Part shown: positions 1 to 64,000 of the stretch, one piece after another
Numbering within the stretch: the stretch's first letter is position 1
How the letters are laid out: each line of letters begins with the position of its first letter
Origin: Thuidium tamariscinum
Taxonomy: Eukaryota > Streptophyta > Bryopsida > Hypnales > Thuidiaceae
DNA length: 64,000 bases
Direction of reading: 5' to 3'
Assembly (NCBI GenBank): GCA_947034885.2
Contig: OX344749.2
Location: forward strand, 560,501 to 624,500
The notes under the pieces: generated by a model
Seen by the model: the letters and a program-made list of their open reading frames with translations, nothing else
The model's database searches: none
What the model was told of the DNA's origin: nothing
Made by a program: the position numbers and the translations under genes

Positions 1-2270
1 TTAGTATATTCATAGAAAAATCTCCTTTCATTGATTTTAAATTATTTTTAGTCACAATTTCCATTGTATTTTTTTTTCAAATGATAAAACATTTTGAACT
101 TCCACATATGGAAATTCTCACCACCAAACATATCCATGACATCCAACAAAAGGACAATAAATCTAATAGACCAACAATTTGATTTGCAATGAAGTACAAT
201 CAAAACCTTAAGAGATCTGAACTTTGAAGTATAAAAGGATCAAAACAACAGATTTCACTTATAATAAAAAAAATTGACCTTTATCAATCACTTAGTTGTA
301 ATCTCAAAATTAAAAAAATTGACCTTATTCAATCTTAGTTGTAACCTCAAATTGACTTCGCTCACAAGTAATTACTTCTTTCCATAATACAATGTTCAAC
401 TACATAAAGACAAAATAGATGTAACTTGCCACCCAACCATGTAAGAGAGATATTGACAGAAATGCTCAACCTAACTACAATCTCCTTCAAATCCCCTTTG
501 AGCTTTGTTACATATCACCCCAAAGTCTTTCAACATAACATAGAATACGTAAAGACTCGCTTAGGTGCACAATACATTGTGCACTATCTCCTAGTGAAGC
601 TTAGGTCCCATGGTGATCCAGCTACCATTAGTATATGGTGCTTGAACTACCAATCATCATAGTATTATCTTATAGTGCATTAGCTATCCTCGAATTCCAA
701 AGGCTTTATATGAATCAAATTCACCTTAACCCTTGAAGGATGGACCAGTGGCCGTGGAAACCTTGCATTTTGATACCGTGTGACATCACCTACTTTGAAA
801 AAGCCAAATATATGCATTGGAAGTCAAAATATTGTAGAAGATCTTCCCTTTCCACCCCCAATACCGAGGATGAAAAGTTGCATTTTTGTCCTAGAAGGAA
901 AGATTCTTTGTCATTCAGCGGACGCCAAATGTCCGCGGCGTCCTTCAAGGGCTAAGTGTTTAATTCCTTCTATGTCAGAGCATACCATGTCTTTCAAAGC
1001 CTTTGAACAAGGAGTTCGAACATCCTGACTTACAGCAGCTAAAATGCTCTGAGAATCAGCAGAACTTCGCAACAAGACCTGTGCACGTTGAGCCCAAAGA
1101 AGCTGGCTGAGCCTGCTGTAAGCAAAAGTTAACTCGAAAGGCTTTAGTTCGAATCTACCATCCACGCCCAGTGCAGCTCCTGCAAGGGGGTGGAGATAAA
1201 CGATTGTTCAGAAGCTTCGGTATTGCCAAGATGCCTTCTCTGGATTTAGGGTTTAAGAGAACGGCGTGTGCACGCAAGCAGGTGATCGATTTTTCACAAG
1301 TACCTCAACTGTTTTTTCGACATGGTTGCTTGCCCCTGGAAAATTTACATTGTCATGCTGTGTGATCTTCTTCACAAAAGACTCATTTTCATGGCGCGAT
1401 CAGATTTTGTGAACCTGCCTTTAAATTTCGATGAGCCCTGGTGCTGTGGCCACCCCACTGGCTAGGAGGACTCCGAAGGCGATGGCCTGGTCGTGCTAGT
1501 GCCTACGTCTTCCAATTCTCGGCTTCTTCCGCATGTCGCAGCAGCGTTTTAATGAAGTGAAGCTTATTAAGTTCCCTTAGAGTCACTGCGGGGGAGAAGC
1601 AGGGAAATTGTAGGGAATGACATGTAAGTAGAGCGTTTGCCCATCTTGCATTCTGGAATCTCACATTCTTGTTAGGTGAGAAGGGAGAGGCTTGTACTTG
1701 CGTTGCTTTAAGCATTTTTAGCAATATTCAAGAGTGCTTTCATTGGGTGATCACTAAAGAGCGCAGAAGTTAGAGATGGATTACTCTATGTTCAGGAGCC
1801 TAATCTGTTGGGATCAAATTCATATCACTATAAATGAAATTTTTATGCAATTTCAAATTGGGAGTGTGTAGGACATTGATAGGATACCAAAAATATTCCA
1901 TGATTCAAAGATTTGAGGTCTTGGACATTTAAGGAAGTCATGTTTACATCACTTGTTAATTGAAGGTGAGTGTATGAATAGATGAGTTGCTATTGATCTC
2001 AATAGGAGATGGGATTAGGTCCCTAATAATCCTACTTTGTAAGATGTTGGCCAACTTCTTATATAAGAGTTTCTGACACTTTAGCATCTTCTTCCTTTTG
2101 CACCAAGTTTTGGCTCACTTGCCACAACCATTGTGGAAATTCATTGATTGTATTCCTGTATAGTTTTCAAGAGCATTGACAAGGATGTCAATGGATACAG
2201 AAGCTATTGATAAGCCATCATATGCTTTGGTTGAAGGTGATTGCCTTTCCCTTAAATCAAGTGAACTAAC
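1..2270. other. AT-rich non-coding stretch, no supported gene
   Basis: No reading frame here has a recognisable domain, a plausible exon series or a paired copy elsewhere in the window. A slightly GC-richer patch at about 880-1500 holds an 84-codon open frame on the minus strand (911-1165). It lacks convincing splice context and family resemblance, so it is left uncalled. It could be a decayed exon or captured gene fragment. Confidence 0.5.
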
Positions 2271-2272
2271 TA

Positions 2273-3123
2273 AGGTAGTACCACCTATACCAGATCACTT
2301 AAGCAATTCTAGAAGAGATCATGAAGAATATGAGGCTACGCAAATTTTTCCCATGCAACAAGATAAGAAAGAAAGATGGAGATTGTAAATTTTTCATAAT
2401 TTTATTCCCCAAACTGAAATTACTATGATTTTTAGAACCCAAAAAATGCTTTGAACCCATAGCCAATGTCTAGAGTCATATAATTTGGATCATAATCAAG
2501 ATTACTTTCCCAATTAGTACTTTCCACACACTTTATGACACTTTGGGATATATATCATGACTTTATTAAGGTAGAACCACCTATTCCCGATTAGGGACCC
2601 ATACCAAACTTGTAGCATGTGGCTATTTCGAACTAAGGCTAGAGGGATTTTCAATCAAAGTTTGGAATGTACTTTTTTCCCATTTTCAAGGTTGAGACTA
2701 ATAAAGTTATGACACATGTCCCAAAGTGTCATAAAGTATGTAGAAAGTACTAAGTAGAAAAGTAATCATGGCTATGATCCGAATTGAGAAACTCTAAACA
2801 TTTGCTATAGGTTCAAAGCACTTTTTGGCTTTCAAAAATCATAGTAATTTCAGTTTTGGAAATAAAATTATGAAAAATTTGCAATCCCCATATTTCCTAT
2901 CTTTTTATACGAGAAAAATTTGCATAGCCTCATACTCCTCATGAATTGTTCTATAATTGCTTAAGCGATCAGGTATAGGTGGTTCTACCTTAGTCCCAAC
3001 CTTGAAAATGGGGGAAAAGTACATTCCAATCTTTGATTGTAAATCTCTTCTAGCTTTGGTTGGAAATAGCCACATTCTATAGATTGGATATGGGTCCTTC
3101 ATTGAGAATAGGTGGTTCTACCT
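2273..3123. mobile_element. Compound inverted MITE cluster (TA-flanked, AGGTAG ends)
   Basis: Two segments, A (about 2273-2568) and B (about 2569-2697), are followed by inverted copies A' (about 2700-2993) and B' (about 2994-3123). Each segment end carries AGGTAGNACCACCTAT or its reverse complement. The B...B' unit starts AGGTAGAACCACC at 2569 after TA (2567-2568) and ends GGTGGTTCTACCT at 3123 before TA (3124-3125). A TA duplication next to terminal inverted repeats is typical of Tc1/mariner-type (Stowaway-like) MITEs; assignment to that group is inference. The arms have diverged, so the structure is old. Confidence 0.65.
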
Positions 3124-3447
3124 TATCACCTTGATTTGTAATCTAAATTTCTTGGGGCCAATTGCAAGAGGTACACATATTTTTAGGGGTGTACACTTAT
3201 TTCACATTCAAATAAAATCCAAGTGAAATAATAACTTTTTGCTCAAAATTATAATTTCTATGATTTTCTTTAGAGTAGAGTCAAAAAATGTCCTAGAAAT
3301 AATCCATAATTGCCTTTTTAGATATTTATTAATTAGCACTTAAGTACTTACCATTAATTGACAAGTTATTCCATTTTGGCATTAGTGTGCTAATTTTGTT
3401 TAAAAATGAATGAATTTGCATGTTTTCTTGGATAGGTATGGATGTCA

Positions 3448-3721
3448 ATAGATGAAATTTCAGGCCTCGAAAGGGCCATCTTAGGTTTGTTCCTAAAATT
3501 GTTCTTGAAACTATTTCTGAAACTGATGGTTGCTATCAAGCCAACAATTATAAAAAACAAAGACAAAAAAAAAATTGTCTTGAAATGCAAAAAAAAGTTC
3601 AAAATTTTTTTATTTAAAAAAATTAATTTAATGATGTGGCACACTCTCAACCACATTAGATTCTTGTATTCCCATAGTCTAGGAACTTGTAGTCTTCCGG
3701 AGGCCTCAAATTTCATCTAAT
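3448..3721. mobile_element. ATTAG-ended MITE family, copy a
   Basis: The copy begins ATAGATGAAATTTCAGGCCTC and its end is the reverse complement of ATTAGATGAAATTTGAGGCC. Its interior shares the order of blocks (a C-rich 'GGAACCTGTAGTCTTCC'-type block near the right end, an A-rich middle) with copies at 53876-54139 (opposite orientation), 57255-57541 and 60279-60579. No transposase is encoded. The superfamily is unknown because the target duplication is not clear. Confidence 0.75.
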
Positions 3722-3970
3722 GTTTTTGGGACAAAATTGGGCTAGTCTACCTTTGTACTATTCAAAATGTCATCGTAGGTGCAAGCTATCAAGGGTAGTC
3801 TAATTGAAAGCCAATTGAAAGCCAATTGAAAGCATTGAGCATTTCAATGTACTTATTCGAAGATCCTTTGAATTAAATTGAAGATTTCTTGAGTTAAATT
3901 GAATTAGATAGTTGTTTTAATTTGTCTTCACATAAATGCAAGCCTTATAGAGCAAGGGCTTGAGCTTGTA

Positions 3971-4168
3971 CAAAAAGGTGAGTTCATCTATCAAAGTAGC
4001 TGTGTAGACTGTAGAATAGGGACTTGGTCTTGTTCAAAAGGTGAATTTCATCTATCAAGGTAACCTTGTAAAGTAGGGACTTGGTCTTGTTTAAAAGGTG
4101 AATTTCATCAATCATGGTAACCTTGTAGAATAGGGACTTGATCTTGTTCAAAAAGTGAATTTCATCTA
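3971..4168. repeat. Tandem repeat, about 57-bp unit
   Basis: About 3.4 head-to-tail units start near 3971 (63 bp), 4034 (57 bp), 4091 (57 bp) and 4148 (partial). Each contains AAAAGGTGAATTTCATC and GTAGAATAGGGACTTGG with few differences. The open frame across it on the minus strand is a by-product of a repeat unit divisible by three, not evidence of a gene. Confidence 0.85.
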
Positions 4169-4174
4169 CAGTGG

Positions 4175-6125
4175 AAACACCCAAAACCGTCCAAATAAGG
4201 AATTCATAATAGTTGGAGGTAGAGTTTTCTATTAATGATATTTTGTAGTATTAGCAAGTGAAAATCATGAATATTAAAAAAAAAATTAGATTTTTCGGAC
4301 ATAGTATGTAATTTCTACAAATTTTCAAAGTGTTGGCTCCCTAGACCTGCGGAACCATCCTGTAGGTGCCCAAAAAACTGAACCCTGCAAAAATCAGCAC
4401 TAAGCCAACCAGATTTTCTTATGTGTTCTTCAATTGTGTCAGCAAATTACAATCGCACATGTGGCAAACACATTAACTACATTCTAAGGACATATTTGGG
4501 TGAATCTATGGTCCACTGCAAGGAATAGGTGCGGGAATGGGTGTTTTGCCCTTATCAAGAGAGACCAGCCCACTTTTGTTCTTTGCCCAATTCCATCTCC
4601 TACTACAGACCCCAATTTTGTCAAAAAAAATCCCCCAAATCTATCCAGAAAACCAAGCGCACCCCTCTGAAACAAGGCAGTCTTCCTTACGGAGAGCTTC
4701 TGAAGCACGAGCAACGTGTACTCGAGCTGCATCTGAGCGATTTGTATATAAAAACTCTGTTAATCATTGAGGGGTGGAAGCCACTAAACACAAGAATGAT
4801 GTTCTAATATGATATCCGTTTTTAGAATATCTATTTGATTCTCCTCTAAATGAGGATGCTCTCCCAGATGGACCGAAATATGAAGGCTCCGTCATGCCCG
4901 GAACCATGTTACCGGCATCATCACAGGCTGGCAGAGATAAGTTAGAAAACATTATCGTTTTCAAGCGTCATGTGCGATTGCAGTGCAGGTGAGAAATCAT
5001 TGCTGGGCACCGTTGGGAAGATCATCCCCCATTGGGTAAGAATGTAAGTAAGTACGGCGGGGTAGAGCAACAATTTTCATCCATAGACTGGTTCCATTCC
5101 TGAGGTTGGTAATGGAGAGTGATCGTGGAATATTCTCTTGATTGATGATATTATCTGTAGGCCTACTTGTGCAATTAACGGAAGCAGGGCTTGGGAAATG
5201 CTTTCATTTAATTTCCCCTCCACCAGCAACACCTAAATTGGCTTCGATTAGCTGAGTTTCTACCCCAAACATCCTTGCGCTACCAATACATTACAAATTT
5301 TTTTGTAAAACTACAACAAACTTCATAAATTTGATAGCCAATTTGCAACTTCTTCCACAATGGAATTAGCATTTAGTAAGTTAATTTTATGTTGCAGTAC
5401 TCCCAATAATCCTTCACAACTTGCAAAATTTTGTCTTATCAAGTTTTTTTTAATACTACTCACTGTTGATTCTTGTTTATGTTGAAGGTAGCATGTTGCA
5501 CAAAATTCCATAAATTAGTTCTTGGATCACTGCCAACAACTGTTGAGACTTCTTCTGTACTGGATGCAAGGAAAGCGGTTTGATTGACAACAATGGCCTT
5601 TCCCAAGATGGTGGATATCCTGGAGAGGTTCTTGGATATCCTGGATAGTACGAATGCCATTAAATCAGACCAGTTCTTTCATAACGATCCTGGCATTTGT
5701 GGTTGAGGACAGTGATTCCTCTGCATAATCGGAAGTGCCAAGCGCAAGTCTAGATTTGCTAAAACCAAGTTCTGAAAGCCAGCACGGGCACATCTTGAAT
5801 GATGCTAACGGAAGGCCTACTCTCTAGCTGTTGAACTACACAAGAGAATAAGAAACCTCCACTGTCAAAAAAACCCATCCAAGGAATTCCTCAAATCGGG
5901 GCGAGTGGTCTCGATTCTCCAGACTTTTAAAAGTGTGGATACCCACTTTCGTTTACGAATCGAATCGTCTCAGGCGCCACTGCATCTCAAACTGTTTCCT
6001 TTTTGTCCTAACGGTAACCTAAAGTCTCATTGCCGAAACGGTAATATTCGAGAGATTCCTCATGAACATCGCGAATGTGGACATCGATCTCACCCACGAA
6101 ACTAAATCAATTATTTTTTTCCTTA
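4175..6125. other. Non-coding stretch upstream of the first pyrophosphatase gene
   Basis: No exon series, paired repeat or recognisable domain is visible. It is less AT-rich than the distal spacers, especially at 4500-5000 and 5650-6100. It may hold distal promoter sequence of the gene starting at 6747, but homology with the second copy begins only near 6127, so nothing here is supported by paralogue conservation. Confidence 0.45.
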
Positions 6126-6126
6126 C

Positions 6127-6746
6127 ACAACGGATAACTCTGCACGAGCTGGCGGCGAATGATCGGATGGAAGCACAAGGTCGTGCGGTGGGTCGGGCAG
6201 ACAGAGATGGCTGCCCGCGAAACAAAATTTAGGGCAGGGGAACTGAAGGGGAAGAGTGCAAGACGAAGGGAGTAGCTCATGATCAGCGCTTCTCGACTGT
6301 GTGCCTGCTTGCTGGTGACTCCGCTTTGTGCATCAAGCTCTCCTCCGTCATCGTCGCAGGTTTGCATCTCGCTCGGTTTTTGTTTTGCTGCTTCAGCTTC
6401 CAAATTTCAACTGGTAAAAGTCGTCAGCTTGTGCCTGTGCCTGTATTACTTTCGCACGGGCATTTCTTTCGCATGTCAGGGTTGCCGGCATGCGTCATTA
6501 TCTAGTCATTTCGGACAATGCGCTGTTTTGGTGGTAGGGGTAGTAGTCGTCGTGTGTGAGGAGTGATGCAGCGTCGTGTCCGATCGATTCTTGCTGGATT
6601 TGGTAGAGATCGGGACGTGCTGCGACAATTTCTGCGTTCATTCCTCTGCAGTTGCGAGTAGATTGATAGTCTCTCAACCCTGCGCTGGATGTGCTTGGGC
6701 AGGCGCGGCAGCATCGACTGGCGGAAGGCGATTGGTTGGGTCCGCG
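6127..6746 (+). promoter_or_regulatory. Duplicated promoter / 5' leader of pyrophosphatase copy 1
   Basis: From ACGGATAACTCT near 6127 up to the ATG at 6747, the sequence aligns on the opposite strand with about 47990-48640 upstream of copy 2. Shared blocks include GAGCTGGCGGCGAATGATCG, GTGCGGTGGGTCGGGCA and CTCAACCCTGCGCTGGATGT. Homology stops abruptly further upstream, so this block is the 5' edge of the duplicated unit. A 5'UTR intron is possible, since CTGGTAAAAG near 6411 resembles a donor and TCCTCTGCAG near 6646 an acceptor, both present in copy 2. No TATA box is certain. Confidence 0.6.
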
Positions 6747-9700
6747 ATGGTGTTGGGCGTCGTCTTCGTGTTGGCCTTCGTGCCGTCGGCGTGCGTGGTG
6801 GGCATTCTGTTCGCGCTGTCGCAGTGGTTCATCGTGTCGCGCGTGACGGTGGGCGGAAGCCACGAGAGCAACAATGGCTACCTACACGTGGATGAGGATG
6901 GCATTGACGACTCAGACGTTGTGGGCAAGTGCGCCGAGATCCAGGCCGCCATCTCGGAGGGTGCGTCTCCCTCCCCCTCTTTCTGTGTGCGTGTGCGAGT
7001 CCTGCATTCCCGATGTGGAGGAGTGCGAATGTGGGTGATTGCTTCCAGACCTGCGGGGTATTCTGAGATTGGTTTTGAGTTGTTAGATTGCATTTGGTTG
7101 CGTCAGTGGTGCGTCGGTTTTATTTTGTCCCAGACATGTCTAAACCCTCAGCCCTGTTCAGGATGAAGTGGTGTGTCTAATGTGTCTGGGAGCCTTAGCT
7201 TGCTTGATCGGGCTCCATCAGGAGCTTCTCAATGTTTTCTTGGGGGTATTCCGTGTGCCTCTCGCGACCAATTTCCGGGATCCACCAGATCACCTTCACC
7301 CTCAAAAAATCGGTGTGTGAGGGTTTTGTTTGAATGACAGAGGGTTCTGGTATGTGTTTGCCGGTGTTTCAGGTTCGGAGTCTTTTTTGACGACGGAGTA
7401 CCAGTATCTGGGCGTGTTCATGGGCATCTTCTCTGTGATCATCTTCGTGTTTTTGGCTTCCGTGGGCGGCTTCAGCTTCGACCGTCAGCCGTGCGACTTC
7501 GACCCGGCTCAGTCATGTCCGTCTTCGATCGCGAACGCGTTTTTCAGCACCGTGGCTTTCATTTTGGGCGCCCTGACGTCGACGTTGTCGGGTTACTTGG
7601 GCATGAAGATCGCGACTTACGCGAACGCGAGGACGACCCTGGAGGCTCGTCGCGGCGTGGGGAAGGCTTTCATCGTGGCGTTCCGTTCTGGTTCGGTGAT
7701 GGGTTTCTTGCTTGCGGCGAACGGTCTTCTTGTTCTGTTTTTGACGATTTTGGCGTTCAAGCTGTACTTCGGCGACGACTGGGTGGGTCTGTACGAAGCC
7801 ATCACCGGTTACGGTTTGGGCGGTTCTTCCGTGGCCCTTTTCGGTCGCGTGGGTGGCGGCATTTACACGAAGGCGGCGGACGTGGGCGCTGATTTGGTGG
7901 GTAAGATCGAGCAGAACATCCCCGAGGACGATCCGCGGAACCCCGCTGTAAGTGTCTGTCCCGTCTCCGTTGTTTGTGCGTTTGTGTGTCGCTGTTCGGG
8001 TGCCTTTTTTTGAACAGGGTCGAGTGGATGTGGTGGGTTTGGGTTTTCGAAGATGTAGAACATTGACTCATGTCCCAGTCGGTTCTGATTTTCTGGGAAT
8101 GTCAGTCTGGAGACCCACCTACCTGCATGATTTAGGCAATGTTTCGATGTTCTTGGCTATTCCTGAGCGCCAATTCATTCAGACGTGTGATCTCTGCTGG
8201 TAAGCCATTTGGATCTGCTGAAGACTTGGGTGGGAGTCGATAATGAACTCGGGAAGTTTGGTTCCGAGCTATATCGGTGTGCGAGGTCTGTACGGTCGAG
8301 GATACCGTGGATTTGTGTAGTTGTGCGCGTTGCTGAAGTGTCGCGTTCGTGTGCAGGTGATTGCGGACAACGTGGGCGACAATGTGGGCGACATCGCAGG
8401 TATGGGAGCGGACCTGTTCGGTTCTTTCGCGGAGTCGACTTGCGCGGCTCTGGTGGTGTCTTCGATTTCCTCTTTCGGCACGGACCGCAACTTCGTGGCC
8501 ATGAGCTTCCCGTTGATCATCAGCGCGTCCGGTATTTTGGTGTGCCTGGTGACGACTTTGTTCGCGACGGACGTTTTCACGATCAAGGACGTGAAGGAGA
8601 TCGAGCCGACTTTGAAGCGTCAGTTGATCATTTCTACGATTTTCATGACGGTGGCCATCTTCTTGGTGTCTTGGTTTGCGTTGCCTGCGACGTTCACCAT
8701 CAACGTGGTGGGTCACGTGCCGAAGGTTGTGAAGAACTGGTGAGTTCGCAACTGATCACCTGGAGGCAAAATTCTCTTTGGGTTTTTGGGTGTGCGTGTG
8801 CGAGTGTTTCGTGGTTCTTTTTGGCCCGCGTGGCTTGCATTGATTTTGTGATGTGGTGTTCCCATACTGACACGTGATGGGCATTCGTTTTTGGACGTGC
8901 AGGCACATATTTTTCTGCGTGGGTTCCGGTCTTTGGGCCGGTCTGATCATTGGGTTTGTGACGGAGTACTTCACCAGCAATGCCTACCAGTACGTTTTGC
9001 AGTCTTCCATGTGTACTGAACGAGGACGTTGTTTGAGAGATGTTGTCTTTGGACAAATTGTCGGGACTTAAGGGATGTTGGTCGTTTACGAAGTGCACGG
9101 TGTTTGTTTGGTTCGAGGACCGCAGTGTCCTGGGGGTGTTTTGACTCTATCACGTCCAGGCCTGAATTTGTGTTTGTGTTTCAGGCCCGTGCAAGACGTT
9201 GCTGATTCGTGCAGGACTGGAGCGGCCACGAACATCATCTTCGGTCTCGCTTTGGGTTACAAGTCTGTGATCATCCCTGTGTTCGCCATCGCGGGCGCCA
9301 TCTATTTGAGTTACAGTTTGGCTGCGATGTACGGCATCGCCGTGGCTGCTTTGGGCATGCTGAGCACGTTGGCGACTGGCTTGGCCATCGATGCGTACGG
9401 TCCCATCAGCGACAACGCCGGCGGTATTGCGGAGATGGCTGGTATGAGCCACGAAGTTCGCGAGAGGACGGACGCCCTTGACGCCGCCGGCAACACGACC
9501 GCCGCCATTGGCAAGGTACTTTTGTGTCTCTATGCATTTGAGTGGATGTGTGCATTTAGTCAATACGTTGTCTGTAAGGGTGAACCTATCTGACCGTAGT
9601 AGTGGGTTGTGAGGATTTGGATTTCCTACACTTGTAGGTGTCTCCCTGGGTAATTCTATGGGGTACCGGTTGACAGTTGTGGAGTGGAAGCTATGCTTTT

Positions 9701-10662
9701 TCGGTTTTGAAACAGTAGTTATGGTTTTTTCAGGGCTTCGCCATTGGATCCGCTGCTCTTGTTTCCCTGGCATTGTTCGGAGCATACGTGAGTCGTGCCG
9801 GCATCGCGAGCGTGGACGTGATCCAGCCGAAGGAGTTCGTGGGTTTGCTCGTGGGTGCCATGTTGCCGTATTGGTTTTCTGCGATGACGATGAAGAGCGT
9901 GGGCAAGGCGGCTTTGGCGATGGTGGAGGAGGTGCGTCGTCAGTTCCGCACGATCCCAGGTTTGATGGAGGGCACGACGAAGCCCGACTACAAGCGTTGC
10001 GTGCAGATCTCGACGGACGCTTCGATCAAGGAGATGATTCCTCCCGGCGCTCTGGTGATGCTGACGCCTTTGATCGTGGGCACATTGTTCGGTGTGGAGA
10101 CTCTGGCTGGTCTTTTGGCTGGGGCTTTGGTTTCCGGGGTTCAGGTACTGGACTTTTTCTGGATTTTTTTCGAGTCTCGGGCTGTCGGAATGGAAGCGTG
10201 GGCATGACTACTGTCTTTTGCTTTGCTTGTTTATATCCCAATGGATGCGTGTATGTTTGGAAGGTTTTGTTTCTGACCTGTGAATCTTGTTTTTCGCAGA
10301 TCGCCATCTCTGCGTCCAACACGGGAGGTGCCTGGGATAACGCGAAGAAGTACATTGAGGTGAGGGGATTTCCTGTGGTCGAGGTCGGGGTCTTTATTGG
10401 CAGTACGATTGGGAGTGCGGATTTCTGATGGTGTTTTTCGTGTGTGTTGCAGGCTGGACGTTCCGAGCATGCGAAGTCGTTGGGTCCGAAGGGTTCCGAT
10501 TCGCACAAGGCTGCTGTGATCGGAGACACCGTTGGAGACCCTTTGAAGGACACGTCGGGTCCTTCTCTGAACATTTTGATCAAGCTGATGGCCGTGGAGT
10601 CTCTTGTGTTCGCGCCGTTCTTCGCCGCGAATGGAGGCTGGTTGTTCCGCGTCTGGACGTAA
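6747..10662 (+). CDS. AVP1: Vacuolar-type H+-translocating inorganic pyrophosphatase (type I), copy 1
   Basis: This membrane pump hydrolyses cytosolic pyrophosphate and moves protons into the vacuole. The eight exons are 6747-6960, 7373-7947, 8357-8739, 8903-8989, 9185-9515, 9734-10144, 10300-10359 and 10453-10662. All introns are GT-AG and phases match, giving 756 residues, close to the usual 760-770 of plant type I enzymes. Visible signatures are [11 protein letters not shown] (about 241-251), the acidic motif DNVGDNVGD (267-275), GNTTAAIGK (522-530) and [11 protein letters not shown] (710-720), which supply Mg-PPi-binding aspartates. Ala after NTT, rather than Lys, is the known mark of K+-dependent type I enzymes. 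The start was chosen because [11 protein letters not shown] leads straight into the first membrane helix and is shared with copy 2. Codons are GC-rich against an AT-rich background. It forms a convergent inverted pair with 44184-47989. Confidence 0.97.
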
Positions 10663-11000
10663 ATGTCTAGTGGGTGTTTTGATATTCGTGTTCGACTGTT
10701 GAATGCGAATGTGCTTCGACGTTGTAGGGTGCAGTACATGTGGAAGGTCGCTTAGTTTTAGTAACGGGAAGCGTTCAGAACATATTTGTTTTGGGGATTG
10801 GGAAGGGGAACCTTACTTTGGAGTGTAGGTATAGAGAGTTTAGTTGTGGCGATTGTGTTTTTGTGAACACACTCATATTCTTATTTTGGTGGGTAGTTGA
10901 GCCCCACTAGCATGACATTGGTCGTTATGTTCTGACTTCTTCAAAGCAATGGATCAGGTTATTGCCGCCCCCGCGTATTCTGGCTTCATCATTTTTAGTA
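10663..11000 (+). other. Duplicated 3' flank of pyrophosphatase copy 1
   Basis: Downstream of the TAA, blocks such as TGTGGAAGGTCGCT, TTTGTTTTGGGGAT and GAGCCCCACTAGCATG are shared in inverted orientation with about 43845-44183 below copy 2. This covers the 3'UTR and the inner edge of the inverted duplication. Homology fades near 10990-11000. No polyadenylation signal is clear. Confidence 0.6.
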
Positions 11001-11184
11001 ATGTAGTGTCGGTTTTGTTGTGTTACGTGGACTGAAAATTGATCACTGTGAGTTCTTTGCTGAGAAAGGTCAGAAATGTTCGTAATTTTAGTGGCTTGTG
11101 GCAACAACCTTCTTTGTGCTGCTATTCTGAGTTCCTGCATTTCTAGTTCTGTATACAGTGACTGCCAAAACTCAGTACAAATCC

Positions 11185-11530
11185 CAGTGGGCTTTGGAAT
11201 TGGTGCAACGTACCCTGTGGAACATCCTGCTGGACGCAGGCAGAGCAGCACAGCTGAAAGCACACCAAGCCTCTAATAATCGGCCTGATTATGCCGACAC
11301 CATCTAGCCCAAATTCGATCAAGTTTTTGAGTCTCGTGTTTTAGCATCTCGTCATGGCATGTCCATTAGGTGGAACTGTGAGGGCTCTCCGTGCCTCTTC
11401 TATTAGCTTGCTGGTTACTGTTTCTTTGTTTTTTCTCGCTTCTCTCTTCATTTGCCAGCCTCGGCTTGGCGGTTATTTTGTTCTCATTTTAATGCAATGG
11501 GTTCTGCCCAGTTTAAAAAATAAAAAAAAA
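11185..11530 (+). mobile_element. LINE (L1-type) 3' end, 5'-truncated
   Basis: From about 11185 the plus strand reads as a C-terminal ORF2 tail containing LWNILLDAGRAAQLKAHQAS, interrupted by a TAG and then continuing to a stop near 11405. An untranslated tail with CAGCCTCGGCTTGGCGG and AATGCAATGGGTT follows, ending in an A-rich run at about 11513-11530. The peptide matches LWESILDSGRAALLK in the LINE fragment on the opposite strand just beyond, so both belong to one family. Loss of the 5' end is usual for target-primed insertion. Confidence 0.7.
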
Positions 11531-11586
11531 GCTGAGTACAAAATCTGAATTTTTTCATTCAAACAACCTTACCTTGAGCACCAATG

Positions 11587-12190
11587 TTTTTGTTTTTTTT
11601 TCGAATCAAATGGAAACCCATTGAATTAAAAAGAAACAAAACAAGACAGCCAAGCCCCGTAAGGCTGGACAAAGAAAAGGAAACCGAGCGAGAGTCACCT
11701 ACAACTAGAAACAAAAGAAACTAGTTGAAAGCACAAGAAGATGGAGGGGTGTTCTGGTGCCAGATAATGCAATTACTAACTCTAGTGGCAAAGGTCAGAG
11801 TACGCATCCAGAGTTGCTCGAATTCTTGCCATAGTCTATCCACATGTTGGGGTTGATGACGAATTCGATGCTGTGTCTTCAGGAGCGCTGCACGACCAGA
11901 ATCTAGAATACTTTCCCAGAGAGCCTTTTTAAAATTAAGAGTGGGCCATCGATCATGAGCAAATACCCAGCTACTCCTCGAGGTCCAGTTAAGCCATAAT
12001 GCAGACCCTCGCAGTAGTGACCAAATGGTTTTAAAAGCTCGAAACTTCCTAGGGATCGATGCAGCAAAAAAAAATTGTTTGAAGTTGAAACAGTGATGTG
12101 GTCCCAAGAGAGGTAGAGAGCCTTCGGCATGATGGAGTATCGACTGTGCGTAGAGCCACACTTCGCTTGCTTGTGAGCATCAATGTTTGA
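11587..12190 (-). mobile_element. LINE (L1-type) 3' end, 5'-truncated, opposite orientation
   Basis: Read on the minus strand, a 146-codon frame (12161-11721) contains RKFRAFKTIWSLLRGSALW, NWTSRSSWVF and LWESILDSGRAALLK. This is the tryptophan-rich C-terminal region that follows reverse transcriptase in plant L1-type LINEs. It is followed by CAGCCTTACGGGGCTTGGC, a GGGTTTCCATTTGATTCG tail and a poly(A) tract (seen as T-rich 11587-11601 on the plus strand). Reverse transcriptase itself is missing. The 5' side abuts the foldback element that starts near 12205. Confidence 0.8.
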
Positions 12191-12204
12191 AAGAAAATTA
12201 GTTA

Positions 12205-13366
12205 CAAAGTTAGCCATGTCTAAAACTTGGTTTTGATCACCATCCAAATCACCATGATTTGGAATTACTTTATCAATTATTTTGTCAATGTTTTTAGAAC
12301 TTCAAATTTTTTTTTGCCTTAGCATGTTGGTATACATCATTTCCAATTTTTGTGCATAAAAATTGAAAGTTCACATTCATAGAATTTAAAATACAAAGTA
12401 TTAACAATTGGACAAACATGCAAATGATGTTGATTTTCACCGCATGTAAATGATTTTCTTGGAAATGAGAGCATAGGATTGCATTAGCCATTGTAGAGGG
12501 AGTATAGGTTGCAACAAGGATTGTGGTAACATCTTAATGCCTTTGCATTGGAAATATTTGTTGAATCAAGAAATGTATGTAATTTATATTTTACAACCAT
12601 ATAATACCTTTTTAGATTCAATTTTTTTACTAATAGCGGAGTTAATGGTACACCTAATTGATCAAGCATTGTTGTCAAGGACTTGCTTCTTTGGTTCCAT
12701 GTACTTGTTCCTTTATCAATGGAATTTGTCCATTTGTTTAAAAATAAAAATAGTAGTAATAATAATAATAATAGATTCAAAAATCTATTTTTTAAAAATT
12801 ATCCTAAAATATATTATCAAAATATTAAAATTGCCAAAAATTACACTAACATTCATAAAATGGGGAATCCTTTGATGATATTTTTAAAGATAGTTGAATT
12901 TTGGGGGGATTGTTTGATCAATTATGTATAGGGTGATTGTTCAAAAAAGTTGAACCTAAAAAAGAAATATATGGTTGTAAAATATAAATTGCATACATTG
13001 CTTGATTTAACAAATATTTCAAATGCAAGGGCATTAAAATGTTACTACAATCCTTGTTGCAACCTGTACTCCCTCTACAATGGCTAATGCAATCCCATCC
13101 TCTCAGTTCAAAGAAAAATTCACATATTGTAGAAACCAACTCTTTTGCATGTTTGTCCAATCATTAATATTTTTAATTATGTAAATGTGAATTTCCTTCA
13201 ATTTTTGTGTACAACTATTTGAAATGATGTATACTAACATACTGAGGCAAAAAAAGTATTTTTGGAGTTTTAAAAGAAACTGATAAAAAGGAATAAAGTA
13301 ATTCCACAATAATATGATCTACATGGTGTTTGATCAAAACCAAGTTTTAAATATGGCTAATTTTGA
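12205..13366. mobile_element. Foldback element with arms of about 400 bp
   Basis: The left arm (about 12205-12610) and right arm (about 12960-13366) are inverted copies. GTTAGCCATGTCTAAAACTT at the left mirrors TAAATATGGCTAA-type sequence at the right end. The inner blocks TACTCCCTCTACAATGGCTA and TTGCAACAAGGATTGT are also mirrored. The loop (about 12610-12960) is A/T-rich and codes for nothing. Long terminal inverted repeats without a transposase fit a non-autonomous Mutator-like or generic foldback transposon; which one is not determinable here. Confidence 0.75.
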
Positions 13367-14490
13367 AACTTTCTTCCAAACCACAACTAATTTTTTCTTC
13401 AAACTTCTATGGTAAAATGCAGCCGTTTTTTTCACATTTTGAGAAAGTGCCAAGATGGCGATTACCTCAAATTTGGTGAAGCATTGTATTTCTACATTCA
13501 TCCATCTTTTGGACTTAAAAACACTTTTCCATCATATTCATATACTTTTTCATCCAAATTTGGCGACTTCATCCATATTTTAAAGAGAATTGAAAAAAAA
13601 TTGGCAAAAAAAGATTATTTTTTTCTGGTGAAAGAAAGACATTTATTTTGAAATGGTACAATCTGGCCCCAGGGTGCGGAAAAAGAAGAAGGGTTGGTAA
13701 CATGGCGTATGTCACACACTACAACTTTCTTGTATACACTTTTGGACTTTGTACATTGATGCTCAAGGTATGATTGTTTGAATGAAAACATTTAGATTTT
13801 GCACTCAGTTTAGCAATCATTGTAGATTTGATCGTCCAGAAGATTCCTTGTTTGATTTTCAACATCATTTGTTTTCATAATATAATTTCAAGAAGGAAGT
13901 GATTGTAGTTGTTATATTCACGAGAGAGTGCTAAAACTGACCAAGCATTTTCAACCATCCAATAGGGGCTGTGAAATGGACACTTGAACTGGGGGAAAAT
14001 GAACTAAGTATGGATTTCAATAGAACTTGATTAGATCTGTCTTCACTTCTTCAATGGATGGTTTAAGAGCCACACTAGGTTCATTTTTAACTAAGTGGCT
14101 AGGTGTCTATTAATTTAATTCAAAATAAAAATCTATTGTTCAACTACCTTCTTACAAGTTCCAAAAAAATCTGAAATAATTACTAATTCAAGCATTCATT
14201 TCAGATTTAGAAAGGGTTGCTTTTAGAAACCATTTCCATTGCTTTATACATTTTGCGATGCTAGTTTTTGAACAAGCCCTGGATTTTTTTGAAACTATGC
14301 ATGGATGGGTTTCCAAGGGCCTATGATCACATATAGAGACCTATATCAGATTGTGTTTGAAAATTCATAACTAATTCAATAATGCTTCAAAAAAATATGA
14401 AATGACTTGTGTTAGATTCCTCATCCATTTCTCTTTCACTGAAAAATAAACTAAAAATATTTCCATATCAGGAGATACACAAAAAAGGCA
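13367..14490. other. AT-rich non-coding stretch
   Basis: No exons, tandem arrays or paired repeats were identified. Short open frames such as 13409-13651 have low-complexity translations rich in Phe, Lys and Ile and no recognisable motif. Confidence 0.5.
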
Positions 14491-14495
14491 CAAAA

Positions 14496-15117
14496 CTTCG
14501 TATGAATGCAGACCAATGATGGCTCAAAGCTTACTCATGTGCAGGGACACTCACTCAGGAAGGTTTGTGTCATTACAAACCGGCCCCAGCAGTTCTTCAT
14601 AAGTGGGGAGCTGCAACCATGACCCATGTTTGGATATTAAACTAAACTAGGGTAGATGGCTCTAAAAGCGACACTCTAAGGGCTGATCCGCCTTTTCATA
14701 CGTTTGCATGAACAGGAATATTTTTAGCTCATTTTTCAGAGAAAAAAAAATGGATGCTGAATGTAACACAGGTGGTTTCATATTTTTTGAATCATTTTTG
14801 AATTAGTTATGAATTTTTTAAGATTTCTATAGTAGGTACCTATTTGTGACCATAGGTGTTCCATAATCTGTCCCCCTGCAACTACTAAAACAATTTCTGA
14901 ACTATGGAGGAAATGATTGGTTCTCAAAATAAAATGAAATAAATTTTCTTGATTCATTCAATAGCGAGAGTGGTCCATTTAAAGATCAACTCCCATCCAT
15001 TTTACAACCACCTATGGGGCACTTGCAAGGAGAGGGGCGGTTTTAGAGCCATCTACCATAGTGACTACCGTTTACTCTCTTTCATGTATGATTCACTAGT
15101 TTTCCAATTTAATGCTA
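14496..15117 (+). repeat. Dispersed repeat Y, copy 1, interrupted by a MITE
   Basis: The segment starting AAAACTTCGTATGAATGCAG and ending TTTTCCAATTTAATGCTAA is nearly identical to 28650-28858, which lies in an intron of the thioesterase gene. Copy 1 is split after ATTAAACT by about 410 bp of TIR-bounded sequence absent from copy 2. The repeat has no open frame. Its parent element is unknown. Confidence 0.85.
14654..15056. mobile_element. TA-flanked MITE with GGTAGATGGCTCTAAAA inverted ends
   Basis: The left end reads GGGTAGATGGCTCTAAAA. The right end is the reverse complement of TGGTAGATGGCTCTAAAA. TA precedes the left end and follows the right end. The copy of the host repeat at 28650-28858 gives the uninterrupted site, except for a 4-bp AAAC duplication next to the left junction. 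TA duplication and TIRs suggest a Tc1/mariner-type non-autonomous element. Confidence 0.75.
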
Positions 15118-15193
15118 AAAAGACTATCCTGCCAAGAGATGGCTCCCACCCACCCTACCAAAATCCCCACCCCACCGTGGATCTGACATCAAC

Positions 15194-15690
15194 CCCTAAA
15201 TGCCCAAGGCACCCAAAAGTGGTGTTAAAGAAACTTTGAAGTTAAATAAAGCGTTACCAAATTTCTATTTTTAATAGTTTATTTGTTTGGAAGATTCTTT
15301 TTGAAGTCTATTTTTAGCATTAATAATCCAATTGCAAAAATGAATAATCATGATTTTTCTATTCAAGATTTTGTACAAGGGTACCCATTGCAATCTTGAC
15401 ATTCCGTAGTGTTAAGGACTCTTGGAAATGAACCTCAAATACATTAGATCTTAGAGATCAATTCACGCTAAAAATTCATTTAAGAAAATTGTAGAGTAGA
15501 TTTTGAGAAGCCAAAAATTGATTGGGGTTAGGCTTGTTAGGCCCTTCAACCTCATATTTTTTTGGTGACTAACATTTTAGATTTGACATGCAAAAAGAGA
15601 GCTCAAAGATTTTCATAGTTTTTTCACCCTCATGATCAAACATTATAATCTTTCAATCCATAAGAAAGGTTTAGTTTAGTTTAGTTTAGT
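15194..15690 (+). mobile_element. CCCTAAATGCCC-ended element, copy 1 (left part)
   Basis: It starts CCCTAAATGCCCAAGGCAC and runs collinearly with 17039-17560 and 57870-58330. Shared blocks include CTTTGAAGTTAAATAAA, TTTTTGAAGTCTA, TTTAGATTTGACATG and AATCTTTCAATCCATAA. The right end (GGCCTTGGGCATTTAGGG in other copies) is missing; a foldback element starts about 40 bp further on. Non-coding. Confidence 0.7.
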
Positions 15691-15732
15691 TTTCTTTGGG
15701 GGGGGGCTTTACAGGGCAAAATGCTATATATA

Positions 15733-16599
15733 GCCCTACAAGAAAGGTTGACGCCCCCCATTCAGACCCTTCCGTTTTTTTGGTGTAATTTAAAATGTGG
15801 CTTACATTTCTTGTTTTCTTCAATCAACATTTGTACCTAACACAATTCTCCTCATGCATATCAAATTTTTCGTTTCCAAAAACTAACACTCTATTTTTTT
15901 ATTAGTGAATTAGTTTTCTTTTTGCGGTCTTACATGAAAATTCACAAAAATTCATTGGGGATGAATTTTTTGAATTTGATTGTGGGATGTGTAGGAAACC
16001 TCTACACGCACATCTTTCCTTTAATGAGCATCTTCAAAAAAATTCACAATTCCCTTTTCTAGAGGTTTGAATGGGTGTGTGAATAGTGCCTAGATTTTTT
16101 AGATCAATATCTCTTTTATTACTATCATTGGATTTTGCTAAAGTAATTGTACCATATGCTCAAATATGCAAAATTAGTTACTACGTAAAGGGAAATAGGA
16201 AAATATAATAATAACAAGGAGATATTAATTTAAAAAAATCTAGGTACTATTCATATACCCATTCAAACCTCTAGGAAAGGGAATTGTGAATTTTTTTTGA
16301 AGATGTTCATTGAAGGAAAGATGTGCGTATGGAGGTTTCCTACACATTCCCACAATCAAATTCAAAAAATTCATCCCCAATGTTTTTTTGTGAATTTTCA
16401 TGTAAAACCCCCAAAAAATTAATTTAATTCACTAAAAATAGAGTTTTGATTTTTGGAAACCAAAAATTTGATATGCTTGAGGGGAATTGTATTAGGTACA
16501 ATTGTTCATTGAAGAAAACAAGAAATATAAGCTACATTTTAAATTATACCAAAAAAGCGGAAGGGTCGAAATTGGGGGTGTCAACCTTTCTTGTAGAGC
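15733..16599. mobile_element. Foldback element, 867 bp, arms of about 400 bp
   Basis: Its ends are GCCCTACAAGAAAGGTTGAC and the inverted GTCAACCTTTCTTGTAGAGC. The arms (about 15733-16130 and 16190-16599) mirror each other throughout, for instance ACACATTCCCACAATCAAAT against TTGATTGTGGGATGTGT and the TCTAGAGGTTTGAATGGGT block. The short loop is A/T-rich. No protein is encoded. The arms are about 90% alike by eye, so transcription would give a long hairpin RNA. Confidence 0.85.
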
Positions 16600-17038
16600 A
16601 CTGTACAATGCAATATATGTGGAGGATCTGACCTTATTTCAACCATTTTAGCAATTACATATATTTGAAGTACAGTTTTTTTGAATGCAAAGTTTTCCCA
16701 TTTACAAAAATAGAACTTGGAAGGATTGCATATTTTTGTTAAATATTATTATATAAAACATAATAACTAAGAATTTTTTAGTGAAAGATTCTCTTTGACC
16801 TATTATGGTGATATAGACCTTTCTATTTGTGACCATAGGCTAATTGTAAAATCAACCAAGGGTTGGTCATAATAATGAGAGCCTTGTAACCAATCATAAT
16901 GCGCCACAATTGCTTTGAAAAGTGCATTATAACTTTATAGGTTGGAAAGCAATCTATAGATTGGAAATAAGAAGTGATTAGAAATAGGTTAGCTTCTCTT
17001 AACGTTTAAGAAAGTATTTCATGCTTTTGTCCATTAAA

Positions 17039-17917
17039 CCCTAAATGCTTGAGGCATCCAATTTTGGTGTTGATGGCAATACTTTGAAGTTAAATAAAAC
17101 CTAAGGCCAAATTTCTATTTTTTGTAGTTTCTATTTTTGAAAAATCTTTTTTGAAGTCTAGTTTTAGCATAAAAATTTGATTTTGAAAATGATCGGTTAT
17201 GATTTTTCTATTCAAGATTTTGTGCAAGGGTGTCCATTGCAATCGTGGCTTTCCATAGTGTTGAGGGCTCTTGGAAATGAGACTCAAATACACTAAATCT
17301 TGGGGAAAAAATCACAATACAAATTCATTTAAAAAAAATCATAGAATAGATTTAATTTGAGAAGCCATAAATTGATTGGGATTATGCATGTAATGCCCTT
17401 TCACATTATATTTTTTTTGGTGACCAACTTTTTAGATTTGACATGTGAAAAAAGGATTGAAAGACTTTAACTCTCTTTTGCAAATTTCAAACCCTCATGG
17501 TCAAACATTATAATCTTTCAATCCATAAATAAAATTTTCTTTTCTTTTCTTTTGTGATCTCTAACATGTCTAAATTGAATTTGTACAATAAAAATTTAAA
17601 AAAAAATTGATACAACTTATCAAAATGTTGGCTTTTTGTTCAGGGTAGGGAAAATTCTTTAACCCTGAAGTGTGCCAACGTCCATATTCTTGACGATGAA
17701 TAGAGGTCTTCAAGGCACTGTTTCATCCAATTAACTTATCATTTATCAAATGTAACACTTGAATCTAGAAAAGACAACCTTCCTTAATGAACAAATTCAT
17801 TAAATTTTGGTAAATGATATATCTATACAAAGCTATAAGCAAATACGTGCAAAAATTATCAAAAGGATTGAGACGCTTCAGGGATAAAAGTTCAAAAAAG
17901 GCCTTGGGCATTAAGGG
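17039..17917 (+). mobile_element. CCCTAAATG-ended element, copy 2, with nested insertion
   Basis: It starts CCCTAAATGCTTGAGGCA, preceded by TTAA plus one A, and ends GGCCTTGGGCATTAAGGG at 17917. The termini form an imperfect inverted repeat of about 17 bp (CCCTAAATGCCCAAGGC consensus). A 221-bp CCCTGAA-ended MITE (17663-17883) is nested near its right end. Non-coding. Related copies are at 15194 and 57870. Confidence 0.7.
17663..17883 (-). mobile_element. 221-bp CCCTGAA MITE, copy A (TTAA-flanked)
   Basis: It runs from CCCTGAAGTGTGCC (after TTAA at 17659-17662) to GAGACGCTTCAGGG (before ATAA). It is the inverted, about 90% identical partner of 26606-26826 and has exactly the same length. Both ends begin 5'-CCCTGAARYG. 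The element has no coding capacity. TTAA next to CCC...GGG ends is characteristic of piggyBac-type insertion. Confidence 0.8.
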
Positions 17918-17919
17918 AT

Positions 17920-18570
17920 GAAGTTAGAAACTTTTCTTTCATATCTTGTGATATTTTGATCAGTTTTGAAATCCGTATGTATCATCTTCAAGTGTATTGA
18001 ATCATCCAAGATTGGGTTTTGGCAGTTGGAAAATTTGAGGGCAGCATGAGAGAGAGCAGCTTACCTTCAGTCTGATGCATGTTTTCTTTGTGTATTTTGT
18101 ATAAAACCTCAATCTGTATTTTCTGAAACTGATCCTTACAACAACTCTACTATATGGAAATCTATGTTGAAGAAATCTTCATTGGAAAAATATCTTGCAC
18201 ATGCAGTAAATTGAGCGAACAAAAAACCAAACTGACATGATAAGGGCAAACACCAAGATCCTATTTTATTGTTGAATGCATATTCTTTGGTGCATGTGGG
18301 CGCTTTATTCCCACCCTTGGAATCAAGTGATCACAACCAAGCTTTGGTCCTAATGATTCTTACTACCTACGGGTGTCTAAGCATCAATTCATTGTGCCTT
18401 CCAAGCAATGGATTTTTTTACTAACCTACCTATCCTAATTCGTGAGTTGTCTCCACTTAGGGCGTGGTTCCGTTCTTATCCAAGTGATTTGAGTTTCCTT
18501 TCTATGTCATGTTTTCCTATTCCTACTTGATATATTCGGGGTTTCTATCTCTGTTTATGATAGTTTCTTA
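17920..18570. other. Non-coding stretch
   Basis: No exon pattern, inverted repeat or copy elsewhere in the window was found. The 3' part (about 18300-18560) becomes pyrimidine-rich and leads into the minisatellite. Confidence 0.45.
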
Positions 18571-18574
18571 CCCT

Positions 18575-18985
18575 ACTTTACGTGGTGTATTTGTTCACTC
18601 TATTCTACATATTGTATGTTTTTACTCTACTTCACGTATTGTATGTTTTTACTCTACCTCACGTATTGTATATTTTTATTCTACTCTACATATTTTGGGG
18701 TATTCTTCTATGGGTATGTATTTGTTGACTCTACTCTACGTATTTTGGATTCGATTAATCTACTCTACGTATTTTGGATTCGATTAATCTACTCTACGTA
18801 TTATATGTGCTTACTCTACTCTACGTATTGTATGTGCTTACTCTACTCTACATATTTTGGATTTGATTAATCTATTCTACATATTTGTATTCATTTTAAC
18901 CTACTCTACGTATGGTATTTTTTATCATACCTTTGTGTATTGGATCCTTCTAATCTACTCTACGTATTTGTATTTGTTTAAACCT
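18575..18985 (+). repeat. CTACTCTACGTATT minisatellite
   Basis: The core TACTCTACGTATT (with TTCTACATATT variants) recurs about a dozen times, spaced roughly 20-40 bp, alternating with TTTGGATTCGATTAATC and GTATGTGCT linkers. Two overlapping open frames translate it as Phe/Tyr/Leu/Ser-rich repeats, which reflect the DNA repeat rather than a protein. Confidence 0.85.
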
Positions 18986-19344
18986 ATGTATTGCATTATT
19001 TTTCACTTGTCCCTTTTAACTCATGGTTGTTCCTTGTTTCATTCCATACTAGCTAATTGCGGGTCCCTAATTACAATTAGCTTGTGGCCCTTGATTCTAA
19101 CCGCTTGCTTGGTCTAACATTTGCATCAAAGAAAGGAGGATATGAGTTGGAATTAGAAGCCCACCTCTAAAGTGTGTGTGGCGGTGTCCTCTGGTTCCGT
19201 TGTGTCCCACGCCATATCCACCATAGCCATCCCTCGGTTCCAATTTGTTCTTGGTCCCGCTTCTTCTAATTATTCCTCTTTGATTGGTTTACAAATAGGC
19301 TTCTTCCTAGACTATCTTCCCCAATTGTTTTCCACTCTTGACTA

Positions 19345-19660
19345 CTCCTTTAACTATCTCCTACTTCCACTACTTCCCAAACTATTTCCTACTTCTACTA
19401 ATCCCTAAACTATTTCCTAACCCCATTATTTCCTAAACTATTTTCTAACCCCATTATTTTCTAAATTTGTTTTTGATCCCAAGGCCCGTGGACCCCCCAA
19501 GACCTCTGGACCTCCAAGGCCCCGAACTGGCTGGCTGCGGACCCGGCTGGTGGCCCGGCTGGCTGATTGGGCGCTTGGTTGGCTGCGGACCCCGACTGGC
19601 TGGCTGGCTTTAGCGCTAGCTGGGGCGCCCTAGCTAGTGCTGCTGGGGTGCTCTAGCTGG
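19345..19660 (+). repeat. Short tandem repeats: CCTAAACTATTT and GGCTGGCT-rich tracts
   Basis: At about 19345-19470, TTCCTAAACTATTTCCTAAC-like units repeat. At about 19520-19660 the sequence turns strongly GC-rich with many GGCTGGCTG and GCTAGC motifs. The composition shift is sharp against the surrounding AT-rich DNA. No coding evidence. Confidence 0.65.
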
Positions 19661-19669
19661 TGTTGGAGT

Positions 19670-21870
19670 TCCAAAAGCAATATTTGATTTTACCACTCAA
19701 GTGCAACTAAAAGCTATCTAATTAAAACAAGTTAATGGTTGCCCAAGAGGTTAACCCAATTGTTGCTCCACCCGAGGGACCCACTAATGCTACTTGTTGG
19801 ATGCTAAACATTGACTTAGTGCCAACCGTGTTGGACACTAAATGTTGATACTAACTCAAGGGAAATTATATTTGACCCCCCGCTAAGACTTGGGGGGTTC
19901 AAAGCTTCATCGTGAGGGTGAGGATTTTGACACGTGGCTAAGACTTCTACTTTCTAAAGACATTGGGGAGCCATAGCTCCGCCGTCCCTCATAGGGTTGA
20001 TTTAATCCCGTGAATAAGAGAAAAGGGAGAAGAGGGTTTGCACATAACTACTAAGACTAAAAATCATAGGGGAGTCAAAGCTCCGCCGTCCCCCATGGGA
20101 CTAACTTAACCCTGTGAACAAGAGAAGAGGGAGAAGAGGGCAGATACAATATGCAACATACTTTCAAAGTCACCTCACTAGTAACCCCTCGGTTTCTCTC
20201 TCACAACAACTTTCAATAGTTTCACAACACAAAGGGTGGCCCTAACATCAACTGTATAAGTTCCAACCAAACTTGGGGGGGTCTCAAGTCCCCAAGTGTA
20301 AATCACAAGTACCAAGGGTGTATAAACCCCCCAAAACTATCAAAGGCTCTTTTGGCATAACAAGCCAAAGGAAATCCGACATAATCTGGGCTCAATAGTA
20401 CTCCCCCCTAAATGGTGAGGAGTGAGAAAGAGAGAGAATGAGAGGAGAATGCCGCCCCTTTTATACTCAAAAGGGAGCACCCCCCCTTAATCTACTAAGA
20501 AAAACTAGATAAGGGAATTTAGACGGTCAGTACATGTTTACCAATCCCAAATCTAACTATCTACTTAAGATCTACGTAATTTGAATTGAGGATTCAAATC
20601 TCACCTAAACCTTACATGAACTTGCAAATCTACCTACTTTTTTCTTCCCAAAATCTACAAGTTCCCACATGGGAGTGGTTCCCATGTGTTCCCACCTACT
20701 TTTAGTTCAAAATTTGAAATTACTTACACCAAGCACTTGGAGCCTCCTCCACTAACTTTTTGAGGTGGTACTTGCTCCCACATGTGCCCAGAGTTCCCTA
20801 TGCGTTCCCTACACGTTCCTCACGGCCATTGGGGCCCAAATCCTCCAAATTGGCATTGGAGGGCTTTAAACCCCATTTTCTCCTCCATGTGTTGTCCCCA
20901 AAAGGCTAACTTTTGGAGTTTAGCTCCGATTGGCAAACGGATTACGCCGTTGGGTCTGGAAGGCCATAATTAACTTGTAAGAAACTTTTAGCCCTTTAAA
21001 CTATGACCTAAATCTTAACAAAACCTAGTATAAGCTGAAGTCAAAGTTAGGATAAATTTCCAACTTTTGGAGTTTGACTTTTTTGGACCCCAATCCTTCA
21101 CCAAGCTCTTAAGTAGATAGAGGGGGGTAGGAATAGACCAAAAGTAGGCCTCAATATGATGTCGTTTGCCCCCGATACACCGGTCAACTTTCAATACCGT
21201 CATTTAAATTGCCATTTGTTGAGAGATGTCGCCAATTCAGGGTCTTCCACTTATCAATTTGTCTTAAAACTTGGGGAAGCGCTCCGTTGGTGTGAGATTG
21301 CCTCGCCAGATTTTTAGTGGGATTTTACTGCACTTTGGGATATTCTTTTGAATTCCCACCTAAAGACCGCTGCGGTTGACCGTCCGGGAAAATATCCAAA
21401 ATCTCTTGGAAAATTCCCAAACTTCGGAGGGGACCATCCATGAGATTCCCCCACATGGATGTGAATTCAAATCCTTAGTGTGTGCTCTGAGAATTAGAAA
21501 AATGCCCAGTACCTGCGATTCAAGGTTAGTATTTCGCCCGTATTCTCTTCGATTTTATGGGGAGTGCGGAATTCCTCCTAGATTCCCCCATGAGGACTTC
21601 GTAATCTAGCTAGGGCCTTTTTAGGCTTCTTACCCTAAACCTGCACATCTCTATCAGATTAACGTCTGTTTGATCAAGACAAGACCCTTTTTGGATACAA
21701 ACTATCCTAAACCCCTTCTAATGACCAAATGACATATTGGTATGTGGAATGCCAATACTAGTTTAATACTCTTTTGTGGATTTTACCGACCTAACTACAC
21801 CTTGGATTGTGTAGGAATCTGAAAAAAGAACCCGTGAGTCCCCGGTGACGAATTGGGGGCTCACACATGT
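19670..21870. other. GC-balanced non-coding stretch, possible decayed retroelement
   Basis: A segment of about 75 bp is tandemly duplicated at 19961-20036 and 20065-20140 (both contain GCTCCGCCGTCC and GGGAGAAGAGGG). The composition is more balanced than the surroundings and the stretch ends with GTGAGTCCCC...GGGGGCTCAC near 21835-21865, able to form a hairpin. No gag/pol peptide or long terminal repeats could be found, so a retroelement origin is only a guess. Confidence 0.4.
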
Positions 21871-22590
21871 ACAAGAAAGGTTATAGACAAATAAGAAGGT
21901 TTATATGTTTTGTTTCAAATAGTAGAAAAAGGTAATGAATGTTACATTTTCAATTAGTGAGAGACACTTTCTAAAATCCATGTTGCACACGTGCCATTTA
22001 ATTACAATTGGTTACTTTTAGAACATATCATGGCCCATTTGAAAAGTATGCCATGTGATTACTACACCATTTATGAACAAAAATAGTGGCTTACTAGCTA
22101 GCTTTCAGTTTCAAAAATTATAAAATATCTAATTGGAAGAGCATTTCAAAATTATATAAATCTTGTGTTCATTGTGGATTACTTTTGAGTGGACTTTTTA
22201 TCTTTCTACTAGTAATTTTTGAATTTTTTTAATAATATTGTCTTTTGAAAAAATTAGATTTACAACATTTTTTGATATACAATCTAACCTCCATAAATTA
22301 ATATCATGTGTTTTGTTCTACAACTATAATAGGATTGGTATCCAATATTGCGATACTTTAAGACTTTATGTTTATTGTGTAATAGGTGTATTTTTCTCAT
22401 AACATCTTGCCTAAATTGCAAATTATAGATACAATAGTTTGAAAGAATTTTTAGCAAAAAATAATAATTTTTTTTGATGTCGAATGATTTGGAAATTAAA
22501 GAGTCTTTTTACTAAATTAATCTCTATAGGATGTTGCTCAGGTTTTTTCCATTTTTCATTTTTCATTTTCATTGGGATTCTTTTCTTTAG
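21871..22590. other. AT-rich non-coding stretch
   Basis: Nothing was identified beyond simple A/T-rich sequence and an imperfect TTTTCATTTTTCATTTTTCAT run near 22550. Confidence 0.45.
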
Positions 22591-22596
22591 ATTAAA

Positions 22597-22796
22597 CCCT
22601 AGAACGCCTGGACATTTATAATTTTAGAAAAATATGAACTCTAGTAACACCATATTCAACCATTAGATAGCTAGGACAAAAACTAGATGAAGTATCACCA
22701 CAAATTAGATGACTTTCATCTAAGATGTAATGAGAAAGTAATCTGAGTTTCAATATGTACCTTGTCCAAAAAAATGGACGTCAAAGCGCTCTAGGG
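22597..22796. mobile_element. 200-bp CCCTAGA MITE (TTAA-like flanks)
   Basis: It starts CCCTAGAACGCCTGG at 22597 (preceded by TTAA plus A) and ends GACGTCAAAGCGCTCTAGGG at 22796 (followed by TTAT). The right end, read inwards, CCCTAGAGCGCTTTGACGTC, resembles CCCTGAAGCGCTCCGACGTC of the element at 26606-26826, so they appear to be related families. Non-coding. Confidence 0.6.
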
Positions 22797-22849
22797 TTAT
22801 ATAATTTTCATCTTCTTTTGCCATGTGTCGGTATAGAAACAGATATTAG

Positions 22850-22995
22850 ACAAATGTTGGCGGATATAGAGGCAAATACTAGCACCAATCCAGGTATGAA
22901 AGCAAAGCTAGGCATCAATACAAATCCAGATATCAACATAGATCCACGCTATCCGCATAGATCCGAGTATCTGTATATCAGCACAGATTTGGATA
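22850..22995 (+). repeat. Degenerate 18-bp tandem repeat
   Basis: Units such as ATCAATACAAATCCAGAT, ATCAACATAGATCCACGC and TATCCGCATAGATCCGAG follow each other at 18-bp spacing. The 122-codon open frame over it (22755-23123) is kept open by the period being divisible by three. Confidence 0.6.
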
Positions 22996-22999
22996 AATA

Positions 23000-24381
23000 T
23001 AGGTGGATATCAGTTGAAAGCTTGTCGGGTCTTGATATTGGCGGATGTCAGTTGGAAACTCGCCATGTATCGAGTGTAGTGGATATCTATTGGAACCTTG
23101 CCGAGTATCTACAAGTCGCCTGAAACCATTGGCTAGGGCATTTGTGTTCTTCCCTTTTGCGTTTCCTTTGTGATTGATTTGTGTTTTCTGGAGATTTCTG
23201 CGTCTACCTTGCATGTGATTTGTGTGGTTGAGTGTTGTCCAGCGATTTCAGACAACTTGTGAGTGCGAGTGATTTGTAAGTGATCACTACTGATTTTTCA
23301 TCGCGAGTGATTTGCGTGTGATTCTAGGCAATTTCAACTTCTGATTTGTGTGTGCAAGTTTGGTGCATCAAATGTAATCTGAACCGGAGCTCTTCCAAAC
23401 TTGTTTGTGAGTGTGTGAGCCATCCGACCTTCTGAGTGAGTGAGGCATCCAAACTTGTGAGCGAATGAATGAGCGTAGAGGCGAGGCGTTAAAGTACGTT
23501 GAGCGTGGTGGCGAGGCGATTGGTGGAGTGAGCGACGAAGGCTCAGTCTGCCAGAGGGAAGAACAGTGGACATCATTGTCGACCAAGGCTTGCTCCATAT
23601 GTTTTTTGGTAATGCTCTAGACAATTTTGCGTATATTTGGATGTTGTGTGAATTATGCGTGGAGTGTTTATGGGGAGGTTGATTTCGGGGTGGTGGGTGG
23701 TTAGGGTTAGAGGAGGGTGATTTTTTGCATACTAGGGATTTGGTGGCCGCTATTGTGTGCCAGATTGTATTGGACTGAGAGGCGTTTTGAGCAAGTGTGG
23801 AGGCGAGTCAATTGTGGGGCACTTTCAACACACGTGGAGGCCTTTTCTGGATTCACAAAGAGTTTGACAACACACACAAACTTGTTGCGTGAAGGCAAAG
23901 CCAGTTCATTAATTCGGAATAAGGTTTGTTCAATTTTCCTTCTGATGTTTTTGTAGGTTTAGGGTTGTTGTGTGGAGGATTTGTTTAGAGCAACTAATGT
24001 CTAAGTTGTAAAGATTGTGCAACCCTGAAATTGCTGCACATGATGTCGGGTTTAAGGTAGGGTATCTAGACCATGAAACATCGTAGAGTTTCTGTACTTT
24101 AGGACTCAGAGTCCCTCACATCTATCATTCAGCTCTAATTGAGAATCCAAAAAATAGTGGATCGTTTGACTTTAGGGTTGAAGAAGCACTAGTGAGTCCA
24201 CCATCCCAAGTTCTTTGGACCTCACACCTCTTGTGTTTCAATGTTGTTTGCAACCTAATTAGAAGTGGACTGTCTTGGTACTGTAGCGTCCAGCTTCTAT
24301 TGATGTGTTGCACTGTTGTGCTTTTGGGGACATAGAGGGTTGGATGTTGTTTGGTGGGGTGGTGGAAGGTCCATAGTTACG
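23000..24381. other. Non-coding stretch upstream of the broken gene at 24382
   Basis: The region is GT-rich with repeated GTGAGTG/GTGATTTG motifs at 23220-23480. An open frame at 23717-23922, ending before AAG|GTTTGT, could be an upstream exon of the remnant at 24382. No domain or matching acceptor supports this, so it is not called. Confidence 0.4.
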
Positions 24382-25421
24382 ATGACTTCAGAAGTTTCCG
24401 TGTTTCCAGGTTCACTAGTGAAGCTTGGTGAGGTAGATGTCCGAGAGCTCAATTGTTCGTCTCCTTTTATTATCAATAAGAGAGGCTTAAATGCACCCTT
24501 GAGTCCTGGTGCTAGCAAGGCTGTGTACCTTAAAGCATTATCTACAGGGACAAATGTAGAGGCAATCATAAGTCCATCACGGCAAAATTCAGGTCAATAT
24601 GAGATTCTTCGTCTTTTGCAACGTATGAGAGCTGAGCAAGCAGAGCATAAAGAACAAGTGGCAGAGCTTAAAGAACAAGTGTAATTTGGTTAAGCTATTT
24701 GGGCGGTTTGTCACCCTTGTTGGCTATATTCGATGTCATCAGGGTCTTTATGAGTTTATGGAAGACTTGAACAAAGTTTCTAAATAGCAATTGACGATGA
24801 AAGGAGGGGATTGGCCCAAACTTGCAGATCGTGCCCAACATATGTCAAAGAAAAGGAACACTATAAGAAACTCATGTTTTAGATGACGGATTTTAGGTGA
24901 CATCTAATGTAGTAACTTGTGTTTTTATATCAACAATGATGTCCGCCATAACATCTTGATATTATGGCGGACATCATTGTTGACATAAAAACACAAGTTA
25001 TTACATTAGATGTCACCTAAAATCCGTCATCTAAAACATGAGTTTCTTATAGTGGAAGCATGGGATGTATAGTTTCTACAATCTATTGCATGAAGATAAT
25101 GGTGAAGAATGTGAAGAGAAAAAAAGATGTCTGGCGGCTGTGCACAGATTGGTGGGGCCTTCTGTAGAAGGTAAAGGTGTGCAGGATTGTATTGATGCGT
25201 GTCAGAAAATGAGTGAACGAGATGATGCAGGCCATCCTATTTCATGTGCTAGCAAGGAGAAGAGGAAGGAAATGTTTGTCAAATTCAAGAAAATGATGGT
25301 GGAGGATAAATTGCCAGATTGCTACAACACACCACGTTTCAAAGCACTTTTAGGTGCTAGCATGTTGTACTATGAGGGAAAAGATTTTGGTACACCTACC
25401 CCTCCAGTACAGATTCCTTGA
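24382..25421 (+). pseudogene. Broken gene for an unrecognised protein, split by a CACTA MITE
   Basis: The first part (MTSEVSVFPGSL..., 24382-24684) ends in a charged heptad-like stretch, MRAEQAEHKEQVAELKEQV, that looks coiled-coil. After a one-base frame change the reading continues CNLVKLFGRFVTLVGY, meets an in-frame TAG at about 24786, then continues MKGGDWPKLADRAQHMSKKR. At 24859 a 196-bp MITE intervenes. Removing it and one GAA joins SKKRKHGMYSFYNLL in the same frame through to the stop at 25421 (...TPTPPVQIP). The C-terminal part is Lys/Glu/Cys-rich (DCIDACQKMSE, EKRKEMFVKFKKMM). I do not recognise the family; a transposon-borne or captured gene is possible. Frame continuity across the MITE is the main evidence it once coded. 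Confidence 0.6.
24859..25054. mobile_element. CACTA-type (En/Spm-like) palindromic MITE with GAA target duplication
   Basis: A nearly perfect 196-bp palindrome has CACTATAAGAAACTCATG at one end and CATGAGTTTCTTATAGTG at the other. The two arms (about 95 bp each) are almost identical, with a centre near TAACATCTTGATATTATGG. It is flanked on both sides by the 3-bp repeat GAA (24856-24858 and 25055-25057). The CACTA terminus and 3-bp duplication are established hallmarks of the CACTA superfamily. It interrupts a former reading frame. The near-perfect symmetry suggests recent insertion. Confidence 0.93.
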
Positions 25422-25429
25422 GTTCTGAG

Positions 25430-26130
25430 AATGCTGGAGGCATGAAGCTGGAGTGTAAATTTTGTTATGGTTGAGTAATCTCAAGTGATACTTAGATAGT
25501 GTACAGATTTTATGTATGTAGTGGATACTCTTCTTTGATTGAACGGAAGCTGATTTTTCTTGCCAGAGATGATTAGAATTTGACTTCATGCATTTAGGAA
25601 GACATTCATGAGGCTTAGGCAGTGGCTCACTTGACGATTTGTATTATCAGCTCTGTTTTAAATTGTGGCCAAACTAGCCTGTGGAGTTGCAATAATAGGC
25701 TATTGTTATATTTGACAAATGACTTGATTTGCAATATAGGCTACTTTGGAGGATCTACACACAGGCTGAGGATACTCTAGAGAGTCTTCATTTGAAATAG
25801 CCAAGAGCCACCTAACATCATGAAGGAATGCAGTTTGTGTCATTCATGACCCTGATGAAAGCTCCAGTTCACCATCGCTAGAGAGACAAAGTCAGGCTTG
25901 GTTGCTGAAATTCACGGCTGATTTGTTCTGTGGTAGGGATATTGCACTTAAGGCTGAGAATTACTCCCTCAGAGCTTGGTCTCAGATCAGATGTGATGCT
26001 TTGAGGATACTAGTGTTCCAAGACATTGAACTATCCTAGCAAAACTAGCAGTGATGCCCATGTCCAAATCTTTTCCCTTGAAATGGGTCCATTCCGGTAA
26101 TATCTCAATTTTGAGCCTAAGATAAAACAT
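25430..26130. other. Non-coding stretch between remnant and thioesterase gene
   Basis: No exon series was found on either strand. It may include 3'UTR of the thioesterase gene, whose stop is at 26138-26140 on the minus strand. Confidence 0.5.
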
Positions 26131-26137
26131 CATGTTT

Positions 26138-29100
26138 CTAGAGCTTGGCATGGAGACCGTTTTCTTTTGGTGGTGTCGGAAGAACTCGTATGATTCCTTC
26201 TTGAGCTAGTGACGCTACCAGCTGCACAGTGCACACCCATATTATCCATGATCAACTACTATGGATTGAAGCATGGGTTTTACAATCAGGTTTCAAATTC
26301 CTGAAATCAATATGTACAGTAAGCCCCAAAACAAATCAATTAAAGACTGAGGGCTAATCAGTGAGAAGATGATGTACCTCACCACTTTGAGTATAGACTC
26401 GACCCAAGCACAGACCACGTGAATTGCATGCACGGTGGCTCTCCGTCTGAATCAATGTACAGGCACATCCATACAAATTGTTTTAGCTTCTGATAGATTA
26501 GAGAATCAAAAATGGCATAATCGAGAAGCTGGACTCTAGACTCTGTGTGCTGTTTCACAAAGGCCAAAATCCCCATATTATAAAATAATAGTAGTTTAAA
26601 GTTAACCCTGAAACGTCTCAATCCTTTTTTGAATTTTTGCGCATTTTCGCTTATAGCTTTGTATAGATATATCATTTACCAGAATTTAATGAATTTGGTC
26701 ATTAATTAAGGTTGTCTTTTCTAGATTTAAGTGTTACATTTGATAAATGAAGAGTTAATTGGATGAAACAGTGCCTTGAAGCCCTCTGTTCATCGTCCAG
26801 AATATGGACGTCGGAGCGCTTCAGGGTTAAACTGCTATTGTGTGTAGTGCAATTCTAGTTACAGATGCCTAGAACAGGGTTTTCAATAATTCAAGACAGT
26901 TTCACAAGCTTTTAGACATCATGAAGAGGAATTCTTCATAAGATATGGGACGAATTCCCTCTGGTTGCAGTGATCCAGATTACGCATTTAGGAAAAGAAT
27001 CACATTGCTAAAGACAGGGACATCCAAAACTGCCCCTTTCGTTATTGAGCGTAGTTCCTGCAATTAAATTGATCTCATTTGTGTACATCCTTGTTTGCAA
27101 AATGGAAAATTAAGGATTCCCAAGCACCAAAGAATGCATTATGTGAACACCTTAAGAAGTATAAGGGTGAATTTTCCAAGGCAGATGCTCTAAAACATCA
27201 TTTCTTTACAGTAGGACTAACACCAGCGGACCATTGGATGACCCAGCACCCGGTGATTTTAGTTGAATTCCCTACCTTAATGGAAGGACACAATGAATAA
27301 GCTTATGCAGGTTGGTTTGTGCCATATGAAAGTAAATACACATCAGAGGAATGTAATGTAATGCATAGTACCACAAAAAGAAGATAATCGTCGACTCGAA
27401 AGGGTCGGTGAAACCATATCCTGCACCATGTCAAAGCCAAAGCTGAATGTCAATGAAGATACTGTTCTACAAACAGATAGACAACCACAAAAGAAATCAG
27501 TAGGTTTTGGTTGTTTTAAGGTTAGGGTTCTAGGGCATTACGAGTGATCGATGCTGGAACCAATGACTGGATGTTTGTTCACCACCATGGTGTGTGGCAT
27601 CATTGCAGTCTCCAGAAACGACCAATCAAAAGTGTAGCCTGCTGCACATCTGATTGAATCATCCCACTTAGTAATTCTGATTTTTTTATATTAAGACAAC
27701 GCTGGTTCAAATTCTTAAACTCAAAAGCATTCCTTTCTTAATATATGCAGATGCGTGCCGGTTTCGGTCCCTAGCTATTTCCCAACTGAAGGCTCAATGT
27801 ACGTACCTGTGGAGGGTTTCATCATCGCCTAGTTTCCCGTTTGTCCGCACCCATAATCTTTGACTGCATGAGAATCCATGTCCATCAAGTCCTCAGTCAG
27901 GCACTTGCTGAAGAAAGTCTTGGCAGCCGTGGGCCATGGAATGTTTGCAGCTGATGCTAAGTGAGATTTCTACATATCCTGTTAATGTTGTCAATATGCT
28001 TGTTTGATATGACTTGGTACTACTGTGCATTCGATGTTCCACTAGTAATGAATTGTTTCTACTACATTGCACCTAATTCCTGTTTGATAGTCATGCAAAC
28101 GTACCGAGGCTCTTGAGGTTCCAAGGTAAGTCGACTCCGACGATAGAAATACCTCAAGTCCAATGTTTCGCTCATTTTCAAGCATGCAATAGCTGGCAGC
28201 CGGATGAATCTAGCAGTGACAGCTCAAGGTCAGATTGAGACTGGATTGAGGTTCAGTCGTTAAATTCTACTTGATGGACATAATAGCAGGTCGCCATCAA
28301 ACTACTCAATCGAATGCAAAGACTTGAAATCAAAGTCATAACAAGGTTTTTTAGTAAAAATAAGGCTGACGATTTCTGGAACGATTGGACAACATCATTC
28401 AAAAAGATCTTTCCCAGTATCCAGAGTCTGCCACAATGATCATACGAAGGCCTCATTTTGTATTATGGAGAGGCCTCTGTAATTATGCGATTCCAGGGAG
28501 ACCTTAGAGAGGATTCTTTTTTGTGGTAATGTCTAAAAGTTCCTGAAACACTCTTATTATTCAAGACCTTTCTGAACAGACAACACTAAATCCTCCAAAA
28601 CACTAAATCCTCCAAAACATACACCCATCACATAATTGCATGCTGAACAAAACTTCGTATGAATGCAGACCAATGACGGTTCAAAGCTTACTCATGTGCA
28701 GGGACACTCACTCAGGAAGGTTTGTGTCATTACAAACCGGCCCCAGCAGTTCTTCATAAGTGGGGAGCTGCAACCATGACCCATGTTTGGACATTAAACT
28801 AGTGACTACCGTTATTCTCTTTCATGTATGATTCACTAGTTTTCCAATTTAATGCTAATTCAAACACCACATACTAGGTACCAGTTGATGAACACCATTC
28901 GCTGATCTCATGTTGATCACTTTTTGATCAGCAAATTGTTGCTTGCATCAGTATTCACTTAAACCTTGAAGGGTGTGACCCTATCACGAAGGTAGTCAGT
29001 CAAAAAACGATCAGATTCTCGGATGAATAGGTGCATTCTTTGTTTCTACAGTTCCCTTTAAAATCATTCATTGGACACTAATAGTCCTCAATGCCCGTAC

Positions 29101-32100
29101 TGAGTTAGAAGCTTCTTAAACGGGGTTCCAGGGTTCAGATTTTTAACCGAGAATTCATTTATTATAGGTATGCTATAAGATGTTACATTAAATCGTGGAA
29201 ACCATTAAAATAAATGAAAGGTGTCGTGTACAGGTCACGGGAAGAAATAGTCAGAAGACAAAAGGGCAATTTGGTACCTAAAATTCATGTTTTGCACTCA
29301 GTAGAATTAATGATTATCCACCTGTAGTAACTAAGCCTTTTGAGTGAGATGTTGATTTTGTAATGCGGTTTGCACTGCGAACTGGAAATGTACCTCATTG
29401 GGAGGAGTCGTATTTGGCATAGGATATTGATGCTCAAGTCCCTCTTCGGGTCTCTGCAATTTGTGACATAATGTAGTGAGAACGGTTCAAAAAACGATCT
29501 GCTATAATGCTCTGGAATTCCATCAGGCTGGTGTCCATCAGAAACAATGAAAGGGTCTCAAAGTCCGTGAAGTAGATTTACCTGAAAAGATGCATACATG
29601 GCAAAGCATACTTTGCCTTTCTGTGTGGCTTGCACGTGTCGTGTTGCAAATGTCCGACCACTCCGAGTCCTCTCCACCTTGAAAAAAATGGGTACTGCAG
29701 AGAAGAGTCGTTTGAATTTGAAAAACCTCAATCTCATGCCAACAATATTTTGGTTTCCAACCTATGAACCCAAGCTTCATTACTGGAACCTGAAATTGGG
29801 GGCATCTACTGTAATGTGTTGATTTTGTGATGGACAATTAGGTTCACCACTTTGAAATGAGAGAGGACAAGATAAAGAACGTACAAGAAGAGATCCCACC
29901 GAGGATAAAGTATGAATGAAGACTGTGGACAACGAGGGCAGGCTCAACTGTCTTGGACGCAGCGCCCAAAGCCTGCACAAATTTGAATCTTTTGAATTCA
30001 TTTCTGGGCTTCAATAGATGAGATTGAGAAGCTAAAAAGAGAAATTCAGGTACATGTCCTGTAACAAGATCAAATGCTGTGGAGAGAAATTAAATTAATT
30101 CCCTCACCAGGCCCACCATGCGGCCTCCATACATGTTACCCCAGAATGTGGGTGCTTCAGGCATGGAATGAGCTTTAAACAAGTCATCCTGGCATGTGCA
30201 CAAGCATTGACGTTAGACAGAGAGCAGGTCTGACTGTCAAAGATCGTGGATTTATAAGCATAGCCATTTTGGAAGTTGAATGAAGTAATGTATCCGGCCA
30301 TCATGCATGCACACGGAATTTTCAACAAGAGGCCAACCACATCAGAAGAAAATTTATGGAAAGACTATGAAGTGGAAGTGGAAGCATACTACAGGAACAG
30401 CTAGAAAGATTGAAGACACCCGTTTATTCATTCGGGCATGCTAACAGCGTCCTATGCGGCCCATGAAAGATATATTGTCGATAAACAAGCCATTAATCTT
30501 CTTTCTTACATGTACTATTGCTTGAAAGGGTTTTGGGTTTTTTGGGTTTTAGGGTTTAGGGTATTTTGCCTGCCTTTGCTATAGTGTAGCAACGCCTAGA
30601 TTATCATTACTATTATGTATTGTCATGTGATTGATTCCTGAAACTCACCTCTATGAATTCCAGTTGTAACAGTCGTTCCACAGTGGACAATTCTCCAGGT
30701 TCGTGTCTCCATGTTGATGCCGGAGAAAGATATGGAGCTTGCTCATGGGGGATCACAACACACGAAACCTGGCGTTGTGAATCAATAAGATCATTCAATA
30801 ACGGAGAAGCTCAAATGACATGCAAGACAAACTCTGTAAGTGAATGAGCAACCATGTTCACTGATCATGCATACCTCCGAGCGAGCAATTATATCATGCT
30901 CGTGGAGTGTCTTCTCTGGTGCCACGGAAGCTGCATGCCAATCCAGACACAGTGAAATTCATCCTCAAAAAAAAATGCAAGAGACTTTTGAAAACTGTGC
31001 ACACAGTGAAAATTCCTGTCATGCAGTCATTGCAAAAAAATAATCAAGGAAATAAAAAATTGAATGTACAGTCAGCTACTCTCTCTAGAACTTCAATTCT
31101 CATGTTAGAAGCACAATAGATATAAAGTCAGCAAAAAGTGCGTGTGATGCACTACTAACGAATCATACCGTGAATTCAGCAGCCTGTAATACTGTGCTCA
31201 AGGTTAAGTTTGATCATTCACACCAGACTACTTCAAATCGTCTACACATATCTTCCAGTTTCTTTTTGAGTCAAGAGCAAAGGCGATTCATACCTTGGCC
31301 AAAGTGATTGCCCGGTGATAGATGCTTTTTTGAGTCCTTGTCTGATATCTTTAAGATTATGTCAGCCTGCAATGGAAAGAAATTCAGAACGGAAATCAAT
31401 TTCAGCAGAATAACATTTTAACAACAATGTGCATGGATTGGTCTGAGATATAAAATTCATAACCTTCTACTGAAGTAATTGACCTACTAATAGATTTCCA
31501 TCTCCACCATTGCTTACCTAACTGTAATTAACCTCTAAAAAGTGCTAATTCTACTGAAAATACTGTTCAAGAATACCAGCGTTTCTTTAGCATTACTGTT
31601 TCCTGAGCACTACCAAACTCTCAACAGAAACGCAAAACAATCAGTGCCTGAAAACTTAATCTTTGATTTTCCAAAAACAGAGTCTTGAATATTAACAAGA
31701 CAACTCCGAATTTCTATAATCCCCAAATTCACACAGTCAAAACCTCGCCGCAATGCACAAATTGACGTACTAAATACCTCGCCCTTCCAGATAATATATA
31801 ATCCTTCACCCGGTTCGCCTTCTTTAACTATCCACTCACCTGCCCCTGCAACAGATCATCAACAAGCTCCGCATGAGATACAATCAATCAAGTTAGAATA
31901 GAAACGATTGCGTAAACAGATAATGAGCATGTAAACGAATTCTTCACGTCGATTTCGGTACTGTGATTGATAGTACCGAAGTGCCTGAGCTGCGCAGATT
32001 TTGTAATCTGCTCAAATGAAGCTCCCGGGAGACGCTGCAACATTGGCAACGACCCCAACAAATCCAACACTGCACCATAACCAAACATTCATGCGCGCGT

Positions 32101-32259
32101 CAAGGTTAGGACCCAAGATCTCAGCAGGAATTGAAGCCAATCATCTCTCTCCCAACTTGATTTGAACATTGACCACAAGAATTGAATTGAAGCGGGTCAG
32201 GCAAGAGGTCGATAACCTTGCTGAAGCTCAAGAGGGGAGATCACCATAGCCATGGCCAT
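26138..32259 (-). CDS. Acyl-CoA thioesterase II with N-terminal cNMP-binding-like domain, peroxisomal
   Basis: This enzyme hydrolyses fatty acyl-CoA to free acid and CoA. The 17 minus-strand exons are 32259-32217, 32069-31977, 31845-31778, 31366-31294, 30930-30875, 30768-30649, 30188-30108, 29972-29900, 29694-29582, 29453-29394, 28542-28503, 28192-28105, 27863-27807, 27649-27542, 27420-27372, 26446-26378 and 26221-26138. Phases all agree and give 424 residues, the usual plant length. Residues about 15-110 form the cNMP-like domain (VLDLLGSLPMLQRLPG, GEWIVKEGEPGEGLYIIWKG). The first hot-dog has MPEAPTFWGNMYGG and VVHSLHSYF. The second has FDWSFLETAM, SSIDHSIWFHRPFRVD and LVASLAQEG. Asp330, Ser354 and Gln404 match the Asp/Thr/Gln triad of E. 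coli TesB. The C-terminal AKL is a peroxisomal PTS1-type signal. Exon 11 (28542-28503) is weak and contains an in-frame TAA (28506-28504). The start in exon 1 is tentative; ATG at 32088 is an alternative. Confidence 0.88.
26606..26826 (+). mobile_element. 221-bp CCCTGAA MITE, copy B, perfect TTAA flanks
   Basis: It begins CCCTGAAACGTCTC after TTAA (26602-26605) and ends GGAGCGCTTCAGGG before TTAA (26827-26830). Length is identical to the inverted copy at 17663-17883. It sits in the thioesterase intron between the exons at 27420-27372 and 26446-26378, so it is probably tolerated. Perfect TTAA on both sides with CCC/GGG ends fits a piggyBac-type non-autonomous element. Confidence 0.85.
28650..28858 (+). 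repeat. Dispersed repeat Y, copy 2 (uninterrupted)
   Basis: This 209-bp segment matches 14496-15117 apart from the MITE present there and a few substitutions. It lies in the thioesterase intron upstream of the small exon at 28542-28503. The high identity indicates recent spread or conversion of this repeat. Confidence 0.85.
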
Positions 32260-32780
32260 GGCTTTACAAGTAATAGCACAAATCCAAAGAAGCTTCGATC
32301 CCCCAATAGAAACGGTCTCAATTGGCTACAGCATGTTTCTTCCAAGAGCTTATGGAATTGAAGTGGCAACGAGAGTTGACTGCTGACAGCGAGCGCGACC
32401 TAGCTACAGGGACGACGAGGTTTCCGAGAAGCTTTATGGTACGAGTTTCAGACAAAAAGGAAGTTGAATTAGACCACACTCACTGTTCACGTCTCTGGAT
32501 AAGTGCAGACAATCTGCTCTCATACTACTTGTATGTATTGTACTTTCTTCCTGCCTTCCTTGCAGAATACTCTACTTTCCACACGCAAGTCGAATGATGT
32601 AAGAGTACTGTATGAAGCTCATTCCAAAAGCAACCAAATATTAGAGTTAATCATAAAGTGCCTGGAATACCGGATCAGGAGTCGGAGTTTGGGAAAAACA
32701 CAGGACCAAACTCCTTGGAACACCAATCCTGAGGTCCAAAGGAGTTTGGTGCTGTGTTTCATTTCTACTATTCTCAGCTA
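32260..32780 (-). promoter_or_regulatory. Upstream region of the thioesterase gene
   Basis: This is where the thioesterase promoter and 5'UTR should lie if the ATG at 32259 is correct. It is less AT-rich than the region beyond 33 kb. No TATA element or other motif stands out. A TA-flanked MITE begins at 32783. Confidence 0.4.
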
Positions 32781-32782
32781 TA

Positions 32783-33055
32783 AGGTGGGTACACCTAAAA
32801 TGGCCACTTATTCTTACTGTGCCTAGTTCCTGTCATCATGCTGTTCAGATTTTTATATAGTCTTGTTGGCAAGTGAAAACATGTTCCAACGCACCAAAGA
32901 ACATAGGATTTGGATACCGTATGCAAAAGTTATTCATGGTCAAAGTCTGTTTTTGAAATGGCCATCTACAATCTGGGTATATGACTGATTTCGGAAATGT
33001 ATGCACATTGTAGATGGCGCTTTAAGGTCAGGTGCCATTTTGGGTGTACCTACCT
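32783..33055. mobile_element. TA-flanked MITE, AGGTGGGTACACC ends, copy 1
   Basis: It starts AGGTGGGTACACCTAAAATG and ends with the inverted CATTTTGGGTGTACCTACCT, with TA on both sides (32781-32782 and 33056-33057). It is 273 bp and non-coding. A related 270-bp copy is at 33734-34003. TA duplication suggests a Tc1/mariner-type family. Confidence 0.8.
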
Positions 33056-33733
33056 TACCTCCCTTTTAACATCCCTGTTTCAAACCCACGTTTCCTTTAC
33101 GATCAATTCTATAGGTCTTCAAGAATTTTTTTTCTAAGTTGTCGGTAAATGGTCACGCTCACTCAATTCTTCCAAGTAGGACTTTCTTTTTGACTTTCTA
33201 GTGCCAAAGTGTAGGAAGAAAAAATTATTTGGCAAAAAAAAAAAAAGTTGTGAAATTTTTTGCTTGAATTATTTAAAAAATCTTGGATGAAATTGCCAAA
33301 TTGACAATGAAAACAAAATTATGAATATGTGATATGTATGAATGTGATATTTTTATTTTAATATGTGGGTGAATGTTAAATTTTGGAGCACCATTACAAC
33401 ATTTTCTATTGGCACTTTGGCGTTTCATCAAAAATGAAAAAAAGAAGCCATGCTTCCAAGTGACAGCGCCCCTTCACAAATTTCCCAAGGTGTTTGGGAT
33501 TCAACATTCCAGGGCCTGAATTGATGTCTAGAATTTTTAAGACTAAAAAAATATGTGCACCAATAATAGTCATTGCCAAAATGCAATATGTTCATTAGGA
33601 CCAAAAAACAACTCAAAACAGCTAAATATTGATACTACAAGGTTTACACAAGGTTTTGACTTTGCCTCTGTGGGTGCTTTCACAGATTGTTTACTATTTT
33701 CCCACTTTTGCCCCTTATGCATCATTCAAGTGA

Positions 33734-34003
33734 AGGTAAGTACTTTTAATACCAATAGAATAAACAATTTAGTATGGTTTCCATTATTGTAATGAAAAAG
33801 TTTTTGTATAGTCTTGTTGGTAGTTAAAAGGGGATTCTCAATTTTCATAGAAAGTGTTTTTGGACATTGTATGAATGAGCTATAAATTTCAAAGTATTGA
33901 AGATAGGTGTTTCTAATACCAATCCTGAATAGGGGTGTATATTTTAGGCAAGAATTTGTAGGAGTTGGTTTTAGAGAGGTGCCAATTTTAGGTGTAGTTA
34001 CCT
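33734..34003. mobile_element. TA-flanked MITE, AGGTRRGTAC ends, copy 2 (diverged)
   Basis: It starts AGGTAAGTACTTTTAATACC and ends TTTTAGGTGTAGTTACCT before TA. The interior shares TATAGTCTTGTTGG and the overall length with 32783-33055. The left flank is GA rather than TA, consistent with decay. Confidence 0.6.
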
Positions 34004-34029
34004 TACTCTTGTTCCATTCCTAGCCTTTG

Positions 34030-34960
34030 GATGTGCAATTTCCACTTTCTTCCTTAACCCCTAAAGTTCTTTGACTATACTTCCACCAAAAATGCTCCAA
34101 AATTAACATTTCTAAAACAAGTATTAAGGTGTAGAAAATTCAAAAAAATTTAGTATGTGGATTGCAAGATATTAGTATTTGAACTAACCAAGATCTTTTT
34201 TTGGCACATCAAAGAATCAAGCAACTCCACTTTACAACCTCACATTTGTACAAAAAAATGTTCATGTTATTGTTGCTTCTTTGGATTCATTCTTCACATC
34301 AAGTTGCCTACATGTATAAAAAAGTTTCAAATCATTTTGAATTGTACAACAAATAGTAAAAAAAATAGTAAATAGAAAGAAGTAGAAAATGATTGAAAAT
34401 ACCTAATTGCAAATAATTTAGTTATGAAAATGTCAATCTAGTGGTTGCAATATTGTAATAAATAATATACATACAGTGTTTTGTTTTGTTTTTCAAAAAT
34501 ATTGAAAATTGAGTTAAATAAAGGACTTCAAAGTTTATTTTGGAGTAAAGAATCCATAACTAACCACAAACTAAAAGTCCTCATAACTATCATTTCATTA
34601 GTCAAAATGGAATGATTCAAAACTTTCTACATATAAATAAATTTAAAAAATAAATTTAAAATTATTATTTCTAAAAAAAGTGATTTTTTCAAATCTACCC
34701 AAAATATCCAAGTTGAGAAAAAAAAGGTACATATCATATAATGACTTTTTAATCATGTAGTCAAAAGTTATAAAAATTGTTGGGCCTTATAAACATTCCT
34801 AGTTCACATGTTGTGTAGAAATTTCAAAGATAAATGATAAATTATCCGTTTGTAATGAGTTGCCCCAAAATTCTATGTTGCCAATAAACACAAAGTGGTC
34901 TCTTACCTACTTTGGATGTAATTGTCTTGAGGTGTTTATTTCATTAAAGAATTTAGCCTA
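34030..34960 (+). repeat. Dispersed AT-rich repeat W, copy 1
   Basis: It is collinear, with moderate divergence, with 53440-54600. Shared blocks include TTTGGATTCATTCTTCA, ATATTGAAAATTGAGTT and TAGTCAAAAGTTAT. Copy 2 contains an ATTAG-ended MITE that this copy lacks. No coding capacity or clear ends. Confidence 0.6.
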
Positions 34961-35865
34961 GAAAAAGTCTTTTTTCACAAGATGTATATAATTAGAACAT
35001 AAGAGTGTAAGAAATTCTGGTGTTTAGTTTTAATATCCCTATTAACAATACTTAAAAAATTTGTAATTTATTTATGCAATGTTCAAATAATGCATATTCA
35101 AGTGCTTGAGATTCATTTTTCACTTACAAATAAGACCAAATAAAAAGAATTTATATCCTATAATATGATAATTAGTAAGTTTCATTGCTATTAGTGTCAA
35201 TTACAAGTGCATTTACCTTGAAAGTGCCACTACTAGAGCAATGAATTGCCCTTTCATTTCAATTAATATGGTATTTTTAAGATATATTCACCTAAATTAG
35301 ATTTTAAACTCATAATTGCTTCCAAATTTGGATGAAAGTGTGCAAAAATGGATGTGATTTAATCATCATATTTTGTTCATTTGAAATCATCCAAATGTTA
35401 CTTTTTGGCTCAATAGTCCTTTACTCTTCAAGGTCTACACATCCAAAAGTTAATGAGCCTTGGTCAACATTGATTATAACTTTCATAATAAACATTTTAG
35501 ATATCGCAATTGTAAATTCCGTATGTTAGAATCCAAATTACATAATATTGTATGTAATTCTATAAAAAAACGTTGTTTATTTTTGTTGGTTAGGACATCT
35601 TGATTTGGGCAATCATTAGCACAATTGTGTTGATTTTATTTCAAGATTTGGTCCTATTTTTACTATTTAAAAATCCATCACATAAACCACCACATAGGCA
35701 AAATCTGCCATAAGCCAAGGCTAATACATTAGCAATCCACCATGTAGATAGGACTTTAAAATGTAATTGATATTTAATTTTTAAAAATCCAACACTTTAT
35801 TCAAAGTAATTCAATATGTAATTGACAATTGAACTTCTTGTGTTATTTACTTTTATATTAGCAAA
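34961..35865. other. AT-rich non-coding stretch
   Basis: Nothing supportable was found in either strand. Confidence 0.5.
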
Positions 35866-36370
35866 GAGTAGAAGAGAAGCTCTTTATACAATCGGAGTAG
35901 AAGTAGGTAGAACAAACCATATAGGATATGTAAATTAGAGTGACTAGGAGCTCAACAACTCATAATTACATCATGATTAGGATTTGTGCTTAAAATCGAA
36001 TTTCAAATTTCATTTAGGCAAAGTAGAATAAATTTTTTCAAAAACATTGAAACTTCAAAAAGTTAGGAAATCAAATCAAATTTCATCTTAAATTTATTTT
36101 TTGAAACTTTAAGCCTCCGATCAATAGTTATCCACAAATTTAGAGAAGTAATTCTAAATTGTCAAAGAAAGTGTTCCTTCCAACCCTTCTTTGAAATTTG
36201 TTCATAACTTTTGATTGGAGGCTTGAAATTCTAAATGGATTTTTGGAGATGAAATTTGGTTTGCTTTTTTTAATTTTTTTTAATTCAAATTTTTAAAAAA
36301 AAATTCTATTATGCCTAAACAAGGTTTGCAATTCCACTTCAAGTATATATAATAGATTGTTGGATTAACA
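35866..36370 (+). repeat. Foldback family Z, related partial copy
   Basis: AGTAGAAGAGAAGCTCTTTA, AGGTAGAACAAACCATATAG and ATAACTTTTGATTGGAGGCT match blocks of the complete foldback at 59880-61310 and a partial copy at 62385-62720. An internal hairpin is retained (TTTCATTTAGGCAAAGTAGA mirrored by TCTATTATGCCTAAACAA). No coding. Confidence 0.6.
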
Positions 36371-37100
36371 CATGAAATTCCATCTTTTTTTCAATCAACA
36401 CAAATCAATTCATCTTACCTTGATTAGGACCCTTTTTCTTATAGTGCAATTAATTGAAGTAGTGATAGCTAGTCTTTGTACTCTTAATTTTTCCTTGGTT
36501 TCTTAAATTGAATCTTGACATGTTTGCCCGGGGAGATTACTCATGGTTTTTAGAAAACTATGTGAGTTAAAATAGGGTTCATTTAATTCAAAGGGGATAA
36601 ATTTTATATAATATGTAGGGTTACTATAGGGTCCTTGAAATGCCACATATCCTATTATATATAAATTAGGCTATGTAAAAACATTATTTAGTAGAGTTTT
36701 TTATTAATAAATTAGCCTTTACAAATAGGGTCGATACAATTTTTTATGATACAATGTATATAAATGTAGACAGTTTTTTTAAGTGAATGATAAAACCTAC
36801 ACAATCTAGCAAATAATTGTAGCATGTACATACAAATCTTTCCATAAGTATGCCAACTATTTGAGATGTAAGAATCTACTATTTTAAGAGAAAAGAATTG
36901 AGCTATAAATTTAGAATGAGGTTGCACAATAGAGATTTGTATTCACTCAAATAACCCGTTAAGAAATTATTGTAGGGTTTGGATACCATTACTTTCATGT
37001 GGCTATGATTGTTGAGAACATTGGCTTTGTTGTCTCACACCATTGATTTAAAACTCTAACCATTGCAAATGGACAAAGAGAGAGACAAAGAATATATGGT
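36371..37100. other. AT-rich non-coding stretch
   Basis: No supported feature. Confidence 0.5.
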
Positions 37101-37105
37101 CTCTA

Positions 37106-37172
37106 TATTATAGTAGAAGTCATATATTATAGTAGAAGTCATATATTATAGTAGAAGTCATATTATAGTAGA
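37106..37172 (+). repeat. Tandem TATTATAGTAGAAGTCATA repeat and nearby (TA)n
   Basis: Four units of about 18-22 bp containing ATTATAGTAGAAGTC lie head to tail. A perfect (AT)n microsatellite of about 22 bp follows at about 37413-37434. Confidence 0.85.
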
Positions 37173-37439
37173 AGTCTACATTGTTTTTAGAATGTTAATT
37201 TCTCATGTTGGTGATGTTATATTTCTAGCATTAGTTTTTTTTTTAGTTTTAGCATCATAACTAAATTTAATATTTTTATGATGTTATTTGTTATTCACTA
37301 TTATATTAGGTTGTTTAGAATACATGGTATAGAATTTAGAAATATTTAAAACTAATATTGCATTTCACACTTTTATTTGTCATTTGAAATTGTACTACAA
37401 TATAAGTAGTGCATATATATATATATATATATATTAAAC

Positions 37440-38706
37440 ATGTAAGTTTTGTATTTACAATAGCTCAACTATAAAAACAACATGAAGGAATTTATAAAAA
37501 AATCATAGGATATTAACAATATGCCTTTGGTATCTTTATATGTAAAAATACAATCATCTTAATTACTACAATGAAGGTAAATAGCCCCATGTTAAATATC
37601 TTATTCCCCTACGTGTATACTTAAATTTACAAGGACTAATCTCCCTGGGCATGTTTGTTAACCATACACTTGACCAAACTTTGAATGTGTGCAATCAACG
37701 TACATCTTTTTATAGTCAAGATCAACATAAAAGCTTGTTGTTCATTTTGAGGCATCTATATTACCAAAGAAGTCCTTATGTATCTATGATTCTACATAGG
37801 TTGTAATCAAAACAGTACTACTCTCATACTATGTCTTTCGAAATAACAAAACCAAATTTCAAAATTATGGAACCCTAAAAACTTTGAAACACTTCACTAC
37901 TAAAAAGATTAATCCTAGAGTTTCAAGATTGTAAAACTCAAAGCTTTGAATATATGCAAGAATTGGAAGCCTTAGAGCTTTGGAAATCTAAAAGTCTTGA
38001 GCAATTCATATTAAAGCTTAAGAAACTTTAAAGTCTAGAAACATGTAGTAGTTCAATCATGGTGCAATGTTCAATCTTGAAATCTTATTGAAGGAAAATT
38101 GAAATATCAATTAGCATCCAACTAGCTACTTATTATTAAAATTAATGTAAAAATCTAAATAAAATTTGAAGTAAAATCTACATTTTTGTTGTTCAAAAAT
38201 GTAGTAAGGTAGTGTAAGTTTAAAAATAGACAAAAGAAACCACATCCTACACTTTGAATTGTAAAAACATACTTTGAAAGTTATTATAATTGGATATGAG
38301 GTTCTAAAGTAAAAAAAACATTTTATTTTTATCAAATACCAAGCTAAGAGCAAGGTTTGGTAAGTATACACGTTTCTTAAAAACAACATTTTATACATTT
38401 TAACGTATTTTATACATTTCAAATTGATTCAATTCTCATGCCTCATGCCAATGACACTATTTTGCATTGATTTAGGAATCATACAAATTTGAAAGGCACA
38501 CTATTATAGAAAGTTCATCGTAACTATTTGAGATAAAACCAAAACAATGTGATCTTCACTATTTTTATTTTACTCCAAAGAATGTACTAATATCCAAATA
38601 TGCACACTAACTAAATCAATTTCATCCTGAATTAGTGTAAGAGGTCTCACACTATTCAAACACTTGCTCAAATTGAATTAATTTGAATATCATAAAAATG
38701 AAGTGT
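37440..38706. other. AT-rich non-coding stretch
   Basis: Open frames here (for example 38126-38422, minus) have low-complexity Phe/Tyr/Lys translations and no motif. No repeats paired within the window. Confidence 0.5.
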
Positions 38707-38710
38707 TTAA

Positions 38711-39286
38711 CCCTTTAAGGACCGGTCGACCACTTTTGGGTTGATTTTTGCACTTTTTGTCTATTATTAATTATAAAACATCTCATTTCTAAAAACTTAG
38801 AGAACAATGCAAATAGAGTGTCTTTGTGTGCTTCTAACAAAGCCATTTTAAAGGAAATGCATGCAAAAATGCATTAGCTATGCTTGTCCGAACTTAAATT
38901 GCTTGGCCCTTCATATGTGAAATATTGCAAAAAAATATATAATGAATATAAGAGATGACTACTTATATGTGTGAAAGAACTAATTGGAAGGTTTAGGATC
39001 AATTTTTGGAGCATTTAGTGAAATTTATGCCCAATTGTGGCAAACCCTATTTAGCACCATTGCCAGAGGCTATATGTAACACATTAATCTTTGAAAATTA
39101 ATTACAAAGATGTGAACCGTTGGATTGCTTCCATTTTTTTGTTTTATTCAAGGATTTGTCCTATAGAACCAATTCATACAATTTGATGTAGAATTACATT
39201 AATAGAATGGTCGCAAAACAGGATTTTTTAAGAATTGTGTAAAAAAATTGTGCCCACCCCCCAAATCAACCACGGTCCTTAAAGGG
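38711..39286. mobile_element. 576-bp CCCTTTAAGGACCG element, perfect TTAA flanks (piggyBac-like)
   Basis: The ends are CCCTTTAAGGACCG and its exact inverse CGGTCCTTAAAGGG, a 14-bp perfect terminal inverted repeat. TTAA lies immediately outside both ends (38707-38710 and 39287-39290). The subterminal sequence is also partly mirrored (GTTGATTT). There is no transposase. TTAA target duplication plus 5'-CCC ends is the established hallmark of the piggyBac superfamily; membership is inferred from structure only. Confidence 0.8.
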
Positions 39287-39299
39287 TTAAGCAAAGCTA

Positions 39300-42200
39300 A
39301 AAATAAAAACTTTGCTTTAAATACTAACTTTCAAAATACATTTCTATCATTTAGAAATGTAAGATATAATTCCTTTGTTCCTCATTGTGAAGTTTTGGTA
39401 ATTATATTTTCTATTACCACATTCACTCTTATTTCCTAAAACATTGACTCAAGTGGGTAACTCTTTGTATATTTTGTGCACCACATGTGGCAAGGGGTTA
39501 TTTTTTGGAGGGCTATTTACCTTCGGGGCCAAATTAGAAGCCTCCATATAATTAGTTAATTTTGAAAAATGACTTATATTATGCACTTGTATCATTACTT
39601 CTACAAAATAGGTCACTGCAATTTTTTGTAGGCTAATTTCTTTATAAAGGAAAAAAAGGTAAGTAAAAAATAAAATAAAAGTAAACTTTCTACAAAAAGA
39701 ATTCTCCCACCCCCACCCCCAAAAAACACCAAAATGAAACCTATTTTGTTGTCTTTAGGGTGAATGTGCAATCAATGTTTACAATTGTTATGTTTAGGGT
39801 AATAAAATAGTGGAAATTTCATAATTCCAATATACCATCTTAGTGTGCATTATCTGCTTCTTTTCAAACAACACAACATGGTTTTACAACATCAAACCGT
39901 ATACCAAATGCAATTGAAATCACACCTTAAAATTCAATCACAATTAAGAACATCCCAACATAAACTAGTCATTTGTTTGTATTCGATAGTAGAGAAAAAT
40001 GGAAATAAACCAAGAAAATACATTTTGCAAAGACTAGAAGCAAAAAAATATGGAACTCAAAACAACTTTCTAAACAATCCCACTATGACAAGACACTCAA
40101 ATAAGAAGGAAATTATCTTTGCATGAACGTATGTCTTCTATATTCCAAAATATATGAGATTGGTAACCTAAAAGAACCCATCTATTATGAAATAGAAGTG
40201 TGCCTAAACATTCAAGAAACTCAAAATTTCTCAAATTACAAGGTTGTTCTTCAAAAATTCAAAAGAAAATTCGTTGGAAATCAAATGAACTTCAAATGAT
40301 ACCACCATGAAATTGAAAACCAAAATTTCAAAGAATTAGGATTGAACCTTTCATTTGCATCTATTGGAAAGGTTCTGCACAGAAAGAATTGAAAAGCAAT
40401 GCCAACAAGTATAGCACTTCAAAATTGTATTCTACGTTCAAAATTGTATTCTACGTTCAAACTACTACAAGTTCAGGAAACAACTCCCTACATAAACGTG
40501 AAACTCATACTGGATTTAGGGTTTAAAACAGGAAATAGAAGCTCAATATGAAACACCCTAGCATTCACTAGTGAAGTTTCAAAAACCACAAAGTAATGTT
40601 GAAAAAGTACTCAAAATGTGCATCAATGTTCAATTGTGTTTACAAACACCTCCAAAGTCTCAAATTGATACCCTATACAGCTACTAGAATTTCCTAAAAT
40701 TTAATTGCCTCATCACCTACGAGCAAGGGTAAGCCAAATTGTAGAGTTGGATGCATTCACCGCACCACAAGACATGTCAAACTCCTGCATCCATCTCGTC
40801 TTTAAACAATGGTACAACTCAATCAACTCAATTCACAAAATTGGGATAGTTGAAGGCAAAATGTAATGGTGGTTTCCAACACCCAAGAACATTGCAACAA
40901 AGCTAGGTTTTCCTCAAATTAGTGAAAGAAGTCTAGGTCTTTAAACCCTAAACTACTCCAACACTATTTTTTCCTCCAAACGAATTAGAAGCAAAACATA
41001 GGTTTTGTCCTAAAACAACTTTAACCTATTGTAGAATGTGGAGACCATAGATTCATACTCCATAGCCCATAGCTTCACTTGAATTGCCATCACTTGCTAA
41101 CCCTAAATCCTATTAGAAAACCAAGCTGAACATGCATGTAAGCATATTCTAATGAATTGAATCCTAAACTATGAATTAAAATGATGCAATTGATGAAAAC
41201 ACACAATGGAATTAGGTGCAGAGGTTACCCGAAGCCACAATAGAATCCCAATTGTTTTCAATCTTAACAGCAATAGATTCCGAAAGTAACCCCCAAAAAT
41301 CGTTGCATGCACAAGCAGCTATGGCAAAATATGCTTCATCTAGGCAGTACCAAATCTCTTCAAATAGAATAATTCAAAATTTCCAAAGATACCCTCAAAC
41401 CCTAAGCTCGTAGCCCCCTCCCCGAAACTACTTTGGACTTCAAAATCATGACCATAGTTGAAAATCAATTCCAAATAGTCATTATCAAATTTTTTATTAG
41501 TTACATGTAGTTGCAAAGCGATGTAGTAATACAAAATTCAGTAAGTGTAAGATGGTATTTTAGAATAATCATTAAAAAAATTGCATTAAAAAATAAAATT
41601 ATATATATAATAATATTAAATTCAAAATATTAGACATAATTAATTTTAATTATATATTTTAAAATTATCCAAATTTAAAGTTTTTTGGTAATTTAATCAA
41701 CATTAAAAAATAATATTATCAATTTAGAAAGAAAAAAAACCTTTTACTATAAAAATTAATTCATTTTCTTGATTCTTTCATTTTAGATTATTATTTTTTT
41801 TTTATGTATTTATTATGCCAAGTGTGTTGATATTGTTTATATAATGTTATAGTATTCAAGATCTAATGTATAATAGTCATAACACACTCAGATAGTTCAA
41901 ATCAATTGTAAAACTTCAAAATCATAGTACTTCAATTGTATGGCACCAAAGTTATGTGGCTTCAATTGTATGACATCAAGTCCATTTACTTAAAAGAGCA
42001 TTTTGCATCTTATATCTAAAAGGGGTTATGTGGTTCCTTGAAAATTAACAAATGGATCCTACGTACATCAATGGAATAAACAACTTCAACCTAAAATCAT
42101 CTCTAGAATAAACCAAATATAAAAATAGACAACAAAATAATGATAGAATTTATAAATAGACAAGTAAACAAACTTGGAAACAAAATAATTAATACAAAGA

Positions 42201-42375
42201 TATTAGTTAATACAAAATTTAAAAAATATTATATATTTAAAATTTTGAAATTATAAAATATTAAGAATCATTATATAATCAAATATATAATTTTTTAATT
42301 TAAAAAATAATAATTTATTGTTGCAAATTTCCAAAATTGCTACAAACATGAGATCCAAAATGGTACAAGTATCCC
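39300..42375. other. AT-rich non-coding stretch
   Basis: No gene found. The 20-bp unit AAAATTGTATTCTACGTTCA is duplicated in tandem near 40421-40460. The part from 41540 to 42360 is extremely A/T-rich. Confidence 0.5.
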
Positions 42376-42379
42376 TACA

Positions 42380-43370
42380 ATACCTCTAGATGGTTTAAAA
42401 AGCATAGATATCTAAACTTAGAGTGCCATCCAATCTATACATTAAGACTATATGTATGCAGGTGTTTAGATAGTCTACAAAATACAAATATTAGTATGCC
42501 CCAACAATCAATGTAGATATCAAAGTGTAGTATACCACAACATCTACACTTTCAACTAACATGCTATGCTTTAGAACCACCTATAGGTGATATTCAATGC
42601 ACATGTAAAAATTAATATCCTACATCATCTACACTTTACTACCATCAACAAGTGATATTCAATGCACATGTCGGAACTTGTTGTGCCACAACATTCCTAC
42701 TTTAAGACTATTTGTAGGTAAATAATGTTGGAATTCAATGTACTGCAACATTCATACTTTTAAAACCATCTATAGGTGACATTAAGTGGTGAAGTGAAAT
42801 TGAGTGCATTACAACATCCTTAGTTTGAGACCATCTGCAAGAAACATCTATCAAATGCAATTGTCAAAAATGCTTATCTTTGAGTTCAATGTGCTACACC
42901 ATCTATATTTAAAATCTTCTATAGGTGACATCTATTAGATTGTGATGCAAATGTTAGAAATGTAGATGTTCGAATTAGATGTACAACAACATCTATAATT
43001 TAAGACCATCTATAGAAACATCTATTGATGCAATCGTCAAAAATACACATCTCAAAGTTCAATGTGCTATCTATACTAGAACATCCATAATTGAAAACCA
43101 TTTGTAGGTGAAAGATGTCACAATTTGAAGCAAGGTGTCAAAACTCAAAAGTGCAACAATAGATGCTAGAATTAATTGTATTACAACATTCATAATTTGA
43201 GACCATTTGTAGATGAAAAATGTTACAATTTTATGCAAGGTATTAAAAGTGTTAAGACGTCAAAATTACCTACAAGATAATTTATATGTGACAAATGTCA
43301 AAATTAGTGTGCTACAATATCTGTACTTCAAAATCATCAATAGGTGACCAGATGGTCTAAAAAGGACAAA
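42380..43370 (+). repeat. Decayed satellite array with ACAACATCTATACTTTAAGAC core
   Basis: About nine diverged copies of a core resembling GCTACAACATCTATACTTTA followed by AGACCATCTATAGGTGACAT occur near 42537, 42680, 42743, 42808, 42890, 42985, 43080, 43170 and 43305. Spacing ranges from about 63 to 143 bp. This looks like an old tandem array eroded by indels. It ends about 500 bp before the 3' flank of pyrophosphatase copy 2. Confidence 0.65.
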
Positions 43371-43844
43371 TGTCAATGTGCCATGACATTCACTCAACAC
43401 ACTTGTTCATGGATGAACTCAAATTTGTTCTAAGAAAAATAAGGTCCAACTATTATACCTCTTGAATCATACCAGTAATGATACTTGATTCTCAACCACA
43501 AAAGTAAGATGTAAAACAGATAAGATTTCGTTGAAGCGTTAAAAACTGTACTCAAATATGCACAATACAGTAAAAGTCGAAAAACACACTTTCACCAGAT
43601 CAAAAGAAAAACAACCTGTAAGACATCCAATTAACTCTGAGAATAACTACAGTACAAAATATATCCACTAGAAATCTGAGATCAAGTGCACAGAAATAAA
43701 CATTAAAACGATGACGAGCTGCTGCACCAATGCACCCAAAACGGGATTCCAGGATGCAAATCTGCTCCACACCTTACTTGCCCAATCAACCTACCTCAAG
43801 AATCCATCACATTCGGAAATTTTAAAAAAAACCCACCGGTACAG

Positions 43845-44183
43845 CTAAACATGAGGAAGACAACACGCAGGGTCGGCAGTAAACGGATCCATTCATTAAA
43901 AGAAGTCGGAACATCATGCGCAATGCCATGCTAGTGGGGCTCTACTTCCCACTGGAATAAGAATATGACCGTGTTAACTAAAACACGCTCGAAAAAACTA
44001 AGCTCTCTATAACTACGCTCCAAAGGAAGGCTCACTCCACTATCCCCAAAACAAACATGTTCCGAACACTTCCGCTACAAAAAACTAGCGACCTTCCACA
44101 TCTCCCAGACTCTCTCTCTCCCAAACCAAAAGCGCATCCGAAGTCCACAGGCGAACACGAACATCCAAACGCATGCCACGCGT
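43845..44183 (-). other. Duplicated 3' flank of pyrophosphatase copy 2
   Basis: Inverted counterpart of 10663-11000: CATGCTAGTGGGGCTC, ATCCCCAAAACAAAC-like and AGCGACCTTCCACAT blocks are shared. It marks the inner edge of the duplicated unit on this side. Confidence 0.6.
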
Positions 44184-47100
44184 CTACGTCCAGATGCGGA
44201 ACAACCAGCCTCCATTCGCGGCGAAGAACGGCGCGAACACAAGAGACTCCACGGCCATCAGCTTGATCAAAATGTTCAGAGAAGGACCCGACGTGTCCTT
44301 CAAAGGGTCTCCAACGGTGTCTCCGATCACAGCAGCCTTGTGCGAATCGGAACCCTTCGGACCCAACGACTTCGCATGCTCGGAACGTCCAGCCTGCAAC
44401 ACACACGAAAAACACCATCAGAAATCCGCACTCCAAATCGACCTGCCAACAAAAATCTCAACCCCAACCACAAGAAATACCCTCACCTCAATGTACTTCT
44501 TCGCGTTATCCCAGGCACCTCCCGTGTTGGACGCAGAGATGGCGATCTGAAAAAAACAAAATCCACAGGTCAAACCACGAAACCGTCCAAACATACACCC
44601 ATCCATGGGGATAGAAAGAAGCAAAACAAAAAAGACAAAGCCACGCCCACGCTTCGATCCCCAGAGCCCGGAAACCCGAAAAAAATCCACAAAAAAGTCC
44701 AGTACCTGCACCCCGGAAACCAAAGCCCCGGCCAAAAGACCCGCCAGCGTCTCCACGCCGAACAACGTGCCCACGATCAAAGGCGTCAGCATCACCAGAG
44801 CGCCGGGAGGAATCATCTCCTTGATCGAAGCGTCCGTCGAGATCTGCACGCAACGCTTGTAGTCGGGCTTCGTCGTGCCCTCCATCAAACCTGGGATCGT
44901 GCGGAACTGACGACGCACCTCCTCAACCATCGCCAAAGCCGCCTTGCCCACGCTCTTCATCGTCATCGCAGAAAACCAATACGGCAACATGGCGCCCACC
45001 AGCAAACCCACGAACTCCTTCGGCTGGATCACGTCCACGCTCGCGATGCCGGCACGACTCACGTACGCTCCGAACAACGCCAGGGAAACAAGAGCAGCGG
45101 ATCCAATCGCGAAGCCCTGAAAAACCCACACCTCATGTTTCAAAGCCGATAAAACATAGCTTCCAATCCACAACTGTCAACCGGTTCCCCATAGAAACAC
45201 CGACAGAGATACCCACAACTGTAGGACATCCGAAGAGCTCATAGCCTCACCCTTGCAGACAATGTAGTTACCAAACGCACAAATGCATAGAGACAACAAA
45301 AGCACCTTGCCAATGGCGGCGGTCGTGTTGCCGGCGGCGTCAAGGGCGTCCGTCCTCTCGCGAACCTCGTGGCTCATACCAGCCATCTCCGCAATACCGC
45401 CGGCGTTGTCGCTGATCGGACCGTACGCATCGATGGCCAAGCCAGTCGCCAACGTGCTCAGCATGCCCAAAGCAGCCACGGCGATGCCGTACATCGCAGC
45501 CAAACTGTAACTCAAGTAGATGGCGCCCGCGATGGCGAACACAGGGATGATCACAGACTTGTAACCCAAAGCGAGACCGAAGATGATGTTCGTGGCGGCT
45601 CCAGTCCGGCAAGAATCAGCAACGTCTTGCACGGGCCTGAAACACAAACACAAATTCAGGCTTCCAAGCACAAGGATCCATCCAACGCACTCTTCACAGA
45701 AGCACTCGGTCAGCGACCAGAAAAAAATGCACGTCCACACACCCAGCCCACACAACAAACAACGTCCACTACACTCAGAGGCTTCCAAAAACGTACTGGT
45801 AGGCGTTGCTGGTGAAATACTCCGTCACAAACCCAATGATCAAACCGGCCCAAAGACCGGAACCCACGCAGAAAAATATGTGCCTGCACGTCCAAAAAAT
45901 CACACGTAAGGCTCGGAACATCACAGCACGAAATCAATGCAAAGCAACCACGCGGGCCAAAAAGAAACCACGAAACACTCGCACACCCAAACACCCAAAC
46001 ACTCAAATTTAACCTCCAGGGGAACACTTGCCGACTCACCAGTTCTTCACAACCTTCGGCAAGTGACCCACCACGTTGATGGTGAACGTTGCAGGCAACG
46101 CAAACCAAGACACCAAGAAGATGGCCACCGTCATGAAAATCGTAGAAATGATCAACTGACGCTTCAAAGTCGGCTCGATCTCCTTCACGTCCTTGATCGT
46201 GAAAACGTCCGTCGCGAACAAAGTCGTCAACAGGCACACCAAAATACCGGACGCGCTGATGATCAACGGGAAGCTCATGGCCACGAAGTTGCGGTCCGTG
46301 CCGAAAGAAGAAATCGAAGACACCACCAGAGCCGCGCAAGTCGACTCCGCAAAAGAACCGAACAGGTCCGCTCCCATACCTGCGATGTCGCCCACATTGT
46401 CGCCCACGTTGTCCGCAATCACCTGCACACGAACGCGACACTTCAGCAACGCGCACAACTACACAAATCCACGGTATCCTCGACCGTACAGACCTCGCAC
46501 ACCGATATAGCTCGGAACCAAACTTCCCGAGTTCATTATCGAGCCTTCAGCACACCCAAATGGCTTACCAGCAGAGATCACGCGTCTGAATGAATTGGTG
46601 TGCAGGAATAGCCAAGAACATCGAAACATCGCCGAAATCATGCAGGCAGGTGGGTCTCCAGACTGACATTCCCAGAAAATCAGAACCGAATCGGTTCTAT
46701 ATCTTCGAAAACCCAAACCGACCACATCCACTCGAACGTGTTCAGAAAATGGCACCCGAACAACGACACACAAACGCACAAACAACGGAGACGGGACAGA
46801 CACTTACAGCGGGGTTCCGCGGATCGTCCTCGGGGATGTTCTGCTCGATCTTACCCACCAAATCAGCGCCCACGTCCGCCGCCTTCGTGTAAATGCCGCC
46901 ACCCACGCGACCGAAAAGGGCCACGGAAGAACCGCCCAAACCGTAACCGGTGATGGCTTCGTACAGACCCACCCAGTCGTCGCCGAAGTACAGCTTGAAC
47001 GCCAAAATCGTCAAAAACAGAACAAGAAGACCGTTCGCCGCAAGCAAGAAACCCATCACCGAACCAGAACGGAACGCCACGATGAAAGCCTTCCCCACGC

Positions 47101-47989
47101 CGCGACGAGCCTCCAGGGTCGTCCTCGCGTTCGCGTAAGTTGCGATCTTCATGCCCAAGTAACCCGACAACGTCGACGTCAGGGCGCCCAAAATGAAAGC
47201 CACGGTGCTGAAAAATGCGTTCGCGATCGAAGACGGACATGACTGAGCCGGGTCGAAGTCGCACGGCTGACGGTCGAAGCTGAAGCCGCCCACGGAAGCC
47301 AAAAACACGAAGATGATCACAGAGAAGATGCCCATGAACACGCCCAGATACTGGTACTCCGTCGTCAAAAAAGACTCCGAACCTGAAACCACGGCATAGA
47401 ACCCTCTGTCATTCACACAAAACCCTCAAACACAGATTTAGTGAAGCTGATCTGGTGGATCCCGGAAATTGGTCGCGACAGGCACACGCAATACCCCCGA
47501 GATAAACACTCACAAGCTCCCAATCAAGCGAGCTCGGGCTCATAGACAAATTACACACACTCCGGTACTTCATCCTGAATAGGGCTGAGGGTTTAGCCCT
47601 GTCTGGAGCAAATTAAAACCTACGCACCGCTGGCGAAACCAAATGCAATCCCGCAACTCAAAACCAATCTCAGAATAACCCCAAGATCTGGAAGCAATCA
47701 CTCGCATTCGCACTCCACCACATCGGGAATGCAGGACCCGCACGCGCACACACACAAAGAGAGAGAGGGACGCACCCTCCGAGATGGCGGCCTGGATCTC
47801 GGCGCACTTGGACACGACGTCGGAGTCGTCAATGCCGTCCTCGTCCACGTGCCTGTACCCATTGTTGCTCTCGTGGCTTCCGCCCACCGTCACGCGCGAA
47901 ACGATGAACCACTGCGACAGCGCGAACAGAATGCCCACCACGCACGCCGAAGGCACGAAGGCCAGCACGAACACGACGCCCAGCACCAT
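44184..47989 (-). CDS. AVP1: Vacuolar-type H+-translocating inorganic pyrophosphatase (type I), copy 2
   Basis: This is the same enzyme as copy 1. Exons on the minus strand are 47989-47776, 47382-46808, 46422-46040, 45883-45797, 45636-45306, 45116-44706, 44546-44487 and 44393-44184. Every exon has exactly the length of its counterpart, giving 756 residues. All catalytic motifs are intact ([29 protein letters not shown]), including the Ala that marks K+-dependent type I enzymes. Differences from copy 1 are L46R, G60S, V328L, V384L and V754I. The first two fall in the variable loop after the first membrane helix, so equal function is likely. Exons are about 99% identical at DNA level (2 of 575 in exon 2, 5 of 383 in exon 3), while several introns are poorly alignable and differ in length. 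Both copies look functional. Confidence 0.97.
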
Positions 47990-48640
47990 CGCGGACCTGA
48001 CCAATCTCCTGCCGCCAGTCGATGCTGCCGTGCCTGCCCGAGCACATCCAGCGCAGGGTTGAGAGACTATCAATCCAGTTGCCACTGCAGAGGAATGAAC
48101 GCAGAGAATTTCCCAGACGTGCCCTATTTATTCCAAATCCGGCAAGAATCCAGATGCAGCAGCCCAAGAAACGATCGGACACGACGCTGCATCACCGATT
48201 GGACACACTGCTACTCCTAAAACAGCGCATAGTCCTAAAGAAACCAGATATTGGACGCACGCCGGCAACCCCGACATGAGAAAGAAATGTCCGTGTAAGA
48301 GTAGTGCAAGCACAGACTCAAGCTGACGACTTTTACCAGACGGAATTTAGAAAACTCAAGCAGCAAAACAGAACACGAGCGAGACGCAAACCTGTGACGG
48401 TGATGGAGAAGCTTGGTGCACAAAGTGGAGTCCGCAGAAGCAGACACACAGTCGAGAAACGCTGCGCAATAATCTTAGAACTGAGCTAACTTATCCCGTC
48501 GTCTTTCACTCTTCCCCTTCACTTTCCCTGCCCTAGGTTTCGATTCACGGGCAGCTCTCTCTGAATGCCCGACCCACCGCACAGACCTTTGTTCCTATCC
48601 GATCATTCGCCGCCAGCTCGAGTAGAGTTATCCGTTATGT
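47990..48640 (-). promoter_or_regulatory. Duplicated promoter / 5' leader of pyrophosphatase copy 2
   Basis: It mirrors 6127-6746. Copy 2 alone has GGAATAAATAGGGCACG (about 48117-48134 on the minus strand), where copy 1 has GGTAGAGATCGGGACG, so a TATA-like element may be present in one paralogue only. Homology ends close to 48640, beyond which the two flanks are unrelated. Confidence 0.55.
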
Positions 48641-51585
48641 ATGACAAGCGGCCTTTGGCCTTCAGTTTGCACTGCTTAATTTCGCTCCATGTCCAGCTTC
48701 ACGCGTTTCTTTGGGATATTAAAAGATGCCTTTTCACTAGGTTACCGTTTTGGCAATAGACCAATAGTGATGCTGTCGAGATCTGGGTTGCGTTGTGGGA
48801 GTTTGGATTTTGGAGACAAATATAGAGATATTTGGGGTACTTCAATCAGAGGCTGTAGAGATGCTTGAAGCATCCATGCCCGGATTTTCGGAAGTCTGAA
48901 AATCCTGGAGCTACAGCGATTTGTCCAAATTATGAGGCACAGTAATAACTTAGGTGAGGGGAGATTCAACGAGTTTGCTGACAATGCAATGTGCTTGCAG
49001 ATAGTTCACGGTGGGTAGTTTCAACGAACTCGTTGAAAGATTTTGTAGTTGCTCTAAAGACAAAGTAATTTAACGTTCAGAGAGTGCGTTGAAAGGTTAT
49101 GTTCCTATAGTGACTCATCTTTGTAGTTGATTAGTAGATCTAGAATGTACACCATTTATTTAGTATAACTTCGTCTGTAATGGGCTAGCTTCCATTTTGC
49201 TTATCATAAATTAAGTTAAGTGACCTTAGTTACCTCCATGTATCATTCTTTCAACATTTTTGTATCTTAGTTTAGAACCAAAATAGAAAAAATGACTCTA
49301 TATAAAAAAGATAGAGCCTTTTGTAGCAAAGTTGTTTATAGTATCTATCTCATCATTTTGTGTATGTGATACTTTTAGTTGTGATCAAGGATCATTGCAA
49401 GAAATATCATGATGCTTTGGTAACATTTGCATAGTTCTCATGGGTTTTTTTCTAGAGTACATTGAAACTTGAAAAATCCTCCTATGAAGATAGGCTATTT
49501 GTTTGTTTGTTTGGATGTTTGTTACGTTGAGATCTCTCGGACCCTGAGTCCCCCGAGTGCGTGTTTGGTACCATCGGAAAGCCCTCGGCGAGGAGGGGTG
49601 CACCGGCTTTGATTCATGGTGTTCCAACCTATGGCATGAAAATTATTGAATTTTGAAGTTTCTATACATTAAAAAAATTAGGCCATGGCAACGGCACGGG
49701 CCACCCTAGTAATACTTAAAATATGTTTAAGCTAGTAGCACTTTGAAGTCTAGAAATTGGACACAAAATCAAATCAAAGATGCATAATAGACAAAGAAAC
49801 AAGATATACCATTCATCTTTTTCTTTCTAACTTGAGAGATGAATTCTCTTACTATTGGACATTACTCTTACAATTTGTAGCATGTTTTGGAAGAAAAAAA
49901 TGGAAGTATTCAAAAATATATAGCTTTTGGAAAAATTTGGGTGTGCTCAAGGTGTTGAACATGTAGACCTATATTTTTCTAGTGCAAGAATTTTACTTGG
50001 GTAATACGCATCAGGGATTCTACTTTGGCTTCATTTCAAAATTAAGAAAACAAATAAGTGAATAGAAAATGACTTGATGACAATAGGAAATATTCTATAG
50101 GTGAATATGAAAAATGAAGAGAAACATTGCCAGTAAGCCATGTGCCACTAACTTACAAAAGACCTTGTACTATTATAATATATTGAAACTAAAATGTGGT
50201 TGACAATTAGGTGATTGTGAAAATTACAGTTTTACAAAATTGCCAAACATTTTTATAATAGTACTTGTAATTCAAGCATAGCTCTCTTAATGTGGACACA
50301 CAAGGAGTACAAGGGTACATTCATGGAACAAGCCATGTGCCTAGAAAGTAATATGCTTGCCAAAAAAAAGTGCTTCCTTGTTTCCCTTCAAAGACACATG
50401 CAAGGTCCATTGCATAAAATTCTTGGCTTCAATGTGAGGGTTGCTATTATGTGAGCATAAAAGTGTGAGCCTATGAGCCTAGAAGACTATACAACTATAA
50501 TATAAGTGTCTATACTATAGTAACCTTCTATGTTAATAGTGTATATATGCTATAAGCACCTATATTATAGGTGTTTATGTTATAAACACCTTCAAATGGT
50601 TGCATATACATACTTATCTATATGCTCAAGGCTCACATGCTCACACTTTCATGCTCACATACTAGCATCGTTGGCTTCAATGTGTGCGATGATTTTGCAA
50701 TGACTTTGTTATCCTTATGCAACATGCATTGTAATTTTTTGTGTAATTTTCCAAGCAATAGCCTAGCCATTGTAGCATCCTTATTCTTGGACTTAACACT
50801 TTTCCATCAAGGTCAATGCCAAAGTCATGTTGGTCGGACCCCATTATCTTCACTACAATCTTCATTTCCTTCATTTTTTTGACATTTTTTGACAATTTCT
50901 CCATGAACTCACATATTGTCCCGTTACTTTTTGCATCAACTATACTAATTTTCCTTTGTTCATTAGAATAATTTCACTTCCCAGGCTTCATTCCACATTT
51001 CAAATGAGTTGCGATGCTCTAGAGTTAATGTATAAACCTTCAAGAAGAATATACACTAGGAAAGAAAATCAATTTTTTTTAAATAGAAAAAAAATTAATA
51101 AAAAAATTTCCATTTAAAAAGAGTAGATGGCAATGAGATTTAACCAAAAGAATGATTTTAGAATATCTTCAATGTTTAGGAATTGTGTACAATGGAAGTG
51201 CCATTTGCACTCATGTGCAAGTCATAAAATAATATAATTTATTCTTTATTTTTTTAAATAAAGGATATGCTTACCATCAAGTTATGCATCTCCAGTAAAA
51301 ATTTCAAGCTTATAAGAGTTATGCTTCAAATGTTAAAGTTAATGACAAGATTGTCATTTTCATTGTGAAGGAAAATACTGATGGCGAACATTGTTCATTA
51401 GAACCAATGCTTCTTGTAGTGACTATCAATGAATCCTACACAAATTGGAAGAACCATAATCTTGAAAACATTTCTTGTTGGTAGGCTTTTGAATCATGAA
51501 TCTATATAACATATTTTACATTTCATCCTATAATATGCTATCGATGTCAATTAGTCTCCAGGTTGTCCTGCAAGATTATTTTAAG
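48641..51585. other. Non-coding stretch
   Basis: No gene. A GC-richer island at about 49520-49620 has no open frame with recognisable homology. Short imperfect palindromes (for example CACCTATATTATAGGTG at about 50547-50563) occur at 50500-50600. Confidence 0.45.
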
Positions 51586-51589
51586 GTAA

Positions 51590-52760
51590 AAATATATAAA
51601 GTCATATGATTAATACAAACAAACATTTATGGTTGTGACTATATGATCATTAATCATATATTATAGGGCCATTGCAAGAAACACTTTTTCCATCACAATG
51701 AGAGTGGTTCTCTTGTCATCTTCCAAAACATTTGAATAATGAATCCAATGCCCAAAACAAAAAATACATTCCTAGATTTTTGGATTTTGTATATATATTT
51801 AAATTAAAAAATAATGATTTTACATTTGAAAGCCAATTTTGTTAATTTGTGATACTATCGGATTTAGGGTTTTTGAACACAAATGAGTGGTTTAAAATAA
51901 TGATTTCTAGCTGAAATTTCTATGGTATTCACTTACAGTAGGCTTACACATGTCTACCAAAGAAAATCTAAAAATACATTATTACATGTCTTCCACATTC
52001 ATGCAAATAAGCCTATCTTGTGCACGCATTTCTAAATAGTGGAAATGGTTTTGATGTCATTTTTTGGGTTAAATCTCATCAACTTGAAGTCCTCACAAAC
52101 AAGCAAGTTTTAATTTCTTTAAAAAATTCCTATTTTGTACAAATAAAAATGCCAAGGTTTGTATTTTTAGTGACATATTTTTGGACATAGAGTTTTGGAT
52201 AGGAGAGGGATTTGTTGAGGTTTTATTTTATAATAAATCAATTATAGTGAAATTGAAAAAATTGAAATTTTTTTATTTGTAAGGACTTGATGTTGATGAT
52301 ATTTGACCCAAAAAAACAAGGTCAAAACCATTTCCATTGTTTAGAAGTTCATGTATAAAGGAGTTCTACACGGATGAACGTAGAAGACATGTAAAAATGT
52401 ATTTTTAAATGTTCTTTGGTAGAAATGTGTATCTTTATTATAGGAGTGTATCATAAAAAAATTTGGTGAAAATTAATAGTTTTTTCTACTCATTTGTATT
52501 CAAAATCCCTAAATCTGACAATGTGACAAATTAAATAAATTTAAATTTAAATATATAATTATTTCTTTTATTTTTTGAAAAATAAAGAATATGGTTACAA
52601 TCCAGAAAAGTTATATTGTTGGACAAATTCAGTTTTGAAAAATGCTATGGAAATTGGCAGGCATTTTTTGCAATGACTCTATGGTACATATAAGATAAAT
52701 CAGTATTAACATACATTTAACCATAGTTGTGATTATATGAATGTAGAAAAAGCATGTAAT
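51590..52760. mobile_element. Large diverged foldback element
   Basis: The left arm (about 51590-52120) and right arm (about 52265-52760) are inverted copies. Examples are GGATTTAGGGTTTTTGAACA against the inverse of CAAAATCCCTAAATCTGA, TACATTATTACATGTCTTCC against AGAAGACATGTAAAAATG, and GGAAATGGTTTTGA against TCAAAACCATTTCC. The loop is short and A/T-rich. No protein. Arm divergence suggests an old insertion. Confidence 0.65.
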
Positions 52761-53440
52761 ATCATCTTTTACTTCTTATTTTGAAAGTTTTCATATAAGT
52801 ATAAAGAATATCAATTGTTTTCCAAGAACATTTGCACCATTAGAATCAACATTTTTTTAAATTTTTTATAGAAGTTATTATCAAATTGTTTTTTTCTTTC
52901 ATTCAATATGACCTTCAACTTTATAATTTTCTTTAATTTGCAATGAAAGGGGGGATTGACTCTAAAATTTTGAGATTAGGTCTTTGAACAATTTAATCAA
53001 AAGATTCAATGATTGAATTTGTTAATAAATAAATATTGATGAGGATTTTGACCTTACTATGTGACAAGTAGTTTTGAGTAGTTTTTGACCTCTAAACATG
53101 TTAGTCCTTTTGCGGTTACAAAGCACATTAGTCAAGAAAACCTAACTAAGTATGTTGTTAGTTCTTTATGATAGTGTGTCTTTGTTTTTTTAATTTTCAT
53201 ACCTTATGCTTCAACATAAGTACATACAAAGGATTATGTTGTTTCTCATATGTAGGATGATGCAGATTTTGAATTATACATGGTTATAAATAGACTTCTA
53301 TATTTAAAATGTAAATGAAGAATAAAATTTTGAGGAGAAGACCTAGTTTGATGTTCTTTTTATGATAGTGTCCTATTGCAAGTGTAGTTTATATACCTTA
53401 TTAATATATTTTTTATCATATTTTATATTATATGGTTTGT
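52761..53440. other. AT-rich non-coding stretch
   Basis: No supported feature. Confidence 0.5.
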
Positions 53441-54600
53441 ATGCAGTGATTAATCCCTAAAGGTTTTTGACTTAGTATGTTTTCACCAAAATTGCTCTAA
53501 AATTGTTATTTCTAGTTAAGCACTAAATTTTTGAACACATACCGAGTTGCAAGATCCCATGGGACACTAATTTGGAAAAGATGCAAAAAAAACTTCAAAA
53601 ATTTCCACCATGTAGATTGCATAGTATTAGGATTTGAATTGACAAAAATCTATTTTTGGCCTTGCAAAAAAAATAAGCAAGTGTACTTTATAAGGTCACA
53701 TTTGTCTGGGAAAAACATTGAAAATGATAGTCCTTGGATTCATTCTTCAAGGCAAATTAGATCAAATTTTGAAATTTCTAGATCATTTGGCATAGTACAA
53801 AATGATTCTAAATACTAAACTCTTAAGAATTTAGTTATGGAATTGAAAAATGCCAACACCAATGGTTGCAATGTTATTAGAGGAGATTTGAGGCCTCCAG
53901 AAGATTGCAAGTTTCTAGATTGTAGGAACGTAGAACTACAAGAATATGATGTGGTTGAGACTATGCCATGTCATTTTATTTTGTTTTATTTTAATTATTT
54001 TAAATTAAATTTTCATTTCAAGACAAAAATATTTATTTATTTATTTTTATAATTGTTGGCTTGACAACAGCTAGTAGTTTGGGAACAATTTTAGGAACAA
54101 ACCTAGAACACACCTTTGAGGCTTCAAATCCCCCCTAATGTGTAATAATAAATCTACATTCTATGATTTTTTTTTCAAAAAAATATTGAAAATTGAGTTC
54201 AATAAAGGATTTCAAAATTTATTTAGACTAAAAAATCTATAATTGCTCTCAAACCAAAACTGTTTATAAATTTCATCTCACTAATTAAAATGGAATCTTA
54301 TAGTTTTCTATATATATAAAAATCTAGAGAACCAATTCTAAATTTTTATTTATTTTTCAATTTAAAAAAAATTGACCTACTTGGGTTATCTAAAGATTAA
54401 TGAATATTATATGTTAAACAATAATTTTTAATTATATAGTCAAAAGTTATGAAATTTGTTGATCTTTGATAGTATTCCTTGGGCATGTGTTGTGTAAAAG
54501 TTTCAAAGAAAAAAATGGAAACTCCTTTTGTAGTGAGCTACCTATAATTTTCATATTACCAAAATATATAGCTTGGTCCTGTAGGAATGAAGACAATTAT
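53440..54600 (+). repeat. Dispersed AT-rich repeat W, copy 2, with nested MITE
   Basis: Collinear with 34030-34960 on both sides of the ATTAG-ended MITE at 53876-54139. The junction follows GGTTGCAATGTT, matching GGTTGCAATATT in the uninterrupted copy at about 34442. Confidence 0.6.
53876..54139. mobile_element. ATTAG-ended MITE family, copy b (opposite orientation to copy a)
   Basis: It starts ATTAGAGGAGATTTGAGGCC and ends GGCTTCAAATCCCCCCTAAT. The interior is the reverse complement of copies a, c and d, with GGAACAATTTTAGGAACAA near its right side. Insertion into repeat W is shown by the empty site at about 34450. Confidence 0.8.
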
Positions 54601-57254
54601 TTTCTAAAGAAATTGGATACTTGTTACGATTTTAAGTTTAGTCTAATTGGTTGTTATGGCAAGTTTCTTGCTTACTATACTTTAGCTTATTTAGCAATTC
54701 CAAGTTATGTATGTTTCATATCCTTTTAAACAAATTCAAGTCAATTGCAAATCTACACCACCTACAAAAATTAAACACCCTTAAAACCAACCATTGAAAC
54801 TCATGACTTGGCGCTTATGGGTTGAAATATAACTACCTTATAGTTACATGAAATTGCTAATGTAGCAAAATACTACATTTATTAAAAGAAGTCCACTCTT
54901 TTTGTCTCACTTTCTTCTTAATGAAAATTGCTACTTCAAACAAGTGTCTATCCACATAAATTGGAAGCTAGTTTACTTCCCTCTCTCTACCTAAAAATGA
55001 CTAATATTATTTTGAGAGGTCCCCATTCATCATTTTAATGAAAACTTTGTTTCATCCTTGATTGCACAACAACTACTAGTTAGATTATTTCTTTTAAGCC
55101 AATAAGTTTCTTCAATTTTTGAACAACTATTGTCCTTTATTATTCCCATAACCTTATTCTAAATTTTAGATATCTTGCAAGGAGATCCAAGCATGCTTAC
55201 AAGAGCTAAGTTGAATGCAACAACTTGTCAGTTGGATTTTTCCTTTCCTAAGTCTAAAATCCAAGGTTACTAGTATAGAGGTTCTTTAGGTGAAAAGGTC
55301 AATTTGTTTGTCGTTTAAGTAACTAGGGTCAGTTTTTAAATAGGATAGGGTTTAAAGTGTATTTATTTGTCAATTGCTTCTATACACCTATAGCCCAATT
55401 CAAACATCCTCACAACCACAAGCCAAACCATAATTGGGACCATAATTCATCTCACATTCTAATTACAAGCTTAGATTAAATACTTCAAACTAAATACCAA
55501 AAATTCTATCATTTTATTGGTCCTAAGTGATTGCTTGTGAATAGATTGTAGCATGTTGCCACCCAAGCCACAAGTCTATTTCCCTAAAAAGAAATTTACC
55601 TCAACATCTACCAATGTCAATTTATGAATTAACAAATTAACACTACTTCTTAATTAACTACTTAGTTTCTGCCAATAAGTTGTTTCTTATTCAACTTGCC
55701 TAGTATTGAAACATTATTGGCTAACTTATACCATATGCATACAAATTACAAAAAATGTCCATCTCAAAATCACAGGATAACTATTGACAACAACAAGAAT
55801 TCAAAAAGTCATGACTAATCTTCCACACCCAATCTACATTTGCTAATTTGTTTGATTCTTTCATCTATCTAGCAATTTGATGTCAAGACCTTTTTGATCA
55901 TCACAACATCTTCAATTTAATTAAGTTTCTCCTTCAATTAGTCCACACGACTACATCAACTTATCTTTGCCATGTATAGCAATTTGACAAGCCCACTTGC
56001 CTGACTCAACTGTCATCCAAATAGCTTCATTCTTGGACTTTGCCATTCACAAAATTGAAAAATTGATTTGCCAAGTCAATTTGTCAATTTATCTCGACAA
56101 GTGGTCGACTTTAAAAAATGTTCTCCTAGACCTCTCATAGGCTAGTGGCATAAACAAGTAGTTGACGATCTAAAAACTATCAACAAGAATTCCAAATTCC
56201 CAACTCATATATGTACACACACACTTCCATACCATCACACAAGCAACTAGCTTCACACAATTTTACAATTACAATTTTGGGAATAGACTTTTAGATTGAA
56301 GGAATACACTATTACAAGATCATCAATAAGCTATATACGTAAATTTTGACTTTGATATGACCTCCAAACTAAAGTCTACTTGCCTAGCTATATAGCTACC
56401 AAAAGCTAAGAGATGACTTGCCTAATTGGATTCAAAAAGACACTAAGGGCTATTTAGTTTCTCTACATATCTTGTCCATTTGCTCGTTTTAGAATCTAAT
56501 TTAAATTCTTTTTACATTGAAGTAAATTGTTTAGTCAATTTTCCTTTCAAAATTAAATTGAAATTATATAGCTAGTACAAAAGGACACAAGAAGTAAAAG
56601 ATAATTTTCTTGAAAATTTATATGTTTACAAAATTTATATGTCCTTTTTTTTGCAATTCTTAATTTGAAGTGACACAATTTGAAATTTTCTTTAAATTTT
56701 GTTATAATTTCATTCCAACGTAATATATATTACTTGTCTAAAAACTGATGATGTTCAACAATGTTTTAAAGTGGAATAAATACCAAATTTCATGTGTAAC
56801 TAGCCCTTTTGATCCTTACTAGCTTGCTAAAATAATTCAATGACTATTCTATAAAATTGAATGTGCATCTTCTGATGACATGAAGGGTTCATTGTTGTCT
56901 TCATTAGAGGGAGTAAATGAGATATTATGGGGTTCAAAGCAATAATGCTTTCAAATAAGGGATCAAATCTTGTCCTCGGTGCTAATTCTGTAAACCAACT
57001 TTGTTGCAATTAATGTTCCCAATTGTTCAATTTTGAATGTTGTCATTTTTTGAGGTCAAGAGAATGCTCCCATGTGTAGCTTGGTGGACATTGTTGTGAC
57101 TAGTCCCATTTAGTGTTTGCTTAGACTTTGAGCTTGGCATTTGTTGCAATTTTTAACAAAGTGTACATTTTGTACTAGATTTAGGCATGTAGAGTTTGGA
57201 GGTTTACATTTTACTTTCTAAGGAAAAAAACTAGCTTTGTGAATTCTTAGATCC
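54601..57254. other. AT-rich non-coding stretch
   Basis: No gene, tandem array or paired repeat recognised. All open frames are short with no motif. Confidence 0.5.
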
Positions 57255-57541
57255 ACTAGAAGAAATTTGAGGGCAATGGAAGGTTGTTTTGGTTTTGTTC
57301 CCAAAATGGTTCTTGATATTGTTGGCCAATGTCAGACTAGCATTAATCCAAAAAATAATAAATAAATAAAAATTGAGTCCTGAAATATGAAAAAAGTACA
57401 TTTTTTTTAATTTAAAAATAAATAAAATTTAATGACATGGCAATCTCTCGACCACGTAGGATTCCTGTTCCCACAACAAAAATTGTGTTCCCATAGTCCG
57501 GGAACCTGTAGTCTTCCAATGCCTTCAAATTTCATCTAATG
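57255..57541. mobile_element. ATTAG-ended MITE family, copy c
   Basis: It starts ACTAGAAGAAATTTGAGGGC and ends GCCTTCAAATTTCATCTAAT. It shares CTCGACCACGTAGGATTCC and the GTTCCC...GGGAAC region with copy d at 60279-60579. Confidence 0.8.
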
Positions 57542-57869
57542 CTTAAAGAGTGGTATCTTGGATGTTGTGTATGGAAGACCAAATTTGAAGCATCCAAATA
57601 TAGCATGGCAATGAGTTAGCACAATGGTGTAGAATACTTTGAAATGGATTTGTCATGAAGAAAAATCCAATGTGAAGAATTTTTTTTGACATTACATTAC
57701 TTGAGAGCCTAGGACACATTCATTTAGGAAGTTTAGACAATACCTCCAGTAATATGTCAAAGTCCATTACTCAAGTTTGCAATGAGACTACTTGAGATGC
57801 ACAACTGTTACAGGGTTTTAGATCAAATTATTTGGAAATTGATGGGTTTTTTTGTGCCCATCTGATAAA

Positions 57870-58494
57870 CGGCTGAGGCACCAAAATTTGGTGTTTGCAA
57901 AACTTTGAAGTTAAATAAAACTTTACCAAGTTTCTATTTTGAGTTGTTTATATTTATGAATTTTTTTGAAGTCTAACTTTAGCATAAAAATTTGATTTTG
58001 AAAATGGTTGATTATGATATCTTATTCAAATTTTTGTACAAAGGTGTTCATTGCAATCTTGACTTTTCATAGTGTTGAAGGTTCTTGAAAGTGAGCCTCA
58101 TATACACTAAATCTTGGGAAAAAAAATTAAAAATTCATTAAAAAAATTGTAAAGTAGATTTGAGAAGCCATAAATTGATTGAAATTGTTCATGTTACACC
58201 CTTCAACCTCATAATTTTTTGGTGACCAAATTTTTAGATTTGACATGTGAAAAAAAGATTGAAAGACTTCAACTCCTTTTTGCAGTTTTAACACCCTCAT
58301 GATCAATCATTTTATTCTTTCAATCCATAAATGATATTGTTAAGTTTTCTTTTCCTATGTGATTTCTAATATGTCTAGTTTCAATTTAAAAATTACAATT
58401 AAAAAAAAATTGACACAACTCATTAAAATGTTGGTTTTGTGTTCAATTTAGAACAAATTTCTGAAAGCTCAATAAAGGCCTTGGGCATTTAGGG
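57870..58494 (+). mobile_element. CCCTAAATG-ended element, copy 3
   Basis: Collinear with 17039-17917 without the nested MITE. The right end is GGCCTTGGGCATTTAGGG followed directly by TTAA (58495-58498). The left end has decayed to GGCTGAGGCACC. Non-coding. Confidence 0.65.
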
Positions 58495-58499
58495 TTAAA

Positions 58500-59875
58500 G
58501 TGTATAATTATTGATAGGGATGGACTACAATGTGGTTCCATCCTAGTCCAAAACTTACTTTCAAAAGTTTTAGTTTTGATTTGAACTGAAAGTCTTGAAG
58601 TTCTAGGAATGTGATTTGTATCTTTTGTTGTAATCCATTTGTTTCTAGGGTTAAGGTGGTTGAATTAGCTTATAGGATTCCCTAGGCTTGAATTATATGT
58701 ATGATTTCAAATCTTCTTTGCTACTTTAAGACTTTAGATATAGGTGTCACATCACAAATGCGCACATTATATAAAAATATTTGTTTTTTAGTTTATATAC
58801 TCGCGGTTGGTGCTTGCTATGCTATGCAATCATCATTAGAATTTAGAAAATTGATATCATAAAAGCTCAAATCTCACAAAAGCACTAAATCATAGAAGTG
58901 CAAAGAAGTGTTAAGCCAAAAAAACCAATGGATTTGCTACCTCTATTATATCTTCTTGTGGATCCTCTTTAATATCACCTTCATTGCAACAACTAGATTA
59001 TTTTTATAATATCACTCTTTGTAAAAAGTGATACTATAAAAGTGATTGCAAATTGCTACTCCTTTTCTGTAACATCACATTGTGTGACAATAAGATTTTT
59101 ATGTATTCATGATTGAAAACATTCTTATAAAATATTAATATGTGATACAGTGAATGCATAGCATACCAAGCACCAACCCCTAGTATTAATGGTAGCATTT
59201 GTGACATTAGAGAGGGAGTTATGATTTTAGTAGTATAATTATTTGATTGGATATCAAATATATTAATGTATGAAAAATATGACATTGCTTGAAGTAGCTT
59301 TAAGGATACAAATTTTCATTTTCATAACAAACAAACCATAAAGAGGACACAACCATTTAATTTGGTGTAGTTTCATCAATTTGGTCTAGTTTTATCAATT
59401 TGGTGTAGTTTTTTTGTTTTTTTTGTTTTATTTTAGTATGTCAAATTAGAAGATTTATTTTGATTCTCAAAATGAAAAAAACTAGCTAGAGATTGTTATA
59501 TATGTTGTAGCTAAATGCCCCATGAGATGGATCCGTAATAGTTGTAGGACTTTTAGTGCAAGTTATTGGTGGATCATCAAGCTCAATTGACCCTTCAATA
59601 ATGACTAATGAAGAAAAGGTGGCCTTTCAAATTAATCTCTATAATGCTCTATTAATACATGTAACAATATTTGCAAACCTTTCCTATTTTTCAACCACTT
59701 CTTCATTCCTTTCTTTCATTGAAAGATTTATCTTCAATAAATAGGGTCCTAGCATGGCCTACTTGTGTCCATTAAGAGCATTGTAAAATGTTTGTTGATC
59801 TAGTTCATTGTTGGTGTACTGTTAAAATTGCTACTTGTATGAATTTGTGTTGTCAAATGCCTATATTATTTTCAC
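58500..59875. other. AT-rich non-coding stretch
   Basis: No supported gene. A weak direct repeat TTTGGTGTAGTTT / TTTGGTCTAGTTTTATCAA occurs at about 59358-59412. Confidence 0.45.
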
Positions 59876-59879
59876 CTAG

Positions 59880-61310
59880 AATGGTGAAGAGAAGCTTTCT
59901 ACATGCACATGGGGTGGTAGAAGGTAGAACAACCCATGTAGGATATGTAATTTAGAAGTAGAAGCTCAATTGCTCATAGCTAGTTAAGTTTGAAATAGAC
60001 ATTTGAGTTATTCGTAAAGTTATTAAACCGGGGTTTAAACCCATGAGTTTTGTGAAAAAGCCAGTTGAGTTAAAAAAGTCAAAATAAAAGTGGGTATGAA
60101 ACTTATTTTCTATCAAAATGGTGCCTAAAAAGTTTGGTCCCCACTTTTGAAGTCGTGTGACATAAGTATCTTGCAAAAATGTTTGACGCTTCAACTATAG
60201 TTGCCTTTTCAACTTCAAAAAAAAGTCATGCCCAAAGTGGGGGGGCACTTTACAAATAACTCAATTGTGTTAAAACTCATTAGGAGGGATTTGAGGGCTC
60301 CAACGGGCCGTTTCAGGATTGTTCCCGAAACTGGTCTGGGGAACGGCTGGTTGCCGTCGGGCCAGAATTTCTCAAAAATTTAAAAAAAATTTTAAAAAAA
60401 ATTTTGGGCCCTGAAATATGAAAAAAAGTCCAAAAAAAAATTCAAAAATAAAAAATTTAATGAAGTGGCAGTTGCTCGACCACGTAGGATTCCCTGCTGA
60501 ACTGCGTTCCCACGGCAGATTACAGGATTTCGGGCTGTGGGAACTCGCGAGCTCCTAGAGCCCTCAAATCTCTCCTAATGAGAATTTCAAACTTCATTTA
60601 GGCATAGTAGAATTCTTTTTACAAAAAACTTTGAACTCGTAAAAGGTAGGAAATCAAAACAAATTCTTCTTTGAAAATTTGTTTGACATTTGAGCTTCCA
60701 ATCAAAATTTATGAACAAATTTCAAAGAGGAAGTTTTAAATTGTCAAAAAAATGTCCCTTGCAACCCTTATCTAAAATTTTTCCATAATTTTTGATTGGA
60801 GACTTGAAATGTCAAATGGAGTTTTAGAAATGAAATTTGTTTTGATTTTCCACCTTTTCTTGGTTCAAAGTATTTGTAAAAAGATATTCTACTACTATAT
60901 GTGTAGGTTAGTTTTGTAAATAACTTGGGAAAATTTTGAAAATGTTAAAATTTTAAAAATTGTTGTTGAAAAAAGTCTAAAAAAGGAACATATTTATGTA
61001 TGGTTAGAAAGAATCAATCCAAAATTAGGAATATCCTTATAAAGAGCTGAATTTTTTTTTTAAATCCTATTTGTTTGCCAAACTGTCGAACTGCAAAAAC
61101 TAAACTATTTTAGTATGAACTACTGAAACTAACCTACACGTACAATATGCCTTAGAAATGAGGTCTAAAATTTTAATTTTAACACAGTGTCCATTTCAAA
61201 CTTAAGTATGATTGAGCGATTGAGCTCCTACTTATAAATTACATATCCTACATGGGTTGTTCTACCTCCTACCACCCCATGTATAGAAAGAGAAGTTATC
61301 TTTTCTATAG
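59880..61310. mobile_element. Foldback family Z, complete copy with nested MITE
   Basis: The terminal arms of about 110 bp (about 59880-59995 and 61195-61310) are inverted copies sharing TGGGGTGGTAG, AGGTAGAACAACCCATGTAG and GATATGTAATTTA. A second, inner hairpin lies at about 60600-60735 against 60770-60905 (TCATTTAGGCATAGTAGAAT; TTTTTGATTGGAGACTTGAA). An ATTAG-ended MITE is inserted at 60279-60579. Related partial copies are at 35866-36370 and 62385-62720. Confidence 0.7.
60279..60579. mobile_element. ATTAG-ended MITE family, copy d (least decayed)
   Basis: It starts ATTAGGAGGGATTTGAGGGC and ends with GCCCTCAAATCTCTCCTAAT, a near-perfect inverted repeat. It is clearly more GC-rich than the other copies and than its surroundings, which suggests it is the youngest and has not yet drifted in composition. 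Non-coding. Confidence 0.85.
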
Positions 61311-64000
61311 ACAACTCAAACTAAGATATTGATGCCAAATGGTTAAAGATTACATTCAGGTATAATACTCAATGGATTCCTTAGATTTTTGACAAACCAT
61401 CTATCTTTACAATCATTTGTTTTTCTTAATGTCATCCATATACAATTATTGTCTTGAAAATGAGGAGGGATATCAAATATCAATAACAACTTGAAAAATT
61501 CTCACAAATTGACAAGATAAAGATGTAAAAATATGGTTATTGTGATTTCAAACAATTCTATGTCATAAACTTGTCATCCTCAACTACATTTCTTTGTAAT
61601 GACAGTGAAATTGTGTGTTGATACTTTGTTGACCACCCACAAAATAAATCAAAAGGTTGATCCTATCATCTCTTGTGTCATCACTTACAATAAGTTTGAA
61701 TGCATTCTATAGTGCCCTCATTGTATTGATAATTCAATATTAGAAACTAATAAAGCAACTTAGGCATACAACAAAATTGGTAAAGTGAGGAAGGTCATCA
61801 AGGGCTTTGTTTTTTGTTCTCAAGAATTTTAGAACTTAAAGAAATTTGTGATGATTGATGAAATTATGATTGCCTACAAGGGATACTTGACTTCAATTTG
61901 ACACCACATCAAAGCAAAGTCTACACCACTATGGTCTCAAGTATAGTGTCTAGTCTCTTATCAATTGCTACATTTACAACATCCAACTTTATTTTAATAA
62001 AAGTGGCACAATAGATAATGGTCAAGATTCATGAGTAATAACTAAACCAACTTGTGCAAGGTATGCCCTTTAAAGGCGACTCTCTTGTAGTAGATAATTT
62101 CTTCACCTCCCTTGACCTATTTGATCAATTACTAGAGAGAGGATGGAAAACTGACAAAGAAAATGGTGGCCATCTTGTGTGCCTTCCATCGTGTTGGGAT
62201 TTATGTGAGGAGAACATAAGAAAGGGACATTGATTTGGCAAATGCACCAAAGTTTAGACATGGCACCAACAACATTGTACAATGTCAAACTATTAAGGTT
62301 TTTTGTACATGTTACAAGATCCAATATATCAATGAGTGTTTGCATAGCTTTATATAAATGGCAACTGCTTTGGATAAATTTTAGAGAGGAATGTTTGAAA
62401 TTATCACAGAAAATGTTCCTTCCAACCCCTCTTTGAATTTTGTCCATAACTTTTGATTAGAGACTTAAAATGTCAAATAGATATTTGGAAATGAAAGTTA
62501 GCTTGATTTCTTACATAACCTTAGCTCAAAGTTTTTTGAAACTTTTTCTAAATTGCTTAAAGGAGAATTGATATTTTACTTTATCTACAATTCCTACTAT
62601 GTTTTAACTATAAGTGGTTGAGCACTTGTTAATTCTAATTTACATGTCTCACATGGGTTGTCTTACCTTCTACTACCCTACTTGTATAAAGTTCTTGTCT
62701 TGTTATATCTTCAAACACCAAGGTAAGTGGCATTCTAAGCTCAATTGCTAAATATATAGAATTGTTTTGAAAATATTCTTGAATTTTTTAAAATTAAATT
62801 ATAAACTTTGGAAATTTTAATTAATTATTTGGCATGAATGTACTTACTATGTCCTTTGGATATATTAGGCATTGACATGGCAATTCTACTTTAGTGGTTT
62901 GTTGACAAGGTACCCCTACCTATGTGGTGGTTTTTGCCATTGTTGCCTATTTTTGAATAATAATTTGATTAAATCAAGAAATAAAATCAACAAAGAAATT
63001 TGATGATTTTTGAAACCAAAATGTCCTAATTAATTGTCCTAACCAAGATGTGTGAGTTAATTCTCATGTTGGTTTGGACACTAGTTTTTTATGTAGGGTC
63101 TAATAGACCAAATGCACAAAGATTACAATGTCCAATTGTAGACATGGAAGTGGTGGCATAAGTTGTGGTTCTTTGTATTGGATTCTTCTTTACCAAATGC
63201 TTGGATTTTTTACAACAAGCATATAAGATTGTATGCCAAGGTAAGGCCTTAGATTGGAAGGCATTTTACTATATAGATGACTTGGCATTGAGAGAGCAAG
63301 GATAGCCATTGCCACAAAACTAGTCCTAAGCAAAAAGGATTCTCAATGCCACTTATAACAACGTTCAATATGTTGGTTGTTGGCTTTGGGAGTGCATATA
63401 TTAGTTGGTGTAAGAAAACAAGCAACATAGGGTATGCCAAGAATATGGAGACATCTTCATATAGGATGAACTATGCTTTAAAATTGTAAATAAGTCTCAA
63501 AAGTGGGCAATGCAATTGGCTAAATTCTAATTGTACATTTGTCATTGTAGTAGAGTTGATGAAGACCAATGTTAGATGCTCTCTAGGCAACGCCAAGTCT
63601 TTTGCTTCTAGAAGACATTGCAAAGGTCTCCAAATTAAAGAATACTATATTGTCCTAGGTGCCTCATATTTAGGCCATAATAATGCAAGAAAGTCCAATT
63701 ATGATTTTTCTAGTTGATTTTTTCATAGGGCAAACTTTTATCCCCAAGTTTTGGAAACTATAGCTTTACACATATTTTAAGTATAGCCAATTGGCTTATA
63801 TATGTAGGTAGAGGATATGTAGGGTAGTAGTAGCATTATCTAGAACTTTTGGTGTCCTTGAACTTTATAAGAAATAAAATGATGATGGTCCTATATAGCT
63901 ACTCAAAAAGAATTGTTTGGATTACAATTTCAAGATGAATTAGTGTATCAAATGACTTTATCTTTTAAATTAAATAAAGTATGATTTCACAAAAGGGTGA
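61311..64000. other. AT-rich stretch with a partial family Z repeat
   Basis: At about 62385-62720, CCATAACTTTTGATTAGAGAC and ACATGGGTTGTCTTACC-type blocks match the right half of the foldback at 59880-61310. Otherwise nothing is supportable. The open frames at 62103-62447 and 63249-63440 have no recognisable motif. Confidence 0.45.

Follow-up and report, generated by a model that had tools for sequence, protein, structure and literature searches.

A miniature piggyBac element with a likely autonomous partner in the genome of a land plant, probably a moss

Transposition of piggyBac elements proceeds through a hairpin cutting route, and non-autonomous members of the superfamily, known as MITEs, occur in animals. 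The closest described systems are those of the PDB entries 6x67, which we take to be the Trichoplusia ni piggyBac, and 9c0f (piggyBat). The elements analysed here share with them the DDE_Tnp_1_7 domain, three aspartates, a Cys-rich tail, ends that begin with CCC and a TTAA target, but they differ from both in having a land-plant host. Another apparent difference from 6x67 and 9c0f, for which only the plant copies were inspected, is a long upstream coding region or a separate upstream frame of 435 or 436 aa. The small element, on the other hand, resembles the piggyBac MITEs of animals in being short, non-coding and TTAA-flanked and in sharing its ends with a long copy, and is unlike them in its plant host. 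PB-related MITEs are mentioned in the excerpted text of PMC10813416, which gives CTAA, TAAA, TCAA and TTAG as further flanks of animal piggyBac elements and 1.23–9.51 kb as their lengths, a range within which the 5.1- and 7.2-kb elements of the present genome also fall.

The sequence-only reading had regarded land plants as not known for this superfamily. PiggyBac has been described mainly from animals and fungi, but excerpts of several papers do list plants. In PMC4438587 it is tabulated with the superfamilies that occur in every group examined there, including land plants, plants are named among the sources of piggyBac in the abstract of PMC10813416, and the repeat table of the fern Ceratopteris contains a PiggyBac line (1230, 122417, 0.00; PMC6890710). 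The latter is likewise a land-plant report; compared with that table line, intact frames, ends, TTAA and near-identical copies are described here. The excerpted part of PMC12550479, based on genomes that include four bryophytes, gives five main plant MITE superfamilies, piggyBac not being one of them, nor does the word turn up in that paper. Among the literature matches listed (titles and abstract starts, mostly of non-subscription papers), there was no description of bryophyte piggyBac elements with both ends and transposase, from which absence in print does not follow. The kind of element is already known; what is new is the host, the abundance and the recent movement.

The window, that is the whole stretch of 64,000 nucleotides that was analysed, lies on contig C1 (54.2 Mb). 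Positions 38707-39290 of it consist of TTAA, an element of 576 bp and TTAA again. The two target-site copies, read directly from the sequence, occupy 38707..38710 and 39287..39290, and the non-autonomous piggyBac element between them (38711..39286, plus strand) was aligned to 22 further copies from the 560-600 bp class. The 14-mer CCCTTTAAGGACCG stands inverted at both termini, at 38711-38724 (+) and 39273-39286 (-), with 0 mismatches at each; the earlier description of a TTAA-flanked element with 14-bp inverted ends and exact TTAA on both sides is thus borne out. The terminal repeats of the element family start with CCC, as is characteristic of the piggyBac superfamily. When all TTAA pairs of the window lying 100-5000 bp apart were compared, a 14/14 match of the ends was unique to this pair, and one other pair matched at 13/14. 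With up to 3 mismatches the 14-mer occurs 5 times in the window as compared to a mean of 3.03 in shuffled sequence, and 23 of 100 shuffles reach 5. This is chance level, and the weight therefore rests on the two exact copies. The window copy has a K2P distance of 0.045 from the column majority of its size class and, as its sequence reads, is a past insertion that stands about 4.5% from the family majority.

Other TTAA-associated elements had also been reported from the window, and this holds to a varying degree. A second, different element of 221 bp (26606..26826, plus strand; ends CCCTGAAACG / CCCTGAAGCG) has TTAA on both sides. Its second copy (17663..17883, minus strand), inverted and about 90% alike, is flanked by TTAA and ATAA, and a possible third piggyBac-like element (730..951, plus strand; ends CCCTTGAAGGATGG / CCCTTGAAGGACGC) by TTAA and CTAA; in the window test each end of the latter, taken alone, lies within chance level. 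The first 10 bases of the 221-bp element at 26606-26826 are those of the 3′ end of a 5.1-kb lineage of the same genome (L069, L090, L091), but no likeness past these 10 bases could be seen by eye, so the link to that lineage is weak.

The genome searched comprises 363.2 Mb in 19 contigs. The exact 14-mer was found at 160 sites (79 + 81), whereas the reversed control gave 1, which confirms that the 14-bp ends recur throughout the genome. The TTAA-anchored end TTAACCCTTTAAGGACH was found 299 times (154 + 145) against 0 for the control. For a sample of copies, 60 stretches were taken from 100 listed places among the 160 sites of the 14-mer. Ends were paired when they were 200-2500 bp apart, one being exact and the other having ≤3 mismatches, and 52 of the 60 stretches gave a pair. 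Where several partners were possible the pairing preferred equal flanks, and hence leans towards TTAA/TTAA. The paired elements fall into 24 of 560-600 bp, 17 of 867-893 bp and 11 others of 430-2097 bp. With the same leaning, 41 of the 52 are flanked by TTAA on both sides; the expectation that TTAA would be present at all copies is therefore upheld for these, but not for the 11 that deviate on at least one side. Nine of the latter have TTAA on one side only, including L047 and L055, in both of which the assigned partner end may be spurious; the remaining 2 have it on neither side. These two show equal flanks of another kind, CTAA/CTAA in L017 (1722-2602) and ATAT/ATAT in L027 (2078-2652). Alignment of 23 of the 24 elements of the 560-600 bp class (L020 was left out) gave a median K2P distance of 0.060 to the column majority, with L021 as an outlier at 0.282. 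In L030, from position 612, the CCCTTTAAGGACCG end is preceded by AAAA and followed by a different interior that opens with a GCATCC/GGATGC inverted repeat; perhaps this is another family with the same end.

Sites without the insertion were sought by joining the flanks of the 52 elements with one TTAA kept and comparing them with the window and the fetched stretches. Junction-spanning alignments were obtained for 11 of the 52 flank pairs and were free of gaps at the junction in 9. A clean single TTAA was observed for the elements of L022 (empty site in L050), L026 (in L031; 85.7% over 259 bp), L052 (in both L064 and L059) and L059, whose empty site is window 13967-14213 (80.2% over 248 bp). 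It should be noted that the empty sites found are paralogous repeats and not excision scars. Of 38 empty-site alignments, 12 have TTAA at the target position, 7 TTGA, 5 TCAA and the remaining 14 some other tetranucleotide. An empty TTAA site is seen in related paralogous repeats for several elements, though exactly in only 12 of the 38 alignments, and for the window copy no empty site was found in the window and the fetched stretches.

A longer copy encoding a DDE_Tnp_1_7 transposase, which the sequence-only reading had proposed to look for, was found on contig C7 (G000:C7:5457586-5464802). This 7.2-kb element carries TTAA at both ends. It opens with TTAA and CCCTTTAAGGACTGTGGTCGATTT..., has a minus-strand frame of 585 aa and closes with CCCATTAAGGACTGGTCGACCA and TTAA, the second end CCCATTAAGGACTGGTCGACCA lying 7217 bp from the first. 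It came to light when the end pattern was restricted to those with A or T endings, as a TTAACCCTTTAAGGACH-type end at C7:5457582 lies 1.9 kb from a transposase match; in a comparison by eye of the first 100 listed of the 299 end positions with the transposase positions none had been close. The left end of the window element (38711..38732, plus strand), formed by CCCTTTAAGGACCG and then GTCGACCA, agrees with the 5′ end of the C7 element at 20 of 22 bases, and its right end (39250..39286, minus strand) agrees with the 3′ ends of two loci, at 34 of 37 bases for L084 (the C7 element) and at 35 of 37 for L092. Since the left and right ends diverge after the 14-mer, two distinct ends have been matched. 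Sequence shared between the long and the small elements amounts to about 22 and about 37 bp at the ends only, and the link between them therefore rests on the ends and not on the interior.

The 585-aa frame contains no stops and matches PF13843 (DDE_Tnp_1_7) at 1.7e-74. A zf-Tnp_2 finger match lies below the Pfam cut-off, and nothing beyond these two was detected in Pfam up to E 0.1. Against PDB chains the frame matches 6x67 at 8.5e-30 and 9c0f at 3.9e-25. In the alignment to 6x67, residues D248, D334 and D445 fall on aspartates of its DE, DN and GGVD stretches, which presumably form the catalytic triad, and the three residues are invariant across five transposases of this genome. The C7 element (L084) and the loci L092, L093, L094 and L095 share their 3′ end beside TTAA (in L094, CCCATTAACGACCG), and the transposases of the latter four are 73-96% identical to the C7 copy, with L092 at 96%. 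The C7 element was picked via its end and L093 via a nearby end, whereas L092, L094 and L095 were picked by protein likeness alone. A long coding region precedes the piggyBac domain in the set L069, L090, L091, L070, L081 and L084; in the frames of 1023 and 959 aa it takes up about 400-490 aa, whereas L084 and L081 have a separate upstream frame of 435 and 436 aa respectively, neither of which has a Pfam match up to E 0.1. An element on contig C2 (C2:8264314-8267969, 3656 bp; L082, L035) was considered as an autonomous copy on account of its ends and was set aside when two transposases of the genome, compared with the 2.6 kb of it contained in L035, showed no likeness at E values up to 1. Compared with its 1.5-kb relatives it is longer by a 2.1-kb insert; this insert, at which the alignment to these relatives overlaps by 11 bp, may be a nested element that carries a duplication of its own.

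Copies flanked by TTAA, matching ends and a transposase frame together indicate a non-autonomous family with a likely autonomous partner. On the evidence of sequence, the window element almost certainly belongs to a piggyBac family of its land-plant host, probably a moss, as a miniature member without coding sequence. Of a 7.2-kb transposase-encoding element it retains the two ends alone, and the C7 element is likely to be the autonomous partner of the small family. The earlier suggestion of a piggyBac-like non-autonomous family finds support in the copies with TTAA, the shared ends and the long element with DDE_Tnp_1_7. In the mechanism we propose, a transposase of the C7 lineage or a close relative would recognise both ends of the small element in trans, the ends would be cut by the hairpin route as inferred from piggyBac biochemistry, and the small elements would be joined into TTAA by cut-and-paste. 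A variant within the piggyBac reading is that another lineage moves the small family instead of C7, such as the 556-aa transposase of L081/L079 with the end CCCTTTAGTGGTCG. Transposase lineages that are 32-38% identical do coexist in this genome, with end sequences alike in the first bases. However, among the lineages examined the full end CCC(T/A)TTAA(G/C)GAC..TGGTCGATT is present only in the C7 lineage (five copies including L084), and movement by another lineage is accordingly considered unlikely.

A TTAA target by itself fails to separate piggyBac from Kolobok, which duplicates TTAA too, and the element could in principle belong to this or some other TTAA-duplicating superfamily. In the long element with the same ends, however, the encoded protein is a DDE_Tnp_1_7 transposase that has the expected aspartates and can be aligned to 6x67 and 9c0f, and no Kolobok-type transposase was seen in the long copy when its 585-aa frame was searched against Pfam up to E 0.1. 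Moreover, animal piggyBac ends most often begin with CCCTT according to the excerpted text of PMC10813416. Assignment to such a superfamily is therefore very improbable.

The piggyBac superfamily is known mostly from animals, fungi and protists (excerpt of PMC12732532), so the sequences might have come from animal or fungal contamination or from a host that is not a plant. Against this, the window element sits on the 54.2-Mb contig between two copies of a V-PPase gene, and a stretch of one of them, the single copy compared, matches the pump 4a01, presumably that of mung bean, at 1.6e-91. Ends with A or T after GGAC are present on every contig from C1 to C11. The assembly contains 49 chlorophyll a/b-binding matches, some of which are exons of one gene. 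The light-harvesting (LHC) protein of L086 matches best two long chains of 9vfj, each with several such domains (548 and 464 bits), followed by 8htu and 7xqp, which we take to be of Physcomitrium patens (455 bits), and then by 1rwt, presumably of spinach, and others (≤440 bits). A miR166-like locus (2.2e-11; 59.2 bits, under the Rfam gathering score of 60) and a miR1023-like locus (4.2e-13; 71.7 bits, under the gathering score of 90) are present as well, and we take miR1023 to be a moss family. Ten contigs of 24-54 Mb, with an eleventh of at least 9 Mb, agree with the 11 chromosomes given in the abstracts of three moss genome notes. The markers point to a land plant as host, probably a moss, and a foreign origin of the elements can hardly be entertained. 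The V-PPase copies are themselves inverted, at 6124-11000 (+) and 43860-48640 (-), with matching arms 33-42 kb apart in which identity is 98% over some stretches and 79-93% over others. Elsewhere, too, a number of LHC and transposase matches form opposite-strand pairs with equal scores, perhaps a sign that inverted duplicates undergo gene conversion. As for a TTAA-flanked inverted repeat arisen by chance, the 445 TTAA sites of the window do offer many pairs, but 50 dinucleotide-preserving shuffles of the window gave zero TTAA pairs at 13 or 14 of 14 and the family is repeated genome-wide, so that its probability is negligible.

The genome contains a sizeable number of piggyBac transposases. 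At least 116 matches to PF13843 were obtained from the 116 of 659 first-look candidates that were scored; all those listed lie above the cut-off, the best at 5.7e-80, and there were zero matches in 14 control genomes, which do not serve as a plant control. The ends at ten transposase loci differ by lineage. GGG followed by TTAA occurs in the 3′ flanks (2.2 kb) of 8 of the 10, a count made without a chance control, and the two lacking it are L071 and L075. Ten PF13843 matches share one score and a 1023-aa frame, and three of these ten were compared for the identity figures of the 5.1-kb lineage. The copies on C5 and C9 are elements of 5088 bp, each bounded by TTAA on either side and each in a different flanking sequence, and are 99.96% identical over 5103 bp, with 2 mismatches. 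The C2 copy, compared without its left end, is identical to the C5 copy in 4144 of 4145 bp. Two 5.1-kb copies that are 99.96% identical imply that piggyBac has moved recently in this genome. It should be emphasised that the 5.1-kb lineage (L069, L090, L091) is a different piggyBac lineage and not the partner of the window element.

On balance our data favour a piggyBac population that is both large and diversified, in a land-plant host that is probably a moss, with miniature families alongside and with at least one lineage, of 5.1 kb, that is either active at present or was so very recently; plant enzymes with a long N-terminal extension may constitute a separate lineage. Marker excision in plants has been carried out with an animal-derived piggyBac, as stated in a title cited in PMC12732532, and a plant-native transposase might serve the same end. 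Open and near-identical piggyBac copies in a plant make it possible to ask by what route the superfamily reached land plants and if it is silenced by its host.
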